Shown: piece by piece, positions 1-64,000 of the stretch
Layout: each line of letters begins with the position of its first letter
Position numbering within the stretch: the stretch's first letter is position 1
Source: Nitratiruptor sp. YY09-18
GTDB taxonomy: Bacteria; Campylobacterota; Campylobacteria; Campylobacterales; Nitratiruptoraceae
Assembly: GCF_016593235.1 (NCBI RefSeq)
Contig: NZ_AP023065.1
Coordinates: 1,364,001 to 1,428,000, forward strand
DNA length: 64,000 nucleotides
Direction of reading: 5' to 3'
Program-made: the position numbers and the translations under genes
Notes under the pieces: model-generated
What the model was told of the DNA's origin: nothing
The model's database searches: none
Seen by the model: only the letters and a program-made list of their open reading frames with translations

Positions 1-8
1 AAAATACA

Positions 9-2228
9 ATGGTAGATGATCGGGTTTTTGGTAAGGTGCCAAAAGCGAAAAAGCCTGATTTTTGGGTGAGATCGACCTGCGGATATTGTGGGGTTGGATG
101 CGGACTTTATATTGGTGTGAAAGATAAAAAAGCCGTCTTTACCAAAGGAAATCCTATGCACCCAGTCAATATCGGCACTCTTTGTCCAAAGGGGATGAGT
201 GAGCATCAGATGCTCTATGCACAAAATAGAGTTTTATATCCAAAAATCAAAAAAGGTGGACGCCTCGAAAATGTTGGCTGGAATGAAGCTTTCAGTGAAG
301 CAGCAAAGCGTATCAAAACAATACAGTCAACCTATGGTAAAAACAGTTTTGCAGTCATTTCAACCGGACAGCTTTTAACTGAAGAGTTTTACGCTCTTGG
401 CAAGTTTGTGCAACTTGGACTTGATACTAGAAATTACGATGGGAACACGACACTTTGCATGGCAAGTGCGGTAAGCGGATACAAGCAAAGCTTTAGAAGC
501 GATGGGCCGGTTGCAAGTTACGCAGATATTGCAAAAGCAGAAGTTGTCTTTGTCGTTGGAGCAAATTTGGCGGACAATCACCCAATTATCGTCCATCATT
601 TGATGAAAAACAGAAACAATAAAACAGTTGTGGTCATTGATCCAAGACGCAGCAAAACAAGCCAGCTTGCTGATATTTATCTGCCAATCAAACCAAGAAC
701 AGATCTGGCACTTTTTAATGGCTTAGCCTACATCATATGGGAGCAGGGATGGTTTGATGAGAAGTTTATCACATCAAGAACTAATGGCTGGAGAGAATTT
801 GTCAAACATATCCAATCATACAAGCCGGCTGAAGTTGCTCACCTTACAGGTATTGATACAAAGACGCTGTATCGATTGGCACAGCTTTTTGCAAACAATA
901 AAAGCCTTATTTGCTGGACGATGGGTATCAACCAATCAGCACAAGGCACCGATACAGTCAGTGCGATCAATAATTTAGCTCTTATGACAGGCAATATCGG
1001 CAAAGAGGGAACGGGAGCTTTTAGCATAACCGGTCAGTGCAACGCCATGGGAACAAGAGAGTTTGGATTTACCTCATCGATTCCTGGATATAGAAAGTTT
1101 GAAAGTCATCAAGATAGAAAAGAGTTTGCAAAACTCATCGATGTGCCAGTTGAGTGGATACCAGACTCCAGAGGCTACAAATATGCCGAAATTATTGAAG
1201 CGATAGAAAAAGAGGAGATCAAAGGACTTTGGGTTGTTTGCACCAATCCGCTTGTAAGTTTTCCAAATCAAAAGCGATTACGCAAAGCTTTGAAAAAACT
1301 GGATTTCTTGCTTGTGCAAGATGCATTTATGAGTGATACCGCACAAATTGCAGATATTGTCTTTGCGGCGGCTACATGGGGAGAAAAGGAAGGATGCTAT
1401 ACCAATAGTGAGCGACGCTGTAATAAAGCCAACAAAGCAGTTGAGCCTCCAGCTATGAGTAAAAGCGATTTTGAGATTGTTTTGGAGTTTAGCAAATACT
1501 TTCAAAGGCATGATAGACTCTTTGGCGGATGGAAAGAGCCAAAAGATGCCTTTGAAGAGATAAGAAAGATTAGTAGAGGCAGACTTTGTGATTATAGTGG
1601 CATGAACTATGAAAAGATCGAATCCCTTGGAGGGATCCAGTGGCCTTGCAATGAACAGTATCCCAATGGCTGTAAACGTCTTTATGGTGAAGATATGAAG
1701 TTTATGCACAAAGATGGCAAGGCACGATTTATCTGTGCCGAGTTTAAGCCACTGGAAGAGACGCCAAACAAAGAGTTTCCATTTATTCTCAATACCGGTC
1801 GAACTGTGGAGCATTTTCATACCAGAACCAAAACAGGCCAAATCAAGATATTAAATGATTTGGCACCCCAGGCCTGGATCGATATCAATCCAAAAGATGC
1901 AAAAAAGCTTGGAGTCAAAAACTACGATAAAGTCTGGCTCACAAGTCCTAGAGGCAAAATAGAAAATCTAATCGTTCGAGTAACCCAGCTTGTCGCCCCT
2001 GGAACGGTATTTGTGCCATTTCACTATAACACGCAGCTTATCAATACGCTGACTCAATCCCTTTTTGATCCGATCAGTGGTGAGCCAAACTACAAACAAA
2101 CCGCTGTGCAGATTCACTCAAAGAAGTGTCCAGGAGGTATTACGCCAACTGTAAAAATAGCAGGAGAACTTGAGCTTGATAGGAAAGAAACCAAGCAAAA
2201 AGTAACTGTAAAAGAGGAGCAGCGATGA
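9..2228 (+). CDS. narB: Assimilatory nitrate reductase catalytic subunit (molybdopterin oxidoreductase)
   Basis: Reduces nitrate to nitrite in the cytoplasm for nitrogen assimilation, using Mo-bis-MGD and one [4Fe-4S] cluster. The cluster ligands C24, C27, C31 and C59 (the last in a CPKG motif) are visible, and the likely Mo-ligating C150 lies in an LCMASAV motif typical of Nap/Nas enzymes. There is no Tat signal, which favours the assimilatory cytoplasmic type. At 739 residues it has no C-terminal BFD-type [2Fe-2S] extension, so ferredoxin or flavodoxin is the likely donor. Its stop overlaps the nirA start in ATGA, implying translational coupling. The reading frame is open back to the window edge, so the start is not certain. 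Formate dehydrogenase is the main alternative and fits less well. Confidence 0.85.
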   Translation: MVDDRVFGKVPKAKKPDFWVRSTCGYCGVGCGLYIGVKDKKAVFTKGNPMHPVNIGTLCPKGMSEHQMLYAQNRVLYPKIKKGGRLENVGWNEAFSEAAKRIKTIQSTYGKNSFAVISTGQLLTEEFYALGKFVQLGLDTRNYDGNTTLCMASAVSGYKQSFRSDGPVASYADIAKAEVVFVVGANLADNHPIIVHHLMKNRNNKTVVVIDPRRSKTSQLADIYLPIKPRTDLALFNGLAYIIWEQGWFDEKFITSRTNGWREFVKHIQSYKPAEVAHLTGIDTKTLYRLAQLFANNKSLICWTMGINQSAQGTDTVSAINNLALMTGNIGKEGTGAFSITGQCNAMGTREFGFTSSIPGYRKFESHQDRKEFAKLIDVPVEWIPDSRGYKYAEIIEAIEKEEIKGLWVVCTNPLVSFPNQKRLRKALKKLDFLLVQDAFMSDTAQIADIVFAAATWGEKEGCYTNSERRCNKANKAVEPPAMSKSDFEIVLEFSKYFQRHDRLFGGWKEPKDAFEEIRKISRGRLCDYSGMNYEKIESLGGIQWPCNEQYPNGCKRLYGEDMKFMHKDGKARFICAEFKPLEETPNKEFPFILNTGRTVEHFHTRTKTGQIKILNDLAPQAWIDINPKDAKKLGVKNYDKVWLTSPRGKIENLIVRVTQLVAPGTVFVPFHYNTQLINTLTQSLFDPISGEPNYKQTAVQIHSKKCPGGITPTVKIAGELELDRKETKQKVTVKEEQR

Positions 2229-4132
2229 TAGAAAAGCTACAAAAAATATATGAGCAACGAAGCAAAAAAATAAACAAAGTAGAAAAAGTCAAAGCCTCGA
2301 TGTCACCAAAAGAGGCTTATGAGAGACTTTTGAAAGCAAGTCGAAAGGGATATGATTCGCTTACAAAAGAGGAGAAGTCAGTCTTTTTAAAATATTTTGG
2401 ACTCTTTGACAAAAACGAATTCACTCCAAAGCAGTTTATGCTAAGAGTGCGCATTCCTTGCGGAAGACTTACTCCAAACCAAGCAAAAGTTTTAGGTGAA
2501 GTGGCAAAAGAGTTTGGCAAAGACTATATCGATCTTACAACCAGGATGCAAGTAGAGCTTCGCCATATTGACATTGAAGATGTGCCGGCAATTTTTGCAA
2601 AGCTCAAAAGCGTTGGTATCACAACCTATCAAACAGGTATCGATAATCTTAGAAATATTGTAACCGATCCTTTGGATGGCTTAGCCTTTGATAACTTTTT
2701 TGAAAGTTTCCCTATATTAGAGCAGATGCAAGAGCTTTTTTTGAAAAAAGAGGAGTGGATCGGCTCACTTCCAAGAAAGTTCAACACCTCCATCACCTCT
2801 TCCATCACGAATCGATGTAACGCATACGGACACGATGCCTGTTTTGTACTGGCCATAAAAGATGGCATCTATGGATACAATGTTTATCTAGGTGGAAAAG
2901 TCGGCAAAATAGCCAAAAATGCCAATATTTTTTTACAAGCCGATGAGGTAGTTCCATTTTATGAAAACCTCATTAAGCTTTATCAAACCTATGGATTTCG
3001 GGACAACAGAAACAAAAACAGGCTCTACTTTTTGATAGAGGCTATTGGAATGGATGCTTTTCGAGCAGCTTTAGAGGAATTTAGTCAAAAGGAGTTTACA
3101 ACAGCTGGAGAGACACTGTGTAAGATGGAGCATTTTGATAACAACCAGGGAAGCGTACAGCTCAAAAATGGCTCTTTTGCTCTGCATGCAATTGTTCCTG
3201 GTGGTATATTCAGTGGAACTGATATGATGGAAGCCGCTACCATAGCACAAGAAAATGGTGGAGAGATTCGACTCAGTGTTGAACAAAATCTCTACATTAC
3301 CAATATCACCGACCGATCATCCATGCTTTCAAAGCCATTTTTTCAAAAATATAAAAATATCCACTCACCCTATTTCAACAATCTTGTAGCCTGTGCAGGA
3401 AAAAATGAGTGTAGCTTTGGTGTCATTCCCAATAAACCGGATGCTATTGCGATGGCAGATTTTTTAACAAAAGAGGTTCCCTTGCAAAACTCTAAAATAC
3501 GCATGTATTGGAGCGGATGTGTAAAGGGTTGCGGACTACATGAGTGGGGTGATATCGGCTTTGTCGGGGCAAAAGCAAAAGAGAATGGTGCAATTATTCA
3601 TGGAGTGGATATTTTACTTGGAGGCAGTCTCGCTAAAGGCGAAGGTGCACAAACTATCCTAAAAGCGATTCCCCTTCGCTATGCAAAAAATTTGATCAAA
3701 CAGCTTATGATTGAATACAAAAACCACAAAAAGCCCGGTGAGCACTTTGAAAAGTACTTTGAAAGAGCGCTACAACCATTTTCAAAAGGAGCTATCGGCT
3801 TTTTGATGCTGTTTAACGCTCTGCTTGAGAAAGAGGAATTGGAGTATCGATTTAGCTTAGGTAATCATAAACCAATAGGACGGTTTGAACCATTGGAAAT
3901 CTTTGATTTTGGTCTTGAGATATATAAAAATCTTACAGCTGACAAGGCCTATCTCGATGTTCATAATTTCCAACCTGTGGGAAGCAAAGTGCCATTACAT
4001 CCATGCAAAATCAATCAAAATATTCCAAAAGAACTAGGCGATATTGTGTATAAGATGGTAATATCAAAGCTATCTGAGCGCTATCAAGTCTTTAGTGAAA
4101 TCTCTCAAGATATCACACCACTTATACCTTGA
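2225..4132 (+). CDS. nirA: Ferredoxin-dependent nitrite (or sulfite) reductase
   Basis: Siroheme and [4Fe-4S] enzyme that carries out the six-electron reduction of nitrite to ammonia (or sulfite to sulfide). The ligand pattern Cx5C then CxxxC is present at C390, C396, C432 and C436, the last pair in GCVKGCG followed by a DIGFVG motif typical of this family. It is 635 residues, longer than many NirA proteins, with extra sequence at the N- and C-terminal ends. It overlaps narB by four bases, so nitrite rather than sulfite is the likely substrate. Its 3' end overlaps the convergent small gene by 11 bases, leaving no room for an intrinsic terminator. Confidence 0.85.
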   Translation: MIEKLQKIYEQRSKKINKVEKVKASMSPKEAYERLLKASRKGYDSLTKEEKSVFLKYFGLFDKNEFTPKQFMLRVRIPCGRLTPNQAKVLGEVAKEFGKDYIDLTTRMQVELRHIDIEDVPAIFAKLKSVGITTYQTGIDNLRNIVTDPLDGLAFDNFFESFPILEQMQELFLKKEEWIGSLPRKFNTSITSSITNRCNAYGHDACFVLAIKDGIYGYNVYLGGKVGKIAKNANIFLQADEVVPFYENLIKLYQTYGFRDNRNKNRLYFLIEAIGMDAFRAALEEFSQKEFTTAGETLCKMEHFDNNQGSVQLKNGSFALHAIVPGGIFSGTDMMEAATIAQENGGEIRLSVEQNLYITNITDRSSMLSKPFFQKYKNIHSPYFNNLVACAGKNECSFGVIPNKPDAIAMADFLTKEVPLQNSKIRMYWSGCVKGCGLHEWGDIGFVGAKAKENGAIIHGVDILLGGSLAKGEGAQTILKAIPLRYAKNLIKQLMIEYKNHKKPGEHFEKYFERALQPFSKGAIGFLMLFNALLEKEELEYRFSLGNHKPIGRFEPLEIFDFGLEIYKNLTADKAYLDVHNFQPVGSKVPLHPCKINQNIPKELGDIVYKMVISKLSERYQVFSEISQDITPLIP

Positions 4133-4346
4133 ACTCTTGCTCTATATCTTTGGCTAGTGTGATGCCCTTGAGGGTCAGACTCTCCTCAGTGATAAACTCC
4201 TCTTGCCTTAGCTCTTTTAAGAGTTTCTTGCCCTCTTTGAGGGTAAAGAGGTGGGAGTTTTCTAGCATCAAAAGAATATCTTTGAAGCTCTCGTCTTGCT
4301 TCTTTTTTGCAAGGGCTAAGAGCAGAACCTTTTTATTGATATCCAT
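4122..4346 (-). CDS. Small conserved-looking hypothetical protein, 74 residues
   Basis: I do not recognise the function. The protein is charged and Leu/Lys-rich, looks all-helical with a short LTLKG turn, and could be a small winged-helix-like fold; this is only an impression. An AAGGA ribosome-binding site lies six bases before the ATG, which supports it over the equally long plus-strand frame across the same bases. It sits between nirA (tail-to-tail overlap of 11 bases) and gyrA (divergent, 60 bases between starts). No signal peptide or membrane segment is seen. Confidence 0.6.
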   Translation of the reverse strand: MDINKKVLLLALAKKKQDESFKDILLMLENSHLFTLKEGKKLLKELRQEEFITEESLTLKGITLAKDIEQEFKV

Positions 4347-4374
4347 ATTAATTCCTTGATAAGACTAAAAAAGC

Positions 4375-4380
4375 TATAAT
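4375..4380 (+). promoter_or_regulatory. Probable -10 box for gyrA
   Basis: A perfect TATAAT lies 26 bases before the gyrA ATG. No good -35 is seen at 16-18 bases upstream, which is common for sigma-70 promoters in Campylobacterota. A GGGGA purine run 5-9 bases before the ATG can serve as ribosome-binding site. Confidence 0.5.
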
Positions 4381-4406
4381 ATCTAAAAATTTTACATGGG
4401 GAAAAT

Positions 4407-6869
4407 ATGGCGGATCTTTTTGAAAAAAATCAAGATATCCAAGAGATCGATATAGAAGAGACTGTCAAGAGCAGTTATCTCGATTACTCTATGAGTGTCA
4501 TCATCGGACGTGCTCTCCCCGATGCCAGAGATGGTCTCAAACCTGTCCACAGACGTATCCTCTATGCAATGAACGAGCTTGGACTCACAAGTCGCGCTGC
4601 GTATAAAAAAAGTGCAAGAATCGTAGGGGATGTTATAGGTAAATACCATCCACACGGCGATAGTGCAGTCTATGAAGCGCTCGTACGTATGGCGCAGCCA
4701 TTTTCTATGCGTCTGCCTCTTGTAGATGGACAGGGAAACTTCGGCTCAATAGATGGCGACAGTCCAGCTGCAATGCGTTATACAGAGGCACGTATGACAA
4801 GCGTGGCTGAAGAACTCTTACGCGATATAGACAAAGATACAGTCGATTTTGTACCAAACTATGATGATACACTGAGTGAACCTGATGTCCTTCCTACCCG
4901 CATCCCAAACCTCTTGCTCAATGGTTCAAGTGGTATCGCCGTGGGTATGGCAACCAATATCCCTCCACACCGTCTTGATGAACTTATAGATGCTCTTGTA
5001 ACACTTATAGACAATCCGCAAGCACAACTTGAAGAAGTGATGGAATATATCCAAGGACCAGATTTTCCGACTGGTGGAATTATTTTTGGAAAGCAAGGTA
5101 TTTATAATGCTTACAAGACAGGTCGCGGCCGTATAAAGGTGCGTGCAAAAACACATATTGAAAAACTCAAATCTCGTGAAGCTATCATTATAGATGAGAT
5201 TCCTTACCAGGTCAACAAGTCCCGTCTTATCGAACAGATAGCACAACTTGTCAGAGAAAAACATATAGAAGGTATCAGTGAAATACGAGATGAGAGCGAC
5301 AGAGAAGGTATTCGCGTAGTAATCGAGCTCAAAAAAGATGTAATGAGTGATATTGTTCTTAATAATCTCTATAAATCTACACAAATGGAAGTTACTTTTG
5401 GTATTATTCTCCTCGCCATCGTCAATAAAGAGCCAAAAGTTTTCACTCTTCTTGAGCTTTTGCACCTTTTCCTCAACCATCGCCGTACAGTTGTTATTCG
5501 TCGTACAATTTATGAACTTGAAAAAGCAAAAGCACGAGCCCATATTCTTGAAGGTCTCCTCAAAGCCCTTGATCATATCGATGAGGTTATAGCAACAATC
5601 AAGGCAAGTAAGGATACACCAACAGCTCGCACAAACCTTATGGAGAGATTTGAACTTACTGAAGTACAAGCAAACGCAATACTTGATATGAAACTCCAAC
5701 GTCTAACTGGACTTGAGAGAGAAAAATTGGAAAATGAGTATAAAGAACTTATGGAGAAAATTGCATATCTCCAAAGTATCCTTCGCAGCGAAGCAAAACT
5801 CAATGAAATTATCAAAGAGGAACTTCTTGAGGTTAAAAATAAATTTAGTTCTCCTCGCCTCACTGAAATAGTTGAAGACTATGATGAGATCGATATAGAA
5901 GATCTTATTCCAAATGAACCTATGGTTGTTACCATTACACATAGAGGATATATTAAGCGCGTTCCACTTAAACAGTATGAAAAACAAAAAAGAGGTGGCA
6001 AGGGCAAAACTGCAGTCACTACATATGAAGATGATTTTATTGAAGACTTCTTCATCTCCAATACTCATGATACACTTATGTTCATTACTGATCGTGGACA
6101 GCTCTACTGGCTCAAAGTATACAAAATACCTGAAGCTGGACGCACCGCAAAAGGTAAAGCTGTAGTCAATCTCTTACAGCTTGAACCTGATGAAAAAATC
6201 AAAGCAATTATTCCTACAACAGATTTCAGTGAAGACAAATCTCTTGCTTTCTTTACAAAAAACGGTATTGTTAAGCGTACAAACCTCGCTGAATTCAAAA
6301 ATATACGCACCAGAGGAGTTCGTGCGATTACACTCGATGAAAATGATGAGCTCATTACCGCCAAAATTGTCAAGCCAGAAATAAAATGGCTCTTTATCAT
6401 TACCAAAAAGGGAATGTGTATCCGCTTTCCGGTTGATAATGTGAGAGAGATGGGAAGAACTGCCCGAGGTGTAACAGGAATACGCTTCAAACAAGAAGGT
6501 GATTTTGTCGTAGGGGCTGAAACAATCAAGGACGAGCACCAAGAACTTCTCACTGTTAGCGAAAAAGGTATAGGCAAACGCACAGAAGCAATCGAATATC
6601 GTGAGCAGACCCGTGGCGGTAAAGGTGTAATAGCAATGAAACTGACACCAAAAACTGGCGATGTGGTAGGAGTCGTAACAGTTGAAGAAAATAAAGATCT
6701 CATGGTACTTACAAGTAAAGGCAAAATGATTCGTGTGGATATGGAAAGTATTCGTAAAGCAGGAAGAAATACAAGTGGTGTTATGATTGTTCGTCTAGAA
6801 AAAGGTGATAAAGTAATAAGCATTGCCAAATGTCCAAAAGAGGAGGAAGAAGAAATTGAAGAGATATAA
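4407..6869 (+). CDS. gyrA: DNA gyrase subunit A
   Basis: Cleaves and rejoins DNA in the A2B2 gyrase that introduces negative supercoils. The winged-helix region carries the catalytic tyrosine Y125 in [10 protein letters not shown], and the quinolone-resistance region reads [14 protein letters not shown] with S86 and E90. The C-terminal half holds the beta-pinwheel repeats that wrap DNA, with GyrA-box-like segments around residues 530-540 (QKRGGKGK). The protein is 820 residues, normal for the family. The C-terminus is an acidic Glu-rich tail whose codons also carry the ribosome-binding site of asd. First gene of a forward run with asd, the YqhA-type gene, hemE and a radical SAM gene. Confidence 0.97.
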
Positions 6870-7884
6870 TGTTGCCGTAGTTGGAGCTACAGGAGCTGTC
6901 GGCGAAGAAATGCTCCGTGTCATGGAAGAGGTGGATTTCCCGGTAGCAAAGCTAGTACCGCTTGCCAGCAGACGTAGTGCCGGAAACAGTGTTGAATTCA
7001 AAGGCAAAGAATATACGGTCAAAGAGCTTACCGAGGATATCTTTGAAAAAGAGGATATTGAGATAGCCCTTTTTAGTGCAGGAGGAAGTGTATCAGCACA
7101 CTATGCACCCTATGCAGCAGAAGCCGGTGCAGTTGTTATAGATAATACGAGTCACTTTCGTATGGACCCTGAGGTACCTTTAGTAGTTCCCGAAGTGAAT
7201 CCAGAAGATATAGTAGCATGGAAAACAAAAGGAATCATTGCCAATCCAAACTGCTCGACCATCCAGATGGTACAAGCTCTCAAACCGCTCGATGATGCAT
7301 TTGGAGTAAAAAGAGTCGATGTAGCTACATACCAAGCTACCAGCGGCGCAGGCAAAAGCGCTATGGATGAGTTGGTCAATCAGATGAAAGATTTTTTCAA
7401 TTTCAAACTTGATGAGAGTGAGAAGAAGAAGTTCCCTCACCAAATTGCTCTCAATGTCATCCCGCAAATCGATAAATTTCTCGATAATGGCTATACAAAA
7501 GAAGAGATGAAGATGGTCAACGAGACCAAAAAGATTATGCACAAAAATATAGAAGTCTCAGCCACATGTGTGCGCGTACCAGTACTGCGCGGTCATAGTG
7601 AGGCAGTAACTGTATGGTTTGAAAAAGATATTACTCCAGAAGCTGCCAGAGAGGCTCTTTATAATGGCAAAAATATTGTTGTAATGGATGAACCACAAAA
7701 GAGCGTCTACCCTATGCCAATTACTGTGGTAGAAAAAAATGAGACATTTGTAGGTAGAATTCGCAAAGATATCTATCGCGATAATGTACTTCATATGTGG
7801 GTAGTAGCTGATAACCTCAGAGTAGGTGCAGCGACAAACGCAGTGAGAATTGCGCTCAAATGGATTGAGATGGAGGGGGAATGA
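6856..7884 (+). CDS. asd: Aspartate-semialdehyde dehydrogenase
   Basis: Converts aspartyl phosphate to aspartate semialdehyde for lysine/diaminopimelate, threonine and methionine synthesis. The N-terminus has the NADP-binding [11 protein letters not shown] motif, and the catalytic cysteine is C133 in [10 protein letters not shown] place the start at TTG 6856, inside the gyrA 3' end: AGGAGG at 6841-6846 sits nine bases upstream and the encoded protein starts right before the dinucleotide fold (342 residues). An upstream ATG at 6823 would add 11 residues deep inside gyrA and has no such site. The gene overlaps the next one by four bases. Confidence 0.95.
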
Positions 7885-8399
7885 GATTTTTAGAAAATCT
7901 TTTTGAAGGGACTTTATGGCAAGGTCGCCTCTTTATTGTCCTCGCAGTTATCTTTGGGATGATTGGGGCAATCGTTCTTTTTATCGTAGCAAGTATAGAC
8001 ATCTATAATGTAGCAAAGTTTACTTACCAAAGTATTGTGAGTCACCACCATCCAGAGCACTTCCATGAAAAGATCGTGGGAGATATAATCGGAGCGGTAG
8101 ACCTCTATCTCATTGCTGTGGTGATGCTGCTCTTTAGCTTTGGTCTCTACGAGCTCTTCATCTCCAAAATCGATATTGCAGAGCGCAGCGAAAGCTCTAA
8201 AATCTTGGAGATACACAATCTCGATCAGCTCAAAGATAAGCTTGCAAAAGTGATCATCATGGTCTTGATGGTAAGCTTTTTCAAAAGAGTTATCAATATG
8301 AACTATCAAGGACCTTTGGAGATGCTCTATTTTGCTTCTTCCATCTTAGCCTTAGCAGTGGCTCTGTATTTCATGCACAAAGACGCAGATAAACATTAA
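7881..8399 (+). CDS. YqhA/UPF0114 family inner-membrane protein
   Basis: A 172-residue membrane protein with hydrophobic segments near residues 15-40, 65-90, 120-135 and 145-165, matching the YqhA (UPF0114) family; its biochemical role is not established. A His-rich loop (HHHPEHFHE, about residues 54-62) follows the first membrane region and might bind metal, which is inference. The ATG overlaps the asd stop by four bases and hemE follows after nine bases, so it is translated within the same run. Confidence 0.75.
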   Translation: MRFLENLFEGTLWQGRLFIVLAVIFGMIGAIVLFIVASIDIYNVAKFTYQSIVSHHHPEHFHEKIVGDIIGAVDLYLIAVVMLLFSFGLYELFISKIDIAERSESSKILEIHNLDQLKDKLAKVIIMVLMVSFFKRVINMNYQGPLEMLYFASSILALAVALYFMHKDADKH

Positions 8400-8408
8400 G
8401 GACATTTC

Positions 8409-9431
8409 ATGGTATTTATAGATGCATGTTTTCGCAAAAAAACTCCCTACACTCCCATCTGGATGATGCGTCAGGCGGGACGCTATCTCCCTCAATATAT
8501 GGAAGTGCGCAATAAAGCTGGAGACTTCTTGACTCTATGCAAAAACCCCGCAATGGCTGCTGAAGTAACTCTCCAGCCGGTAGAGATTTTAGATGTAGAT
8601 GCTGCAATTTTGTTTAGCGATATCTTGGTCATTCCTTTAGAGATGGGAATGGATCTGCGCTTTGAAAAGGGAGAGGGTCCTGTTTTTAGTAATCCAGTAC
8701 GTACTATGGAAGATCTCGAGCGTCTTTATGACTATCCAGAAGAGCGCCTCACTTATGTCTATGAAACAATCAAAATCGTACGCAAAAAACTTCCAAAAGA
8801 GAAGGCTCTTATCGGTTTTAGTGGCGCTCCTTGGACATTGGCAACATACATGGTAGAAGGTAGAGGCTCCAAGACCTATGCAACAATCAAAAAACTTATT
8901 TATACTGACCCGGCATTTATGCATGCTTTGATGGTAAAAGTTACCGAAGCAATCAAAGCCTATCTTGTCAAGCAGATAGAATCTGGAGTCAATGCAGTGC
9001 AGATTTTTGATAGCTGGGCAAGTGCACTAGAAAAAGAGAAGTATTTTGAATTTGGCTGGGACTATCTGGTAGATATTGCCCAGTTTCTCAAAGAACGTTA
9101 TCCTCATATCCCTGTCATTCTTTTTCCAAAAGGAATAGCTGGATATTTAGATGATATATATGGAAAATTTGATGTTTTCGGAGTCGATTGGAGCACACCA
9201 ATTGATCTAGCAAAAGCCAAACTAGGCGAAAAATATGTTCTCCAGGGAAATATGGAACCAACAAGACTCTACTCTAAAGAAGCTACAAAAGAGGGAGTAG
9301 AAAAAATCATCGAAATTATGGGAGCCAAACCTGGACATATCTTCAACCTCGGGCACGGTATGTTTCCAGACCTCCCTGTAGAAAATGCCAAATATTTAGT
9401 AGAGCTTGTTCACGATTTGACACGCCGATGA
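8409..9431 (+). CDS. hemE: Uroporphyrinogen decarboxylase
   Basis: Removes four acetate carboxyls from uroporphyrinogen III to give coproporphyrinogen III in heme synthesis; its substrate also feeds siroheme, the cofactor of the nirA product in this window. The family signature [15 protein letters not shown] is at residues 16-30 and the FSDILV and GFSGAPWT segments follow. Its 340 residues match the family. It overlaps the following radical SAM gene by four bases (ATGA). Confidence 0.97.
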
Positions 9432-10354
9432 GTATAATTTTTGGTCCAATAAATTCCAGGAGATTTGGACTCTCTCTTGGAATTGACCTCTCTCCAGCGC
9501 AAAAATCATGCAATTTTGACTGCCTCTATTGCGAACTTGAACCTGCAAAACCCATAGATGCAATACAAAATCCACCAAGTGTGAAAGAAGTCATCCAAGA
9601 GACCCAAAAAGCTTTGCAGGAGTTTCGTGAAGTGGATGTTATCACAGTGACAGCAAACGGAGAGCCTACACTATACCCCTATCTTGATGAGCTTGTAGAC
9701 GAACTAAACAGAATCAAAGAGGATAAAAAACTCCTCATTCTCTCCAATGCCAGTCGTATTCATGAACTAGCTATCCAGCAAACTCTTACAAAATTTGATA
9801 TCGTCAAACTCTCTTTAGATAGTGTCGATCAACGCACCTTTAAGCGCCTCGATCGCCCTTTAAAAGGGATTGAAGTCCAAGATATTATTCATGGAATGGT
9901 ATATTTTCGCAATATCTATGATGGTTTTCTTGTGATAGAGATCTTAGTTGTACAGGGTATTAATGATAAACCACAAGAGTTTGTAGCACTCAATGAAGTC
10001 TTGCAACAGATCAAGCCAGATCGTATCGATATTGGTACCATAGACCGTCCTCCAGCATACAAAGTAGCACCTGTAAGCTATGAAAAGCTCTATGAACTCT
10101 CAAAACATATCAAAAATCTTCCAGTTACTATCGTCTCAAGAAAAAAAGAGCATAGCTATCAACTGCATCTTAGCAAAGATGAGCTTATTGATCTCCTTAC
10201 ACATAGACCATTAACACAAGAAGATATAGATACACTTTTTGATGAAGAAACTATCAAACTTGTTAGAAAACTTCTCAAAGATAAAGCTATTACAAAGCGC
10301 AATGTTGGCAATGTAACTTTCTTTGATGCAACAGTCCATACAATTTCAAAATAG
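9428..10354 (+). CDS. Radical SAM protein (COG0731-like)
   Basis: The radical SAM cluster motif CxxxCxxC is present as C28, C32 and C35, followed by a [12 protein letters not shown] segment that fits the family's glycine-rich SAM-binding region. The overall layout resembles the COG0731 Fe-S oxidoreductases related to wyosine-type proteins; the substrate is unknown. The C-terminal 80 residues have no assigned domain. It is coupled to hemE by an ATGA overlap, but a role in heme synthesis is not implied by sequence. It is the last gene before the CRISPR array, whose degenerate end begins 33 bases after its stop. Confidence 0.8.
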
Positions 10355-10387
10355 TATTTCTAAGTCGACTGATAAATAATATTTTAT

Positions 10388-10423
10388 TACATTTATAGGT
10401 TGGGTTTAGAGGGGTCTTAAAAC
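10388..10423 (-). repeat. Degenerate leader-distal terminal repeat
   Basis: Only 26 bases (10398-10423) match the consensus; the ten bases at 10388-10397 diverge. On the crRNA strand this keeps the repeat's 5' part, which pairs with the tracrRNA, and loses its 3' part with the TGTTACAAT promoter-like element. It marks the oldest end of the array. Confidence 0.9.
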
Positions 10424-11180
10424 CCTTACATATAGTTATCGCCGCAGTCTCGCATTGTAACAGGGTTGGGTTTAGAGGGGTCTTAAAACATAAGTAAATT
10501 CAATCAATTCATACTCCTTATTGTAACAGGGTTGGGTTTAGAGGGGTCTTAAAACTACGCAAGCCCCAATACCAATATCCCTATGAATTGTAACAGGGTT
10601 GGGTTTAGAGGGGTCTTAAAACGGTCTATGCAGTCCTATGACGATATCTGCAATTGTAACAGGGTTGGGTTTAGAGGGGTCTTAAAACCATATAGTCTTT
10701 GCTCACACTCACACCATAATTGTAACAGGGTTGGGTTTAGAGGGGTCTTAAAACGATAGAGACTTTTCCACCAATTTGCATCATATTGTAACAGGGTTGG
10801 GTTTAGAGGGGTCTTAAAACTAGGTTCAAGTCCATATGCTCGAAGTTTTAATTGTAACAGGGTTGGGTTTAGAGGGGTCTTAAAACTAGTCTCGCTAACT
10901 CTTCCTTGAGAAGAGTATTGTAACAGGGTTGGGTTTAGAGGGGTCTTAAAACGAAGATGATGAAGTGGAGTTTGTAAAGTTCATTGTAACAGGGTTGGGT
11001 TTAGAGGGGTCTTAAAACAGGAGAAAGCGAGATTTTATGCAAATAGAAATTGTAACAGGGTTGGGTTTAGAGGGGTCTTAAAACAAAAATGGAATGTCTA
11101 TTCCGAGAAGTTTTATTGTAACAGGGTTGGGTTTAGAGGGGTCTTAAAACAATCTATCGTCCCACTAACAACAGATTTGA

Positions 11181-11189
11181 ATTGTAACA
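11181..11189 (-). promoter_or_regulatory. Extended -10 promoter element inside the CRISPR repeat (first of 12 copies)
   Basis: On the minus strand every intact repeat ends in TGTTACAAT, a TGn-extended -10 box. The Neisseria meningitidis type II-C repeat ends in the closely similar TGCTACAAT and is known to drive transcription of each spacer separately. By analogy each spacer here may be transcribed from the repeat just upstream, with the start inside the spacer. The function is inferred; the motif is directly visible. Confidence 0.6.
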
Positions 11190-11231
11190 GGGTTGGGTTT
11201 AGAGGGGTCTTAAAACTATTAAATTTTCATT

Positions 11232-11260
11232 AATTTAAAGAATGTTTTAAATATTGTCAA
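11232..11260 (-). promoter_or_regulatory. Leader promoter for pre-crRNA
   Basis: On the minus strand TTGACA (11260-11255) is followed after 17 bases by TAAATT (11237-11232), a 4/6 match to the -10 consensus. Transcription would begin near 11225, about nine bases before the first repeat. The -35 box shares five bases with that of the opposing tracrRNA promoter. Confidence 0.5.
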
Positions 11261-11282
11261 ATTATATTTTTTTTGTTATACT
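11254..11282 (+). promoter_or_regulatory. tracrRNA promoter
   Basis: TTGTCA (11254-11259), a 17-base spacer and TATACT (11277-11282) form a near-consensus sigma-70 promoter. Its expected start at 11288-11290 falls on the first base of the anti-repeat (11289). Confidence 0.75.
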
Positions 11283-11288
11283 TTAACT

Positions 11289-11376
11289 GGGTTGGGTTTA
11301 GACAGGGGTCTTAAAATCGAGAACTGTTACTACAGTTCCATTGTAGGGCCCGTTTGCGGACGGGCCTCTGGATGAT
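11289..11376 (+). ncRNA. tracrRNA of the type II-C system (3' end approximate)
   Basis: Trans-activating RNA that pairs with crRNA repeats and loads them into Cas9. The anti-repeat at 11289-11317 matches the repeat except for two inserted bases (CA, 11303-11304) and a final T giving a G:U pair, so 14 + 13 pairs form around a bulge. Hairpin one is a 7-bp stem, GAACTGT/ACAGTTC (11321-11338), with a four-base loop. Hairpin two is a 7-bp GC-rich stem (11347-11366) with a six-base loop. No long U run follows, so the 3' end is uncertain. It converges on the cas2 stop at 11377. Confidence 0.85.
11347..11366. terminator. GC-rich hairpin at the tracrRNA / cas2 3' ends
   Basis: GGCCCGT pairs with ACGGGCC across a six-base loop. 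It lies at the tracrRNA 3' end and just past the cas2 stop, so it could end or protect both convergent RNAs. A clear T run is missing on both strands, so intrinsic termination is uncertain; it may be a structural tracrRNA hairpin instead. Confidence 0.5.
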
Positions 11377-11709
11377 TTAAAAATCAAAAAGTAATTGTTG
11401 TACAATCTCTTCTTGTGAGGATTGCTCGCCAACAACTATTTCCATTTTTCCAAATTGTGCATCTGTCATTAAAAACATTCTAACATTTCCTTTTTTTATA
11501 TTAATCTTTAGAAAATCTTTTAATCGTTTCTTTCCATAGTTAGCAGATTGCAACGAATTAAAAACTTTTCCATAGACTGAATATTGCAACCGTATATACC
11601 CTTCTTTATCAAGATAATTAAAAAGCCATCTATATCGCTTACGATCTTTTTTGGATGTTGTTGGGAGGTCGAACATTACTATGAGCCACATTATCTTAAA
11701 AGCACTCAC
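11377..11709 (-). CDS. cas2: CRISPR-associated protein Cas2
   Basis: Forms the spacer-integration complex with Cas1. The 110-residue protein shows the Cas2 start of a beta strand ending in MFDLPTTSKKDRK, with D14 as the conserved acidic residue, then a QYSVYGKVF strand. The start is GTG at 11709, overlapping the cas1 end by 14 bases; an ATG at 11691 would remove six residues. Campylobacter Cas2, as I recall it, carries a similar short extension before the MFD strand, so I kept the longer form. The gene is very AT-rich (11 of 60 bases are G or C at 11461-11520), unlike the middle of cas9. Confidence 0.95.
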   Translation of the reverse strand: MSAFKIMWLIVMFDLPTTSKKDRKRYRWLFNYLDKEGYIRLQYSVYGKVFNSLQSANYGKKRLKDFLKINIKKGNVRMFLMTDAQFGKMEIVVGEQSSQEEIVQQLLFDF

Positions 11710-12610
11710 TCAGAGCCTCAAAATCTATGGTAGGAAAATTAATAAACTCGATTTTTCTATTTAATATCGCAGCTTTGAATCTTTGTATATACCGCACCGA
11801 CGTTGTTCTCATTGTAGAAAGTCCTCCCTCAAAAATTATATATTCCTTATCGAAAATTGTAACGATATCTCTTTTTAATGCAGGGGCTAAATAATCATCT
11901 TTGTAATTTTGCAAAAGAAGATAGATAGCAATATCAACTAAAGGACGAAATGGCTCCATAAGATCATCACTCAGATTAAACGCATTGTAACGATTATCAT
12001 GCCAAAGACCTAATGCAGGAATAAATCCTGCTGCACTAAGATCACGCGTAATAAGACTTCGCAGTATGGCATATGCGTAGTTAAGAGCCTGATTGCGCAC
12101 ATCGAGAGAATTAGCCTCCCGTTTAAGGTCATTAAAAAGCTTTTTCCAATAGATCCGCGCACTCTTAGCCTCAGTCCTATAAGGGTCGCCTGGTCGAATT
12201 TGCTTCGCATATTTTTCAAGTTTTTGATCTTCTTTTGCAAAGTAACTAAGGACAGCCGACTGATTGAGGATCTTGACCCGAATGATCTCCTGCCAGAAAC
12301 GGTCACACAAATCATCGGGAAGGGAAAGCTGGGCCTTGAGGGTCTCTGTGGCCAATGAGCTCTGATGGTAGGGATGGAGAATGGCTGTAGGCATATAGTA
12401 TTCATCGCAAAAGAGTGCAGCCACTTTGTGCTTGCTCAGTGCTGCAAGCACCTTGGCGCTGAGAGTGAATCTGTCTCCTTCGAATATAATACTGTCAATA
12501 TCAGAAAGAGAAAGCTTCACCCTCATAGTCTCATCTTCTATGACGAGATTACCATTTTTAATTCTAAGCTTGCAAGGCTTAGTGATGCGGATAGTCTTCC
12601 AGGCTGCCAT
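11696..12610 (-). CDS. cas1: CRISPR-associated endonuclease Cas1 (type II)
   Basis: Integrase that inserts new spacers at the leader. The 304-residue length is usual for type II Cas1. Likely metal ligands are E147 (in RTEAKSARIYW), H204 (in GLWHDNRYN) and an acidic residue in the DDLMEPFRP segment at 215-219. Its ATG lies inside the cas9 3' end (32-base overlap) with GAGGAG eight bases upstream, so cas9 and cas1 are translationally linked. The 5' half is much richer in G+C than the 3' half (29/60 at 12241-12300 against 18/60 at 11881-11940), suggesting a composition boundary inside the gene. Confidence 0.97.
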   Translation of the reverse strand: MAAWKTIRITKPCKLRIKNGNLVIEDETMRVKLSLSDIDSIIFEGDRFTLSAKVLAALSKHKVAALFCDEYYMPTAILHPYHQSSLATETLKAQLSLPDDLCDRFWQEIIRVKILNQSAVLSYFAKEDQKLEKYAKQIRPGDPYRTEAKSARIYWKKLFNDLKREANSLDVRNQALNYAYAILRSLITRDLSAAGFIPALGLWHDNRYNAFNLSDDLMEPFRPLVDIAIYLLLQNYKDDYLAPALKRDIVTIFDKEYIIFEGGLSTMRTTSVRYIQRFKAAILNRKIEFINFPTIDFEALSECF

Positions 12611-15600
12611 AGCCTGACTCCTCTTTAAACCATTCTACGGCACCTTCGGGCAGGTCACCAAAGACTTCATAGCTCTTGACATGTCCGTCGAGATCGAGAT
12701 GGGCTTTGATAATTCCTGTGGCACTGCCGATACCTATTTGTTTGATCTGACTTCCTGTAGTAAATTTCGATGGTTGGGCTTTCGGGTTGGCTGGGAAACG
12801 AGGATTAAATAATGCAATATTTTTTCTATTTTCCACATAACTGCGCAAACAACCATAATGTATCAAACCTTTTTGATTGAAAATGAACAGCATTTCATTG
12901 AGATAACAGAGCAATCCCGATTTATCTTTTCGAAGTTCTCGGGCATTATTGACATCCATACGGCGGATGATGAGTTTGCCTTTGGAACCCTTTGAGATAT
13001 GGATACCCAGCATATTTTTATCGGTCTCTACCAGCCCTCGTTCAATCTCCATTGCATTGAGCTTATCATAAACAAAACGCATTTTTCGCACCTGCTTGCC
13101 ACCCACTTCGATAGGGGAAGCAATCAGATCTTTGAGCGTTCGCTGAAACTCCTCATCTATCTCTTTGTCGTTTTTGGCATCCATGAGCTGGTAACGGGCA
13201 AGAGTCTGAGCAATCTTAGCCGCCCGTTCCTCTACGACACGATAGCTCTCATCATTTGTATTGCCAATTCTGTGTAGCCAAAGCTTTTGGCGGATCTCCT
13301 TATCATAACGTTTCATAAACTCCTCTGCCGTGAGCTTATGACGATCTTTGATGACATTGAGGCCGTCAAAAGCCTCAAGAATATTCTTGCGAAGTGTAGG
13401 TACTTCGTGGCGAGCAGAATAAACAGTCTCTTTATGGGAAGAGGCGGAGAGGGGTTTCTTGTCCACCCAATATGAGACGCTGCGGATCGTACCGAACATG
13501 TCTTTGTAAAAGAGGCTCTCCTCCCCTTTGGACATGAAACGGCAAAATGCCTCGTCGATGTAGTCGGCGAGGGTGAGTCCTTCGATGTGAGGAGTGTATT
13601 TTTTCCAAAGCTCCTTGAGCTCTGCTTCGCTTTTGCCGTAATTCTCACGCAACATCCGATGCAGGCGGTTCTGCCAACCGCGAGTGAGGGTCGAGAGGAT
13701 GAGGGCATCTTCGGCGTGGTGGAAATTGGTCTCTCGGCTTTTGGATTTGATCCCGAGGAGGGAGCGGGTCTTGCTGGTGACCTTGCCGGGGATCATTCGA
13801 ACCCCTATGCCGTTCTTTCTCAGCTTAGGATCCGGAAAGGGATAGTAGCGTTTGAGGACCTGGGCAACTAATGCTTCAAGATAACTGGTTGCGCGGATCC
13901 CCTTGCTATGGGTATTTTCGGTGTAAATTTCGTCAAGAGATTGAGCTAAAAGATTTTTGCGTTTTTTCCAATCGATCAATCCCTTTTCAAAGAGCATTTC
14001 AACTCGTTTGCTATATTCTGCATCTCCAGCAAGCCAATCACCAGGGAGCCGATTGCCTTTGGCCGTATTGCTACTTTTGAGTGCAACGATGGTATTGTAG
14101 TCAGTGTTTAGACCACCCAGGCTTTGTGGAACGATATGTTCGATGTCAGCACTACCGTCAAGGAGCTGGGATATGTTGATGACCTTTCCACTATAAAGAT
14201 CAAGTCCTTTTTGGCTCTCCCAAAGTTGAATCTTTCTTGCCAATCGCTTGTCTATTAAAGGAAACTCTTTTTTGTATCTATTTATGATCTCATCAATAGC
14301 TTTTTCCCGTTCATTCATAGCCTTATAGATCTTATTACGAATCTGTTGCGGGAGGGCATCTCTGGTAGTCTCTAAAATAATCTCATCAAAGGGTCCATAA
14401 CGCCAACTCAAATCAGCGATAAGCCCCAATGCCCAAGAAGCAAGGGATTTGATAGCATGGTTGTTGATGACATTTTCTTCTTTTTCAAAGAGATTGCCCT
14501 CTCCCAAATGGAGATGTCGCAGGGATTTAGGGAAATGGGAATAATCTTCATGATCCTCAAATCCAAGAATCCTCTGGATCTCTTTTTCATCATGCCCTTG
14601 GAGAAAAAGGGGCAGTGCTTCGAGGATATATCGATGGGAGAGTTCACGAGTCCCAGATTTTTTGTTTTTGAAAAGTTCTAGCAGCTCCCTATTGTCTGTA
14701 TCGATCCCTTTCCCGTCTATCAAGACTCGTAACCGATCAAGAGCCTCCTGTGGGGTTTTGGAACGCTGGAGAATCTCGGCCAGTTCTCTGAATATCTGCA
14801 AGGCATCCGGATGTTTCTGGATACTGGCAAAAAGTTCTTTAAATTTGTGTATATCTGCAAGAAAGAAAAAGGGGACGAAGGTTCGGGGCTCTTTTTTGCC
14901 TTTGACAATACGCTCATCTTCCAAACTGAAAATTTTTTGCTCGGGGGAGAGTCCGAGGATTTTACGCAGATCCTTATGGGTGATCTTTTTGAGACTTTTC
15001 CCTTGAGCTATTTTCTTTTCTACCCACTCAATAACCTTTTCCCGGTCCTCCTGTGTCACTTCATAGCCGTCAATGTTCAAATCGGCAAGTTTTTTGTATA
15101 GGCGATAGAGATCATAGAGATAGCTGTATGCTGGGGCAGCGGGCTCCTCCTTATAAAAGGTACATCTGCCAAAAAGGGATTCGTCAATTGTAGGCATCTC
15201 CTGGTCAGTTATGCAAGCTTTTAGCTCATCGATAAGTTCGGAAATCTGTTCTTTGGTCAAATCAAAAGCTCCAAATTCTGCCTGGCGAAGCAGGATTTTT
15301 TCAATCTCCTCTTCAATATCCTCCCGCCGTATCATCTTTTCATAGTCCTCATGGTTGCGGTAGGAACGAAGGTCGCCTGCCTCTACTGCCCGGTGGATCG
15401 TCTGGGCGATGGTCTCTCCGCCATATTTTTTACGCAGCTCCTCCAGATGGCGCAGAGCGTTATAAACCTGGCGCCGCTCATCAGCTTTTTTCTTCGACTC
15501 ATTCTCAAAATCAATGAGGCCAAGTTCTAGTTCCAATTCATAGAGCAAGTCCTCTGTGGCAATCGATTTGTAGCCTCTATGTTTGGCCATATGGGCAAAA

Positions 15601-15968
15601 ATAGCAAAGAGCTCTTGAGAGGTTAATGGCCGCTGCCATACGTCGATAGCACGGAGCTGCCATCGGTTTTTGATAGGATTGTTTTTGGAGTCGTTGATCT
15701 TCATTGCCTCCGAATAATCAAGAATTCCATAACGTTCCATAGTTTGTGCCACACAACGGATGCGCTTTTTGCGCTTTTCTATGAGGCGACGCATACTTTT
15801 GTATTTTGACCGGATAGTTTGGGGAGATTCGCCACTTTGTTCATCATAAGGAGTATTGCGCATAACAACTGAATTGTCCAAACATGTATATGAATTTGCT
15901 CCAGACTCTTCTAAAATAGCATAACCAAAAGATGTAATTCCTAAATCAACCGCAAGAATTTTTCTCAT
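12579..15968 (-). CDS. cas9: Cas9 RNA-guided endonuclease, type II-C
   Basis: Cuts DNA matching a crRNA:tracrRNA guide. The 1129 residues are in the compact II-C range. RuvC-I carries D8 (AVDLGITSFGYAIL); an Arg-rich bridge helix follows at about 50-75; RuvC-II has the ETTRD glutamate near 531; the HNH domain has DIEHIVPQSLGG near 607-618 with later Asn residues; RuvC-III has HHAEDA near 750-755. All catalytic positions look intact. The C-terminal part, roughly 900-1129, is the wedge and PAM-interacting region; the PAM cannot be read from it. AGGTGA lies just before the ATG. No csn2 or cas4 is present, giving II-C. The centre is unusually G+C-rich (35/60 at 13681-13740). Confidence 0.97.
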   Translation of the reverse strand: MRKILAVDLGITSFGYAILEESGANSYTCLDNSVVMRNTPYDEQSGESPQTIRSKYKSMRRLIEKRKKRIRCVAQTMERYGILDYSEAMKINDSKNNPIKNRWQLRAIDVWQRPLTSQELFAIFAHMAKHRGYKSIATEDLLYELELELGLIDFENESKKKADERRQVYNALRHLEELRKKYGGETIAQTIHRAVEAGDLRSYRNHEDYEKMIRREDIEEEIEKILLRQAEFGAFDLTKEQISELIDELKACITDQEMPTIDESLFGRCTFYKEEPAAPAYSYLYDLYRLYKKLADLNIDGYEVTQEDREKVIEWVEKKIAQGKSLKKITHKDLRKILGLSPEQKIFSLEDERIVKGKKEPRTFVPFFFLADIHKFKELFASIQKHPDALQIFRELAEILQRSKTPQEALDRLRVLIDGKGIDTDNRELLELFKNKKSGTRELSHRYILEALPLFLQGHDEKEIQRILGFEDHEDYSHFPKSLRHLHLGEGNLFEKEENVINNHAIKSLASWALGLIADLSWRYGPFDEIILETTRDALPQQIRNKIYKAMNEREKAIDEIINRYKKEFPLIDKRLARKIQLWESQKGLDLYSGKVINISQLLDGSADIEHIVPQSLGGLNTDYNTIVALKSSNTAKGNRLPGDWLAGDAEYSKRVEMLFEKGLIDWKKRKNLLAQSLDEIYTENTHSKGIRATSYLEALVAQVLKRYYPFPDPKLRKNGIGVRMIPGKVTSKTRSLLGIKSKSRETNFHHAEDALILSTLTRGWQNRLHRMLRENYGKSEAELKELWKKYTPHIEGLTLADYIDEAFCRFMSKGEESLFYKDMFGTIRSVSYWVDKKPLSASSHKETVYSARHEVPTLRKNILEAFDGLNVIKDRHKLTAEEFMKRYDKEIRQKLWLHRIGNTNDESYRVVEERAAKIAQTLARYQLMDAKNDKEIDEEFQRTLKDLIASPIEVGGKQVRKMRFVYDKLNAMEIERGLVETDKNMLGIHISKGSKGKLIIRRMDVNNARELRKDKSGLLCYLNEMLFIFNQKGLIHYGCLRSYVENRKNIALFNPRFPANPKAQPSKFTTGSQIKQIGIGSATGIIKAHLDLDGHVKSYEVFGDLPEGAVEWFKEESGYGSLEDYPHH

Positions 15969-15986
15969 AATTTCACCTAATTAAAG

Positions 15987-15992
15987 ATTATA
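15987..15992 (-). promoter_or_regulatory. Probable -10 box of the cas9-cas1-cas2 operon
   Basis: On the minus strand TATAAT lies 18 bases before the cas9 ATG with AGGTGA between. The upstream 100 bases are very AT-rich and show no convincing -35 box. The short distance would give a nearly leaderless mRNA. Confidence 0.45.
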
Positions 15993-16082
15993 ATTTAGTT
16001 TGTATAGATTAATTTTATTTAATTAAATTTAAAATAATCTTTATCAAGTATTAGTTATTTAAAAATTAGTCTTATATACTGC

Positions 16083-16111
16083 TTGACTAAATGGCTCTAT
16101 TTGTTTAAAAT
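16083..16111 (+). promoter_or_regulatory. rho promoter
   Basis: TTGACT (16083-16088), a 17-base spacer and TAAAAT (16106-16111) make a good sigma-70 promoter. The expected start near 16118 leaves a leader of about 60 bases before rho. It points away from the cas9 promoter in the same 212-base gap. Confidence 0.65.
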
Positions 16112-16180
16112 TGCAAAAAGCTTTTCTCTTGCGACTGCTAATCATCTGCAAAGAAAAAATCACAACTGAAGAAGGACATG

Positions 16181-17533
16181 ATGAGCGAAAAAGCTACTCA
16201 AAACGAAAATATAGAAGATTCCTCCCAAAACAACGAAAGCAAAAACAGCGACCAACGCAAACATATCCCGGTAGATGGCTACACTATCGAAGAGCTTCGC
16301 ACAAAAACAATAGATGAACTTCTCAATATTGCTCAAGAGCTCGGTATCGAAAACCCGCAAGAGCTCAAACGTCAAGACTTGATGTTTGAGATTCTCAAAA
16401 ATCAGGTAAGCAAAGGCGGCTATATCCTCTTTACAGGGATTTTGGAGATAACTCCTGAGGGGTATGGATTTTTGCGTGCCATCAATGAAAACTTCTCAAA
16501 CAGCGCCAACGATGCATATGTAAGTGCTACGCAGATTCGCCGCTTTGCTCTGAGAACAGGTGATATTGTCACAGGACAAGTGCGTCCTCCAAAGGACCAA
16601 GAGCGCTACTACGCACTTCTTAAAATCGAAGCTATTAACTACCTCCCACCAGAAGAGTCCAAAAAGCGCCCTCTCTTTGATAACCTTACCCCGCTCTATC
16701 CCACAGAAAAGCTCAAACTCGAATATGATCCTATGCACCTCACAGGTCGTGTGCTTGATCTTTTCACACCTATTGGGAAAGGACAGCGTGCACTTATCGT
16801 CGCACCTCCACGAAGCGGAAAAACTGAGCTGATGAAAGAGCTTGCACATGGCATCGCTCACAACCATCCAGAAGTAGAACTTATAGTACTTCTTGTCGAT
16901 GAGCGACCCGAAGAGGTTACAGATATGGAAAGAAGTGTTAAAGGTGAAGTTTACAGCTCTACTTTTGATATGCCAGCAAAAAATCATGTCCGTGTCGCAG
17001 AACTTGTCATAGAAAAAGCAAAAAGACGTGTAGAGATGGGCAAAGATGTAGTCATTTTACTTGACTCCATTACTCGTCTTGCCCGTGCTTACAACACTGT
17101 CACCCCTTCTAGTGGGAAGGTTCTCAGTGGTGGTGTAGATGCAAATGCTCTTCATAAACCAAAACGTTTCTTTGGTGCAGCGCGTAATATCGAAGAGGGA
17201 GGCAGCCTCACAATCATAGCTACTGCACTTATTGATACCGGTTCACGCATGGATGAAGTAATTTTTGAGGAGTTCAAAGGAACAGGAAACAGTGAGATAG
17301 TCCTCGATCGCCGCATAGCAGACCGCCGTATCTACCCGGCAATCGATATTCTCAAATCTGGTACAAGAAAAGAGGAGCTCCTTGTCGATCCAAATACACT
17401 CCAAAAAGTATGGGCTCTGCGCAATGCGATGCAGTCTATGGATGAAGTGGAGGCATTAAAATTCTTATACTCCAAAATGCTCAAAACCAAAAACAATGAA
17501 GAGTTTCTCTCCATTATGAATGAAGGTGCCTAA
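16181..17533 (+). CDS. rho: Transcription termination factor Rho
   Basis: Hexameric RNA-dependent ATPase that ends transcription. An N-terminal Asn/Glu/Ser-rich stretch of about 35 residues precedes the Rho N-terminal and cold-shock-type RNA-binding domain ([14 protein letters not shown]). The Walker A motif is PPRSGKT ending near residue 215, and [11 protein letters not shown] and [13 protein letters not shown] complete the ATPase core. Two adjacent ATGs (16178, 16181) follow AAGGA; I chose the second for spacing. Relevant to this window because almost all convergent genes lack room for intrinsic terminators. murI follows with its start four bases after the stop. Confidence 0.97.
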
Positions 17534-17536
17534 TAT

Positions 17537-18277
17537 TTGCGTGCAGCGGTATTTGATAGTGGTATAGGTGGTCTCACAGTTGTTAAGAGCCTTGTAGAGC
17601 ATAAGCTCTTTGATGAGATCATCTATTATGGCGATACTGCCCGCGTCCCCTATGGACCCAAGGATAAAAATACAATTATCCGCTACTCTCTTGAAGCACT
17701 GGAATTTTTCAAAAACTTCGATGTAGATATGTTGATAACCGCGTGCAACTCTGTCAGTGCTCACGCCATTGAAGAGCTAAGAGAAGTTGCTCCTTTTCCT
17801 GTTGTTGGAGTCATAGAGCCAGGTGTTTTGGCACTTGAGAAAAAGCTACTCGATAAAAAGAGCAATATCCTCATCATAGGTACAAAAGCAACAATTGAGA
17901 GCCAAAAATATCAAACACTCTTGCATCAGCGGGGATACACAAACCTCATTGCCAAAGCCACACCCCTTTTTGTACCAATAGTTGAAGAAGAAATCTTTGA
18001 TGGTGAAATATTAGAAGCCACAATGCACCACTATTTTAGAGATCTTAGCCCTCATGCAGTTATATTAGGATGCACTCACTTTCCTCTCATCGCCAATCAG
18101 ATCAGTAACTATTTTAACAGCAAGGCTCTTTTGATTCACTCTGGAGAAGCAATTGTTGATCATTTAGAAAATAACTATCAAATCAAAAGTTCTCAAAAAG
18201 AGCCAATCCTCAAACTCTTTGCTTCAGAAAATCCAGAAAAACTCAAAAGAGTAGCTGCCAAATGGCTCTCAGTTTAA
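17537..18277 (+). CDS. murI: Glutamate racemase
   Basis: Makes D-glutamate for peptidoglycan. The N-terminal FDSGIGGLTVV motif and the two catalytic cysteines, C70 in ITACNSVSAHA and C179 in ILGCTHFPL, are present. The start is TTG 17537; AAGGTG eight bases upstream lies within the end of rho, so the two genes are probably co-transcribed. Its 246 residues are slightly short but complete. The stop overlaps the convergent CAP-domain gene by nine bases. Confidence 0.95.
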   Translation: MRAAVFDSGIGGLTVVKSLVEHKLFDEIIYYGDTARVPYGPKDKNTIIRYSLEALEFFKNFDVDMLITACNSVSAHAIEELREVAPFPVVGVIEPGVLALEKKLLDKKSNILIIGTKATIESQKYQTLLHQRGYTNLIAKATPLFVPIVEEEIFDGEILEATMHHYFRDLSPHAVILGCTHFPLIANQISNYFNSKALLIHSGEAIVDHLENNYQIKSSQKEPILKLFASENPEKLKRVAAKWLSV

Positions 18278-19465
18278 TTGTAAAATAATCCTTTTTCCGT
18301 TTGAGAGAACTAGTTTCACCCTCTGCCCCGGTTTTCCCTCGATACGTATTGCAATAGTGTTGATACCTTTCATATATCCTTTGATATTGACATTTTTTGG
18401 ACAATAGTAGCGATAGGTTGTGATTTTATCGGTAGGGCTACAGGGCTGCCAATAAAGTTCATACCACCTATTTGGCTTGATTTTTATAACTTTCTTCTTT
18501 AATACGATGAAATTTTTAGTAGGCTTTTTGGTTGAAAAACTCCATGTGAGGCTACGTATTTGACCTCTATAGCTATAGATTAGCGAAGCTCTATACATCT
18601 TGCCCCATTCCAAAGCTTCTGGTATATAGGCAAAATCGTAACTTGAAAAGATATGCATCCTATCATTTGTCCTGTCAATTTGCTGCAAAAGTCGGATTTT
18701 TTTGCCATTGTGATCTTTTAATTGAAAAACGATAATCTTTGGTCGCTGCGAAAAATAAAATGGATTAAAGCGAATAGTTATCGGATAGCCCTCAAGCAAA
18801 TAGCGATAAGGATTTGGTGACTCTGGATAAGCATAGGGAACTACTGATATTTGCTTCGTAGGCCAGTAGATAATTGGTGGATTTAATTTTTGATTCATTG
18901 CTATAGCTCTTTGGTAGCGAGAAACTGCTAGAGGTTTTTTACAAATATTCGTATAGACTTTCCCTATTCGCGCATATGCACTCTCACACGCCTGCCTGAC
19001 TAAGCTCCTTCCCATGTCTACTACTGTTATCCCTTTGCTATCATATCCGATTCCAACCTCATCAATACTCCAATCCATAAAGCCCAATCTATGATACAGA
19101 GTTGCAAAAAGCATATCGATTGATGTAGAGACATCTTTGCCATAAGCGATATTTTCTATCACATCATATGTGCTATAGCCAAATCGCACTGCCCTATCAC
19201 CAGCGTGCAATCCACTAAAACCACTTTTGCTTCGAGATTCAGTATGACCTGTAGTGTGGTGAAATGCCAAATAGTGTGCATGAGCGGTAGCTGCTTTTTC
19301 TAAAGTTAAGTTTTTGTGCAAAGGAATCATTCCTAAAGCTTGGCGATAGTGATTGAGGTAGTTATACCCGTGCTCTAGCCTCAAATCTCTTTGGATATAC
19401 TCTTTTTGCGCACAGCCAAAAAAGAGCAAGAGGATAATAAATGTAATAAGCAAGGATATTCTCAT
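18269..19465 (-). CDS. CAP (SCP/PR1-like) domain lipoprotein
   Basis: A likely lipoprotein: a hydrophobic N-terminus ends in LLFFGC with the lipid-attachment cysteine at about residue 17. Residues 30-165 form a CAP domain, with conserved His and Glu in GHTESRSK and VIENIAYG. The 200-residue C-terminal part is beta-rich and unassigned. Many bacterial CAP proteins act in the envelope but the activity here is unknown. It overlaps the upstream anchored protein by four bases, so the two are a pair, and overlaps murI tail-to-tail by nine bases. Confidence 0.75.
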   Translation of the reverse strand: MRISLLITFIILLLFFGCAQKEYIQRDLRLEHGYNYLNHYRQALGMIPLHKNLTLEKAATAHAHYLAFHHTTGHTESRSKSGFSGLHAGDRAVRFGYSTYDVIENIAYGKDVSTSIDMLFATLYHRLGFMDWSIDEVGIGYDSKGITVVDMGRSLVRQACESAYARIGKVYTNICKKPLAVSRYQRAIAMNQKLNPPIIYWPTKQISVVPYAYPESPNPYRYLLEGYPITIRFNPFYFSQRPKIIVFQLKDHNGKKIRLLQQIDRTNDRMHIFSSYDFAYIPEALEWGKMYRASLIYSYRGQIRSLTWSFSTKKPTKNFIVLKKKVIKIKPNRWYELYWQPCSPTDKITTYRYYCPKNVNIKGYMKGINTIAIRIEGKPGQRVKLVLSNGKRIILQLN

Positions 19466-20007
19466 ATATTTTTGCCTATAAGTCCTTCAGTTATAATAAG
19501 TTTGATATCCCATTTGGGCTTTATGATTTTTGGTATTTTCACTTGGCTCCAATCTGGCTCTTTGCAGCTCTTTATTGCATTAGCCATCATGCTATCAAGT
19601 GGATACAAAAGAGTTAGATCGTTTTTAGATTTATAAAAAACGGCGACATAAAAGTCTCCCTCATATATTACCACTCCACTCTTTTCCCAATACTCTTTGA
19701 CATGCATCCTAAAAATATTTTCTATCAACTCATTGTAAGGCATTTTGATCGCGTGCTGTTGGTTTGTGAGATTGATGCGCTCTACAACTATCTCTTGCTT
19801 GTTTGGAAGCTCAAGATACTCTCTATCAATCATCAATTCATCTATTAGATCACTCTCGTATTTGAGAGATTTGACCCGAATTTGTAGATTGCAGCTTTTA
19901 TCATAAATCTTTAGCTTACCATCTTGCAGTGAAATTTTTCTCGCATCACTTTTATAAAAGAAAAAGAGCAAGAGAAGTAAAAGAACAAAAATCAATCCTA
20001 CTTTCAT
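19462..20007 (-). CDS. Membrane-anchored hypothetical protein, 181 residues
   Basis: One N-terminal membrane segment of very hydrophobic Leu and Phe residues (about 4-17) anchors a soluble domain with no family I recognise. It is followed immediately, with a four-base overlap, by the CAP-domain lipoprotein gene, so both probably act in the same envelope process. Its expression probably starts at the symmetrical -10 element shared with dnaX. Confidence 0.65.
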   Translation of the reverse strand: MKVGLIFVLLLLLLFFFYKSDARKISLQDGKLKIYDKSCNLQIRVKSLKYESDLIDELMIDREYLELPNKQEIVVERINLTNQQHAIKMPYNELIENIFRMHVKEYWEKSGVVIYEGDFYVAVFYKSKNDLTLLYPLDSMMANAIKSCKEPDWSQVKIPKIIKPKWDIKLIITEGLIGKNI

Positions 20008-20029
20008 AACAAACCTTTAAAGATGATAA

Positions 20030-20043
20030 AGTATAATTATACT
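20030..20043. promoter_or_regulatory. Palindromic bidirectional -10 element between dnaX and the anchored-protein operon
   Basis: The 14-base perfect palindrome AGTATAATTATACT contains TATAAT on both strands (20032-20037 plus; 20036-20041 minus). It is 26 bases from the dnaX start and 28 from the opposing start, so one element may serve both directions. Confidence 0.55.
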
Positions 20044-20063
20044 ATTACTACAAAGGATCGGTT

Positions 20064-21611
20064 TTGGCTCTGGCTCTTAAGTATCGCCCGAAACGTTTTG
20101 AGGATCTTATCGGACAAGAGGCGATTTCACAGACACTGCAGCGTGCACTCGATACCAGGCAACTAGGTCATGCTTATCTTTTCAGTGGCCTTCGAGGTAG
20201 TGGAAAGACAAGTACTGCACGTATCTTTAGTAAAGCCCTCATCTGTGATGAAGGCCCTACAAGCACACCATGCGAGAAGTGTGAAAACTGCCTTGCTGCC
20301 AATGAAAACCGTCACATCGACATTATCGAGATGGATGCAGCAAGCAATCGTAAAATCGATGATATTCGCGAGCTCATAGAACATACCAAATATAAACCTG
20401 CACAAGCTAGATACAAAATCTTCATTATCGATGAAGTACATATGCTTACCAAAGAGGCCTTCAATGCACTACTTAAAACCTTGGAAGAGCCGCCAGAATT
20501 TGTGAAATTTATCTTAGCAACCACAGATCCACTTAAACTCCCAGCTACAATCCTCAGCCGAACACAACATTTTCGCTTCAAAAAGATTGCACAAAGTGAT
20601 ATTTTAAAACATTTGGAGTTCATTCTCAATAATGAAGGTGTTGATTTTGAGTATGAAGCACTTAAAATTTTAGCAAGAAGTGGAAGTGGAAGTTTACGAG
20701 ACACTCTCACTCTTCTTGATCAAGCAATAACATACAGCCAAGACAAAATAACTGTAGAGAGTGTTACAAGAATGCTTGGGCTTGTCGATCCACAAATTAT
20801 AGCCTCAATCTTTGATACTATTTTGCAAGGGAACAGAGAAAAACTTATACAAATTGCAAAAGAAATTGGTGACTATCAGGCTGAAATGCTTCTTGATGAG
20901 ATGATAATATATCTCAAAGAGCAGCTCTTTGCCAAAAATCCGAAATTTTCTACAATGCTTTACGAGCGCTTTTTTAAAATTCTCAGTGATGCAAAGAGCC
21001 TCCTCTTTTATGGGAGTGATGATGAGTTCGTCATAACGTTGACTTTTCTAAAACTTGCTGAAGCAACCAAAATAAAAGAAATAGAAGAACTGATAAACGA
21101 ACTCGAAAACAATACCCAAACAACACCATCTGCGCAACACACTAACATGCAAGATACTCTGCAAATCTCTCCAGCTACAGCCAAAGAGACAAAGAAGAAC
21201 CAGTTTGAACAACTTATAGAAAAACTTTATGAGAGAAATTATGAACTTGGTGAATGTTTTGAAAAGAGTATAAAATTTGTTAGTTTTAATGACGGAGTAC
21301 TCACCTGGCAAAGCAATCCGCCACAAGAGTGTAAAGAGAAGCTCAAGAACTCCTACCCTACTATCCGTCACTTTGTCCAAGAGATCTTTGGTGTGAACAC
21401 AAAGATCAAAAAGGTTGATCCGCCAAAGGAGGAGCGTGAAGCCTGCTCTTCGATGATCGAGCAGGCAGAATTTGGAGGAAGCTGCATCCAAAAAGAGGCA
21501 GGTCTTGCAGCTAAAGAACTTGAAGCGGAGGATCTACTCAATACCCCGGTCGTGCAAAAAGCAAAAGAGCTCTTTAAAGCCAAACGAGTAACAATCAAAC
21601 CAAAGGTCTAA
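20064..21611 (+). CDS. dnaX: DNA polymerase III subunit gamma/tau
   Basis: ATPase of the clamp loader. Walker A is GLRGSGKTS at residues 42-50; four zinc cysteines are C61, C70, C73 and C76; Walker B is DEVH at 123-126; the SRTQHFRFKK sensor region follows. The start is TTG 20064 with AAAGGA six bases upstream. The C-terminal part after residue 345 is a variable linker plus a tau-like domain. I did not find a convincing slippery heptamer for a shorter gamma product. The stop shares four bases with the convergent magIII stop. Confidence 0.95.
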   Translation: MALALKYRPKRFEDLIGQEAISQTLQRALDTRQLGHAYLFSGLRGSGKTSTARIFSKALICDEGPTSTPCEKCENCLAANENRHIDIIEMDAASNRKIDDIRELIEHTKYKPAQARYKIFIIDEVHMLTKEAFNALLKTLEEPPEFVKFILATTDPLKLPATILSRTQHFRFKKIAQSDILKHLEFILNNEGVDFEYEALKILARSGSGSLRDTLTLLDQAITYSQDKITVESVTRMLGLVDPQIIASIFDTILQGNREKLIQIAKEIGDYQAEMLLDEMIIYLKEQLFAKNPKFSTMLYERFFKILSDAKSLLFYGSDDEFVITLTFLKLAEATKIKEIEELINELENNTQTTPSAQHTNMQDTLQISPATAKETKKNQFEQLIEKLYERNYELGECFEKSIKFVSFNDGVLTWQSNPPQECKEKLKNSYPTIRHFVQEIFGVNTKIKKVDPPKEEREACSSMIEQAEFGGSCIQKEAGLAAKELEAEDLLNTPVVQKAKELFKAKRVTIKPKV

Positions 21612-22285
21612 AATTCACCCAACAAAGCCTTCACTCTTTGCTCTTGCTCTTTTCCTTTGCAATACTCTTTGCAAAACTCTACAATTTTGCCATGGAATCT
21701 TGCATAAATTTGTGAGAGTGGCAATTCCTTCCCGTAAAGATCATAGATTTTGCCCAAATTTTGGATGATAGCATCACTTAAAAACTCCTGCAACACATCA
21801 TAACTTTCAAACTCATACCCAAAAAAGCGTAAAAGTTTGGCTGTATAAGCATCCACTACCAAGAAATCTTTGTAGCAAGCGTAGTTGAGGATGCTATCTG
21901 CAGTCTCAAGACCTATACCTTTTTGATGTAACAACCAGCTTCGCGATGGTTTTATTTTAAAGGCAGTAAAACTCCCAAACTCATCAAGCATGTTTTGTGT
22001 CAGTTTTTGGATACGAAAGGATTTTGTATTATAAAAACCTGCCGGTTTGATGAGTGATGCGAGCTCTTTTTGAGGAAGCTTGAGAATCTTTTCTTCTTCT
22101 ATTGTGCCAAGGGCACTTCTGAGATTATTGAGCGCTTTTTCTACATTTTCCCATTTTGTATTCTGCGTTAAAATAGCTCCAACGACAACTTCAAAACTTC
22201 CACTATTTGGCCACCAATATGGGTCGCGACTCCCTGCATCGATGCCAAGCTCTTTGAGCCTTTTGAGGAGCTCATAGCCAAGCAT
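21608..22285 (-). CDS. magIII: 3-methyladenine DNA glycosylase, MagIII type
   Basis: HhH-GPD superfamily base-excision enzyme. It resembles Helicobacter MagIII: WWP at residues 24-26, ILTQNTKW near 38-45, a helix-hairpin-helix with K122 and GIGLETAD, and the catalytic aspartate likely D145 in VVDAYT. The four-cysteine iron-sulfur loop of endonuclease III is missing, which argues against Nth. Last gene of the nine-gene yajC operon, overlapping ymdB by one base. Confidence 0.85.
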   Translation of the reverse strand: MLGYELLKRLKELGIDAGSRDPYWWPNSGSFEVVVGAILTQNTKWENVEKALNNLRSALGTIEEEKILKLPQKELASLIKPAGFYNTKSFRIQKLTQNMLDEFGSFTAFKIKPSRSWLLHQKGIGLETADSILNYACYKDFLVVDAYTAKLLRFFGYEFESYDVLQEFLSDAIIQNLGKIYDLYGKELPLSQIYARFHGKIVEFCKEYCKGKEQEQRVKALLGEF

Positions 22286-23091
22286 TACTCTACCCTTGCC
22301 TTATGAACTATTTGCCACCCTTCATCGTCATAGGCCTTTATCTTCGATGCATCCACACATCTTCCCTCTCTATCAAACTCAAAGACAATCATTTGCAAAA
22401 TCGCCTTGCACTTATCTGGCACATCAAAGTGTCCAGGAAGTCCTGTAAGAAATCTTTTGATAGGTACATCTTCTTTCATACCGATCACATTGTCCCTGCA
22501 GCCTGTCAGTCCTACATCTGTTACATACCCAGCTCCCCCATCAATACATAAATCATCAGTACCTATATGTGTATGTGTCCCAGCAAGTGCGCTTATACGA
22601 TCTTTGAGCATCAAAAACATTGCTCTCTTTTCGCTTGTAGCCTCTGCATGGAAATCGATGAAGATATTTTTTATACCCTCCCCACGCAGCACTTCTACAA
22701 TCTTATTGGCTGCGATGAAGGGATTTTCTACCATAGGCATAGTAAAATATCCCATGATATTGATAACTGCAAGATTGAGTTCATCGATTATTTTAAAACC
22801 TCTTCCTGGAACTCCCTCAGGATAATTGATGGGTCGAAGAAGTGGCAACTCTTCCAAAAGCGGGATGATCTCCTTTTTATCCCAGGTGTGATTGCCACCG
22901 GTCATGAGATCGATTCTTGCATCAAAGAGCTCCTTGGCATTTTTGGCAGTGAGGCCAAAACCGTGACTAGCATTTTCATAGTTTGCTACAATGAAATCGA
23001 GCTCAAGCTCTTTTTTGATTTGTGGCAAATAACGCTTGATCATCTTTCTTCCAGGTTTCCCTACCACATCACCAATAAATCCTAGCTTCAT
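22285..23091 (-). CDS. YmdB family metallophosphoesterase
   Basis: Belongs to the TIGR00282/YmdB family of dinuclear metal phosphoesterases, whose Bacillus member hydrolyses 2',3'-cyclic nucleotides. Visible metal-site elements are GDVVGKPGR (D8), NYENA (E39, N40), GGNHTWD (N67, H68), and DFHAEATSEK and GTHTHIGTDD further on. The length of 268 residues is usual. It sits between mfd (10-base gap) and magIII in the long minus-strand operon. Confidence 0.9.
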   Translation of the reverse strand: MKLGFIGDVVGKPGRKMIKRYLPQIKKELELDFIVANYENASHGFGLTAKNAKELFDARIDLMTGGNHTWDKKEIIPLLEELPLLRPINYPEGVPGRGFKIIDELNLAVINIMGYFTMPMVENPFIAANKIVEVLRGEGIKNIFIDFHAEATSEKRAMFLMLKDRISALAGTHTHIGTDDLCIDGGAGYVTDVGLTGCRDNVIGMKEDVPIKRFLTGLPGHFDVPDKCKAILQMIVFEFDREGRCVDASKIKAYDDEGWQIVHKARVE

Positions 23092-23101
23092 CTAGTTCCT
23101 T

Positions 23102-25951
23102 TTAGCTTTTTACATAGCGCAAAACTGTGCGCAAAATATCCTCATCATCTTTGCTTGGAGCTTTGAGCTGCTCTTTTTTATCGCCATAATCGATAGTAAT
23201 ATTTTGATTATAGTTACTAATACGTTTGATACCTCGCTCTTTTGCACGCAATTTTATCTCAATGAGATCGAGAAAATTTCTTGTCACCTCATCTATTTTG
23301 CCATAGCGATCTTTGATCTCCTCCTCAATATCGCTAATCTCTTCAACATTTGTGACATGAGAGAGTCTGCGATAGAGCTCGAGCTTGAGCCTGTCCTCAG
23401 CCACTACATCACTGCTTATATATGCATTGACACTGAGTTTGAGCTCCACTTCACTCTCTTCTTCTAGTTCGCCTTTTGTAAGTTTTGTGATAGCATCTTC
23501 AAGCATCTTCAGATAGAGGCTATAGCCGATGTTTTTGATATGCCCGCTTTGCTGCGCTCCTATGATATTGCCACCACCACGAATTTCAAGATCATAGTAA
23601 GCCAAAGCTGCACCACTACCAAGATAGGAATTGGACTCAAGCGCAATGAGTCTTATCTTCGCATCATCAGTGAGTGCCTCTTTATCCTCTACAATATAGT
23701 AGCAGTACCCCTCTTTGGTTGATCTTCCCACGCGTCCTCGCAACTGATGCAGATCTGCAATACCAAAGCGATCGGCACCCTCTACAATAATAGTATTGAC
23801 ATTTGGCATGTGGATACCACTCTCAACAATAGAGGTAGAGAGCAAAATATCATATTCCCCTTTTGCAAATTTGATGAGTTCTTTTTCTGTAGTAGTACTT
23901 GATATTTTAGAATGAAGCACTAATATCTTCTTACCAGGTAAAAAACTCTCAAGCTCTTTACGTTTCTCTTCTATACCTGCTATAGAGTTATAAATGTAAA
24001 AAACTTGCCCCCCACGGCGCAGTTCTCGCAATATTATCTCTTTGATAAGCTTCTGGTCATACTCTTTTACATAAGTACGTACAGGTTTTCTCTCTTCTGG
24101 TGGAGTGCGAATTTCTGCTAAATCTTTGATTTGACTAAGTGCCATATTGAGACTGCGGGGTATTGGTGTAGCACTCATGGAAAGAATATGCACATCTTTG
24201 CTAAACTCTTTAAGTTTCTCTTTTTGCTTCACTCCAAACTTATGCTCTTCATCGATTACTACAAGCCCCAAATTTTTGAAATTTGTACCAAAGAGAGCAT
24301 GTGTTCCGACAACAACATCAATTTTGCCCTCAGTAATGGCCGCCAAACGCTCTTTTTTCTCTTTTGCACTTACAAAACGGTCAATTTTTGTCACACTTAT
24401 ACCATATTTTTCCAAACGCTCTTTGAGGGTTTGATAGTGCTGGTTTGATAGGAGCGTAGTTGGTACAACTACAGCAGCCTGATAACCATTTTTGACCACT
24501 GCATAAATCGCATTCATAGCTACTTCAGTCTTACCAAACCCTACATCTCCACTAAGAAGCATATCCATTACTTTGCCACTACTAAGCCTCTGTAAAATTG
24601 CATCAATAGATTTTTCCTGATCCTCAGTATAAACAAATCCAGCCTCTCTTTGAAAAAGCTTTAAGTCCGGAGGAATAACTATCTTTTTGCCAGGGCTAAG
24701 TGCTCTTTTTGCAGAAAGCTTCACTATATCTGCAGCTATCTCAAAAAGGCGCTCTTTGACTTTTGCTTTGAGACGACTAAAAGATTGACTTCCTAGCTTG
24801 TCAACGATAGCCATACTCCCACTATCAGCTACATAACGACTCAAAATTTCGAGGTTTTCTACAGGTACCAAAAGCTTATCTTCACCAGCATAGGCAATCT
24901 CAACAAAATCTCGCTTAGCACCTAATATCTCAATTTGGCGCAGTCCTTGAAAGATTCCGATACCGTGTTGTTCATGAACCACATATTCACCGATCTTAAG
25001 TTCGTCCAAAACAACGCCGGCTCGCTTTGTGCGGCGTTTTTTTGGTTTATTAAGAGAGATTATTATCTCCTTGGGACCTTCGATATTGAGATATGCATCT
25101 TTATAGATAAATTTCACTCTATCAATTTGCTTGATGGAACTGCGCCGTGCGATTTCAGGAGATTTGACTACGACTTTAATGTGCTTCTCTTTGTGGGTTA
25201 TGAGAGCATCAATGTCAATTACTTCAATATCTCTATACTCTTTTGCCATAGGAATTTCACTGCTGCGTACCACACCCTCTTCTTGAAAGATGTCGTTACG
25301 TTTGGCTACCCACAAACCCACACTTCTTAAATCCTTTTCAAATACATCAAAATCACTTGCTTCAATTGCACTCTCAAGCTCTTCATCCATGATAAGATGA
25401 GCCGGATATAGAGTTACCTCCTCAAGTTCATCTTGGCTACTACGCTGCGTAGATGGATCAAAGTAGCGGATAGATTCTATCTCATCATCAAAGAGGCTGA
25501 TACGTATAGGTTTCTCTAAATTTGGAGGGAATATATCGATAACATCCCCACGAAAACTTGCCTCCCCTTTTGCTTCAATAATATCGACAAAACTATATCC
25601 CCATGAGAGAAGTTTATCTTTTAGATTCTCTAGATTGATACTTTGACCAAACTCAAGCTGCATACGATCAAAATATTTGCGCTCAGGAACTTTGAGTGCT
25701 GCGGTGGCTTGCGGAACAATGAGCATCTTTGGATTATGATAAAAATCATTGAGCGCCGTAAGATATATATCCAACTCTTCTTTAAATACGCGTAAGTCAT
25801 CACCTTCTTGCGCTCTTATATCAGGAAGCACGATATGATCTATATCTAAAATTTTAGCCACACTGCTTATGTATTGCGCCTCTTTTTCATTCTCTGTAAT
25901 AATAATTTGGGGTTTGGAAGATTTTAGATATTCATAATATTTTGCCCACAT
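23102..25951 (-). CDS. mfd: Transcription-repair coupling factor
   Basis: Displaces RNA polymerase stalled at DNA damage and recruits UvrA. In order: a UvrB-like N-terminal region, the CarD-like polymerase-binding domain (GEYVVHEQHGIGIFQGL), the RecG-like helicase with Walker A SGDVGFGKT near 465-473 and DEEH near 565, a QLRGRVGRS motif VI, and the C-terminal TRCF domain. At 949 residues it is shorter than E. coli Mfd, as is usual in Campylobacterota. The start lies 28 bases inside folC. Confidence 0.95.
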   Translation of the reverse strand: MWAKYYEYLKSSKPQIIITENEKEAQYISSVAKILDIDHIVLPDIRAQEGDDLRVFKEELDIYLTALNDFYHNPKMLIVPQATAALKVPERKYFDRMQLEFGQSINLENLKDKLLSWGYSFVDIIEAKGEASFRGDVIDIFPPNLEKPIRISLFDDEIESIRYFDPSTQRSSQDELEEVTLYPAHLIMDEELESAIEASDFDVFEKDLRSVGLWVAKRNDIFQEEGVVRSSEIPMAKEYRDIEVIDIDALITHKEKHIKVVVKSPEIARRSSIKQIDRVKFIYKDAYLNIEGPKEIIISLNKPKKRRTKRAGVVLDELKIGEYVVHEQHGIGIFQGLRQIEILGAKRDFVEIAYAGEDKLLVPVENLEILSRYVADSGSMAIVDKLGSQSFSRLKAKVKERLFEIAADIVKLSAKRALSPGKKIVIPPDLKLFQREAGFVYTEDQEKSIDAILQRLSSGKVMDMLLSGDVGFGKTEVAMNAIYAVVKNGYQAAVVVPTTLLSNQHYQTLKERLEKYGISVTKIDRFVSAKEKKERLAAITEGKIDVVVGTHALFGTNFKNLGLVVIDEEHKFGVKQKEKLKEFSKDVHILSMSATPIPRSLNMALSQIKDLAEIRTPPEERKPVRTYVKEYDQKLIKEIILRELRRGGQVFYIYNSIAGIEEKRKELESFLPGKKILVLHSKISSTTTEKELIKFAKGEYDILLSTSIVESGIHMPNVNTIIVEGADRFGIADLHQLRGRVGRSTKEGYCYYIVEDKEALTDDAKIRLIALESNSYLGSGAALAYYDLEIRGGGNIIGAQQSGHIKNIGYSLYLKMLEDAITKLTKGELEEESEVELKLSVNAYISSDVVAEDRLKLELYRRLSHVTNVEEISDIEEEIKDRYGKIDEVTRNFLDLIEIKLRAKERGIKRISNYNQNITIDYGDKKEQLKAPSKDDEDILRTVLRYVKS

Positions 25952-27048
25952 CGCTTCATAAACTCCTCAACCACGCTAAATGATCCATACACTAGATATT
26001 TTTTGTCCCTCTTTATACCATCAAAATAGCTATATTGCAAGCCAAGTCTTTGTAAAGTTTTAATAAGTGTATTCTCATCTACAATGCGTTCATTTGCTAC
26101 CGGTAAAATCTCTACTTTTGCAATTTTGGGCGCTAAAGTTTGCAAAATTTTCTCATACTCTTTATCAGCATATGTATTGTAGACCAAGATAGTCCCGGGC
26201 TCAATGAGATTACTTATAGCTTTTGCAGAGAGGAGATTGTGCCCTACATCGAGAGTAACATTGCCAATTTTTTGCATACGACCTGGCAAGCGGTAATTGA
26301 TAACTTTGCTAGGATGAGCCACTATACCCAACGCTTTTGCTCCCTCGAGGGCTAGAGCTAAATTTGAAGTAAAAAATGGAGCCAAACCTTGTGTCTCAAC
26401 AATCCTTTCTAGCTCTTTAGAAGGAGTTGCAACCTTATAAGAGATTTGCAGTTTTTGAGCAACTTCATACACCTCAACATGGAGCTGAGGAGCCATGATA
26501 GCCCCTTTTTGTACAGCTTTGAGTTTTGTGCGTGCAATCTCTTCGATATTCTCACCCAAAAAGTCGCTATGATCATAATCAATGGGAGTAACAAGAGTCA
26601 AAATATTTGGAAAGACTGATGTAGCATCATACTCTCCACCAAGTCCCGCCTCCATCACCACATAATCACACTGCTCAAATGCCAATATTGCGAGAAAAGT
26701 AGTATACTCAAAGTAGCTGAGTTCATCTGCTTGATCGTCTAAGAGCTTTTGTGCTTTACTATGCACCTCATCCAACCTCTCATCACTTATCTCTTTGCCA
26801 TCTATCCAGATACGCTCATTGAAGCGAAAAATATGTGGCGAGGTGTAATGCCCAACCTTGTAACCAGCCTCTTTGATGGCTCCTGCCAAAAAGCGTCCGG
26901 TAGATCCCTTGCCATTGGTACCAACAATGTGAATGATTGGTGGGATACGCAGCTTTGGTGCTATCTCGCTATAGGCTCGCTGCATCCTTGCTGGATCAAA
27001 CTTTTTGTAATAGAGGGGCTTGGTATCGAGATACTCTTTTACTCGCAA
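25924..27048 (-). CDS. folC: Folylpolyglutamate synthase / dihydrofolate synthase
   Basis: Adds glutamate to folates (and probably to dihydropteroate). The ATP-binding loop GTNGKGST is at residues 43-50, followed by the YTSPH motif and the central LGGEYDATSVF and ITPIDYDHSDFLG-type segments. The start appears to be TTG directly after the lptE stop; the ribosome-binding site is weak. Its 374 residues are short but complete for this phylum. It overlaps mfd by 28 bases. Confidence 0.9.
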   Translation of the reverse strand: MRVKEYLDTKPLYYKKFDPARMQRAYSEIAPKLRIPPIIHIVGTNGKGSTGRFLAGAIKEAGYKVGHYTSPHIFRFNERIWIDGKEISDERLDEVHSKAQKLLDDQADELSYFEYTTFLAILAFEQCDYVVMEAGLGGEYDATSVFPNILTLVTPIDYDHSDFLGENIEEIARTKLKAVQKGAIMAPQLHVEVYEVAQKLQISYKVATPSKELERIVETQGLAPFFTSNLALALEGAKALGIVAHPSKVINYRLPGRMQKIGNVTLDVGHNLLSAKAISNLIEPGTILVYNTYADKEYEKILQTLAPKIAKVEILPVANERIVDENTLIKTLQRLGLQYSYFDGIKRDKKYLVYGSFSVVEEFMKRCGQNIMNI

Positions 27049-27537
27049 CTATCTGCTCTTTGCCATTTGTGCTATGAATTTATCGATAGCCTTCTGGGAG
27101 GCTCTGCGTATAGCATCAAAGCGCATAGTATCGGTGATGATGGAGTTTGGCTCAATTGCAAAATCGTAATACCCGTCAGTTGTTATGCGCCGTTTGCCTT
27201 TTTGATCTCGCACATCAAAATCGAGTACAATTTTTGCCCGGTACTGATCTACATAGCCATAGGTATTACGCTCAAGTGGAGCAAAGGAGAGGGAGCGAAC
27301 ACGTACATTAATCTTGGTTTGGGCCTGATCATATGAAACAAGATGGTTGCCAAACCGGTATAGTAGAGCTCTATTAACTGCATCTTTGATAATCAACGCA
27401 TCTTCCGGATCGTTGAGTAGGACATTAACATGAATGTAAATTTTTTCTTTGATATTTTCTTGCAGGTAGCGGCTTGATGGTTTATACCCACAACCAGTCA
27501 AAGCAAAAACCAACAAAGCCACTACCAAAAACCGCAT
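27049..27537 (-). CDS. lptE: LptE-like LPS-assembly lipoprotein
   Basis: Small lipoprotein that plugs the LptD barrel during lipopolysaccharide export. From ATG 27537 the protein is 162 residues with a signal peptide ending in LTGC, the lipid cysteine at residue 16, then GYKPSS, as in LptE proteins. Longer upstream reading (from 27615) only adds basic sequence inside leuS and hides the signal. The gene starts two bases after the leuS stop, with AAGGG close upstream. Assignment rests on lipobox, size and genome position; sequence similarity in this family is low. Confidence 0.75.
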   Translation of the reverse strand: MRFLVVALLVFALTGCGYKPSSRYLQENIKEKIYIHVNVLLNDPEDALIIKDAVNRALLYRFGNHLVSYDQAQTKINVRVRSLSFAPLERNTYGYVDQYRAKIVLDFDVRDQKGKRRITTDGYYDFAIEPNSIITDTMRFDAIRRASQKAIDKFIAQMAKSR

Positions 27538-27539
27538 TC

Positions 27540-29990
27540 CTACCCTTTTACGACAATATTGACGAGTCGTCCTGGAACTACAATCTCTTTGATAATCTCT
27601 TTGCCTTCGATCCACTTAGCTCCAGCCTCTTTTGCCATAGCCAAGACCTCCTCTTTGGATGCACTCTTTGGCACCTCGATCTCAGCCCTTCTTTTGCCAT
27701 TAACGGTCACTGCTATCTTGATAGTATCCTCTTCTAAAGCAGTTTCATCAACTCTAATAGCACCAAAGTTCTTCCGTTCAAAGAGTCGCTGTGCTATCTC
27801 CCAACTTATATGCGGAATAATAGGCTCGAGAATATTTGTAAGTATCCAGTATCCTTCACTCCATATGAGTGCATTATCTTGGGCACTTAATGCATTGAGC
27901 GCTTCCATTGCTGCTGCTATGAGTGTATTAAAATTGAAATTTTTCTCATAAACATCATGCGATTTTTGCAAAGCCTCATAGACCTTTTTGCGTGCGGTTT
28001 TTTGCTCTTTTGTAAGAGATTTTGGATCAAACTGCGGTAGCTCTGCAATCGGCTTGGCATTGAAACTTCTCTCATAAAAACGCTTGATAAATCTATAAGC
28101 TCCTTCCACTCCAGCATCACTCCACTCCAGCTCTTTTGCTGGAGGAGCTGCAAAAAGAATGAAGAGTCTCGCTGTATCAGCTCCATATTTTTCTACAATT
28201 TCATCTGGATCAACTGTATTGCCTTTGGATTTACTCATTTTAGCACCGTCTTTGAGTACCATTCCTTGTGTGAGGAGTCTCTTAAATGGCTCATCTAGAT
28301 TCACATAGCCAAGATCTCGCAACACTTTTGTGAAAAATCTCGCATAAAGAAGGTGCAAAATAGCATGCTCGATCCCACCGATATACTGATCTACCGGCAT
28401 CCAGTAGTCTGTATCAGTTTTGCGAAAAGGCACCTCTTCCCAAAATCTTCGAGGAGTAGTGTAGCGCAAAAAATACCAACTAGACTCTACAAATGTATCG
28501 AGAGTATCGGTCTCTCTCTGGGCATCTGCACCACACTGCGGACATTTGGTATGCTTCCATGTAGGATGAAGCTCTAGTGGATTCCCTTCACCTGTTATTG
28601 TTACATCTTCTGGCAAAGTCACAGGGAGATTCTCTTTTTTTTCTGGTACTATGCCACACTTTGGACACTTTATGAGTGGGATCGGCGTACCCCAGTAGCG
28701 CTGACGCGATACAAGCCAATCTTTGAGACGGTAGTTGATTGTACGTTTACCTAATCCCTTCTCTTCAAAATATACGATTATTTTTTCTTTTGCCTCTTCA
28801 CTCGGAAGTCCACTAAACTCTCCACTATCAAAAAGTATACCTGGCTCAGTATATGGCTTAGTAGTATCAAGTTCCCCATCTTTTGGTTTGATAACATATT
28901 TGATAGGGAGATTATACTTTTTGGCAAACTCAAAATCTCTCTCGTCATGGGCAGGAACTGCCATCACTGCACCACTCCCATACTCTGTAAGCACAAAGTT
29001 TGCTACCCAGACAGGGATCTTTTGTCCAGTTAACGGATGGATGGCATAGATATCTAAAAAGACTCCCTCTTTCTCAGCCTGCTGGCGTGTCCTTGCATTT
29101 TGGTTTTGCATAACGCAGATCTTTTGCTCACTCTGGCTATCAAGGAGTCCCTTATTGATCAATTCTTTGACGATCGGGTGTTCAGGTGCGAGAGCTGCAT
29201 ACGTAACACCATATATTGTATCTGGACGGGTTGTAAAGACCTCAAAACCTTCAAAGCCACTTTTTTGTTGGCTCTCTTCATCAAGCTTCATAGTAAAACC
29301 CAAGCCCTGGCTTTTGCCTATCCAGTTACGCTGCATTGCAATAACCTGGCTCGGCCAATTGCCTTCAAGTTTTTGCAGGTCTTGCAAAAGCTCTTCAGCA
29401 TAATCGGTAATTTTGAGAAAATACTGCTCAATATCTTTTTGGACTACCTCTGTATCACAACGCCAACAGCGCCCTTCAATTACCTGTTCATTTGCCAAAA
29501 CTGTCTTATCGTGTGGACACCAGTTGACAGCAGCTTTCTTGCGATACATCAATCCTTTGTTCCACATATCGATAATGAAGCTTTGCTCCCATTTGCTATA
29601 GAGTTCATCACATGTGGCAAACTCACGCTCATATGAAAAGCTCAGCCCCAGACTATCGAGCTCTTTGCGCATATATGCTATATTTTCATATGTCCATTTT
29701 TTCGGATGGACTCCATGCTTGATAGCGGCATTTTCGGCCGGCATACCAAAGGCATCCCAACCGATTGGATGCAACACATTCCGTCCCGCTTTTCTGTGAT
29801 AGCGCGCTAGTGCATCACCGATGGTGTAGTTGCGCACATGACCCATATGAATGCGGCCACTTGGATAAGGAAACATAGAGAGCACATACATTTTTGGCTT
29901 ATTATACTCTTCGCTTGGCTCAAAACTCCCCTGGTCTTTCCAAAAATCTTGCCATTTTTTCTCTATACTTTTTGGATCATATTTGCTCAT
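27540..29990 (-). CDS. leuS: Leucyl-tRNA synthetase
   Basis: Class I aminoacyl-tRNA synthetase. HMGH at residues 48-51 and KMSKS near 583-587 form the catalytic signatures. The editing (CP1) domain and a zinc-type CPKC...CPQC pair are present between them. The 816 residues match the bacterial enzyme. It overlaps secF by one base. Confidence 0.98.
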
Positions 29991-30964
29991 TAAACCATTC
30001 CTTGTTCATACATTGCTCGCATCTTCTCTTTTTCTTGCTGCCGTTTGCGTTTCTCTGCCAATTTTTTGCGATATTTTTCAAGATCAAATCCCAAAATAGT
30101 TAGCAGTGGAGAAGCGATGAAGATAGAACTGTATGTACCAACAATAATACCAATTAATAGCGTAAAACTAAAGCCTCGAATTATCTCTCCTCCAAAGAGG
30201 TAGAGTGTGAGAACCACAAAAAATGTCGTCAATGAGGTAAGTACCGTACGTGAGAGGGTCTTTGTCACTGCTTCGTTGATAACTTCATTGAGGCTGCGCA
30301 GTTTTGTCGACTCGATTATTCCTTCACGAATACGGTCAAATACAATAATGGTATCGTTAAGAGAATATCCTAGGAGTGTAAGAATAGCGGCAAGGATATC
30401 GAGATTGACCGGAATTGAAAAGAGACTTATAGCTCCCATTGCGATACTCACATCATGTACAAGAGCCAAGACACTCGCGAGGGCAAATCTCCACTCAAAG
30501 CGTATGGAGACATAGATCAAGATGGCTAAAATCGCAATCACAGTAGCCATTAACCCTTTTTCTCTGAGCTCTCCACCAACCTTTGGTCCAACCATATCTA
30601 CGCGGCGTATCTCATAGTTTCCTGTCCCAGCAAGTGCTTTGCGTGCTAAATCTCCGATATCTTGCTTGAGATTTTTGGTAGAGGTTTTGAGGCGTATAAC
30701 GATCTCGTTGTCACTTCCAAAATATGTAACACTTGCATCTTTGAATATTGCACTCTTTTTGAGAACCTGGCGAATCTTGGAGATCTCTACCGGTTTATCA
30801 TAGCGCACCTGTACTATTGTCCCCCCGGCAAAGTCGATACCAAAATTGAGCCCCTTTATAAATAGAAGTGCCCAAGAGCCTATTACCAAAAGGGCAGAAA
30901 CTGCCATGAAATATTTAGCTTTGCCCATAAAGTCATAAATTTTATCTGCTTTAAAAAACTCCAT
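29990..30964 (-). CDS. secF: Protein translocase subunit SecF
   Basis: Membrane partner of SecD that uses proton flow to complete Sec export. An N-terminal membrane helix, a periplasmic domain ([12 protein letters not shown]) and about five more helices with the conserved [17 protein letters not shown] segment are present. The last 30 residues are a basic and Glu-rich cytoplasmic tail. One base separates it from secD. Confidence 0.97.
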
Positions 30965-30965
30965 A

Positions 30966-32528
30966 TCAGACCTTTATCCCAAACCAAAGGTTATAGTTTT
31001 TGCTACGCTCAATCTTATCCATGAGTGCTTCATAGATCCCGTGTGTACCAACAATGGCTGTAAGCATAGATGCCAAAATACCTATACTCATTGTGATTGC
31101 AAACCCTTTGATTGGTCCCGTTCCATAAGCATAGAGTACAATTGCAGCGATGAGAGTAGTGATATTTGCATCCAAAATTGCGCTCATCGCATTTTTGTAG
31201 CCTTGTTCTATCGCTTTGCGCACCGAAACGCCAGAGCGCAGAAGCTCACGGATCCGCTCGTTGATAATAACGTTTGCATCCACAGCCATACCTACTGTCA
31301 GCACGATACCAGCCATCCCAGGAAGTGTGAGTGTAGCACCAAAGAGTGCCATGATTCCAATGATCAAAAAGAGGTTTGCAATGAGTGCGATATCTGCTAT
31401 AACTCCAGCGATACCGTAGTAGAGAATCATAAAGAGTACTACAAGCACAAAACCACTCATGAGAGCGATCATACTTGCACGCACGCTATCAGCTCCAAGG
31501 CTTGGTCCGATGCTGCGCTTCTCTTCCATATAAACTGGAGCCAAAAGTGCCCCACTTCGCAGAGCGATCGCTACATCGTGCGCTTCTTGGACACTAAATC
31601 CACCACTTATCTGCCCGCTTCCTCCACCAATACGCTCACGAATTACAGGAGCTGAATAGACAACATTATCAAGCACAATCGCCAGGCGTTTACCGACATT
31701 TTTGGCAGTGAAGTCTGCGAAAATTTTGGCTCCTTGGGAGTTGAGTGTGAAGTCTATAACTGGTTGGTTGTTTTGGTCAAATGCAACTCTTGCATCCGTA
31801 ATCATGCTTCCATCGAGGATGGGAATCTCTTTGACGAGATATTTGCGACCATTACGGTCTTTGAGGATGATATCTCCATACTCAGCTGCCTCCTCGGGGC
31901 TCATCTGATCAGCTCTTGCCTGTCTTGCTTCATCCACAGCCATAAGTTGGAGGTGAGCTGCTTTTGCTATGAGCTTGCGCACGCGCTGCTCTTGCTCAGG
32001 CGTTTTGATACCAGGAAGCTCGACTAAAATTTTATCTTTTCCCTGCTTCGCAACTGTAGGTTCTGCTAGACCAAACTGATCGAGTCGATTGCGGATGGTA
32101 TCGACTGCTTGCTTGATAGCATACTCTTTTATCGATTTTACCTCTTGCGGTGTGAGAGCAATTGTATATTTGAGACCATCTTTTTTGACCACGAGTCCCT
32201 TTTGCTGCTGCAAAAACTCTTCAATCTTAGGGGCATCGTCACTATCTAAGAGCTTAAAAGAGATGCCATTGTCGTTGACGCGCAATTCATCCATGAGAAT
32301 ATCGTTGTCTTCTGCGTAGTATTTGATCGCTGCCGCAATCGATTTGATCTTAGAAGCAACTGCCTTTTTTGTATCGACTCCCAGAAGCATATGCAAACCG
32401 CCCTGGAGATCTAACCCTAAGGTAATCTTAGGACCAAAGGAGAGATTGAGGAGTGATGGCACACTGAGTGCAACACCAGCGATAAAAACCAGAACAAAAA
32501 TTACGAATCTATAGTTGAGCCATTTCAT
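30966..32528 (-). CDS. secD: Protein translocase subunit SecD
   Basis: Large SecDF component. One N-terminal membrane helix, a periplasmic region beginning [15 protein letters not shown], and a C-terminal five-helix block with [16 protein letters not shown]. Its 520 residues are normal for this group. It lies between yajC (three-base gap) and secF, the usual order. Confidence 0.97.
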
Positions 32529-32531
32529 CTC

Positions 32532-32807
32532 TTAACTTTCAAGTTTTTTTGCGATGTAGCTCTTTTCGATTTTTACTTCAGTGTTATCTGCAATTTTTGC
32601 TTTGATAAAATTCTCCTCATTTTTGACAACTTCTGCTATGATACCACCAGTAGTGACGATTTTATCGCCTTTTTTGAGATTTTCTACCATCTCTTTATGT
32701 TTTTTTGCCTGTTGCTGTTGCGGTCTAATTATGAGAAAATAGAAGATCGCAAAAATGATAATAAGCGGAAGGAGTGATCCAAGAATGCCTGCGCTTTGTC
32801 CCTGCAT
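32532..32807 (-). CDS. yajC: Preprotein translocase accessory protein YajC
   Basis: Small single-helix membrane protein associated with SecDF. A hydrophobic segment at about residues 11-27 is followed by the family motif IIRPQQQQAKKHKEM and a beta-rich tail. AAGGA is six bases before the ATG. Its start codon overlaps, on the other strand, the likely lnt start within CATG. First gene of the operon running to magIII. Confidence 0.95.
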   Translation of the reverse strand: MQGQSAGILGSLLPLIIIFAIFYFLIIRPQQQQAKKHKEMVENLKKGDKIVTTGGIIAEVVKNEENFIKAKIADNTEVKIEKSYIAKKLES

Positions 32808-34062
32808 GAATATTCCTTTGTTTCAAAATTTTAGTGGATATTCTACCATTAAATTACTAATAAAATCCTTTCTCATAGCTCTGCTTTTAAGTGCCTTTTT
32901 ATTTCTCGAATATTTTGGGATAAAGAGTAGATTGTTACTCTCTCTCTTTGGAATTTTTGGGTTTTATCTCCTCATCAACTGCAAGCGACTCTTTTGGGTT
33001 GGATTTTTTATAGGGCTTTTTTGGTTTTGGTGGATAGGTATGAGCTTTCGCTACTATGATCTCAAAGTCTTCGTACCAATTGCTATCATTTTCATAGCTC
33101 TTTTTTATGGAGTTCTTTTCAAGATTATTGAAAGCATTGCAAGAATTGCTGCAAAAATAGCACCTTTTCTCTATCACGTTATACTTGCTCTTGCGCTGTT
33201 AGTTCTAAGCTATATCCACCCTTTTGGATTTAACTGGTTCATCCCAGAGATCGTCTTTGTAGATAGCTATTTTGGCTATGATAAGCTTCACTTTGCATTC
33301 ATTCTTACAGGATTGGTGCTGCTCTCAATGAAAAAAATCTTACCAGCACTCCTTGGTATCACTCTTTTACTCTTTGCGCTCCACTCCTATCCAGCCTCGC
33401 CGCTAGCACCACTGCGCATCAAACTTGTCACTACCCATATTCCCCAAGATAAGAAATGGAAAATTGAATATTTACCTACTATCATCAAGCAAAACTTTGC
33501 CGCGATCGATGAGGCAATTAATGAACACTACGATGTCGTAGTCTTGCCTGAGAGTGCATATCCCACATTTTTGCAGCGCAATACTGCACTGCTACTTGAG
33601 CTTTTAGAGAGAAGCAAAAAAATTACAATCATCACCGGTGCTTTACATCTGCAAAACTCCCGCGTCTACAATGCTACATACCTCTTTGCAAAAGGCAACT
33701 ACACTATCATGCACAAAGTAGTACTCGTTCCATTTGGGGAGTATGTGCCGTTGCCAAAACCACTAGGAAAATTCGTCAACCACTACTTTTTCAATGATGC
33801 TACAGATTTTACTCCTGCAAAAAATCTACAAATCTATTCTGTCGATGGCGTAGAGTTTACCAATGCGATCTGCTATGAAGCCACAGCTGATGTTATCTAT
33901 ACAACACCTACACAATACATCATAGCCATCAGTAATAACGCCTGGTTTTTGCCATCATATGAACCACAACTGCAAAATCGTATAATTAAATATTATGCTA
34001 CAATACACCATAAAACAGTCTACCATGCAACAAATATCGCCCAGACAAAGGTTATTCGATGA
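32806..34062 (+). CDS. lnt: Apolipoprotein N-acyltransferase
   Basis: Adds the third acyl chain to lipoproteins in the inner membrane. Several N-terminal membrane helices precede a nitrilase-like domain with the catalytic triad visible as Glu in VLPESAYP, Lys in MHKVVLVPFGEY and Cys in NAICYEAT. The start is uncertain: ATG 32806 (418 residues) has no clear ribosome-binding site, while an in-frame ATG at 32785 has AAGGAG ten bases upstream but lies within yajC. It overlaps cysK by four bases. Confidence 0.9.
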   Translation: MNIPLFQNFSGYSTIKLLIKSFLIALLLSAFLFLEYFGIKSRLLLSLFGIFGFYLLINCKRLFWVGFFIGLFWFWWIGMSFRYYDLKVFVPIAIIFIALFYGVLFKIIESIARIAAKIAPFLYHVILALALLVLSYIHPFGFNWFIPEIVFVDSYFGYDKLHFAFILTGLVLLSMKKILPALLGITLLLFALHSYPASPLAPLRIKLVTTHIPQDKKWKIEYLPTIIKQNFAAIDEAINEHYDVVVLPESAYPTFLQRNTALLLELLERSKKITIITGALHLQNSRVYNATYLFAKGNYTIMHKVVLVPFGEYVPLPKPLGKFVNHYFFNDATDFTPAKNLQIYSVDGVEFTNAICYEATADVIYTTPTQYIIAISNNAWFLPSYEPQLQNRIIKYYATIHHKTVYHATNIAQTKVIR

Positions 34063-34934
34063 TCGCACACAAAGTTACTGATCTTATTGGCAAAACACCA
34101 CTTTTGCAGCTTGAAGAAAATATCTATGCAAAATGTGAATTTAAAAACCCCGGCGGTAGTGTGAAAGACCGTATCGCCTACAATATGATTAAAGAGGCCC
34201 TCGATCAAGGAGTCATCGATAAATCGACTCCCCTAGTAGAACCAACAAGCGGCAATACCGGTATAGCGATGGCTATGATCGCAGCAGCTCTTGGAATGCA
34301 AGCAATTATCATCATGCCTGAATCGATGAGTATTGAGCGCAGACGCATCTTAGAGTTTCTTGGAGCCAAACTCATCCTTACACCAGCAAGTGAAGGGATG
34401 AAGGGAGCTATCCAAAAAGCGCTAGAACTTACCGAGGAGGGAGCATATATGCTCAACCAATTTGAAAACCCTGCAAACCCAGCTATGCATGAAAAAACCA
34501 CTGCGCAAGAGATTTTGGAAGATCTGCCTGATATTGATATCTTTGTTGCTGGTGTAGGGACAGGTGGAACCATCACGGGAGTTGGAAGAGTTCTAGCTCC
34601 TAAGGGAGTAAAAATAGTAGCAGTAGAGCCCAAAAAATCTCCAGTGCTCAGTGGGGGCAAACCAGGACCTCACAAGATTCAAGGAATTGGTGCAGGATTT
34701 ATTCCTCGCATTGTTGATACCTCTTTGTTTGCTGAGATTATTACTATCGAAGATGAAGAGGCAATTGCAACAAGCAAAGAGCTAGCACGCACAAAAGGGG
34801 TAATGGTAGGTATAAGTAGTGGCGCAAATGTGGCTGCAGCAAAAAAATTAGCAAGCAGATACCCAGATAAAAAAATTGTCACGGTTTTATGTGATACAGC
34901 TGAACGCTATCTCTCTACCGATCTTTTTGCATGA
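34059..34934 (+). CDS. cysK: Cysteine synthase (O-acetylserine sulfhydrylase)
   Basis: PLP enzyme making cysteine from O-acetylserine and sulfide. The PLP lysine lies in NPGGSVKDR near residue 37, the substrate loop is PTSGNTG and the phosphate-binding loop is GTGGTITG. The 291 residues are slightly short but all core motifs are present. It could equally be a CysM-type enzyme. Overlaps its neighbours by four bases on each side. Confidence 0.93.
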   Translation: MIAHKVTDLIGKTPLLQLEENIYAKCEFKNPGGSVKDRIAYNMIKEALDQGVIDKSTPLVEPTSGNTGIAMAMIAAALGMQAIIIMPESMSIERRRILEFLGAKLILTPASEGMKGAIQKALELTEEGAYMLNQFENPANPAMHEKTTAQEILEDLPDIDIFVAGVGTGGTITGVGRVLAPKGVKIVAVEPKKSPVLSGGKPGPHKIQGIGAGFIPRIVDTSLFAEIITIEDEEAIATSKELARTKGVMVGISSGANVAAAKKLASRYPDKKIVTVLCDTAERYLSTDLFA

Positions 34935-35512
34935 AAAAACTCTTCTTTGAAACTATTCGCATAGAAAATGGAGAGATTAAAAACATCTCCTACCACAACA
35001 GGCGCTGTAACGAAACGCGCCATCAACACTTTCAAACTTCTCATGAAATAGATTTAGAAGAGTTTATCAATCCTCCAAAAAAGGGGCTTTTTCGCTGTAA
35101 AATAATCTATGCCAAAAATATCGAGAGTACCAACTACTATCCCTATACTCCAAAAATTCCCCACTCCTTTTCTCTGCAGTATGCAAATATCGAGTATAGC
35201 TACAAGTATCTAGATAGAAGCAAAATTGATGCTCTCAAGCAGCAATCCCCAACTGATGATATAATCATCGTCAAAGAAGGGCTCCTCACAGATACCTCTA
35301 TCGCCAATATCGCCTTTTGGTACAAAGGAGAGTGGCTTACACCCGCAAGTCCTCTCCTCCCAGGCACAACAAGAGCAAGACTCTTGGAGCAAAGAAGAAT
35401 CAAAGAGGCACCTCTCACACCAAAAGAGTGCAAAAAATTTGATAAAATGGCTATTATGAATGCAATGATCGATTTTTGTATACTTGATAGTTTCATTATA
35501 AAAGGACTATGA
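34931..35512 (+). CDS. Class IV aminotransferase-like protein (possible aminodeoxychorismate lyase)
   Basis: Shows PLP fold-type IV features: HNRR near residue 22, LTDTSIANIAF and PLLPGTTRARLL. At 193 residues it is shorter than branched-chain aminotransferases and resembles the short PabC-like proteins of Campylobacterota. A role in p-aminobenzoate and thus folate synthesis is inferred, and would fit with folC nearby. It overlaps cysK and the next gene by four bases. Confidence 0.75.
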   Translation: MKKLFFETIRIENGEIKNISYHNRRCNETRHQHFQTSHEIDLEEFINPPKKGLFRCKIIYAKNIESTNYYPYTPKIPHSFSLQYANIEYSYKYLDRSKIDALKQQSPTDDIIIVKEGLLTDTSIANIAFWYKGEWLTPASPLLPGTTRARLLEQRRIKEAPLTPKECKKFDKMAIMNAMIDFCILDSFIIKGL

Positions 35513-35952
35513 TGCTCTACGATCTTTTACAAGATGAAGAGTTTGCCATACTTCTCAAAAACCATGCAACAGATGTGATGCTCTACCTTTTTGAAAAAAA
35601 TGAGGAGTTTGGCGTACTTGTCAATACCCAAATGGTCTCATTTGATCCCATGCTTCCAGATGAGCTCTATCAAAAACTTCCAGAGTTTACCCTCTTTTTG
35701 CTTGCTAATTACACTTATGAGAGTGCTCACATAGAAAATGGAAACCTCATCTTTGAAGCAGGCTTTGGACCGGAGAATTTTGGTTCGGTAGTAACTGTAC
35801 CAATAGAAGCAATCTTGCAAATTATAGTAGACGAGACACCGATATTTGTCAATCTCAGTGCTTCACTCAAAAAGAAAGCGCAGCCAAAGAACTCTATGGA
35901 AGCGCTTCTTTCTAATCCAGAAAATAGAAAGTTTTTGAAAAAAGAGGAGTAA
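35509..35952 (+). CDS. Hypothetical protein with SspB-like features
   Basis: The 147-residue protein has two N-terminal helices and a beta-rich middle ending in VTVPIEAILQIIVDE. The order and spacing of hydrophobic strands resemble the ClpXP adaptor SspB, in which a VSVPLAAVLAIYA segment occupies the same place, and the C-terminal tail is charged and disordered-looking, as in SspB. This is a reading by eye, not a database hit. If correct, it would deliver SsrA-tagged proteins to ClpXP, and the tagging partner smpB is in this window. It abuts the LysR gene tail-to-tail with no gap. Confidence 0.5.
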   Translation: MMLYDLLQDEEFAILLKNHATDVMLYLFEKNEEFGVLVNTQMVSFDPMLPDELYQKLPEFTLFLLANYTYESAHIENGNLIFEAGFGPENFGSVVTVPIEAILQIIVDETPIFVNLSASLKKKAQPKNSMEALLSNPENRKFLKKEE

Positions 35953-36852
35953 TTACTTTTTGAATTTGAGCAAGAGATCCACGATTTTCATCAAAAATGG
36001 ATCATTTTTACGCTCTTTGAGATAGCAGATATAAAATTTCCTCTTGATCTTTTCGCCCTTGATCTTTGCTTCAAAGAGTCTTCCACTCTCTAACTCATCC
36101 TCTATTGCGTAGCGTGAGATGATTGATACTGTTGGATGCTCCTTGTCTACAGGAGCACGCAAAACAGAATTGACCACAGCAGTTGAAGAGCTTACTTCAC
36201 TGATTACATTAAATTTTTTACAGCTGACTCCAAGATTTTCGAAAGTTTCTGCTACAAGTTTACGCGTGTGACTTCCCTCTTCCCTGCATATCCAGTTAAA
36301 TCTATAGAGATCTTCTGTACGTACATAGCGTGGCAGCTTGGTATTACTAAAGAGCACAAGCTCATCCTCCATCCACTCACGATAAATGAGTCCATCTTTA
36401 AATATCGGAGACTCAATGAGCCCTAGATCATATTTTTTGTCTAAAACATTATCGACGATCTTCTCACTTACATCCACTTTGATGAGAATATCATTTTCTA
36501 TAACTTTTCTAATCTCTCCAATGATTTGTGGCAGGATATAGTTACCAATTGTAAAAGAGGCTCCAAGAATAAATGTCATCTCCTTATTAATTACTTTGAG
36601 AAGTTCCTGTTCAGCATTTTGGATACATTTGGCAATCTTTTGCGCAATTTTATAAACCTCTTCACCCTCTTTTGTAAGTCTCACGCCATTCTTTTTACGC
36701 TCAATCAGTTTTGCATCAAGTTGTTCTTCTAAAAATTTTATCTGTTGTGTCACGGCTGGCTGCGAGATGCCAAGTTTAGCACTTGCTTTTGAAAAACTCT
36801 TCTCTTTTATAACTACCAAAAATGTCTCTAATTTTGTAAAATCTTTAATCAT
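35953..36852 (-). CDS. LysR family transcriptional regulator
   Basis: The N-terminal winged helix-turn-helix (SFSKASAKLGISQPAVTQQI, residues 19-38) is the LysR signature, followed by a linker helix and a substrate-binding domain of the periplasmic-binding type. The 299-residue length is usual. The inducer and targets cannot be told from sequence. No divergent metabolic operon flanks it; the gene upstream is uvrD. Confidence 0.9.
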   Translation of the reverse strand: MIKDFTKLETFLVVIKEKSFSKASAKLGISQPAVTQQIKFLEEQLDAKLIERKKNGVRLTKEGEEVYKIAQKIAKCIQNAEQELLKVINKEMTFILGASFTIGNYILPQIIGEIRKVIENDILIKVDVSEKIVDNVLDKKYDLGLIESPIFKDGLIYREWMEDELVLFSNTKLPRYVRTEDLYRFNWICREEGSHTRKLVAETFENLGVSCKKFNVISEVSSSTAVVNSVLRAPVDKEHPTVSIISRYAIEDELESGRLFEAKIKGEKIKRKFYICYLKERKNDPFLMKIVDLLLKFKK

Positions 36853-36880
36853 TCATCATCCTTTTAGCTCTTTGTTATGA

Positions 36881-36921
36881 AAATTATAACTCAATTTAAT
36901 AAAAATTTACAAATTATAACT
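36881..36921 (-). promoter_or_regulatory. Two direct repeats with -10 boxes upstream of the LysR gene
   Basis: AAATTATAACT occurs at 36881-36891 and 36911-36921, exactly 30 bases (about three helical turns) apart. On the minus strand each contains TATAAT, so they may be tandem LysR promoters, or operator half-sites for autoregulation. Confidence 0.4.
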
Positions 36922-36963
36922 TTATCAAATAAACCTTTGAAAAGATCTTCATAATTGTTTTGA

Positions 36964-36969
36964 TATAAT
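36964..36969 (+). promoter_or_regulatory. Probable -10 box for the uvrD-tilS operon
   Basis: TATAAT lies 22 bases before the uvrD ATG, in a T-rich context without a standard -35 box. It would drive seven closely spaced genes. Confidence 0.5.
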
Positions 36970-36991
36970 ATTTAATAAAACTATTAAGAAG

Positions 36992-39046
36992 ATGTTGATG
37001 GAGAAGATTTTACAAGAGCTTAATGAAGAACAGCGCAAAGCAGCAACGACTATAGATGGACCTATTTTAGTCCTTGCAGGGGCCGGAAGTGGCAAAACGA
37101 AGACTATAACTACAAGATTAGCTTATCTTATTAGTATTGGTATAGATCCAGCCTCAATTTTGACTCTCACATTTACCAATAAAGCTGCCAAGGAGATGCG
37201 AGAACGTGCACTCTCAATGCTTGATAGCACTATCTATCCTCCCCTTTTGTGCACCTTTCACAAGTTTGGCCTGCTCTTTTTGAAATTTCACATACAAAGA
37301 CTAGGTAGAGATAACAACTTCGTCATTATTGACACAGATGATAAAAAGCGTATTCTCAAATCGTTCAAACCAGATATTGCAATCCCCCTTATTGCTAGTG
37401 AGATATCCAAATACAAAAATACGCTTATCGATCCAGAAACAGCCATAGCAAATGCGAAACTTCCCAATTACAAAAAAATAGCAAACTATTACCAAAAGTA
37501 TCAGGAGTATTTGGAAAAGAATAATCTTGTAGATTTTGATGATCTTTTGGTTCTTACATACAAAATTCTTGACCAAGATGAGGCACTTTGTCAAGAAATT
37601 AGTCAAAAGTATCAGTTTATTATGATTGATGAGTATCAAGACACCAATGAGTTGCAAAATCTATTGGTTAAGAAGCTTTGCACTGCACACAACAATATCT
37701 GCGTAGTGGGCGATGATGATCAAAGTATCTATGGATGGCGTGGTGCAAATGTGAAAAATATTTTGGAATTTCCCAATGAGTTTGCCAATACAAAAGTGAT
37801 CAAGCTAGAAAAGAATTACCGCTCTACCCAAAAGATACTTGAAGCTGCCAATAATCTCATAGCCCATAATCGCAATCGTCTTGGCAAAACTCTTGTAGCT
37901 ACGCTTGGAGAGGGTGATGATATCGATATTAAAAGCTATACAGATGAGCAGCAAGAGGCCTCAGAAATTGGCAAAAAGATTCTCTCCCTTATAGATAAAG
38001 GAGTCTCACCCAAAGAGATTGCCGTGCTCTTTCGCATCAATGCACTCAGCCGCTCTATTGAAGAGGCTTTTAATAAGCTCTCATTGCCCTTTAAACTTGT
38101 AGGAGCAATTCGCTTTTACGAAAGAGCCGAAATCAAAGATATCATCAGCTATCTTCGTATCATTACCAATCCACTCGATGACTTTTCACTCAAGCGTATC
38201 ATCAATAAACCAAAAAGAGGTATTGGAAAAGCTACTGTTGAAAAGCTTGAGAGAGAAGCAAAAAAGAGTAGAGTATCAATTTTGGAATACCTCAACAATA
38301 CTGATGCAGATACTCTCGCAGCTTTGGTTGGTAAGAAAAACGCAAAAACATTAAATGCATTTATAACTACAATCAAACAACTCCAAGAGTTTGCTCAAAA
38401 TCAGGGTCTTTACAACTTCATAGAAGAGTTTGAAAACAAAATTGGCCTCAAAAAATACTACGCATCGATGCCAGACGGATTTGAGCGTATCGCAAATATT
38501 GATGAATTTTATGGGCTTTTTCGTGATTATGTCAAACAAAACCCAGAAAATTCACTAGAAGATTTTATCAATGACCTCTCCCTCCAAAGCGACCAGGATC
38601 AAATTGGAGGAGACGCAATCTCTATCATGAGTGTACATGCAAGTAAGGGGTTGGAGTTTGGCCATGTGTTTATTATAGGGCTTGAAGAGGGATTTTTCCC
38701 ACTCACAGGAGATGGATGTGATATAGAAGAAGAGAGACGCTTAGGATATGTAGCAATGACAAGAGCCAAGGAGCGTCTCTACCTCAGCCATGTCCAAAGC
38801 CGCTTCTATAAAGGACGCAGAGCTACGCTTGATAAGAGTCGCTTCATTGGTGAAGCGGGACTTTGCAAAGCAAGTGTCAAGATTGAAAAACGTGCAGGAT
38901 TTAAAAAGGGTGATCTTGTCAGACATAAAATCTTTGGTATTGGTCGCGTCATTGGAGTGAGTCGTGCGGGACGTGAATATAAACTCACTATCAATTTCGG
39001 AGGGCAGCAGCGCGATATTCTCTCTAGTTTTGTGGAGAGGGTATGA
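36992..39046 (+). CDS. uvrD: UvrD/PcrA-type superfamily 1 DNA helicase
   Basis: 3'-5' helicase for repair and replication. Walker A AGAGSGKT is at residues 29-36, motif II DEYQD near 212-217, motif III GDDDQSIYGWRG, motif IV YRSTQKIL, and motif VI VAMTRAKERLYL near the C-terminus. The 684 residues match Campylobacterota UvrD/Rep. A second ATG at 36998 is an alternative start. The gene overlaps truB by four bases. Confidence 0.95.
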   Translation: MLMEKILQELNEEQRKAATTIDGPILVLAGAGSGKTKTITTRLAYLISIGIDPASILTLTFTNKAAKEMRERALSMLDSTIYPPLLCTFHKFGLLFLKFHIQRLGRDNNFVIIDTDDKKRILKSFKPDIAIPLIASEISKYKNTLIDPETAIANAKLPNYKKIANYYQKYQEYLEKNNLVDFDDLLVLTYKILDQDEALCQEISQKYQFIMIDEYQDTNELQNLLVKKLCTAHNNICVVGDDDQSIYGWRGANVKNILEFPNEFANTKVIKLEKNYRSTQKILEAANNLIAHNRNRLGKTLVATLGEGDDIDIKSYTDEQQEASEIGKKILSLIDKGVSPKEIAVLFRINALSRSIEEAFNKLSLPFKLVGAIRFYERAEIKDIISYLRIITNPLDDFSLKRIINKPKRGIGKATVEKLEREAKKSRVSILEYLNNTDADTLAALVGKKNAKTLNAFITTIKQLQEFAQNQGLYNFIEEFENKIGLKKYYASMPDGFERIANIDEFYGLFRDYVKQNPENSLEDFINDLSLQSDQDQIGGDAISIMSVHASKGLEFGHVFIIGLEEGFFPLTGDGCDIEEERRLGYVAMTRAKERLYLSHVQSRFYKGRRATLDKSRFIGEAGLCKASVKIEKRAGFKKGDLVRHKIFGIGRVIGVSRAGREYKLTINFGGQQRDILSSFVERV

Positions 39047-39858
39047 ATCGACTCTTTGTGGGATACAAACCGCAATTTCTCTCCTCCAATGCCTATCTTA
39101 GCCAGATTAAGCGCAAATACCACGTCAAAAAAGCTGGGTTTTCCGGTACACTCGACCCTTTTGCTTGTGGAACACTCATCATTGCTTTTGGAGCCTATAC
39201 GAAACTCTTTCGCTTTTTGAAAAAATACCCCAAAGAGTATATCGCTACCCTTTGGCTAGGAGCCCATAGCCCAAGTCTTGATATAGAAAAGATTGATCGT
39301 ATTGATGAGGTCAAAAAGCGCTCAGTCCAAGAGATTGAAGCTGTTTTAGACTCATTTGTAGGCCAATTTACCTATACTCCTCCAAAGTATAGCGCCAAGA
39401 AAGTTGGCGGCACAAGAGCATATAAAATGATCGACAAAGATATAGCCCTCCCGCAGGTCGCATCTACAATCTATGAAATTGAACTTTTAAACTACTCCCA
39501 CCCTTTTATCACTTTTAGAAGTGTGGTAAGCGAGGGGACATATATCCGTAGTCTTGGAGAGCACATCGCGCAAAAACTTAGGACAACTGGAGCTTTGAGT
39601 TATCTTGAGCGTACACGTGAAGGTGCATTTGTCTATGAAGATGAAAAGCCCCTTGATCCTCTCCAATTTCTTATCACTAAGCCAAACAGTACTACTCTTA
39701 GTGCCCAGCAGATTCTCCATGGCAAAAAGCTTAAATGCAGAGATCTTGCAGTTTGTGAAAATGGGATCTACCATCTTGTCTTTGATACATTTTTTACTAT
39801 CATAGAGATTGAAAATTACAAAATCAAATATCTTCTCAACAATCTCCCAAGGAGCTAG
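39043..39858 (+). CDS. truB: tRNA pseudouridine-55 synthase
   Basis: Makes pseudouridine 55 in the T loop of tRNAs. The catalytic aspartate lies in SGTLDPFACG near residue 38, followed by the KEYIATLWLG and PPKYSAKKVGG motifs. The 271 residues are usual for the phylum. ispE follows after two bases; the csrA gene that I recall between these two in Campylobacter is not present here. Confidence 0.96.
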   Translation: MNRLFVGYKPQFLSSNAYLSQIKRKYHVKKAGFSGTLDPFACGTLIIAFGAYTKLFRFLKKYPKEYIATLWLGAHSPSLDIEKIDRIDEVKKRSVQEIEAVLDSFVGQFTYTPPKYSAKKVGGTRAYKMIDKDIALPQVASTIYEIELLNYSHPFITFRSVVSEGTYIRSLGEHIAQKLRTTGALSYLERTREGAFVYEDEKPLDPLQFLITKPNSTTLSAQQILHGKKLKCRDLAVCENGIYHLVFDTFFTIIEIENYKIKYLLNNLPRS

Positions 39859-39860
39859 GA

Positions 39861-40643
39861 ATGGAGCGCAAAGCCTATGCCAAACTCAACATTTTTCTCA
39901 AAATAGTAGGCTTGCGGGATAACTACCATGAACTAGTATCGCGCTTTATTCTTTATAAAGAGATCTATGACATCATAACATTTGAGGAGGGAGAGTTTGA
40001 GAGGTTTGAGATTGTAGGCACGCCTGAAATTAGGCGGGAAGAAAATATCATCTACAAGGCCTTCTGCGCGCTCAATTCCTATACTCACAATCCCAAAATT
40101 ATAGATTTTTTTTTCTCTCACCGTGTTAAAATCACAAAAAATATCCCATCAGGTGCAGGGCTTGGAGGTGGCAGCAGCGATGCTGCAATATTTATGCATA
40201 TGGTCAATGATGCGCTTGGACTTGGACTATCAAAAGATGAGCTTGCAAAAATAGGTGCGAACATCGGAGCTGATGTACCTTTTTTTGTCTATGGATATGA
40301 GGCTGCAAATGTGAGAGGTATCGGAGAAAAAATTGAGCCTTTTGAAGACACTATTCCAAAACTTACTCTTAAAATCAGCAATAGCCATTGTAATACAGCT
40401 AAAGTCTACCAAACATATCGCAGTGAGTGTATGGAGAGTTTCGCGATAGGTCTTGCAAACCGCCTCGCCTCCATGACAGCTGAAAAGATTTTAGATACAA
40501 TAGAGCCTATTAAAGCCAATGATCTTTATTGTGCAGCGATGAGGCTCTGCCCTGAGCTTGCACAATACAGCGATACGTGGTATCTTAGCGGAAGTGGGAG
40601 TACCCTTTTTAGGAGAGCAGATGAGAGTTGTAGCAACAAATAA
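39861..40643 (+). CDS. ispE: 4-diphosphocytidyl-2-C-methyl-D-erythritol kinase
   Basis: GHMP kinase of the non-mevalonate isoprenoid pathway. The N-terminal [13 protein letters not shown] and the ATP loop [14 protein letters not shown] are diagnostic; the C-terminal SGSGSTLF motif is also present. The 260 residues are typical. Its 3' end overlaps smpB by 23 bases. Confidence 0.95.
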
Positions 40644-41073
40644 GAAAGCTTATCACGATTTTGAGATTTTAGAAAAGTATGAAGCTGGCCTGGCACTGCA
40701 GGGAAGTGAAGTCAAAGCGATTCGTGCAGGGCGAGTTAATCTCAAAGATAGTTTTGTCAAATTTGTCAAGGGTGAGCCCTATGTATTTGGCATGCATATT
40801 AGCCACCTAGATAGCGCAAATCCCCACTTCAAACCGGATGAGAAGCGCCCAAGAAAACTGCTCCTGCACAAAAAAGAGATCAACAAACTCCTTGGTAAAA
40901 CATCTGAGAAAGGTTACACGGTAGTGCCTTTACGCCTCTATTTTAATAACAAAAATCTTGCGAAGCTCGAAATTGCACTAGCAAAAGGGAAAACTTTGCA
41001 CGATAAACGTGAGAGCTTAAAGAAAAAGATCATGGATCGCGAAGCCAAGATAGCTATGAAAAATTATAGCTAA
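40621..41073 (+). CDS. smpB: SsrA-binding protein SmpB
   Basis: Binds tmRNA and delivers it to stalled ribosomes. The 150-residue form from ATG 40621 starts [16 protein letters not shown] and contains [18 protein letters not shown]; the basic C-terminal tail is present. AGGAG at 40611-40615 is five bases upstream and selects this start over a longer frame from 40558 inside ispE. The tmRNA gene itself is not in the window. Confidence 0.97.
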
Positions 41074-41112
41074 AGCCCGATAATAGCAACAACCTCGAAA
41101 AGGATGAAGCAC

Positions 41113-42183
41113 GTGGAAGAGATCTACTGCAAACTGAAGCAAAAACTAGAATCAAAAGAGAAGCTCACACAAGATGATGTTAAAAAGATCATGCAAATAG
41201 TGCGCAAACAGATGAATTTCATGATCAAAAATAGCATCATCATAACTCCCAAAAATTACGAACGGTGGTTTTATGTCTTCTGTAATATTGTAGAGAACAA
41301 TAAAGAGCTCAATGATCTAGAGATCTTGGGTCTTTTTAAAGAGATGTTCAATGAACCCTATGATGAGATCAAAGATAAAAGTGATGAAGCGCTACAGGGC
41401 AAGCAAAAGGGAATGGTCAAAAAGCTTGTGCGCATCGCTGATACTATTGAACAAAAGCTTGTTGAAGTAATTAACACTATCGACTCTCACAATGAATCCC
41501 TCCAAAATCATCAAGAGGAGATTAAAAACGAAGAGCTCGAACTCCAAGATGAAAATATCAAACCTGTTCTCAAAAAGATTCTCGATGAAGTGGAGATGCT
41601 TCGAAGAGAAAATGAGCTGTTGACATATGAGCTGCGCAAATATCATGCAGATGTGGTTAAACTCCAAGGAGAGCTCCTCACTGCACGCACTGAGGCAGAG
41701 ATTGACTTCCTCACAGGTTTAGTAAATAGGCGCAGATTTGAGCGAGCACTTCTTGAGATGATCAACGACTACCAAACACGAGACTACCCTTTTGCTCTCA
41801 TTCTTCTAGATATCGATAACTTCAAGCAGATCAATGATAAATATGGCCACCCTGCAGGTGACCAGGTGCTCAAAGAGATCGCACTCATTCTCAAGACATT
41901 TTTGCGTGCAAACAATATCGCTGCAAGAGTGGGAGGTGAGGAGTTTGCTATCCTCGTACCTGGAGCAACTGCAAAAGAGGGAGCTGCTGTAGCAAACAGG
42001 CTCCGCGCTACTATTGAAAACCGTACTTTCAATACTACAGAAGAGGATATCAAGGTAACAGCAAGCTTTGGTGTCTCAGGTGTGCGTAAAGATGATACTC
42101 TCGATACTATCTTTGCTCGCGTAGACAAAGCACTCTATGAAGCCAAAAATAGTGGAAAAAATCGCGTGGTGGTTATAGAATGA
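41113..42183 (+). CDS. GGDEF-domain diguanylate cyclase
   Basis: Likely makes cyclic di-GMP. Residues 1-190 form a charged helical region with coiled coil but no membrane segment; residues 200-355 form the GGDEF domain with the active loop GGEEF at 274-278 and the NRRRF start motif. The allosteric RxxD site is altered to RANN, suggesting loss of product inhibition. The best start is GTG 41113, eight bases after AAGGA; the ATG at 41104 overlaps that site. It is coupled to rimO by an ATGA overlap. Confidence 0.88.
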
Positions 42184-43487
42184 AAAAGCTCCATATTGTC
42201 TCGCTTGGCTGTACCAAAAATCTTGTAGATACGGAAGTGATGCTAGGGCGTCTCCAGCACCAATACAGCCTCACTAACTCACCAGAAGAGGCTGATGTCA
42301 TCATTGTCAATACATGTGGTTTTATTGGTCCAGCAAAAGAGGAGAGCCTCCAGACGATCTTTGATCTGCACTCTAGACGCAAGGAAGATTCTCTTCTTGT
42401 AATGGCAGGATGTCTGAGTGAGCGTTACAAAGAGGAACTCCAAAAGGAGCTGCGTGAAGTTGATATCTTTACAGGTGTAGGAGATTATGCAAAAATTGAT
42501 GAGCTCATAGCCAAAAAGAGGAGCGCATTTAATGAGCAGGTCTACTTGATCAAAAATGAGGAGAGACTCATTACAGGTTCGTCCTTTCATGCATATATAA
42601 AACTAAGCGAAGGATGCAACCAGCGCTGTAGCTTTTGTGCTATTCCCTCATTCAAGGGCAAGCTCCAATCGCGCCCTTTGGAAAATATCGTTGAAGAGAT
42701 CAAGAGACTTTCTGACCAGGGTTTTAAAGACTTTACTTTTGTCTCTCAAGATAACAGCTCCTATTTAAGAGACTTCAATATCAAAGATGGCTTGATACGT
42801 CTCATCGAAGAGATAGAAAAAATTGACGGAGTCAAGAGCGCACGGATACTCTACCTCTATCCATCTACAACCTCTCATGCTCTCATCGATACAATTGCTG
42901 CAAGCAAAAAGTTTGTCAACTACTTTGAAATGCCAATTCAGCATACAAGCGATAGCATGCTCAAAATTATGAAAAGAGGCATAGGAGCCGGCCCAACTAT
43001 CGAGCTGTTAGAGCATATGCGCTCAATTCCTGAGAGTTTTTTGCGCACGACACTCATCGTAGGACATCCTGGTGAGAGTGGGGAGGATTTTGAAGAGCTT
43101 GCTTCTTTTGTACATGATTTTGACTTTGATAGGGTCAATCTCTTTGCTTATAGCGATGAAGAGGGTACGAGTGCCTATGGGCTTCCAGATAAAATCCCAC
43201 AAGAAATTGTTGAAGCAAGACTTGAAAAACTTGATGCAATAGTGCAAGAAAAGGTACAAAAGAGCTTGCAAAAAGATCTTGGCAAAGAGGTAGAGGCATA
43301 CCTTGAAGGAAGTAACGAAGAGAGTGAACTGCTGCTGAGTGCTCGCAAAAAGATCTGGGCGCCAGAGGTTGATGGAGAGATTCTCATCATTGATAGCGAC
43401 ATTGAAGGACTGAAGGTAGGAGAGCTCTACCGAATTGAAATTAACGAGATTGTAGGTGACAAACTCCTTGGAACTATTAGAGCTTGA
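42180..43487 (+). CDS. rimO: Ribosomal protein uS12 methylthiotransferase
   Basis: Radical SAM enzyme that methylthiolates Asp in uS12. The N-terminal UPF0004 domain holds C11 (SLGCTKN), a cysteine in VNTCGF and one in AGCLSERY; the radical SAM cluster is C146, C150 and C153; a TRAM domain ends the protein. C11 with TKNLVDTE distinguishes it from MiaB. It overlaps the start of tilS. Confidence 0.96.
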
Positions 43488-44457
43488 GAGGCTACAAAAA
43501 GGTAAGAATCTTCTAGCATTCTCTGGCGGAGTAGACTCTACTGCTCTCTTTTTTTTGCTTATAGAGAAAAATATCTCTTTTGATATTGCAATTGTCAACT
43601 ACAAACTACGTCCCCAAAGTGATGAAGAGGTAGCATATGCCAAAGAGCTAGCAACCAGATACAATAAACGTATCTTTATCAAAGAGGTACCACTCTCTCC
43701 TCCATCTATCGAAGAGAAAGCCCGTAAAATCCGCTATAGATTTTTTGAAGAGATCATACAAAAGTATGGCTATGAGAATCTCCTCACCGCCCACCAGCTC
43801 AATGACCAACTAGAGTGGTTTTTAATGCAACTAGCAAAGGGAGCAGGTGTTGTTGAAGCGATTGGGCTTGAACCTGCTAGCCAAAGAGAGGGATATGTAG
43901 TTGTGCGTCCACTTCTGCATACTTCTAAAGAGGAGATCTTGCGATTCCTTGAGAAAAAAGATATTCTCTACTATATCGATAACTCCAACTATGATACATC
44001 CTTTGTGCGTAACTTCATTCGCAAAAACTTCAGCGACCCCCTCATGCAAAAGTTTGCTCCAGGAATAAAGCGCTCAATGGACTATCTTCTCCATGACAAA
44101 AAGCTCTTGGAGCCAAAGATTGCTAGCATTAAAAAGCTCTTTATCGCCAAAAATCCCCACGAAAAGATGCAGACACAAAGAGCATTTTTGATGATGGCCA
44201 AGAGAGCCGGCTATTTGCCAAGTACAAAACAGCTTGCAATAATGAGCGAGCAAAAGAGCGGTGTAATTGGTGGGAAGATAGCCTTTGGCCAGAATGAACG
44301 AAATCTCTTTGTAGCGCCATTTATGAAGCAAAGCATCCCCAAAAAAATGCGTGAGGCAATGCGTCGCAAGAAAATCCCTCCTACAATTAGAGGGTATATT
44401 TATAGCGAAAATCTCATTGATACTCTTGATAGAGTTCTAGAAAAAAACTTGTCTTGA
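43468..44457 (+). CDS. tilS: tRNA(Ile)-lysidine synthase
   Basis: Modifies C34 of tRNA-Ile(CAU) to lysidine. The PP-loop SGGVDS is near the N-terminus, followed by RYRFFEE and [18 protein letters not shown]. The protein is about 330 residues and lacks the long C-terminal domains of the E. coli enzyme, as is usual here. The start is uncertain: TTG 43468 has AGGTGA eight bases upstream; GTG 43456 is in frame. Both lie inside rimO. The end overlaps the convergent gene by 44 bases. Confidence 0.92.
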
Positions 44458-44911
44458 TTTGATTGCCTATACGCTCAAATTTGAGTGGAAAATCAAGAGC
44501 AATAGGATAGCCCTTTTTGTGGATAGTATCAAGAAGTTTATAGAATTTAACAGGTGTATCAATATAGCCTTCGGCATAGAAGCGATGAATTGCAAATTTT
44601 CCATCTTTTTTCTTGCCTATATCTTTGATACTTACATTTTGCATAAAATTGGCTAAAAGAGAAAAGAGTATCTCTTTGTTCATATATTTTAGTTGCGAAC
44701 TTTTACTATTTTTCGCATCGGCCTCGAGACTCTGTTTTGTTTTTTGGATATATGATGTTATACTCTTTTGGAATGCAAGTTTGCTTGATACTGCAACATT
44801 TTCATTTACATCTTTATCCACTATAAATAAATAGAGGATAAAGACTATGAGTACAAAAAAGAGCATCAGCGCCATAGAAAGAAGTCTCTTTTTATCAATT
44901 TTTCCTATCAT
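44414..44911 (-). CDS. PilO-like inner-membrane protein, 165 residues
   Basis: One membrane helix at about residues 13-31 is followed by a coiled-coil stretch and a small alpha/beta domain. Size and layout match PilO/GspM-type proteins of type IV pilus or type II secretion, but sequence identity is too low to name. It overlaps the upstream PilN-like gene by four bases, and such proteins act as pairs. The 44-base tail overlap with tilS is the longest in the window. Confidence 0.5.
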   Translation of the reverse strand: MIGKIDKKRLLSMALMLFFVLIVFILYLFIVDKDVNENVAVSSKLAFQKSITSYIQKTKQSLEADAKNSKSSQLKYMNKEILFSLLANFMQNVSIKDIGKKKDGKFAIHRFYAEGYIDTPVKFYKLLDTIHKKGYPIALDFPLKFERIGNQIKTSFFLELYQEYQ

Positions 44912-45930
44912 TGGGTTGCCTCTTCAAATACTGCTTCAAAAACATACCCCTCTTTTGTTTTGCGGATATCGATATGTTTTTTTGTAAAAATTTTTGCTAA
45001 ATTTATCTGTAACAGTTTCTGTACCGATTTTTTACTAATTCCAACACCTTTTATGATTATTGCACCCTTATTAAATTCTGCAAATGTGAGATAGACATCT
45101 TCGGGAACAAGATTAAAAATATATTTGATTTTTTCAGTTATAAGACTATTTTTTTCATCAATGCTTTGGAGTATCGGATCGATCTTTTGTTGCTTGAGTT
45201 TTGTTGCTGTATAGGCGTTGTTCTGATTTGCAAGGGTAATCTGCCTATTGCGAAGCTGTGCTATCTGCTCTTTTTTCATTTTTGTATCATATTTGATATA
45301 AAAGTCATAGCCTATAAGCACGATGATAGCTGCAGTACCAACAACCAAAGAGAGTATATTGCGCTTCCAAAAACTCTCCTCTTCATGCATAAGTGGCTGA
45401 ATAAGATATTTTGTAAACTCCTCTTCATGACAAAAATCTCTCTCATGATCTATATCGACAATGCGCAGTACCACACCTAAATTTTGCTCCAACTCCTCTT
45501 CAAATATCACCAAAAGATTGTAAAAGCGATAGTAAATAACCTCTTCTATGAAGTAGCTATTCTCTTGTGCATAAAACTCCTTGAGAAACTGCTCTACAAT
45601 GTGAAAGAACTCTTTATTCTCTTTTATAGAGAGGATTTTATAGTAAGCAGGCCTATCCTCATAAAACGTTGTAAGATAAATATACTCTTCAGTAGCGAGG
45701 CTATAGAGGCGGTTTGGCCTTGGATCCTTTTGATACTGCAAAAATAAAAAAGAAAATGGAGAAATAAAGTCTTTTGTAGCACCTGCTGCAACTGCTTTAT
45801 TAATCTCTTTGTATGGAATTGCGATATACCATCCACTATGATCTATATAATAATACTCTTGAGGATTCTCTTTGGAGTCTGTTACATACTGCAAAGAGGT
45901 ATCAAGAAAAAGACACTCCCTCTTAGCCAC
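44908..45930 (-). CDS. PilN/PilM-like membrane protein, 340 residues
   Basis: A soluble N-terminal region of about 195 residues precedes one membrane helix (about 195-215) and then a coiled coil and ferredoxin-like C-terminal domain. Type II-like assembly systems have PilM-PilN or GspL proteins with this plan. The motif GVGISKKSVQKLLQINLAK fits the PilN-type final domain. I infer a role in DNA uptake or surface assembly; no ATPase or pilin gene is in the window to confirm it. Coupled to the next gene by overlap. Confidence 0.5.
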   Translation of the reverse strand: MAKRECLFLDTSLQYVTDSKENPQEYYYIDHSGWYIAIPYKEINKAVAAGATKDFISPFSFLFLQYQKDPRPNRLYSLATEEYIYLTTFYEDRPAYYKILSIKENKEFFHIVEQFLKEFYAQENSYFIEEVIYYRFYNLLVIFEEELEQNLGVVLRIVDIDHERDFCHEEEFTKYLIQPLMHEEESFWKRNILSLVVGTAAIIVLIGYDFYIKYDTKMKKEQIAQLRNRQITLANQNNAYTATKLKQQKIDPILQSIDEKNSLITEKIKYIFNLVPEDVYLTFAEFNKGAIIIKGVGISKKSVQKLLQINLAKIFTKKHIDIRKTKEGYVFEAVFEEATQ

Positions 45931-45940
45931 TCAAATCCTT

Positions 45941-46552
45941 TTAAAATTGTAACATTTTCTCTTGTATGAAAGCTTTAGCTTTATTATCGTCAAAAGAGTT
46001 GATTTTGAAAGGCTTTTTGACAAAAAAGGTAATTTTGCTAAAAGGTTTTGGAATAATGAATCTATCCCAGCTTTTAAGTTGCCAGCACTTTGAAGCCTCA
46101 TAGTGAAAGATTACTATGGGAGCGTTGCTCTTTTTTGCTAGAGCCACGATACCTGGAGCCACTGAGTGTCTAGGACCTCTTGGTCCGTCAGGAGTTATAG
46201 CGATGTCATACCCCTCTTTGATTTTGCGAAAAGCTGCAATGAGTGCTTTTGCCCCACCCTTTCGTGAGGAGCCTCGAATAGCATCAAAGCCAAAATATGC
46301 AATTGTACGCGCTATGAGCTCTCCATCAAAGTGCTCACTAATCATTGCAGCTATTTTATGATTTGGTCGCAACTTTTGATATAAAAATGGATGCATGAGC
46401 AGTTCACCATGCCAAAAGGCAATGATACATGGCTCTTGGGGAATTCCACCTTCTATTTTGAACTCTTTTTTGCAGGTAGCATACAATAGGCGCATCAAGA
46501 ATGCACCTATTGGCGGAAGGATTGCGAGAAGGACTCGCCGCTTAAAGCTCAT
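45941..46552 (-). CDS. Lysophospholipid acyltransferase-like protein (DUF374)
   Basis: Cytoplasm-facing membrane acyltransferase fold. The motif FWHGELLMHPF near residue 46 and the TPDGPRGPRH motif near 120 are typical of DUF374 relatives of lipid A and glycerophosphate acyltransferases. A hydrophobic N-terminus is present. The exact acyl acceptor is unknown. It overlaps miaB by one base, an arrangement I recall from Helicobacter. Confidence 0.8.
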   Translation of the reverse strand: MSFKRRVLLAILPPIGAFLMRLLYATCKKEFKIEGGIPQEPCIIAFWHGELLMHPFLYQKLRPNHKIAAMISEHFDGELIARTIAYFGFDAIRGSSRKGGAKALIAAFRKIKEGYDIAITPDGPRGPRHSVAPGIVALAKKSNAPIVIFHYEASKCWQLKSWDRFIIPKPFSKITFFVKKPFKINSFDDNKAKAFIQEKMLQF

Positions 46553-47850
46553 TAGCCTACTACTTCACCCTCTAAAGCAAGGCGCCCAGGTTTTGTGATC
46601 TTCACATCTACAAACTTTCCCAATAACTCTTCACTTCCTTTGACTTTGACGATCCAGTTGTTATCTGTTCGCCCAGACACATAACCATTTGGCTTGAGCT
46701 CTTCAAAGTAGACTTCATAGACCTTGCCCTGCTCTTTTTGGCTTATAGCATCTAGCATTTGTAAATGGAGGTTTTGCAGATACTGCAATCTTTTACTTGC
46801 TATTTCATCTGGTACTTGATCAGGATACTCTTTTGCTGGGGTGTGCGGTCTAGGAGAGTATTTGAAGCTAAAGATCTGCTCAAATTTCACCTTCTCTACT
46901 ACATCGATAGTATCTGCAAAATCCTCATCACTTTCCCCTGGAAATCCCACGATTACGTCAGTAGAGATATGTACATCAGGCACCATTTGGCGTAGTTTCA
47001 TAGCTCTATCCAAAAACCACTCTTTGCTATAGCCCCTCTTCATTGCACGAAGAATCTTCGTGCTTCCGCTTTGCAGAGGCATATGCATAGATTTACAGAT
47101 TTTTGGATTGCTTGCAAACTCTTGCAAAAATTTATCATCCATATGGAGTGGATGGGGCGAAGTGAATCTGATGCGCTTGACCTCTTCTATCTCACTTACC
47201 ATCTTCAACAGATCGGTAAAGTCGATCTTGCGATCTTTATCGCTAAAGCGTCTGCCATAATTGTTGACATTTTGCCCGAGTAAAAATATCTCTTTGGCTC
47301 CGTTTTGTGCTGCACGTCTTGCCTCTTGGACAATGAGTTCTGGAGGGATGGATATCTCCTCACCCCTTGTGGCTGGAACGATACAGAATGTACACTTTTT
47401 ATCACATCCTATAGAGATATTTATCAATGCTTTATATGGCGATGAGCGAAAATCACTAAATGCATAGGTACTCTCATCATGATTGATATCTACTTCGACC
47501 GCCTTATTTTTTTTGAGCACATCGCGAATCTTTGAGACATTTCTTGCTCCTAGTACGAAGTTTACATAAGGAGCTTTTTTGATAATCTCTTCACCAAGAT
47601 GGCTAGCGGTACAACCGCATACACCAATTTTTGCACCCTCTTTTTTGACTTTATTAAAATACCCTATCTCACTAAATAACTTATGTACCGGTTTTTCACG
47701 CACTGAGCAGGTATTGATAAGGATTAGATCAGCTTCATCAATTTTCTGAGTTACTTCAAAATCCTCTTTTTGCGTAAGTTCAGCGATAATGTGCTCACTA
47801 TCTCGCACATTCATCGCGCAACCGAGCGTCTCTATATAAAGTTTTTTCAT
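46552..47850 (-). CDS. miaB: tRNA-2-methylthio-N6-dimethylallyladenosine synthase
   Basis: Adds methylthio at position 37 of tRNAs. The N-terminal domain has [12 protein letters not shown], the radical SAM cluster is in [12 protein letters not shown] and the TRAM domain closes the protein (432 residues). The CAMN(x)RDSE signature separates it from RimO, which is also in this window. It overlaps the HP0268-like gene by four bases. Confidence 0.96.
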
Positions 47851-48092
47851 GCTAGTATATGCACCTCATAGATATAATCATTCTCATCAAGTCCATATTT
47901 TACTTCACGAAAATAGACACTATACCCCTTCTCTTCAAAATACTCTACCATTTCCATAAGATCTTTGTGCGAATTTTCTCTATCAAAATAAAATATCTTA
48001 TTTCCCTCTTTTTCTACAGCCTCTTCGATTTTTTTGATATCAATGCTTTTTGGTTTTGCACTCAGTGATTCGCGCGCTAATTTTAGTTCCAT
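47847..48092 (-). CDS. HP0268-family protein (Smr-like small nuclease)
   Basis: An 81-residue protein that resembles Helicobacter pylori HP0268, reported as a small nicking endonuclease with an Smr-like fold. Shared features are an IFYF strand, a [20 protein letters not shown] helix-strand and an acidic EN(D)YIYEVHIL end. As in Helicobacter it lies directly before miaB, with a four-base overlap. Confidence 0.75.
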
Positions 48093-48128
48093 TCACAACA
48101 CCCTTTATACTTTCTTTTGTAATGTGTA

Positions 48129-48134
48129 ATTATA
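48129..48134 (-). promoter_or_regulatory. Probable -10 box for the HP0268-like gene and miaB operon
   Basis: TATAAT on the minus strand lies 36 bases before the start codon; no good -35 box is visible. Confidence 0.45.
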
Positions 48135-48191
48135 GCAAAACTCCCTCTTTGTTATAAGATAAGATTAAACTTAATTGAAGAGTTTTTTGTA

Positions 48192-48197
48192 TATAAT
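48192..48197 (+). promoter_or_regulatory. Probable -10 box for nusA
   Basis: TATAAT preceded by a T-rich run lies 59 bases before the nusA ATG. A standard -35 box is lacking. It points away from the promoter of the HP0268-like gene. Confidence 0.5.
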
Positions 48198-48256
48198 TGC
48201 TCAACTGCAAATCTTCTGCACCAAAAAATCATAAGAATTTAAAGGATGTTAAAACT

Positions 48257-49360
48257 ATGGAAAAAATTGTAGATATTATTGACTCTATTGCACACGAAAA
48301 AGGGCTTGATGTCGCAGCAGTTACTGAAGCAATCAAACGCGCCTTTATCAATACTGCTAAAAAAGTTATAGGTGAAGATCTAGAATTTGAAGCTGAAATC
48401 GATCCAAAAAGCAAAAAGATGCAGCTTTTTCAAAAGATCATGGTAGTTGCAGATGATGATGAAAGGGCCAAAGAGGATCCAGAGCGCTACGTGACAATCA
48501 GTGAGGCAAAAGAGATCGATCCTGATGTGGAAATTGGTGATGAGCTGCGCTTTCCGATTGAACTTGAAAAATATGGCCGCACAGCTGCAATGCGTCTGCA
48601 CAATGAGATAGAGTATCATATCCAAAGACTTCTTGAAGATCAACTCTTCCAAAAATATAAAAATCGCGTAGGTACAATCATAAGTGGTCCTGTCACACGG
48701 GTCGATGAAGAGGAGAATACCTGGGTAGAGATCGATGAAGTCAAAGGCGTGCTTCCAAGACGCTACCGCATCAAGGGTGAAGTTTTCAAACCAGGTGATA
48801 CTTTGCGTGCAATTTTGCGCCGCGTTGTGGTAGACAAAGTGTATGGCATTTACCTTGAGCTCTCCCGCACCACTCCAAAATTTCTCGAAGAGCTTCTCAA
48901 ACTTGAAGTCCCTGAGATCAAAGATGGGCTTATAACTATCGAAAAGGTTGCAAGGATTCCTGGTGAGAGAGCAAAAGTAGCAGTCACTTCCCACAGTCCA
49001 AAAATTGATCCAGTAGGAGCATGTGTAGGTGTCAAGGGTGTGCGTATCAATGCAGTAAGTAAAGAGCTCAATGGCGAAAATATCGACTGCATTGAATATT
49101 CACCAATCCCAGAGATTTTTGTAGCAAGGAGTCTCAGTCCTGCTATCATTACCAGTGTGAAGATCGAAGGGGAGAAAGCGATAGTCACTCTCCCACCAGA
49201 TCAAAAATCAAAAGCTATCGGCAAAAGTGGCATTAACATCCGCCTGGCTAGCATGCTCACTGGATACGAGATAGAACTCGTAGAAAAAGGAGCTGCAGTT
49301 GAGGAGCAAAAAGAGGAGGAAGAGCCAAAAATCACACTCCAGGACCTCTTCAAAGATTAA
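48257..49360 (+). CDS. nusA: Transcription termination/antitermination factor NusA
   Basis: RNA polymerase-binding factor. N-terminal domain (MEKIVDIIDSIAHEKGL), S1 domain (GTIISGPVTRVDEEENTWVEI), then KH domains with DPVGACVGVKGVRI and KAIGKSGINIRLA. It ends soon after KH2 with an acidic tail, without the extra C-terminal repeats of E. coli. AAAGGA lies ten bases before ATG 48257; a longer frame from 48197 only covers the promoter. It shares four bases with the convergent permease. Confidence 0.96.
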   Translation: MEKIVDIIDSIAHEKGLDVAAVTEAIKRAFINTAKKVIGEDLEFEAEIDPKSKKMQLFQKIMVVADDDERAKEDPERYVTISEAKEIDPDVEIGDELRFPIELEKYGRTAAMRLHNEIEYHIQRLLEDQLFQKYKNRVGTIISGPVTRVDEEENTWVEIDEVKGVLPRRYRIKGEVFKPGDTLRAILRRVVVDKVYGIYLELSRTTPKFLEELLKLEVPEIKDGLITIEKVARIPGERAKVAVTSHSPKIDPVGACVGVKGVRINAVSKELNGENIDCIEYSPIPEIFVARSLSPAIITSVKIEGEKAIVTLPPDQKSKAIGKSGINIRLASMLTGYEIELVEKGAAVEEQKEEEEPKITLQDLFKD

Positions 49361-50319
49361 CTATTTGCTGCAAACGGATTGAGGCGCATGAGGACAATGT
49401 CTGCAAGAACATTGCCTAGTAGCGTCAAAAAAGCTGTGATTATCAAAATACCAAGTATGACGGGATAGTCTCTTGCCATCGCTGCTTGATAGAAGAGTAG
49501 TCCCATACCATTAATTGAAAAGATCGATTCAAGTATAACACTTCCTCCAATAATTCCTGGCAATGAGAGTCCTAACATCGTCACAATTGGTGGCTTTAGA
49601 TTTGGGATGATGTAGTACTGTACAAGTCTTCTTCCCTCAATGCCTCGTGCTTTTGCAAAAAATATATAGTCACTTTTTAAAATTTCTAACGTTAAAGATC
49701 GAATATACTGCACAAGTGATCCAAATCCCACAAAGACAACAACAAAAAGTGGCAAAGCCAAATGCCATAAAAGATCAAGGTAATACCAGATACCATGCTT
49801 TGGCTCAAGTGAATGAAGTCCACTAATGGGAAAGAGACCAAGATCAACACTCAAAAATATTATGAGCAGCAGCGCCAGATAGAACGAAGGCATTGAAAAA
49901 GAGACTAAAGAGAGGCTTTTAATAGCTCTATCAAAGAGTGAGCCTTCATCGATTGCAGATTTGATACCAAGATAGAAGGAGAGGAGAAATATTATAACCA
50001 TAGCACTAAGATTAATACCCAGCGTTATACCAATGCGGCTTGCAATCTCATCTATGACAGGTTTTCCACTAGCAAAGGATATACCAAAATCGAGATGCAA
50101 CAGAGCCTGCAGCCATGCAAGATACTGCTGCCATAGCGGTTTATCTAATCCATAGATGGCTTTGAGATGCTCAAGAGTATCTGGAGTAATGTTTGGATTG
50201 AGTTCACCTGCAGCCAAGAACGAATTGGGAGCTAGGTGAATAGCAAAAAAGCTAATAAGAGATATCAAAAAAAGCATCCCTACAATATAGAGAAACTTTT
50301 TTATGATTATTGTCTTCAT
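49357..50319 (-). CDS. Peptide/nickel-type ABC transporter permease (DppB-like)
   Basis: Inner-membrane permease with six predicted helices and the EAA-type loop FAKARGIEGRRLVQYYIIPN near residues 225-245. It is of the DppB/OppB class by length (320) and by its N-terminal helix followed by a periplasmic segment. No ATPase, second permease or binding protein is adjacent; it is paired only with the exported KPDGTW protein, whose gene it overlaps by four bases. Substrate unknown. Confidence 0.85.
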   Translation of the reverse strand: MKTIIIKKFLYIVGMLFLISLISFFAIHLAPNSFLAAGELNPNITPDTLEHLKAIYGLDKPLWQQYLAWLQALLHLDFGISFASGKPVIDEIASRIGITLGINLSAMVIIFLLSFYLGIKSAIDEGSLFDRAIKSLSLVSFSMPSFYLALLLIIFLSVDLGLFPISGLHSLEPKHGIWYYLDLLWHLALPLFVVVFVGFGSLVQYIRSLTLEILKSDYIFFAKARGIEGRRLVQYYIIPNLKPPIVTMLGLSLPGIIGGSVILESIFSINGMGLLFYQAAMARDYPVILGILIITAFLTLLGNVLADIVLMRLNPFAANS

Positions 50320-50867
50320 TTGACTCTATGGAGAGTATAGACTTTACCGTTATACATATCAGTAATATCTTCGATAGTATTATTATCTACTACTCTTATT
50401 TTTCTCAGTTCTCCTCCGAAAGTAATAAATCCAAGTTTTGCACCCTGTGCGATATCAAGACTTATAATCTTTTTCTTTGGATCTACATTATCAACCATCC
50501 ATTTACCAGTGAGGGTACGTATATGGTGACCATCTTTTTGTTTGAAAGTTACTTTGTCAATTGTAAATGTATAAGAGATTTCATCCCCTTGCCATTTACC
50601 TAGGAGAGTTTTAACTAAAGGCGAATCTTTATATTTCTTATCTACTGCAGTCACTAACTTATTGGCAGCTTCTACTTTAGTAGCCTCTACCTTCTCCCAT
50701 GTACCATCTGGCTTGATTGCAAGAGTTTCATTACCTTTTTTGACTACTTTTACCTCTTGCCAAGTTCCATCAGGTTTGAGCTCAATAACTTTGCCATTAT
50801 CAAGAGTGATGTAATTGCCTGCAAAAAGAAGTGCACCTAAAATTGAAGAGATAATAACTTTTCTCAT
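50316..50867 (-). CDS. Exported protein with two KPDGTW repeats
   Basis: A short signal peptide (about 16 residues) precedes two copies of a KPDGTW motif at residues 31-36 and 52-57, each followed by Glu/Val. The C-terminal half (88-183) begins LLGKWQGDEISYTF and is all-beta, recalling lipocalin-like folds. Function unknown. It is co-directional with and overlaps the ABC permease by four bases; 88 bases separate it from the porin stop. Confidence 0.6.
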   Translation of the reverse strand: MRKVIISSILGALLFAGNYITLDNGKVIELKPDGTWQEVKVVKKGNETLAIKPDGTWEKVEATKVEAANKLVTAVDKKYKDSPLVKTLLGKWQGDEISYTFTIDKVTFKQKDGHHIRTLTGKWMVDNVDPKKKIISLDIAQGAKLGFITFGGELRKIRVVDNNTIEDITDMYNGKVYTLHRVK

Positions 50868-50929
50868 TACGTTACCTTTGTAGTTTTGAAAAATTGTAAC
50901 GCAAAGGAGATTAAAGAAGAGTTAATATG

Positions 50930-50949
50930 TTTCGGGCAAGAGCCCGAAA
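50930..50949 (-). terminator. Hairpin terminator of the porin gene
   Basis: TTTCGGGC pairs with GCCCGAAA over a four-base loop, an 8-bp perfect stem seven bases beyond the porin stop. A weak T-containing tract follows on the minus strand. It is one of very few clear terminator-like hairpins in the window. Confidence 0.65.
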
Positions 50950-50955
50950 GCAAAA

Positions 50956-52191
50956 TTAGAAGTTGTAAGTGAGGTAAACTTGAATAGTGTTGTAGCTATC
51001 TGCATTGTTTTGATCATCTGCATCTGTATAGATGTATGCAAGAGTAGCATCAAGGTTACCGAAAGATTTGCTAGCAGTAAGAGCAAATTCTGTCATATCA
51101 GTATCTGTTTTGTCTTGGCTTGAAGAGGTATATTGTGCCATAAAGTCAGCAACATCTTCCATGTTGTAAGCAGCACGAAGCATGAATGCATCAGTATCTG
51201 GGTCACCTACATATCCATAGTTCCACCATGCTTCAGTATAGAGTTTTGTTTGAGAACCTTTTTTTGCACCTGTAGCAGTGTTGGCAATTGTCACAATTCC
51301 ATCTTCATCAGTTGAAGAGTAAGCTGCACAAAGTTTGAGGTTGTCCATAGCATAACCAAGTTTTATAGCCCATGCACTTGATTCATCAAGACTATCAATT
51401 TGTCCTTGCGGATCAAGATATGCATACTGTGCACCAAACTTAAGTCCAGGTACAACTTCATTGAGATCTACATCTGCTTGCAACCACCAAGCGTTTGCAA
51501 TATCAGTTACATTGTAGAACCATACTTGTGCAGTAGTCATAGGAATAAGTTTTGTAACAGCAGCGACAGCATATGCACCGCCATCAACTTTAGCAGGATT
51601 CAATCCGTATGCTTGTACAATAGCAGTTCCGTAAGTTTCAAAAGGATCAGTTCCGTTTACAACGCCTCTTACAACACCACCATTAACACCGTTTCCTCTA
51701 CCAACCCATGCAGCAACAAGTGTAGTTTGAGGAAGGTCATTGTTAAGAAGTACTGCAGCATCGAAGCTGTTTGCAACAATGTTCCACTTTTCACTAAATG
51801 CTAGTGGAGTATCAAGTTCTTGGCGACCAATTTTTACAGTTGTATTTCCAAAAGTCTTAGCAAGCCACGCTTCATTTACCCACCATTGTGCATCAACGCC
51901 ACCAGCGTATCCTGCCCATGTTGCGCTTACGAGGTTATTTTCTAGACCAAGTGTAGAAAGACCAACAGCGCTAAGCTTTCCTGCGACACCATTTGCAAGA
52001 TCTGCAGTTACAGCTACAGTAGCTGCTGCTTGACCATAAGAATTTTTCTGATCAAAAAGATCATTTGGATCCATATCATTAGTGCCATAATAAAGTTTTG
52101 CATTTCCACTGAATTTTACATTTTGTACATCAGCAAATGCGCTAACACCTAGAGCTACTATTGCAGCAAGGCTAAGTTTTGCCAGTTTCAT
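50956..52191 (-). CDS. Major outer-membrane porin
   Basis: A 20-residue signal peptide ending SAFA is followed by alternating beta-strand sequence with aromatic belts and a final YLTYNF strand ending in Phe, as needed for outer-membrane assembly. The layout resembles OprD/MOMP-type porins of Campylobacterota. At 411 residues it is normal. It has its own promoter, a strong AAAGGAG site and a terminator, all consistent with high expression. Solute preference cannot be read. Confidence 0.85.
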   Translation of the reverse strand: MKLAKLSLAAIVALGVSAFADVQNVKFSGNAKLYYGTNDMDPNDLFDQKNSYGQAAATVAVTADLANGVAGKLSAVGLSTLGLENNLVSATWAGYAGGVDAQWWVNEAWLAKTFGNTTVKIGRQELDTPLAFSEKWNIVANSFDAAVLLNNDLPQTTLVAAWVGRGNGVNGGVVRGVVNGTDPFETYGTAIVQAYGLNPAKVDGGAYAVAAVTKLIPMTTAQVWFYNVTDIANAWWLQADVDLNEVVPGLKFGAQYAYLDPQGQIDSLDESSAWAIKLGYAMDNLKLCAAYSSTDEDGIVTIANTATGAKKGSQTKLYTEAWWNYGYVGDPDTDAFMLRAAYNMEDVADFMAQYTSSSQDKTDTDMTEFALTASKSFGNLDATLAYIYTDADDQNNADSYNTIQVYLTYNF

Positions 52192-52230
52192 TCTTACTCC
52201 TTTGTTGTGATTAAGTTAATTCACCCTCTC

Positions 52231-52236
52231 ATTATA
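52231..52236 (-). promoter_or_regulatory. Porin promoter -10 box
   Basis: TATAAT on the minus strand lies 39 bases before the porin ATG; the -35 region is A/T-rich and not consensus. The leader ends in AAAGGAG. Confidence 0.6.
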
Positions 52237-52282
52237 GGTGATTTTTCCTTAAATTTTAGTTACTTTAGTAGCACAATTTAGT

Positions 52283-53799
<1,517 letters not shown>

Positions 53800-54996
53800 C
53801 TAGTCCTCCACCATAAGTGCTTTAATACCTGGAAGCTCTTTTCCCTCAAGGAGTTCCAGGCTAGCTCCACCACCAGTGGAGATAAATGTCATCTCATCAT
53901 CTACCCCAGCCTTACTGATGAGACTTGCAGTATCACCACCGCCGATGATTTTGGTTGCATAGCTCTCTGCTACGTAGTTCGCGAGCTTGATAGAGCCTCT
54001 TGCAAATTTATCTATTTCAAAGACACCCATAGGTCCATTCCACAAAATTGTCTGCACATCGTTGAGAGCTTCGCGGAAGAGTCTTGTAGATGCTAGACCA
54101 ATATCCAAACCCATCCAATCTTTTGGAATCTCTTTGAAAGTGACAAACTTCACAGGGGCATCCTCTTTGAGCTCTGGCGCAACCACAAAATCCACAGGAA
54201 GATAGAGCTTTACTCCAAGTCTCTTGGCCTCTTCCATGATCTTCTTCGCTTCTGGTACGAGATCATCCTCTACCAAACTCTTCCCTACCTCTTCTCCAAG
54301 TGCTTTGAGGAATGTAAAAGACATTCCACCACCAATAATGAGCTTATCTACTTTTGGCAAAAGATTGATGAGGGCTCCCAGTTTGCTCGATACCTTACTT
54401 CCTCCAACTATTGCAAGGAATGGACGGGTTGGATTTTGTAAAAGTTTATAGAGGTATTTGATCTCTTTGAGAAGCAAAAAGCCAGCAGCTTTGTGATCTT
54501 TGTCATAAAAGTGGGTGATCGCTTCTACTGAAGCGTGGGCTCTGTGACTCACACCAAAAGCGTCATTGATATAAAACTCTCCAAATTGACTGAGCTGCTT
54601 TGCAAACTCAGGATCGTTTTTTGTCTCCCCTGGCTCAAAGCGAAGATTTTCTAGCAAAAGAATCTGCCCTGGCTCTAGGCTGGCTGCTTTTTGTTTCGCA
54701 TCCTCACCTACTACATCCTCAGCCATGATGATATCTTGTTTGAGGAGAGTATGGAGTCTTTTTGCAACCGGTTTGAGAGAGTATTTTGCATCTCTTCCTT
54801 TTGGCCTTCCCAAATGGCTACCTAGGACAATTCTACATTCATGATCAAGACAGTAGCGAATAGTTGGAAGCGCAGCGCGAATTCTTCTATCATCAGTAAT
54901 ATTGTCATACTCATCTAGCGGTACATTAAAGTCGCATCGAATAAAAACTGTGGCACCTGGATATAAATCAAGCTCTTTTATAGATTTTATATGCAT
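53800..54996 (-). CDS. pgk: Phosphoglycerate kinase
   Basis: Makes ATP from 1,3-bisphosphoglycerate. [10 protein letters not shown] near residue 20, SHLGRPKG near 60, and the C-terminal [14 protein letters not shown] and [13 protein letters not shown] loops are all present. The 398-residue length is standard. One base separates it from gap. Confidence 0.97.
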
Positions 54997-54997
54997 A

Positions 54998-55984
54998 CTA
55001 CTCCTTTGTTATAAATTTTGCCATATCTAATAGTCTATTTGCATAGCCCCACTCATTGTCATACCAGCTCATGATCTTGACCATATTATCGATTGTCTGT
55101 ATGAGATCGAGAGCCACGATTGAGCTCTCTTTTGCACCTACAAAATCTTGTGAGACACCATACTCTTCATCTACTCCCAAAATGCCTGCAAGCTCACCCT
55201 TGGCATAGGTGCGAAAAAGCTCTTGTAGCTCAGATTTCGTGACATTTTTGGCTAATACGAGATCGAGATCCATAAGGGATACATCTGCTACAGGCACCCT
55301 CACACTGCGACCATCAAGCTTGCCTTGCAGATTTGGTAAGACTTTAAAAATGGCACGCGCCGCACCAGTTGTAGTAGGAACGAGATTGATAGCAGCTGCG
55401 CGGGAGCGGCGGATTTCTCGCTTGTGATCGCTATCGAGGAGGTTTTGATCAATTGTATAGCTGTGCACTGTCGTCATGAGACCCTTTTGAATGCCATAGT
55501 GCTCATCAAGGATTTTGACGATGGGAGCGAGGCAGTTTGTTGTACAACTAGCATTTGAGATGATGTGCTCTCTATCATAGTTTTGGTGATTGATTCCATA
55601 GACAAATGTTGGCGTATCATCTACTGCTGGAGCAGAGATGATCACCTTCTTTGCATAGCGCAAGTGTCCCTTTGCGAGATCTTGTGAGAGAAATTTGCCA
55701 GTCGATTCTATAACAACATCCACTTCATCAAAATCGATTTGCTCTGGAGAAGTTGCATGAGCTGTTGCAATTTTTTTGCCCTCTATGTAGAGATTCTTCT
55801 CATCAGCTTCGATTGCATAATCACAGCGGCCATGGACTGAATCGTGCTTGAGAAGATAGGCCATCATGGAAGTTTGCATGAGGTCATTGATAGCTACGAG
55901 CTCAAATTCCTTACGTTCAAGTAAATTTCTCGCAACCGCCCTTCCTATACGGCCAAAACCGTTAATCGCTACCTTTAGCTTCAT
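54998..55984 (-). CDS. gap: Glyceraldehyde-3-phosphate dehydrogenase
   Basis: NAD-binding INGFGRIGR at the N-terminus, a conserved aspartate in AINDL that favours NAD, and the catalytic cysteine C147 in [13 protein letters not shown] use ATG 55984 (328 residues), because GAGGG lies at proper spacing; an in-frame TTG one codon earlier is possible. First gene of the gap-pgk-tpiA-fabI operon and divergent from nadD. Confidence 0.97.
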
Positions 55985-56027
55985 CAACTTCCCTCAAAAA
56001 TTTTGATAAATTTTATCTAAATCAATC

Positions 56028-56033
56028 TATAAT
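56028..56033 (+). promoter_or_regulatory. Probable -10 box for nadD
   Basis: TATAAT lies 20 bases before the nadD ATG in the 69-base gap shared with gap. No convincing -35 box is present. Confidence 0.45.
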
Positions 56034-56053
56034 TTTGGTTAAAAAGGGTACAG

Positions 56054-56587
56054 ATGCATATAGCAATTTTTGGGGGAAGTTTTGATCCCCCACACACAGG
56101 ACATGTAGCGATAGTCAAAAAGGCTTTGGAGGATCTTGATATCGATCTACTCGTAATCGTACCCACCTATCTCAACCCATTTAAGCAAAGCTTCAAAGCC
56201 CCACCAAAGAAGCGACTGCAGTGGCTCAAGAAGATTTTTATGTATCAAAGTAGAGTCAAAATCTGTGATTTTGAGATACGTAACAATCGTCCAACATACG
56301 CAATAGAGACAGTTGCGTATCTGCGCAAACGCTACAAACCTCAAAAAATCTACTACATTATTGGAAGTGATAATGTGAGCTCACTGCATAAGTGGCATCA
56401 ATATAGAAAACTTTCCCACTTAGTGGAGTTTGTGATTGCAACAAGAAGAGGCTATGAGGCGCCTTACAAATTTAAAAGATTAGAAGTTGATGTGCCTGTA
56501 AGCTCGACAATGCTGCGAAAACACCCGCAAAAGCGCTATCTCCCCAAGCAGGTAGCCTGGGAGATTATACGTTTTTATCGCGCATGA
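56054..56587 (+). CDS. nadD: Nicotinate-nucleotide adenylyltransferase
   Basis: Makes nicotinate adenine dinucleotide in NAD synthesis. The nucleotidyltransferase motif GGSFDPPHTGH is at residues 7-17 and VSSTMLRKH near 150 completes the active site. The 177 residues fit. Its 3' end overlaps the convergent rsfS by 23 bases. Confidence 0.95.
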   Translation: MHIAIFGGSFDPPHTGHVAIVKKALEDLDIDLLVIVPTYLNPFKQSFKAPPKKRLQWLKKIFMYQSRVKICDFEIRNNRPTYAIETVAYLRKRYKPQKIYYIIGSDNVSSLHKWHQYRKLSHLVEFVIATRRGYEAPYKFKRLEVDVPVSSTMLRKHPQKRYLPKQVAWEIIRFYRA

Positions 56588-56897
56588 GCTCTGCTAAAAA
56601 CTCTTCTATCTGGTATTTATTGCGGTAGGCTTCAGTCATGAGATGTACGAGGATATCTCCAAGATCGATCACAATCCATTCATCACCCTCTTGCACTTTG
56701 ATAAACTCTTCTCCTTGGGGCTTTAGCTTCTCTTTGAGATAGTCTAGAAGAGCAGTGGTGTGCTTGTCACTAAGAGTTGTTGCAATAATTACTCTATCTA
56801 CAAAATAGTCACTCTTGGATGTATCGATGATGTCGACATTTTCACCCTTTTTCTCTTCAAGCAGATCTTTAATACGTTGGGCTCTTTTTTGAATCAT
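56565..56897 (-). CDS. rsfS: Ribosomal silencing factor RsfS
   Basis: Binds uL14 and blocks subunit joining when nutrients are low. The family features DIIDTSKSDYFVDRVIIAT and EGDEWIVIDLGDILVHLM are clear in 110 residues. It follows argS with no gap and overlaps the nadD tail. Confidence 0.93.
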   Translation of the reverse strand: MIQKRAQRIKDLLEEKKGENVDIIDTSKSDYFVDRVIIATTLSDKHTTALLDYLKEKLKPQGEEFIKVQEGDEWIVIDLGDILVHLMTEAYRNKYQIEEFLAELMRDKNV

Positions 56898-58481
56898 CTA
56901 CATCCTTTCTTTTGCTTCAATTCCTAGCAATCTCAAACCAACACGCAAAGAGAGTGCCACAGTGAGCAAGAGTTTGAGATAGCGATCCTCATACTCTGTA
57001 CCTATGACTTTGTGTTTATTGTAGAAGCTATGCAGGTGAGCTGCAAGGGCTTTAAGATAATCGGTCATGCGCTGCACTTCTCTTTTTACAAAAGCATCTT
57101 CAATGATCTCTGGCAAGATGAGCGCTTGGAAGAGTAGATCTTTTGCATCTTCATTAAGGCCTACTAGTTTCACATGTACAACATCTTCAAAGCTCTTCCC
57201 AGCTTTCTCCAAAACTGAATGGATACGTGCATGGGCGTAGTTGATATAGTAAACAGGGTTTGAGCTATCCTCTTTTTTGAGCATATCCACATCAAATTCA
57301 AGATGTGTATCGCTCTTTTTGCTCAAAAACATAAATTTCAAAGCATCTGCCCCAATCTCTTCCACAACGTCACTCATCAAGATAAAGTTGCCCGCACGTT
57401 TGCTCATCTTATACGGCTCTCCACCTTTGAGCAAAGAGACCATCTGTGCTAAGATGATCTCTAATCTTTCTGAATCAAATCCTAAAAATTTGATAGCAGC
57501 CTTGACACGCGCTATGTAGCCGTGATGGTCAGCTCCCCATATATTGATATAGCGATCAAACCCGCGCAAAAATTTATCGTAATGATAGATGATATCACCA
57601 GCAAGATAGGTAGGGCGGCCATCTTCACGCACGACTACCCTATCTTTTTCATCTCCATATTCTGTTGAGCGAAGCCACACTTTGCCATCTTTTTCATAGA
57701 TGGCTCCATTTTTGCGCAAAATTTCAAGCACCTCATCCCAGCGCTCATAGAGACTCTTTTCACTGACGAAATTGTCAAACTCAATCCCCACACTCGCAAG
57801 ATTTGCGCGAATGAGCTCCATCATCTTATCTTTTCCCCACTCGCTGAGGCGCTCGATATTTGCCTCATCTTCAAAAAACTGCTCTCCAAACTCTTCGATC
57901 GCCTCTTGTGCCAAATCTTTAATATACTCGCCTCTATAATATTCGTCCGGCCATTGGATATCTTTGCCAAGAGCCTCTCGTGCAGCCAAAAAGATCGAAA
58001 GCCCCAAAAGATATATCTGATTTCCAGCGTCATTGATGTAGTACTCTTTGAGTATATCGTTGCCAAGGTACCTTCCCATACGTGCAAGAGCCTCGCCTAT
58101 GACTGCACCTCTTGCATGACCTATATGGAGGGGTCCAGTTGGATTGGCGCTCACAAATTCTAGATGAATTTTTTGGCCTTGGCTATCTGCTCCAAACTGC
58201 TCCTCGTTTTGCAGTGCCCATGTTGCATAAGAGTCCATGAAATCTTCGCTGAGCTTAAAATTGAGATAGCCTCGAATTGGCTCGACTTTTTCAAAAATCG
58301 GGTTCTCTTCGAAACTTTTTGCCAACTCATCGGCTATTTGCATGGGGCTTTTACGCAACTCTTTTGCTAACGCAAAAGCGATGGGAGTAGCATAATGACC
58401 AAACTTTTTCTCTTTTGGTTTTTCTAGGACAACATCTTTTTGGATAACTTCTTGGAGTAACGATTTGACACGTTTTTTCAA
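56898..58481 (-). CDS. argS: Arginyl-tRNA synthetase
   Basis: Class I synthetase. The N-terminal tRNA-binding domain is followed by [15 protein letters not shown] (HIGH motif near residue 120), a KMSKR motif near 350 and a DALR anticodon domain. The 527 residues are typical for the phylum. It lies upstream of rsfS and downstream of tatA in a run seen in Helicobacter. Confidence 0.97.
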
Positions 58482-58514
58482 ACAGTATCCTTTGACAAAG
58501 AGGAGAACTCCTCT

Positions 58515-58748
58515 TTATGCATTTGTAGTTTCAGAAGATTTTGTTGTAGAAGCTGTAGACTCTTTTTGTTCTATCTCTTTTTTCTCTCCGTTTGCAGCGA
58601 TCTCTTCTTCGTCTTCTCTCATCGCTTTTTTGAAGTTTTTAATACCGCTTCCAAGCCCTTTTGCAAGCTCTGGAATCTTCTTAGCACCAAAGAGCAATAC
58701 AACAATTGCTAATATTATTAAAAGTTCTGGCATACTTGGCATTCCCAT
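58515..58748 (-). CDS. tatA: Twin-arginine translocase subunit TatA
   Basis: Pore-forming Tat component for folded proteins. A single membrane helix (about residues 7-22) is followed by [20 protein letters not shown], the amphipathic helix, and an acidic then Ser/Thr-rich tail, 77 residues in total. Confidence 0.95.
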
Positions 58749-58811
58749 AGAGACTCCTTCGGTTTTATTAAGTAAAATAATACTCTTTAGTTTCTTAATG
58801 TGTGTTTAGGA

Positions 58812-59432
58812 TTAGCTCTTGCACCAGTTCTTAATGAATGATTCGATCTCATCTTGCGCATGTTTAAGCCGTGCAACAGTCGCTAGTGCACGCATCTGCT
58901 GCTTTGAAATCTCAAGATCGCTGTTTATGATGATATAGTCATACTCTCCCATGTGTACTATCTCTTTTTGTGCATTCTCTAAGCGCTTTTGAATTACTTC
59001 CCTAGAATCTGTACCTCTTTGCTCTAATCGCTCTTTAAGTTCGCTCATAGAAGGAGTTGTGACAAAAACTGAAGTCATGAGTGGGGCAAGATCACTTGTT
59101 TTGATAGAGAAAAATCCCTGCACATCGATATCAAAAAGTACCAATTTGCCCTCATTAAGCGCTTGCAAAACTGGACGGAGTGAGGTGCCGTAGTAGTTGC
59201 CATGGACATTGGCCCACTCCAAAAACATACCCTCTTCTATATCTTTTTCAAACTCCTCTTTTGTTACAAAATAGTAATCTTTTCCGTCTACTTCACCAGG
59301 GCGCATAGGACGGGTTGTTGTGGAGATACTAAAATAGATATCTTTTTGCTCTTGTAAAATAGTCTTGATGAGGGTGCTTTTGCCAGCACCGCTGGGACCT
59401 GAAACGACAAGCAGTGCACCTTTGTCAAACAT
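58812..59432 (-). CDS. gmk: Guanylate kinase
   Basis: Phosphorylates GMP to GDP. The P-loop SGPSGAGKST and the STTTRPMRPGEVDGKDYYFV GMP-binding segment are present in about 206 residues. ATG 59432 is chosen; an in-frame GTG at 59438 is possible. The start overlaps the end of the acidic receiver-like protein gene. Confidence 0.95.
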   Translation of the reverse strand: MFDKGALLVVSGPSGAGKSTLIKTILQEQKDIYFSISTTTRPMRPGEVDGKDYYFVTKEEFEKDIEEGMFLEWANVHGNYYGTSLRPVLQALNEGKLVLFDIDVQGFFSIKTSDLAPLMTSVFVTTPSMSELKERLEQRGTDSREVIQKRLENAQKEIVHMGEYDYIIINSDLEISKQQMRALATVARLKHAQDEIESFIKNWCKS

Positions 59433-60366
59433 CTCCACTGTCCGGATAGCTAATTTTTATGGAGATATCTATTTGCATACCATCAAGCACTTTGCGCAAA
59501 GCACGTATATCAACTTTTTCGTAGATATCCTTGAGGCTTTGGATTGGCTCTTGTGGTTGAGATGGAGTATTAGGAGGAGTCTCTTCCACTATTGGAGCTT
59601 GTGGCTCCTCAATTGGCTGCGGTTGGCTCTCTTGAATTGGCTCTTGCGAAATCGCCTCCTCCTTGCTCTCTTTGGGCGCAGAGAGGCTATGTGGCTGTGG
59701 AGCAATATCCTCTTCTTTTACTAAAGAGATCTTCTCATCTATCGGCTCTTCTTCATACTGTAAGATATCTTCGACACTTGCGTGCTCTTCATCATTCAAA
59801 AGTTTTGTAACCTCTGCAAGTTCACTTTGATCGAGAATATTGCCTTGCTCTTTGATCTCATCTTTGACAAACGGAGACTCTTCAAAACTCTCTTCTACCT
59901 CTACAATACTCTCAATCTGTGCGCTATTCATTGGTGATCTGTCTCGATCCAAGAGGCTATCAAATGGTTCTGCTTCACTTCTTTCCTGTTGTGGCTGCGG
60001 AGTTTCACTCTCACCTGGTGCTACAGAAGCCTGTTCTTTTATCTCTTCCACTGAACTTTTGACTTTGCGCAAAACTTCGATGAGATCCGTTGGCAAAAAT
60101 GGTTTAGTAAGTACAAAATCAAACTCATCACTTTGAGTATTTTTGCTGCCACTGATAAGCCCTAACTGCTTATAGTTAATATGCTGTTTAATATCGTGCA
60201 AAAAGTTCTCATCATACATCTCATCATCTATGACAACCACTTCATAATTGCCTGTAGGAAGATCATACACATTGTCACACTCTTCTATATCAAATCCCGC
60301 TTTTGGTACACTCATATGCATCATACGCGAAACTACGGGGTTTTTATTAATAAGCAGCAGTCTCAT
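59425..60366 (-). CDS. Receiver-like protein with long acidic Glu/Pro/Gln-rich region
   Basis: Residues 1-107 resemble a response-regulator receiver, with an Asp pair in VVVIDDEMYDE and a Lys in FVLTKPF, but the usual first acidic pair is missing, so it may not be phosphorylated in the normal way. Residues 108-275 are highly acidic and Pro/Gln-rich, and the last 40 residues form a short ordered segment (DIRALRKVLDGMQIDISIKI). It occupies the place of the poly-E-rich protein gene between gmk and the nucT-like gene in Helicobacter. Function unknown. Confidence 0.7.
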   Translation of the reverse strand: MRLLLINKNPVVSRMMHMSVPKAGFDIEECDNVYDLPTGNYEVVVIDDEMYDENFLHDIKQHINYKQLGLISGSKNTQSDEFDFVLTKPFLPTDLIEVLRKVKSSVEEIKEQASVAPGESETPQPQQERSEAEPFDSLLDRDRSPMNSAQIESIVEVEESFEESPFVKDEIKEQGNILDQSELAEVTKLLNDEEHASVEDILQYEEEPIDEKISLVKEEDIAPQPHSLSAPKESKEEAISQEPIQESQPQPIEEPQAPIVEETPPNTPSQPQEPIQSLKDIYEKVDIRALRKVLDGMQIDISIKISYPDSGDV

Positions 60367-60420
60367 TACTAAACTCCAATCAATTTTTTTTATTGTATTA
60401 TTTTTTACTTAAAACTTATC

Positions 60421-60426
60421 TATAAT
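60421..60426 (+). promoter_or_regulatory. Probable -10 box for the nucT-like gene
   Basis: TATAAT lies 13 bases before the ATG with AAAGGA between, giving a very short leader. Confidence 0.45.
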
Positions 60427-60439
60427 TTAAAGGATTGGT

Positions 60440-60958
60440 ATGAAAAAGTTTTTTCTATTATCGTTTTTGGTGCTGCATTTATTAAGTGCCCAGCTCTACT
60501 TCCTCCCATTTGAGTCTCGTGATGCCATGCACCAACTTCTTCGCTGGATAGATCAAGCCCACTACAAAATCGATATAGCGATGTATAGTTTTACAAACAA
60601 AAAGATTGCAAAAAGATTGGTCAACGCAGCCAAGAGAGGTGTCAAGATTCGCCTCATTTTAGATGAAGAGCAAAATCTCAAGGATCGCTACTCCCAAATT
60701 GGTTATCTTGCAAAGTATCCTAATATTGCAGTTTTTACAATCAAAGGAAAATATGCAAAGCGGGGAGAATATTATGGCAAGATGCATATGAAGCTAGCGA
60801 TAATTGATAACAAGAGACTTATATTTGGCTCAGCTAATTGGTCCAATTCAGCTTTTAAGCGAAACTATGAACTGCTCTACTTTTTAGATGATTTGCAAAA
60901 AGCTAAAAAGAGTGAGAGGTTTTTTGAAAGAATTTTAAGGAAGGCAAAGGAGTATTAG
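60440..60958 (+). CDS. Secreted phospholipase D-family nuclease (NucT-like)
   Basis: A signal peptide of about 17 residues precedes one HKD motif (HMKLAIIDNKRLIFGSANWS, residues about 115-134). Single-HKD proteins of this length act as dimers; Helicobacter NucT is a membrane-associated DNase of this family, linked to DNA uptake and nucleotide salvage. Gene order next to the acidic protein and gmk matches that organism. Converges on rplS with a five-base gap. Confidence 0.85.
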   Translation: MKKFFLLSFLVLHLLSAQLYFLPFESRDAMHQLLRWIDQAHYKIDIAMYSFTNKKIAKRLVNAAKRGVKIRLILDEEQNLKDRYSQIGYLAKYPNIAVFTIKGKYAKRGEYYGKMHMKLAIIDNKRLIFGSANWSNSAFKRNYELLYFLDDLQKAKKSERFFERILRKAKEY

Positions 60959-60963
60959 AAAGC

Positions 60964-61320
60964 TTATTTTTTAAGCTCTCTAATTCTCGCAGCTTTACCT
61001 TTTCTATCACGGAGATAGTAGAGTTTTGCTCTTCTTACACGACCTTTACGGAGCACTTTGATATCTTTGATACTGTCACTATAGAGTGGAAATATTCTCT
61101 CTACACCTATATTGTTTGCACCGATTTTTCTTACAGTGAAAGTTTTCCCTGTGCCTTCACCTCTAATAGCGATACAAACACCCTCGAAATTCTGGATTCT
61201 TGTTTTGTCACCCTCTTTGATCTCTACAGCCACTCTCACTGTATCTCCAGCCTTGAACTCTGGAACCTGCTTTGCTTCTACCTGCGCTTTTTCGAAGTGC
61301 TCAATATATTTATTTCTCAT
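60964..61320 (-). CDS. rplS: 50S ribosomal protein bL19
   Basis: Ribosomal protein at the subunit interface. [20 protein letters not shown] and [10 protein letters not shown] near the middle are bL19 signatures; 118 residues. Overlaps trmD by 11 bases at the end of the rpsP operon. Confidence 0.98.
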
Positions 61321-61990
61321 CTGTAATCCTTTTATCAGGTCTATAATATTGTGTCCTCATTACAGCCATATCATATTTTAAGGCGCTAATTTTACTATGA
61401 TTACCCTTTAAAAACTCTAAAACTATTTTCTTACCTGCAAACTCATCTGGCTTCGTAAATGCTGGAGCCTCCAGCAGATCATTCTCAAAGCTCTCCTCTT
61501 CAAGGGATGCTTCATTGCCGAGAACTCCGGGAATATTGCGCACTATTGCATCACTCATCACAAGACTTGCTAACTCTCCCCCAGTGAGAATAAAGTCACC
61601 GATACTAAGCACCTCATCGGCATAGATCTCTATGAGACGCTCATCAAACCCCTCATAGCGACCATTTACAAAAATGAGATGCTCTTTTTGTGCTAGTCGC
61701 TTCGCATCTTTTTGATTAAATCTCTTTGCTACCGGGGTAACAAAGATCACCCAAGAATTTTTAGTTTTAATCGCTTCAAGAGCCCTAGCAATGGGAGAGG
61801 GTTCTAGGAGCATCCCGGCTCCCCCGCCAACTTTTGGTCTATCTACTTTTTTGTGTTTATCTTCGCTAAATTTTCTAAAATCGATAAACTCTATAGCAAA
61901 AAGCTCTTTTTCGATAGCCCTTTTTAAAATCGAATCACTAAAATAGCACTCCATAAGATGGGGGAAAAGTGTAAGGTATGATATTTTCAT
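61310..61990 (-). CDS. trmD: tRNA (guanine-37-N1)-methyltransferase
   Basis: SPOUT methyltransferase modifying G37. The knot contains [15 protein letters not shown] and [17 protein letters not shown], and the N-terminus starts [12 protein letters not shown]. The 226 residues are normal. Four-base overlap with rimM. Confidence 0.97.
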
Positions 61991-62508
61991 GATGCTTGGA
62001 GTATATCTTTGGCTCCACTCGCCTCAATTTTTTTGCTCTTTATATCTACATCTTTGATATATTCATCAATAAAAGGCACCATGAAACTTTTTGGCAAGCC
62101 CTCTTCTATCAAGGCTTTATCTGTGTCGATGATGAGATAGTCAGCTGCTGGGAGACGTTGAATATCTTTGATACTTCCTAGCAACTCTCCATTTTCATAA
62201 AGATTGCATCCAAGAATATCAAACCAGAAATACTCATCATCTGCTAGATCGATACTCGCTTTTGTAGACTCTTCGTCGCTATATAGATATGCATTTGTAT
62301 AACGTTTTGCCTCTTCTGGAGTATTGACTCCCACAAGCTTCACAGTTCCTCGCTGTGGGTTAATCTTCTCAATTGTTACAGTCCCCCTGTCACTCTCAAA
62401 GCTGCTACCCTCTTGAAACTGCTCAGGAAAGTCAGAGAGATCGAAAAAACGCATCTCTCCCTTGAGACCCACGCTACGTCCAATTCTTGCGATAGCAAGC
62501 TTCTTCAT
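61987..62508 (-). CDS. rimM: Ribosome maturation factor RimM
   Basis: Helps 16S 3'-domain assembly. The N-terminal IGRSVGLKGEMRF beta barrel and the PRC-barrel EYFWFDILGCNLYENGELLG are visible in 173 residues. Three bases separate it from the KH protein gene. Confidence 0.94.
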   Translation of the reverse strand: MKKLAIARIGRSVGLKGEMRFFDLSDFPEQFQEGSSFESDRGTVTIEKINPQRGTVKLVGVNTPEEAKRYTNAYLYSDEESTKASIDLADDEYFWFDILGCNLYENGELLGSIKDIQRLPAADYLIIDTDKALIEEGLPKSFMVPFIDEYIKDVDIKSKKIEASGAKDILQAS

Positions 62509-62511
62509 GTG

Positions 62512-62754
62512 CTACTCCACAGGCTGGACATTGACTTTGTAACTCACTCCATCTTTTGCTTTGCAGCCAGAGATTACTGTCTTGATAGCTCCTATCATTT
62601 TGCCCTCTTTTCCGATGATTTTACCTGCATCGGCTCTATTGGCATAGATAGTGATCTCGCTATAGCTCTCATTGACCTGGTTGAGTTCGACACGCACATC
62701 TTCTGGGTAGTTTGCAAGAAGTTTTGCAAACTTCTCCACAAAATCTCTTACCAT
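62512..62754 (-). CDS. khpA: KH-domain RNA-binding protein KhpA
   Basis: An 80-residue single KH domain with the GKEG loop in IIGKEGKMIGAIKT. It overlaps rpsP by one base, the usual place of khpA in this operon. Confidence 0.9.
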   Translation of the reverse strand: MVRDFVEKFAKLLANYPEDVRVELNQVNESYSEITIYANRADAGKIIGKEGKMIGAIKTVISGCKAKDGVSYKVNVQPVE

Positions 62755-62993
62755 TACTTATCTTCCGCCCACTCGCTGATTTTTTTCACACGATCGCTCA
62801 TCTTCGCACCAACACCTAGCCAGTAGTTGAGTCTTTCACGATCTATTTTTGCAGTTGAAGGATCTGTAAGAGGATTGTAGTATCCGATCACTTCTATCCA
62901 ACCACTATCTCTTCTTTTTCTACTATCTGTAACTACAATTCTATAGAAAGGTTTCTTCTTTCTACCAAATCTTGCAAGTCTGATAACTGTCAT
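62754..62993 (-). CDS. rpsP: 30S ribosomal protein bS16
   Basis: Small-subunit assembly protein; [20 protein letters not shown] and [13 protein letters not shown] are diagnostic in 79 residues. AAAGGAG lies before the ATG. First gene of the rpsP-khpA-rimM-trmD-rplS operon; ffh is upstream, 72 bases away. Confidence 0.98.
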
Positions 62994-63031
62994 TGTGTTT
63001 TTCTCCTTTGTTGATTAATAATATTTTAACC

Positions 63032-63053
63032 ACTTTGCACCATTATGCAAAGT
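63032..63053 (-). promoter_or_regulatory. Inverted repeat between ffh and rpsP
   Basis: ACTTTGCA and TGCAAAGT form an eight-base perfect inverted repeat around a six-base loop, 12 bases beyond the ffh stop and 38 before the rpsP start. It may be a weak terminator, an attenuator or an operator; no long T run follows. Confidence 0.45.
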
Positions 63054-63065
63054 AGTCAAAATATC

Positions 63066-64000
63066 TCAGCGAATCGGTGGCATTCCTCCACCACCCATCT
63101 GCTTCATGAGATTTTGCATATCCTGCATTCCCTTTTTACCAGCAAATTTTTTGGCAAATTTGGCTGCATTGTTAAACTGCTTAAGGATTTTGTTGACCTC
63201 CTGCTGGCTCAGACCTGCACCTTGTGCTATACGGCGCTTGCGAGAATTGTTTTTGAGAATGAGATCTGGATCTTTGCGCTCTTTTGGAGTCATGGAATTG
63301 ATCATAGCTTTGATTTTTTTGATCTCTTGTGAGTTTTCAAGATCGAGATCTTTTATGGCCTTTGCCATATTTCCCATACCTGGGATCATAGAGATGAGGC
63401 TTTTGAGACTCCCCATTTTCTTAATTGACTCAAGCTGATCGAGAAAGTCTTCGAAATTAAACTTCCCTTTTGCGATCTTTTTGCTAATCTGCTTCGCTTT
63501 CTTCTCATCAATGACTGCTGCAGTCTTTTCAGCTAAAGACTCGATGTCACCCGCACCCATCAAGCGGTTTGTGATTCTTTCAGGTATAAAGACTTCCAAA
63601 TCTGGCATCTTCTCGCCAGTCCCTATGAAGCGAAGAGGCACGCCGATTTGATGTGCGAGGGAAATTGCTACACCACCTTTGCTATCCCCATCATATTTTG
63701 TAAGGATAACACCAGTGATACCTACATCTTCATTGAATTTTGCTGCACTTCTGACTGCATCTTGACCTGTAAGTGAGTCAGCTACATAAAACACCTCATC
63801 AGGATTTGCTGTCTCTTTGACACGACGCAGTTCATCCATCAAGGCTTTATCAATTGCCAAACGCCCTGCAGTATCTATAATCACCACATCATAGAGCTTC
63901 TCTTTGGCAGTTGCAAGAGCGTCTTTGACCACTTTAACTGGGTCTTGCTCACCCTCTTCGCCAAAAAAGTCTACATCTATTTGCTGTGCAATCTGGCGTA
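63066..64000 (-). CDS. ffh: Signal recognition particle protein Ffh, 3' part (gene continues past the window)
   Basis: GTPase that targets nascent membrane proteins. The visible C-terminal 310 or so residues include part of the G domain (DTAGRLAIDKALM, TKYDGDSKGG) and the Met-rich M domain (SRKRRIAQGAGLS) that binds 4.5S RNA, ending in a GGGGMPPIR tail. A GTG at 63930-63932 looks like a start, but the open frame and family sequence (EQDPVKVVKDAL) continue to the window edge, so the true start is outside. Confidence 0.95.
   Translation of the reverse strand, partial: RQIAQQIDVDFFGEEGEQDPVKVVKDALATAKEKLYDVVIIDTAGRLAIDKALMDELRRVKETANPDEVFYVADSLTGQDAVRSAAKFNEDVGITGVILTKYDGDSKGGVAISLAHQIGVPLRFIGTGEKMPDLEVFIPERITNRLMGAGDIESLAEKTAAVIDEKKAKQISKKIAKGKFNFEDFLDQLESIKKMGSLKSLISMIPGMGNMAKAIKDLDLENSQEIKKIKAMINSMTPKERKDPDLILKNNSRKRRIAQGAGLSQQEVNKILKQFNNAAKFAKKFAGKKGMQDMQNLMKQMGGGGMPPIR

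What the first reader, a model, noticed from the sequence alone, without database searches (positions are those of the whole stretch)
10388..15968. Complete compact type II-C CRISPR-Cas9 locus in a Campylobacterota chromosome
Cas9 of 1129 residues with intact RuvC (D8, E near 531, HHAED near 750) and HNH (EHIVPQ near 608) motifs, overlapping cas1 and cas2, tracrRNA, leader and 12 spacers are all present. There is no csn2 or cas4. Every element needed for adaptation and interference can be read, so the system is probably active. Whether this exact Cas9 has been studied is unknown to me.
Basis: partly seen in the sequence, partly recalled or inferred. Interest (0 to 1): 0.85.

Follow-up and report, generated by a model that had tools for sequence, protein, structure and literature searches.

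The report
Known CRISPR-Cas9 locus, flipped spacer array
This is a complete CRISPR-Cas9 immune locus from the deep-sea vent bacterium Nitratiruptor sp. YY09-18 that was already published in 2022 and has a biochemically studied near-twin Cas9; the one unexpected feature is that its spacer array runs in the opposite direction, relative to the cas genes, from what is described as the rule for this CRISPR subtype.

Summary
Window 10388-15968 holds intact cas9 (1129 aa), overlapping cas1 and cas2, a tracrRNA gene, an AT-rich leader and 13 repeats with 12 spacers; no csn2 or cas4. The assembly (1,732,647 + 24,473 bp) matches Nitratiruptor sp. YY09-18, whose II-C system was published in 2022 (PMC9723563). 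The closest Cas9 (88%) is that of Nitratifractor salsuginis, "Nsa", already shown to be an active, heat-stable nuclease (PMC7606464). So the locus is ordinary in kind and already known.

Added here: the tracrRNA is supported by covariation in ten relatives. Four of 12 spacers match Nitratiruptor phages. The cas genes were probably acquired horizontally. crRNA-sense repeats lie on the same strand as the cas genes, with the degenerate repeat cas-distal; published work states the opposite for II-C. In 44 Campylobacterales loci, 14 are co-directional (one clade, holding the window and Nsa) and 30 antisense, needing one change on the Cas9 tree, while the tracrRNA keeps its place where I could locate it. 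This looks like one ancestral array inversion; I found no report of it in the open-access papers searched. Immunity is likely but unproven. The PAM is unresolved.

The parts
12579..15968 (-). cas9, 1129 aa, intact RuvC (D8, E533, H750/H751, D754) and HNH (E610, H611, N634)
11696..12610 (-). cas1, type II (NMENI family), 304 aa, overlaps cas9 by 32 nt
11377..11709 (-). cas2, 110 aa, GTG start, overlaps cas1 by 14 nt
11290..11371 (+). tracrRNA gene (3' end uncertain): anti-repeat 11290-11316, hairpin 1 11321-11338, hairpin 2 11347-11366
   Evidence: pairs with the repeat (about 26 bp with a 2-nt bulge); covariation in 10 relatives, 10 of 14 pairs with double changes
11254..11282 (+). predicted tracrRNA promoter TTGTCA-17-TATACT
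   Evidence: a 9-12 of 12 match on the same strand in all 14 clade members, no shuffle control made for this across relatives
11217..11289 (.). leader / divergent promoter region, 12% GC, between tracrRNA and first repeat
11232..11260 (-). weakly supported pre-crRNA promoter TTGACA-17-TAAATT, -35 box overlapping that of the tracrRNA promoter
   Evidence: not conserved in most relatives
10388..11216 (-). CRISPR array, crRNA sense on - strand (same strand as cas genes): 13 repeats GTTTTAAGACCCCTCTAAACCCAACCCTGTTACAAT, 12 spacers; each full repeat ends in an extended -10-like TGTTACAAT
10388..10423 (-). degenerate terminal repeat at the cas-distal end
   Evidence: 9 of 36 mismatches

Best explanation
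It is a complete type II-C CRISPR-Cas9 adaptive immune system of Nitratiruptor sp. YY09-18, belonging to a clade whose best-known member is the Nitratifractor salsuginis (Nsa) system. Proposed working: Cas1-Cas2, probably with Cas9, insert 30-nt phage pieces at the leader end (11216). crRNAs are transcribed on the - strand, mainly from extended -10 promoters inside each repeat. The tracrRNA is transcribed divergently from its own promoter toward cas2. The crRNA-tracrRNA duplex guides Cas9 to cut phages of the NrS-1/NrS-2/NrS-4 kind. Shown: the parts, repeat/anti-repeat complementarity, tracrRNA covariation, spacer matches to phages, and an array orientation reversed against other Campylobacterales II-C loci. 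Inferred: expression, processing, PAM, interference, and that a single ancestral inversion of the array made the arrangement. The cas genes probably arrived by horizontal transfer.
For: Gene families and intact catalytic residues. tracrRNA covariation: 96% of cells paired, 29 double-change cells against a shuffled mean of 9.8. Repeat-tracr fold -60.2 kcal/mol, z -7.4. Spacers 3, 4, 6, 10 match NrS phages with 1-4 mismatches; of 50,697 phage records only the five Nitratiruptor phages match. No self-target in the own genome at E<=1. Cas9 88% to N. salsuginis but HemE only 69%; same-genus G012 Cas9 71% but HemE 88%. Array orientation: 14 co-directional, 30 antisense, one change on the Cas9 tree. 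tracrRNA cas2-adjacent and antisense to cas in the clade and in six antisense-array loci where it could be located. Strain identity by exact replicon sizes and publication. Nsa Cas9 active in vitro, also above 60 C.
Against: No RNA-seq or interference data. Four spacers give no consistent PAM: 3' flanks CAATAG/CTATTG, AAGATA, CAAAAG/CAAAGG, CAAAAG. Eight spacers have no match. crRNA polarity rests on sequence (repeat ends, anti-repeat, degenerate terminal repeat), not on transcript data. The region's promoter count is no higher than in shuffles (3 found, 2.7 expected). The SH-aLRT support for the co-directional clade as a whole is 90 in the large quick tree, though starred 100/100 in the smaller careful tree.
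Confidence: 0.93

Rival explanations
1. The arrays of this clade only look reversed: the true crRNA strand is +, giving the canonical antisense II-C orientation, and the tracrRNA lies on the - strand.
For: No transcript data were available; the leader promoter on the crRNA strand is weak in most relatives.
Against: A tracrRNA on - would have its hairpins 5' of the anti-repeat. The repeat's first 14 nt (GTTTTAAGACCCCT) equal those of L108, whose array lies the other way. Repeats end in the II-C signature gnTAnaaT on the - strand (PMC4607530). The degenerate repeat is cas-distal in the window, L095 and L105. Promoter-like sites on the tracr strand occur in all 14.
Confidence: 0.04
2. The system is present but not active in immunity (silenced or decaying).
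For: Phage protospacers differ from the spacers by 1-4 bases, so memory is not recent for these phages; no expression data.
Against: All frames open, catalytic residues intact, 12 of 13 repeats identical, tracrRNA intact; no prophage in the strain (PMC9723563).
Confidence: 0.12
3. A vertically inherited Nitratiruptor locus lost in most species, rather than a horizontally acquired one.
For: One other species of the genus (G012) has the same clade of system.
Against: The Cas9 tree pairs the window with N. salsuginis, not with G012 (99-100% support), against HemE identities; G012 and G010 carry hemE-radical SAM-about 1 kb-rho with no CRISPR at this site.
Confidence: 0.07

Closest known systems
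CRISPR_YY0918C3, subtype II-C system of Nitratiruptor sp. YY09-18 (PMC9723563)
   Same: The same locus: replicon sizes identical, and published spacer matches s4, s5, s7, s11 are this array's spacers 3, 4, 6, 10.
   Different: The published numbering is shifted by one, which implies that the tracrRNA anti-repeat was counted as a repeat; tracrRNA and array orientation are not discussed in the text I read.
Nsa Cas9 of Nitratifractor salsuginis (PMC7606464)
   Same: Cas9 88%, Cas1 80%, Cas2 84% identical; same gene order, overlaps, tracrRNA plan and co-directional array. G045 recognised by its genome size 2,101,285.
   Different: 12% protein divergence; the window's host was cultivated at 37 C; PAM of the window protein untested.
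Canonical II-C loci of Campylobacter jejuni / Neisseria (PMC4607530, PMC3936727)
   Same: cas9-cas1-cas2 only; promoter-like 3' end of repeats; in Campylobacter-like loci the tracrRNA is next to cas2 and antisense to cas.
   Different: Their array is antisense/convergent with a cas-proximal degenerate repeat; here it is co-directional with a cas-distal degenerate repeat.

Membership tests
Type II CRISPR-Cas | Cas9 with RuvC and HNH nuclease domains | tested here: met
   TIGR01865 389 bits; HNH_4 43 bits; catalytic residues aligned
Type II CRISPR-Cas | tracrRNA with anti-repeat | tested here: met
Subtype II-C | cas9, cas1, cas2 only; no csn2 (II-A) and no cas4 (II-B) | tested here: met
   The locus is bounded by a radical SAM gene (9428-10354) and rho (16178-17533), with no other gene of fitting size between
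Subtype II-C | repeat 3' end carries a -10-like promoter (gnTAnaaT) | tested here: met
   TGTTACAAT at the 3' end of all 12 full repeats (consensus)
Subtype II-C | array antisense to the cas genes (published as a rule, not as the definition) | tested here: not met
   Co-directional in the window and 13 relatives; rule stated in PMC6737040 and PMC4607530. The subtype is defined by gene content, so this does not remove membership.
Subtype II-C | crRNA-guided DNA interference | not testable with these tools
   needs RNA-seq and a plasmid interference assay
Nsa-type Cas9 clade | Cas9 monophyly with N. salsuginis Cas9 | tested here: met
   sister rows, 100/99 support and 99
Nsa-type Cas9 clade | same PAM as Nsa Cas9 | tested here: inconclusive
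   only four independent protospacers, all with mismatches; the Nsa PAM is not given in the main text I could read

The most novel reading that the evidence does not exclude
In one Campylobacterales clade of II-C systems the CRISPR array was inverted once while the tracrRNA stayed in place, giving a II-A-like polarity with divergent tracrRNA and crRNA transcription from one shared 60-95 bp leader. This contradicts the published statement that II-C arrays always oppose the cas genes, and has not been described before.
Probability: 0.45. Interest if true: 0.4.

Novelty: already known. Interest (0 to 1): 0.3.

Why it matters
As a CRISPR-Cas9 locus it adds one published system to a well-known kind. 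What may matter is narrower. Array direction in II-C is predicted from a rule that is wrong for this whole clade, so crRNA strands, leader ends and PAM sides could be mis-assigned. The clade also offers a natural comparison of tandem and divergent crRNA/tracrRNA layouts with otherwise similar parts, and includes a Cas9 (Nsa) of biotechnological interest for its heat stability.

Tried and rejected
Rfam scan at gathering thresholds gave no hit, so known tracrRNA models do not cover this one. No related DNA in plasmids. Exact 22-nt scans of IMG/VR with the PAM-proximal parts of four unmatched spacers: none found. Related phages in IMG/VR: two contigs only, neither bearing a protospacer. Spacers of the relatives against NrS phages: no match. 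I recalled a Nsa PAM of the form NRGNK but could not verify it, and three of four protospacers here would not fit it; left open. The idea that the tracrRNA needs its own strong promoter because the array was flipped was dropped: an antisense-array relative (L108) also seems by eye to have one. An automatic anti-repeat search failed in many loci (masked or divergent), so only clear cases are used. No structure prediction was run, since sequence evidence was sufficient.

Full report
What is there. The locus spans 10388-15968 as stated. cas9 (12579-15968), cas1 (11696-12610) and cas2 (11377-11709) lie on the - strand with overlaps of 32 and 14 nt and match their families well above curated cut-offs; the overlaps recur in the close relatives. 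The catalytic residues D8, E533, H611, N634, H750/H751 and D754 are conserved in relatives. The array has 13 repeats (12 identical, the one at 10388 degenerate) and 12 spacers of 30-31 nt. Nothing else of gene size fits between the radical SAM gene and rho, so csn2 and cas4 are absent here.

Where it is. The genome has a 1,732,647 bp chromosome in a 1,757,120 bp, two-contig assembly. These are exactly the sizes (1,732,647 + 24,473) of Nitratiruptor sp. YY09-18 in PMC9723563. That paper reports a II-C system in this strain, and its listed spacers s4, s5, s7 and s11 are spacers 3, 4, 6 and 10 counted from the leader here. The shift by one implies that its CRISPR finder took the tracrRNA anti-repeat for a repeat. 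So the finding is not new.

Closest studied relative. Among 399 genomes of the order, the best Cas9 match is G045, 88% identical. Its single contig of 2,101,285 bp identifies it as Nitratifractor salsuginis. That protein, Nsa Cas9, was purified in PMC7606464: it is active, works above 60 C, needs spacers longer than 20 nt and leaves staggered ends. Identity is fairly even along the protein, including the C-terminal part (78-94% per 50-residue block beyond residue 850).

tracrRNA. On the + strand, an anti-repeat (11290-11316) is followed by two hairpins. In an alignment of ten relatives the two hairpins are paired in 96% of cells, with double changes at 10 of 14 pairs (29 cells against 9.8 in shuffles; sliding the pairing destroys it). 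Repeat and tracrRNA form a duplex of about 26 bp with a 2-nt bulge when joined. A promoter TTGTCA-17-TATACT lies just upstream, and a match of 9-12 of 12 is found on that strand in all 14 clade members. No control for the AT-rich composition was made there.

Targets. Four of 12 spacers match Nitratiruptor phages NrS-1, NrS-2, NrS-3 and NrS-4 in head morphogenesis, tape measure and hypothetical genes with 1-4 mismatches; shuffled spacers never did better than 6. Only the five Nitratiruptor phages match among 50,697 records. No self-target was seen. The 3' flanks (CAATAG/CTATTG, AAGATA, CAAAAG/CAAAGG, CAAAAG) hint at an A-rich PAM but do not define one.

Origin. The Cas9 tree pairs the window with N. 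salsuginis with full support, while HemE shows the reverse kinship: 69% to N. salsuginis, 88% to G012, whose Cas9 is only 71% identical. Fourteen of the 16 species of the genus lack a related cas9, some in incomplete genomes. In G012 and G010 the radical SAM and rho genes are separated by about 1 kb holding an unrelated reading frame, with no CRISPR. Horizontal transfer is the simplest reading.

Array direction. The crRNA-sense repeat (GTTTTA...TACAAT) lies on the cas strand, and the degenerate repeat is cas-distal. PMC4607530 and PMC6737040 describe II-C arrays as antisense to cas, the latter as a rule. I read array direction in 44 Campylobacterales loci: 14 co-directional and 30 antisense (three of the 14, L098, L103, L106, and three of the 30, L147, L152, L169, were assigned by hand from visible repeats). 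One change on a 52-row Cas9 tree explains the pattern. The co-directional group is the Nsa clade plus its sister group. In six antisense-array loci where the anti-repeat is clear (L143, L147, L150, L151, L154, L160) the tracrRNA sits next to cas2 and antisense to cas, exactly as here. The likely history is therefore an inversion of the array alone, leaving tracrRNA and array divergent around a short AT-rich leader. I found no statement of this in the open-access papers searched, but the N. salsuginis locus is well known and subscription papers were not searchable.

Verdict. Confirmed, ordinary in kind, already published, probably functional. The array inversion is a modest, well-supported addition.

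Noticed in passing
G000:C1:1305246-1306040 (locus L091:304-2457): The same genome encodes a 717-aa reverse transcriptase-Cas1 fusion (Pfam RVT_1 and Cas_Cas1), presumably part of the published III-A system; a third cas1 lies at C1:1291908-1292681.
   Followed up: partly
window 11280-11315 and the same site in L094-L107: In 12 of 14 clade members the anti-repeat keeps the repeat's -10-like box but with its last T changed (TACAAC, TATAAC or TACATA; the window instead reads TAAAGT and L107 is unchanged), as if the repeat-borne promoter had been silenced there. Counted by eye.
   Followed up: partly
window 12579-15968 (residue 610): The residue before the HNH catalytic His is Glu, not Asp, in the window and its nine closest relatives (DIEHIVP); the sister group L104-L107 has Asp. 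Nsa Cas9 is active, so Glu is tolerated.
   Followed up: partly
L109 (G241): cas9 and cas1 appear joined in one open frame with no CRISPR array detected nearby beyond one repeat, perhaps a decayed or fused locus.
   Followed up: no
L169 (G166): A type II locus with arrays on both sides of the cas genes in opposite directions and a cas2 hit on the opposite strand.
   Followed up: no

Follow-up and report, generated by a model that had tools for sequence, protein, structure and literature searches.

Predicted promoters in every repeat and a probably switched acquisition end in a type II-C CRISPR-Cas9 clade that includes Nitratiruptor

In the CRISPR-Cas9 locus of Nitratiruptor sp. YY09-18, contained in the 64,000-nt stretch of contig NZ_AP023065.1 analyzed here (the window), each intact repeat ends in a predicted extended -10 promoter element, and the locus belongs to a Cas9 clade in which the array appears to have been turned relative to the cas genes. 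The explanation that we favor, with a probability of roughly 0.77 based on sequence comparison, combines a type II-C locus, a -10 element in each repeat, crRNA 3′ ends set by RNase III, and an array that was switched within the clade. Promoters within repeats have already been published for Campylobacter jejuni and Neisseria, so the transcription mode predicted here is a known one; the new part is the acquisition end, which the comparisons strongly suggest to be switched. No report of the switched clade was found in searches of open-licence literature.

The array occupies positions 10454–11216, with the minus strand taken as the crRNA strand because the tracrRNA anti-repeat is the reverse complement of the repeat. 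It consists of 12 intact, identical 36-nt repeats (10454–10489, 10520–10555, 10587–10622, 10653–10688, 10719–10754, 10785–10820, 10851–10886, 10917–10952, 10983–11018, 11049–11084, 11115–11150, and 11181–11216) with spacers that are 30 nt long in 11 of 12 cases and 31 nt in the remaining one. Read on the minus strand, all 12 repeats are GTTTTAAGACCCCTCTAAACCCAACCCTGTTACAAT and terminate in TGTTACAAT, which fills the lowest nine coordinates of each repeat (10454–10462 in the last intact repeat, then starting at 10520, 10587, 10653, 10719, 10785, 10851, 10917, 10983, 11049, 11115, and 11181) so that a -10 element forms the very 3′ end of every intact repeat. The sequence-only reading, which had proposed an extended -10 at each intact repeat end, was correct in both sequence and position. 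Given the base composition of the window, TGnTAnAAT at a given place has a probability of 1.3e-4; treating the 12 copies as 12 independent observations was rejected, because repeats are copied and therefore count as one evolutionary observation. Downstream of the array lies a degenerate thirteenth repeat (10389–10424, minus strand), the leader-distal and presumably oldest one, in which positions 1–26 (10399–10424), the 26-nt handle part, are intact, and the promoter part alone is lost, with mismatches at 9 of the 10 positions from 27 to 36.

Upstream of the first repeat, a 63-nt leader (11217–11279, minus strand), the array-adjacent end of which is kept among relatives, is followed by a tracrRNA gene on the plus strand and then by cas2 (11377–11709; TIGR01573, E 9.9e-18), a type II cas1 (11696–12610; TIGR03639, E 2.9e-78), and cas9 (12579–15968; 1129 aa; TIGR01865, E 6.1e-116), all on the minus strand and so in the direction of the array. 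The tracrRNA gene has a predicted promoter, TTGTCA-17-TATACT at 11254–11282 on the plus strand, whose -10 is preceded by TGn (TGTTATACT), an anti-repeat overlapped by this -10 at 11280–11316 (plus strand; complementary to repeat positions 2–36 with 3 mismatches), and a tail with predicted hairpins at 11317–11375 (plus strand; z -2.27, 7 of 200 shuffles folding equally well or better), the 3′ end of which is provisional. On the minus strand, the leader contains a possible -10, TATAAT, 50 nt before the first repeat (11261–11266; a sequence match) and an alternative promoter-like site, TTGACA-17-TAAATT (11232–11260; a consensus match at chance frequency). Within 11250–11282, the divergent tracrRNA promoter and the possible array-direction site share one TTGTCAA/TTGACAA heptamer.

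By its sequence, with cas9, cas1, and cas2 together with a tracrRNA that has an anti-repeat and a structured tail, the locus is of type II-C. Neither csn2 nor cas4 was seen among the ORFs flanking these cas genes, which were read by eye and which we take to resemble Rho and a radical-SAM-type protein. In a tree rooted on the II-A proteins of Listeria and Nicoliella, the Cas9 of the window groups with other Campylobacterota Cas9 proteins and those of Ilyobacter and Pigmentibacter, apart from the II-A root.

Three spacers match phages, too few to derive a PAM. Spacer 3 (11019–11048) matches the head morphogenesis gene of NrS-1, NrS-2, and NrS-3 with 3–4 mismatches, its neighbor spacer 4 (10953–10982) matches the same gene with 1 mismatch, and spacer 10 (10556–10586) matches NrS-4 with 3 mismatches, with the same match in NrS-5. 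The matches are confined to Nitratiruptor phages, all five recorded from Nitratiruptor hosts; a repeat scan of viral contigs, a comparison of the array with plasmids, and an Rfam search of the window each returned zero matches. Elsewhere in the genome, cas1-like matches occur at G000:C1:1291905–1292678 and 1305303–1306184, one of them inside a 735-residue open frame that is a possible fusion, which suggests that the same genome holds other CRISPR systems.

To place the repeat end in context, cas9 neighborhoods of Campylobacterota were compared (a match in 60 of 397 genomes; arrays in 45 of 58 loci), and 49 arrays of usable length yielded 38 distinct type II repeats, the statistics for which predate a correction to the orientation of one locus, L066. 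TAnA[AC]T lies flush with the repeat end in 37 of these 38 repeats, as TAnAAT in 33, and is preceded by TGn in 28; conservation is much lower in the central part of the repeat than at its ends. The ends form a partial inverted repeat, with positions 2, 3, 5, and 6 complementary to 35, 34, 32, and 31 in 33–38 of the 38. T36 and G29, the bases that complete the extended -10, are conserved in 37 of 38 each and have no mirror partner (complementarity of 1 with 36 in 2 of 38, and of 8 with 29 in 15 of 38). Type I-like cas1 genes of the same phylum have 21 distinct repeats in their vicinity, and the terminal TAnA[AC]T was found in none of these at either end or strand. It was also not found at the end of either II-A repeat (Listeria, L122; Nicoliella, L127); like the clade of the window, these II-A loci carry the array on the cas strand, but they have csn2, none of which was seen in the window. 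The Ilyobacter II-C repeat ends identically, in TGTTACAAT.

Within the Cas9 clade of the window, TAnAAT is retained in 12 of 12 distinct repeats, and the most variable positions are 15–27; three loci (L050, L139, and L141) have CG in place of TG. Outside the clade, 8 of the 11 repeats in the L094 array (6027–6721) have C instead of T36, so a II-C array tolerates a weaker -10. The first 3 repeats of that array have T36 and the 8 copies nearer the 3′ end have C36; it seems that the last base of the -10 was lost and then copied onward. A -10 (TAnA[AC]T), in part TGn-extended, also lies 14–24 nt before the tracrRNA anti-repeat in 14 of the 15 clade loci.

The same element is enriched ahead of genes in the organism's own genome, as counted over 464 kb and 158 upstream regions against shuffled sequence. 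TGnTACAAT occurs upstream of genes 5 times against 0.2 expected (25x), and TGnTATAAT 9 times against 1.0 (9x), with 13 of 18 TGnTAnAAT sites starting 21–40 nt ahead of the start codon. In contrast, TGnTAnAAC was near expectation (2 against 1.3) and TTGACA was not enriched (4 against 6.1) upstream of these genes. Sites on the opposite strand were enriched as well, as expected because divergent gaps are read from both sides. De novo and seeded -10 motif models built on 132 upstream regions drifted toward an A-rich pattern, and simple counts replaced them; the drifted matrix was judged to be no model of the -10 because the tracrRNA promoter and TGTTATAAT scored low, like TGTTACAAT. Taken with the relatives' repeats, these counts make it very likely that each repeat here bears a promoter, a mode already known from elsewhere.

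The type II-C repeat of Neisseria meningitidis ends in TGCTACAAT, compared with TGTTACAAT in the window, and both would place a promoter within each repeat. Repeat promoters have likewise been reported or inferred for Neisseria, Clostridium cellulolyticum, and Flavobacterium. For C. jejuni, which belongs to the same phylum as the window and also has a tracrRNA and just three cas genes, individual crRNA promoters with the -10 box in the 3′ part of the repeat have been described, and one RNase III step was reported to remain (Dugar 2013, PMC3656092). In Flavobacterium columnare, repeat-encoded promoters were inferred, as here, but unlike in the window the array is transcribed toward its variable end, and the account in that source is of a TTG-type motif with no extended -10 (Hoikkala 2021, PMC8092290). 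According to published accounts, II-C arrays run opposite to cas (PMC6737040) and add spacers beside the last repeat, the reverse of the usual polarity (PMC8092290, PMC12638026, PMC12080349). By this rule C. jejuni would show both traits, and the clade of the window appears to reverse them. Array orientation opposite to cas is a usual II-C trait that stands outside the gene-content definition of the type.

To compare layouts, 70 loci including the window were surveyed, of which 19 had no usable 36-nt array and were left out (among them L068, L094, and L137, with a consensus of another length, L049, which is partly masked, and L095, with a 2-copy match unlike a CRISPR repeat), leaving 56 arrays from 51 loci. 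Terminal repeats were accepted with at most 14 mismatches (chance rate 21/10106); a more permissive cutoff, which allowed as many as 18 mismatches at the 3′ end, admitted probable chance repeats and was abandoned. The orientation of L066 was set by hand, as its repeat begins and ends alike; in this array (12520–13874) the repeat has ATTTTA at its start and TAAAAT at its end, and either strand could be read as carrying a -10. One of the arrays in L093, which lies beyond cas9, scores as running in the cas9 direction. A search of contigs added one further locus, cut inside cas9.

The surveyed loci fall into two groups. In a clade of 15 loci including the window, the array runs with cas9 and its 5′ end faces cas in 15 of 15, contrary to the published II-C orientation. 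The last repeat is changed in 8 of 17 arrays of this clade and the first in 1 of 17 (by one base), and the 5′ flank is conserved (z 16) but the 3′ flank is not (z 0.3). In the other 36 loci, the 3′ end faces cas, which is the published layout; the first repeat is changed in 19 of 39 arrays and the last in 0 of 39, and conservation is seen in the 3′ flank (z 18) and not in the 5′ flank (z 1.1). Judged by end-repeat decay and flank conservation, the clade thus departs from entry at the last (3′) repeat, and these data strongly suggest that its acquisition end was switched, with the leader and the newest spacer at the 5′ end and the oldest repeat last. The Neisseria-like mode proposed by the sequence-only reading accordingly stands in part: a promoter per repeat agrees with the sequence and with C. 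jejuni, whereas array direction is reversed, and acquisition polarity appears to be reversed, relative to published II-C systems.

The 15 loci form one Cas9 clade with moderate support (0.81), and their sister group has the published layout; therefore, the switch most likely occurred on the branch of this clade. In L051, of the sister group, cas, tracrRNA, and array follow in the same order and the direction of the array alone differs. Beside the cas9 locus in L052, a lone repeat at about 6902–6938 is followed by a flank resembling the 3′ flank of L051, and this is perhaps an array without spacers.

The oldest repeats decay differently in the two groups. Among old last repeats with at least 2 changes in the clade, the -10 core is lost in 6 of 7, while among the corresponding first repeats of the published-layout group it is changed in 1 of 14 and kept in 13 (p 0.0009, although repeats share ancestry and p values therefore overstate independence). 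The old first repeat of L072 has lost G29. For II-C arrays, the oldest (first) repeat has been described as decaying mainly in its first 15 nt, with the promoter thought to be kept (Feussner 2025, PMC12080349). That is the pattern of the 36 loci outside the clade, and the clade shows its reciprocal, with the last repeat decaying at the promoter end. Under the promoter model, old first repeats would need their -10 because they drive the first spacer, and the last repeats of the clade can lose it because no spacer follows to be driven. Alternatively, the oldest repeat may in both groups have lost its outer half through mere erosion from outside; since this gives the same pattern, the decay is consistent with the promoter model but is not proof of it.

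The tracrRNA matches repeat positions 3–35 by complementarity in each of the 15 clade loci; most mismatches fall at positions 16 (6 of 15) and 23 (5 of 15), and the complementarity persists where the repeat sequence differs between loci. A duplex of this length is of the kind that RNase III cuts, which suggests that RNase III trims the 3′ end of the crRNA. The sequence-only reading is therefore weak in its proposal that crRNA arises here with no RNase III processing, which is unsupported given the near full-length duplex in 15 of 15 loci and the RNase III step retained in C. jejuni. RNase III is reportedly dispensable for crRNA in N. meningitidis; that system differs from the window in its acquisition end, and the dispensability is not transferable. 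When read on the crRNA strand, the anti-repeat is a copy of the repeat, located 63–89 nt upstream of the first repeat, with a spoiled -10 (at 11280–11288 in the window, and likewise in the leaders of 14 relatives). The full TAnAAT is present in this copy in 1 of 15 loci (L050) and absent in 14, and position 36 is C in 12 of 15, with a G-U pair still possible.

We propose that transcripts initiated by the housekeeping sigma factor would begin about 7 nt inside each spacer, so that the guide would be 24 nt long and need no 5′ trimming, and that the 3′ end of the crRNA would be set by RNase III cleavage of the repeat:tracrRNA duplex. In the clade, the array would have been turned between leader and cas genes relative to other II-C loci, so that it runs with cas, and the repeat-borne promoter would have been retained through the switch. 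The oldest repeat of the window would then need only its handle for the last crRNA, and its promoter part would be dispensable. A broader proposal, toward which we lean, is that type II-C has two acquisition polarities, the clade having a turned array, 5′ entry, retained repeat promoters, and a silent leader. The array would be turned relative to a fixed cas-tracrRNA-leader side, with spacers entering at the 5′ end as in II-A; the near-symmetric repeat ends would let Cas1-Cas2 accept either side; and the leader would be silent toward the array, in line with an anti-repeat copy that lacks the full TAnAAT in 14 of 15 loci.

In type II-A systems, the leader lies upstream of the first repeat. Since the reversed layout puts the leader of the clade there as well, a leader promoter is a real rival: it would, as in type II-A, produce one pre-crRNA for RNase III and tracrRNA to process, and the repeat -10 would be a relic of a usual II-C ancestor. 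The TATAAT and TTGACA-17-TAAATT sites in the leader of the window could serve such a promoter, and the long anti-repeat duplex would serve a pre-crRNA route. However, only 4 of 15 leaders, including that of the window, have TAnAAT on the crRNA strand, and 1 of 15 has TGnTAnAAT, so no conserved leader promoter is seen, and a scan for promoter sites stayed at chance (3 found, 2.1 expected). A relic would also sit poorly with the retention of TAnAAT in all 12 distinct clade repeats while positions 15–27 vary most, nor is TTGACA enriched ahead of genes in this genome or a II-A-type leader-repeat hairpin predicted (z 0.22). We regard transcription from the leader as unlikely.

Alternatively, the conserved repeat end might be a terminal inverted repeat for Cas1-Cas2, or reflect a constraint from tracrRNA pairing, and be no promoter at all. 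The mirrored positions (2, 3, 5, and 6 with 35, 34, 32, and 31) and tracrRNA pairing up to position 35 are what this would predict, but T36 and G29 lack a counterpart at the opposite repeat end, the anti-repeat alignment does not include position 36 in 13 of 15 loci, and none of the 21 type I-like repeats of the phylum has this end. Moreover, the -10 side is the repeat end just upstream of the spacer in both groups; in one group this end faces the leader, and in the other, the chromosome. If integration were the sole reason for the asymmetry, a flip would be expected between groups that differ in leader side; instead, its direction relative to transcription is constant, which counts for the promoter reading and leaves this alternative very improbable. 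We might also have misread the polarity, with 3′ entry here too and the ends explained by conservation of the tracrRNA promoter plus local damage. Acquisition is deduced here from sequence, and the divergent tracrRNA promoter, lying beyond the 5′ flank, could itself keep nearby sequence conserved. Nevertheless, the anti-repeat and the tracrRNA -10 lie more than 60 nt from the array, the conserved 12 nt are flush with the first repeat, and changes affect 8 of 17 last repeats but 1 of 17 first repeats, with the reverse in the other group, so that a misread polarity is improbable.

In published II-C systems, promoters in every repeat coincide with growth of the array at its downstream end. If the preferred reading is true, a clade with repeat promoters and growth at the upstream end separates these two traits and provides a natural test of the role of each repeat base. 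The current orientation rules for II-C (opposite to cas, 3′ acquisition) would misorder the spacer history of these bacteria. The clade would also be one definite case for the question, open in 2025, of why II-C arrays resist consistent orientation, and a concrete case of the II-C subgroups with different acquisition ends that PMC12638026 puts forward as a supposition.
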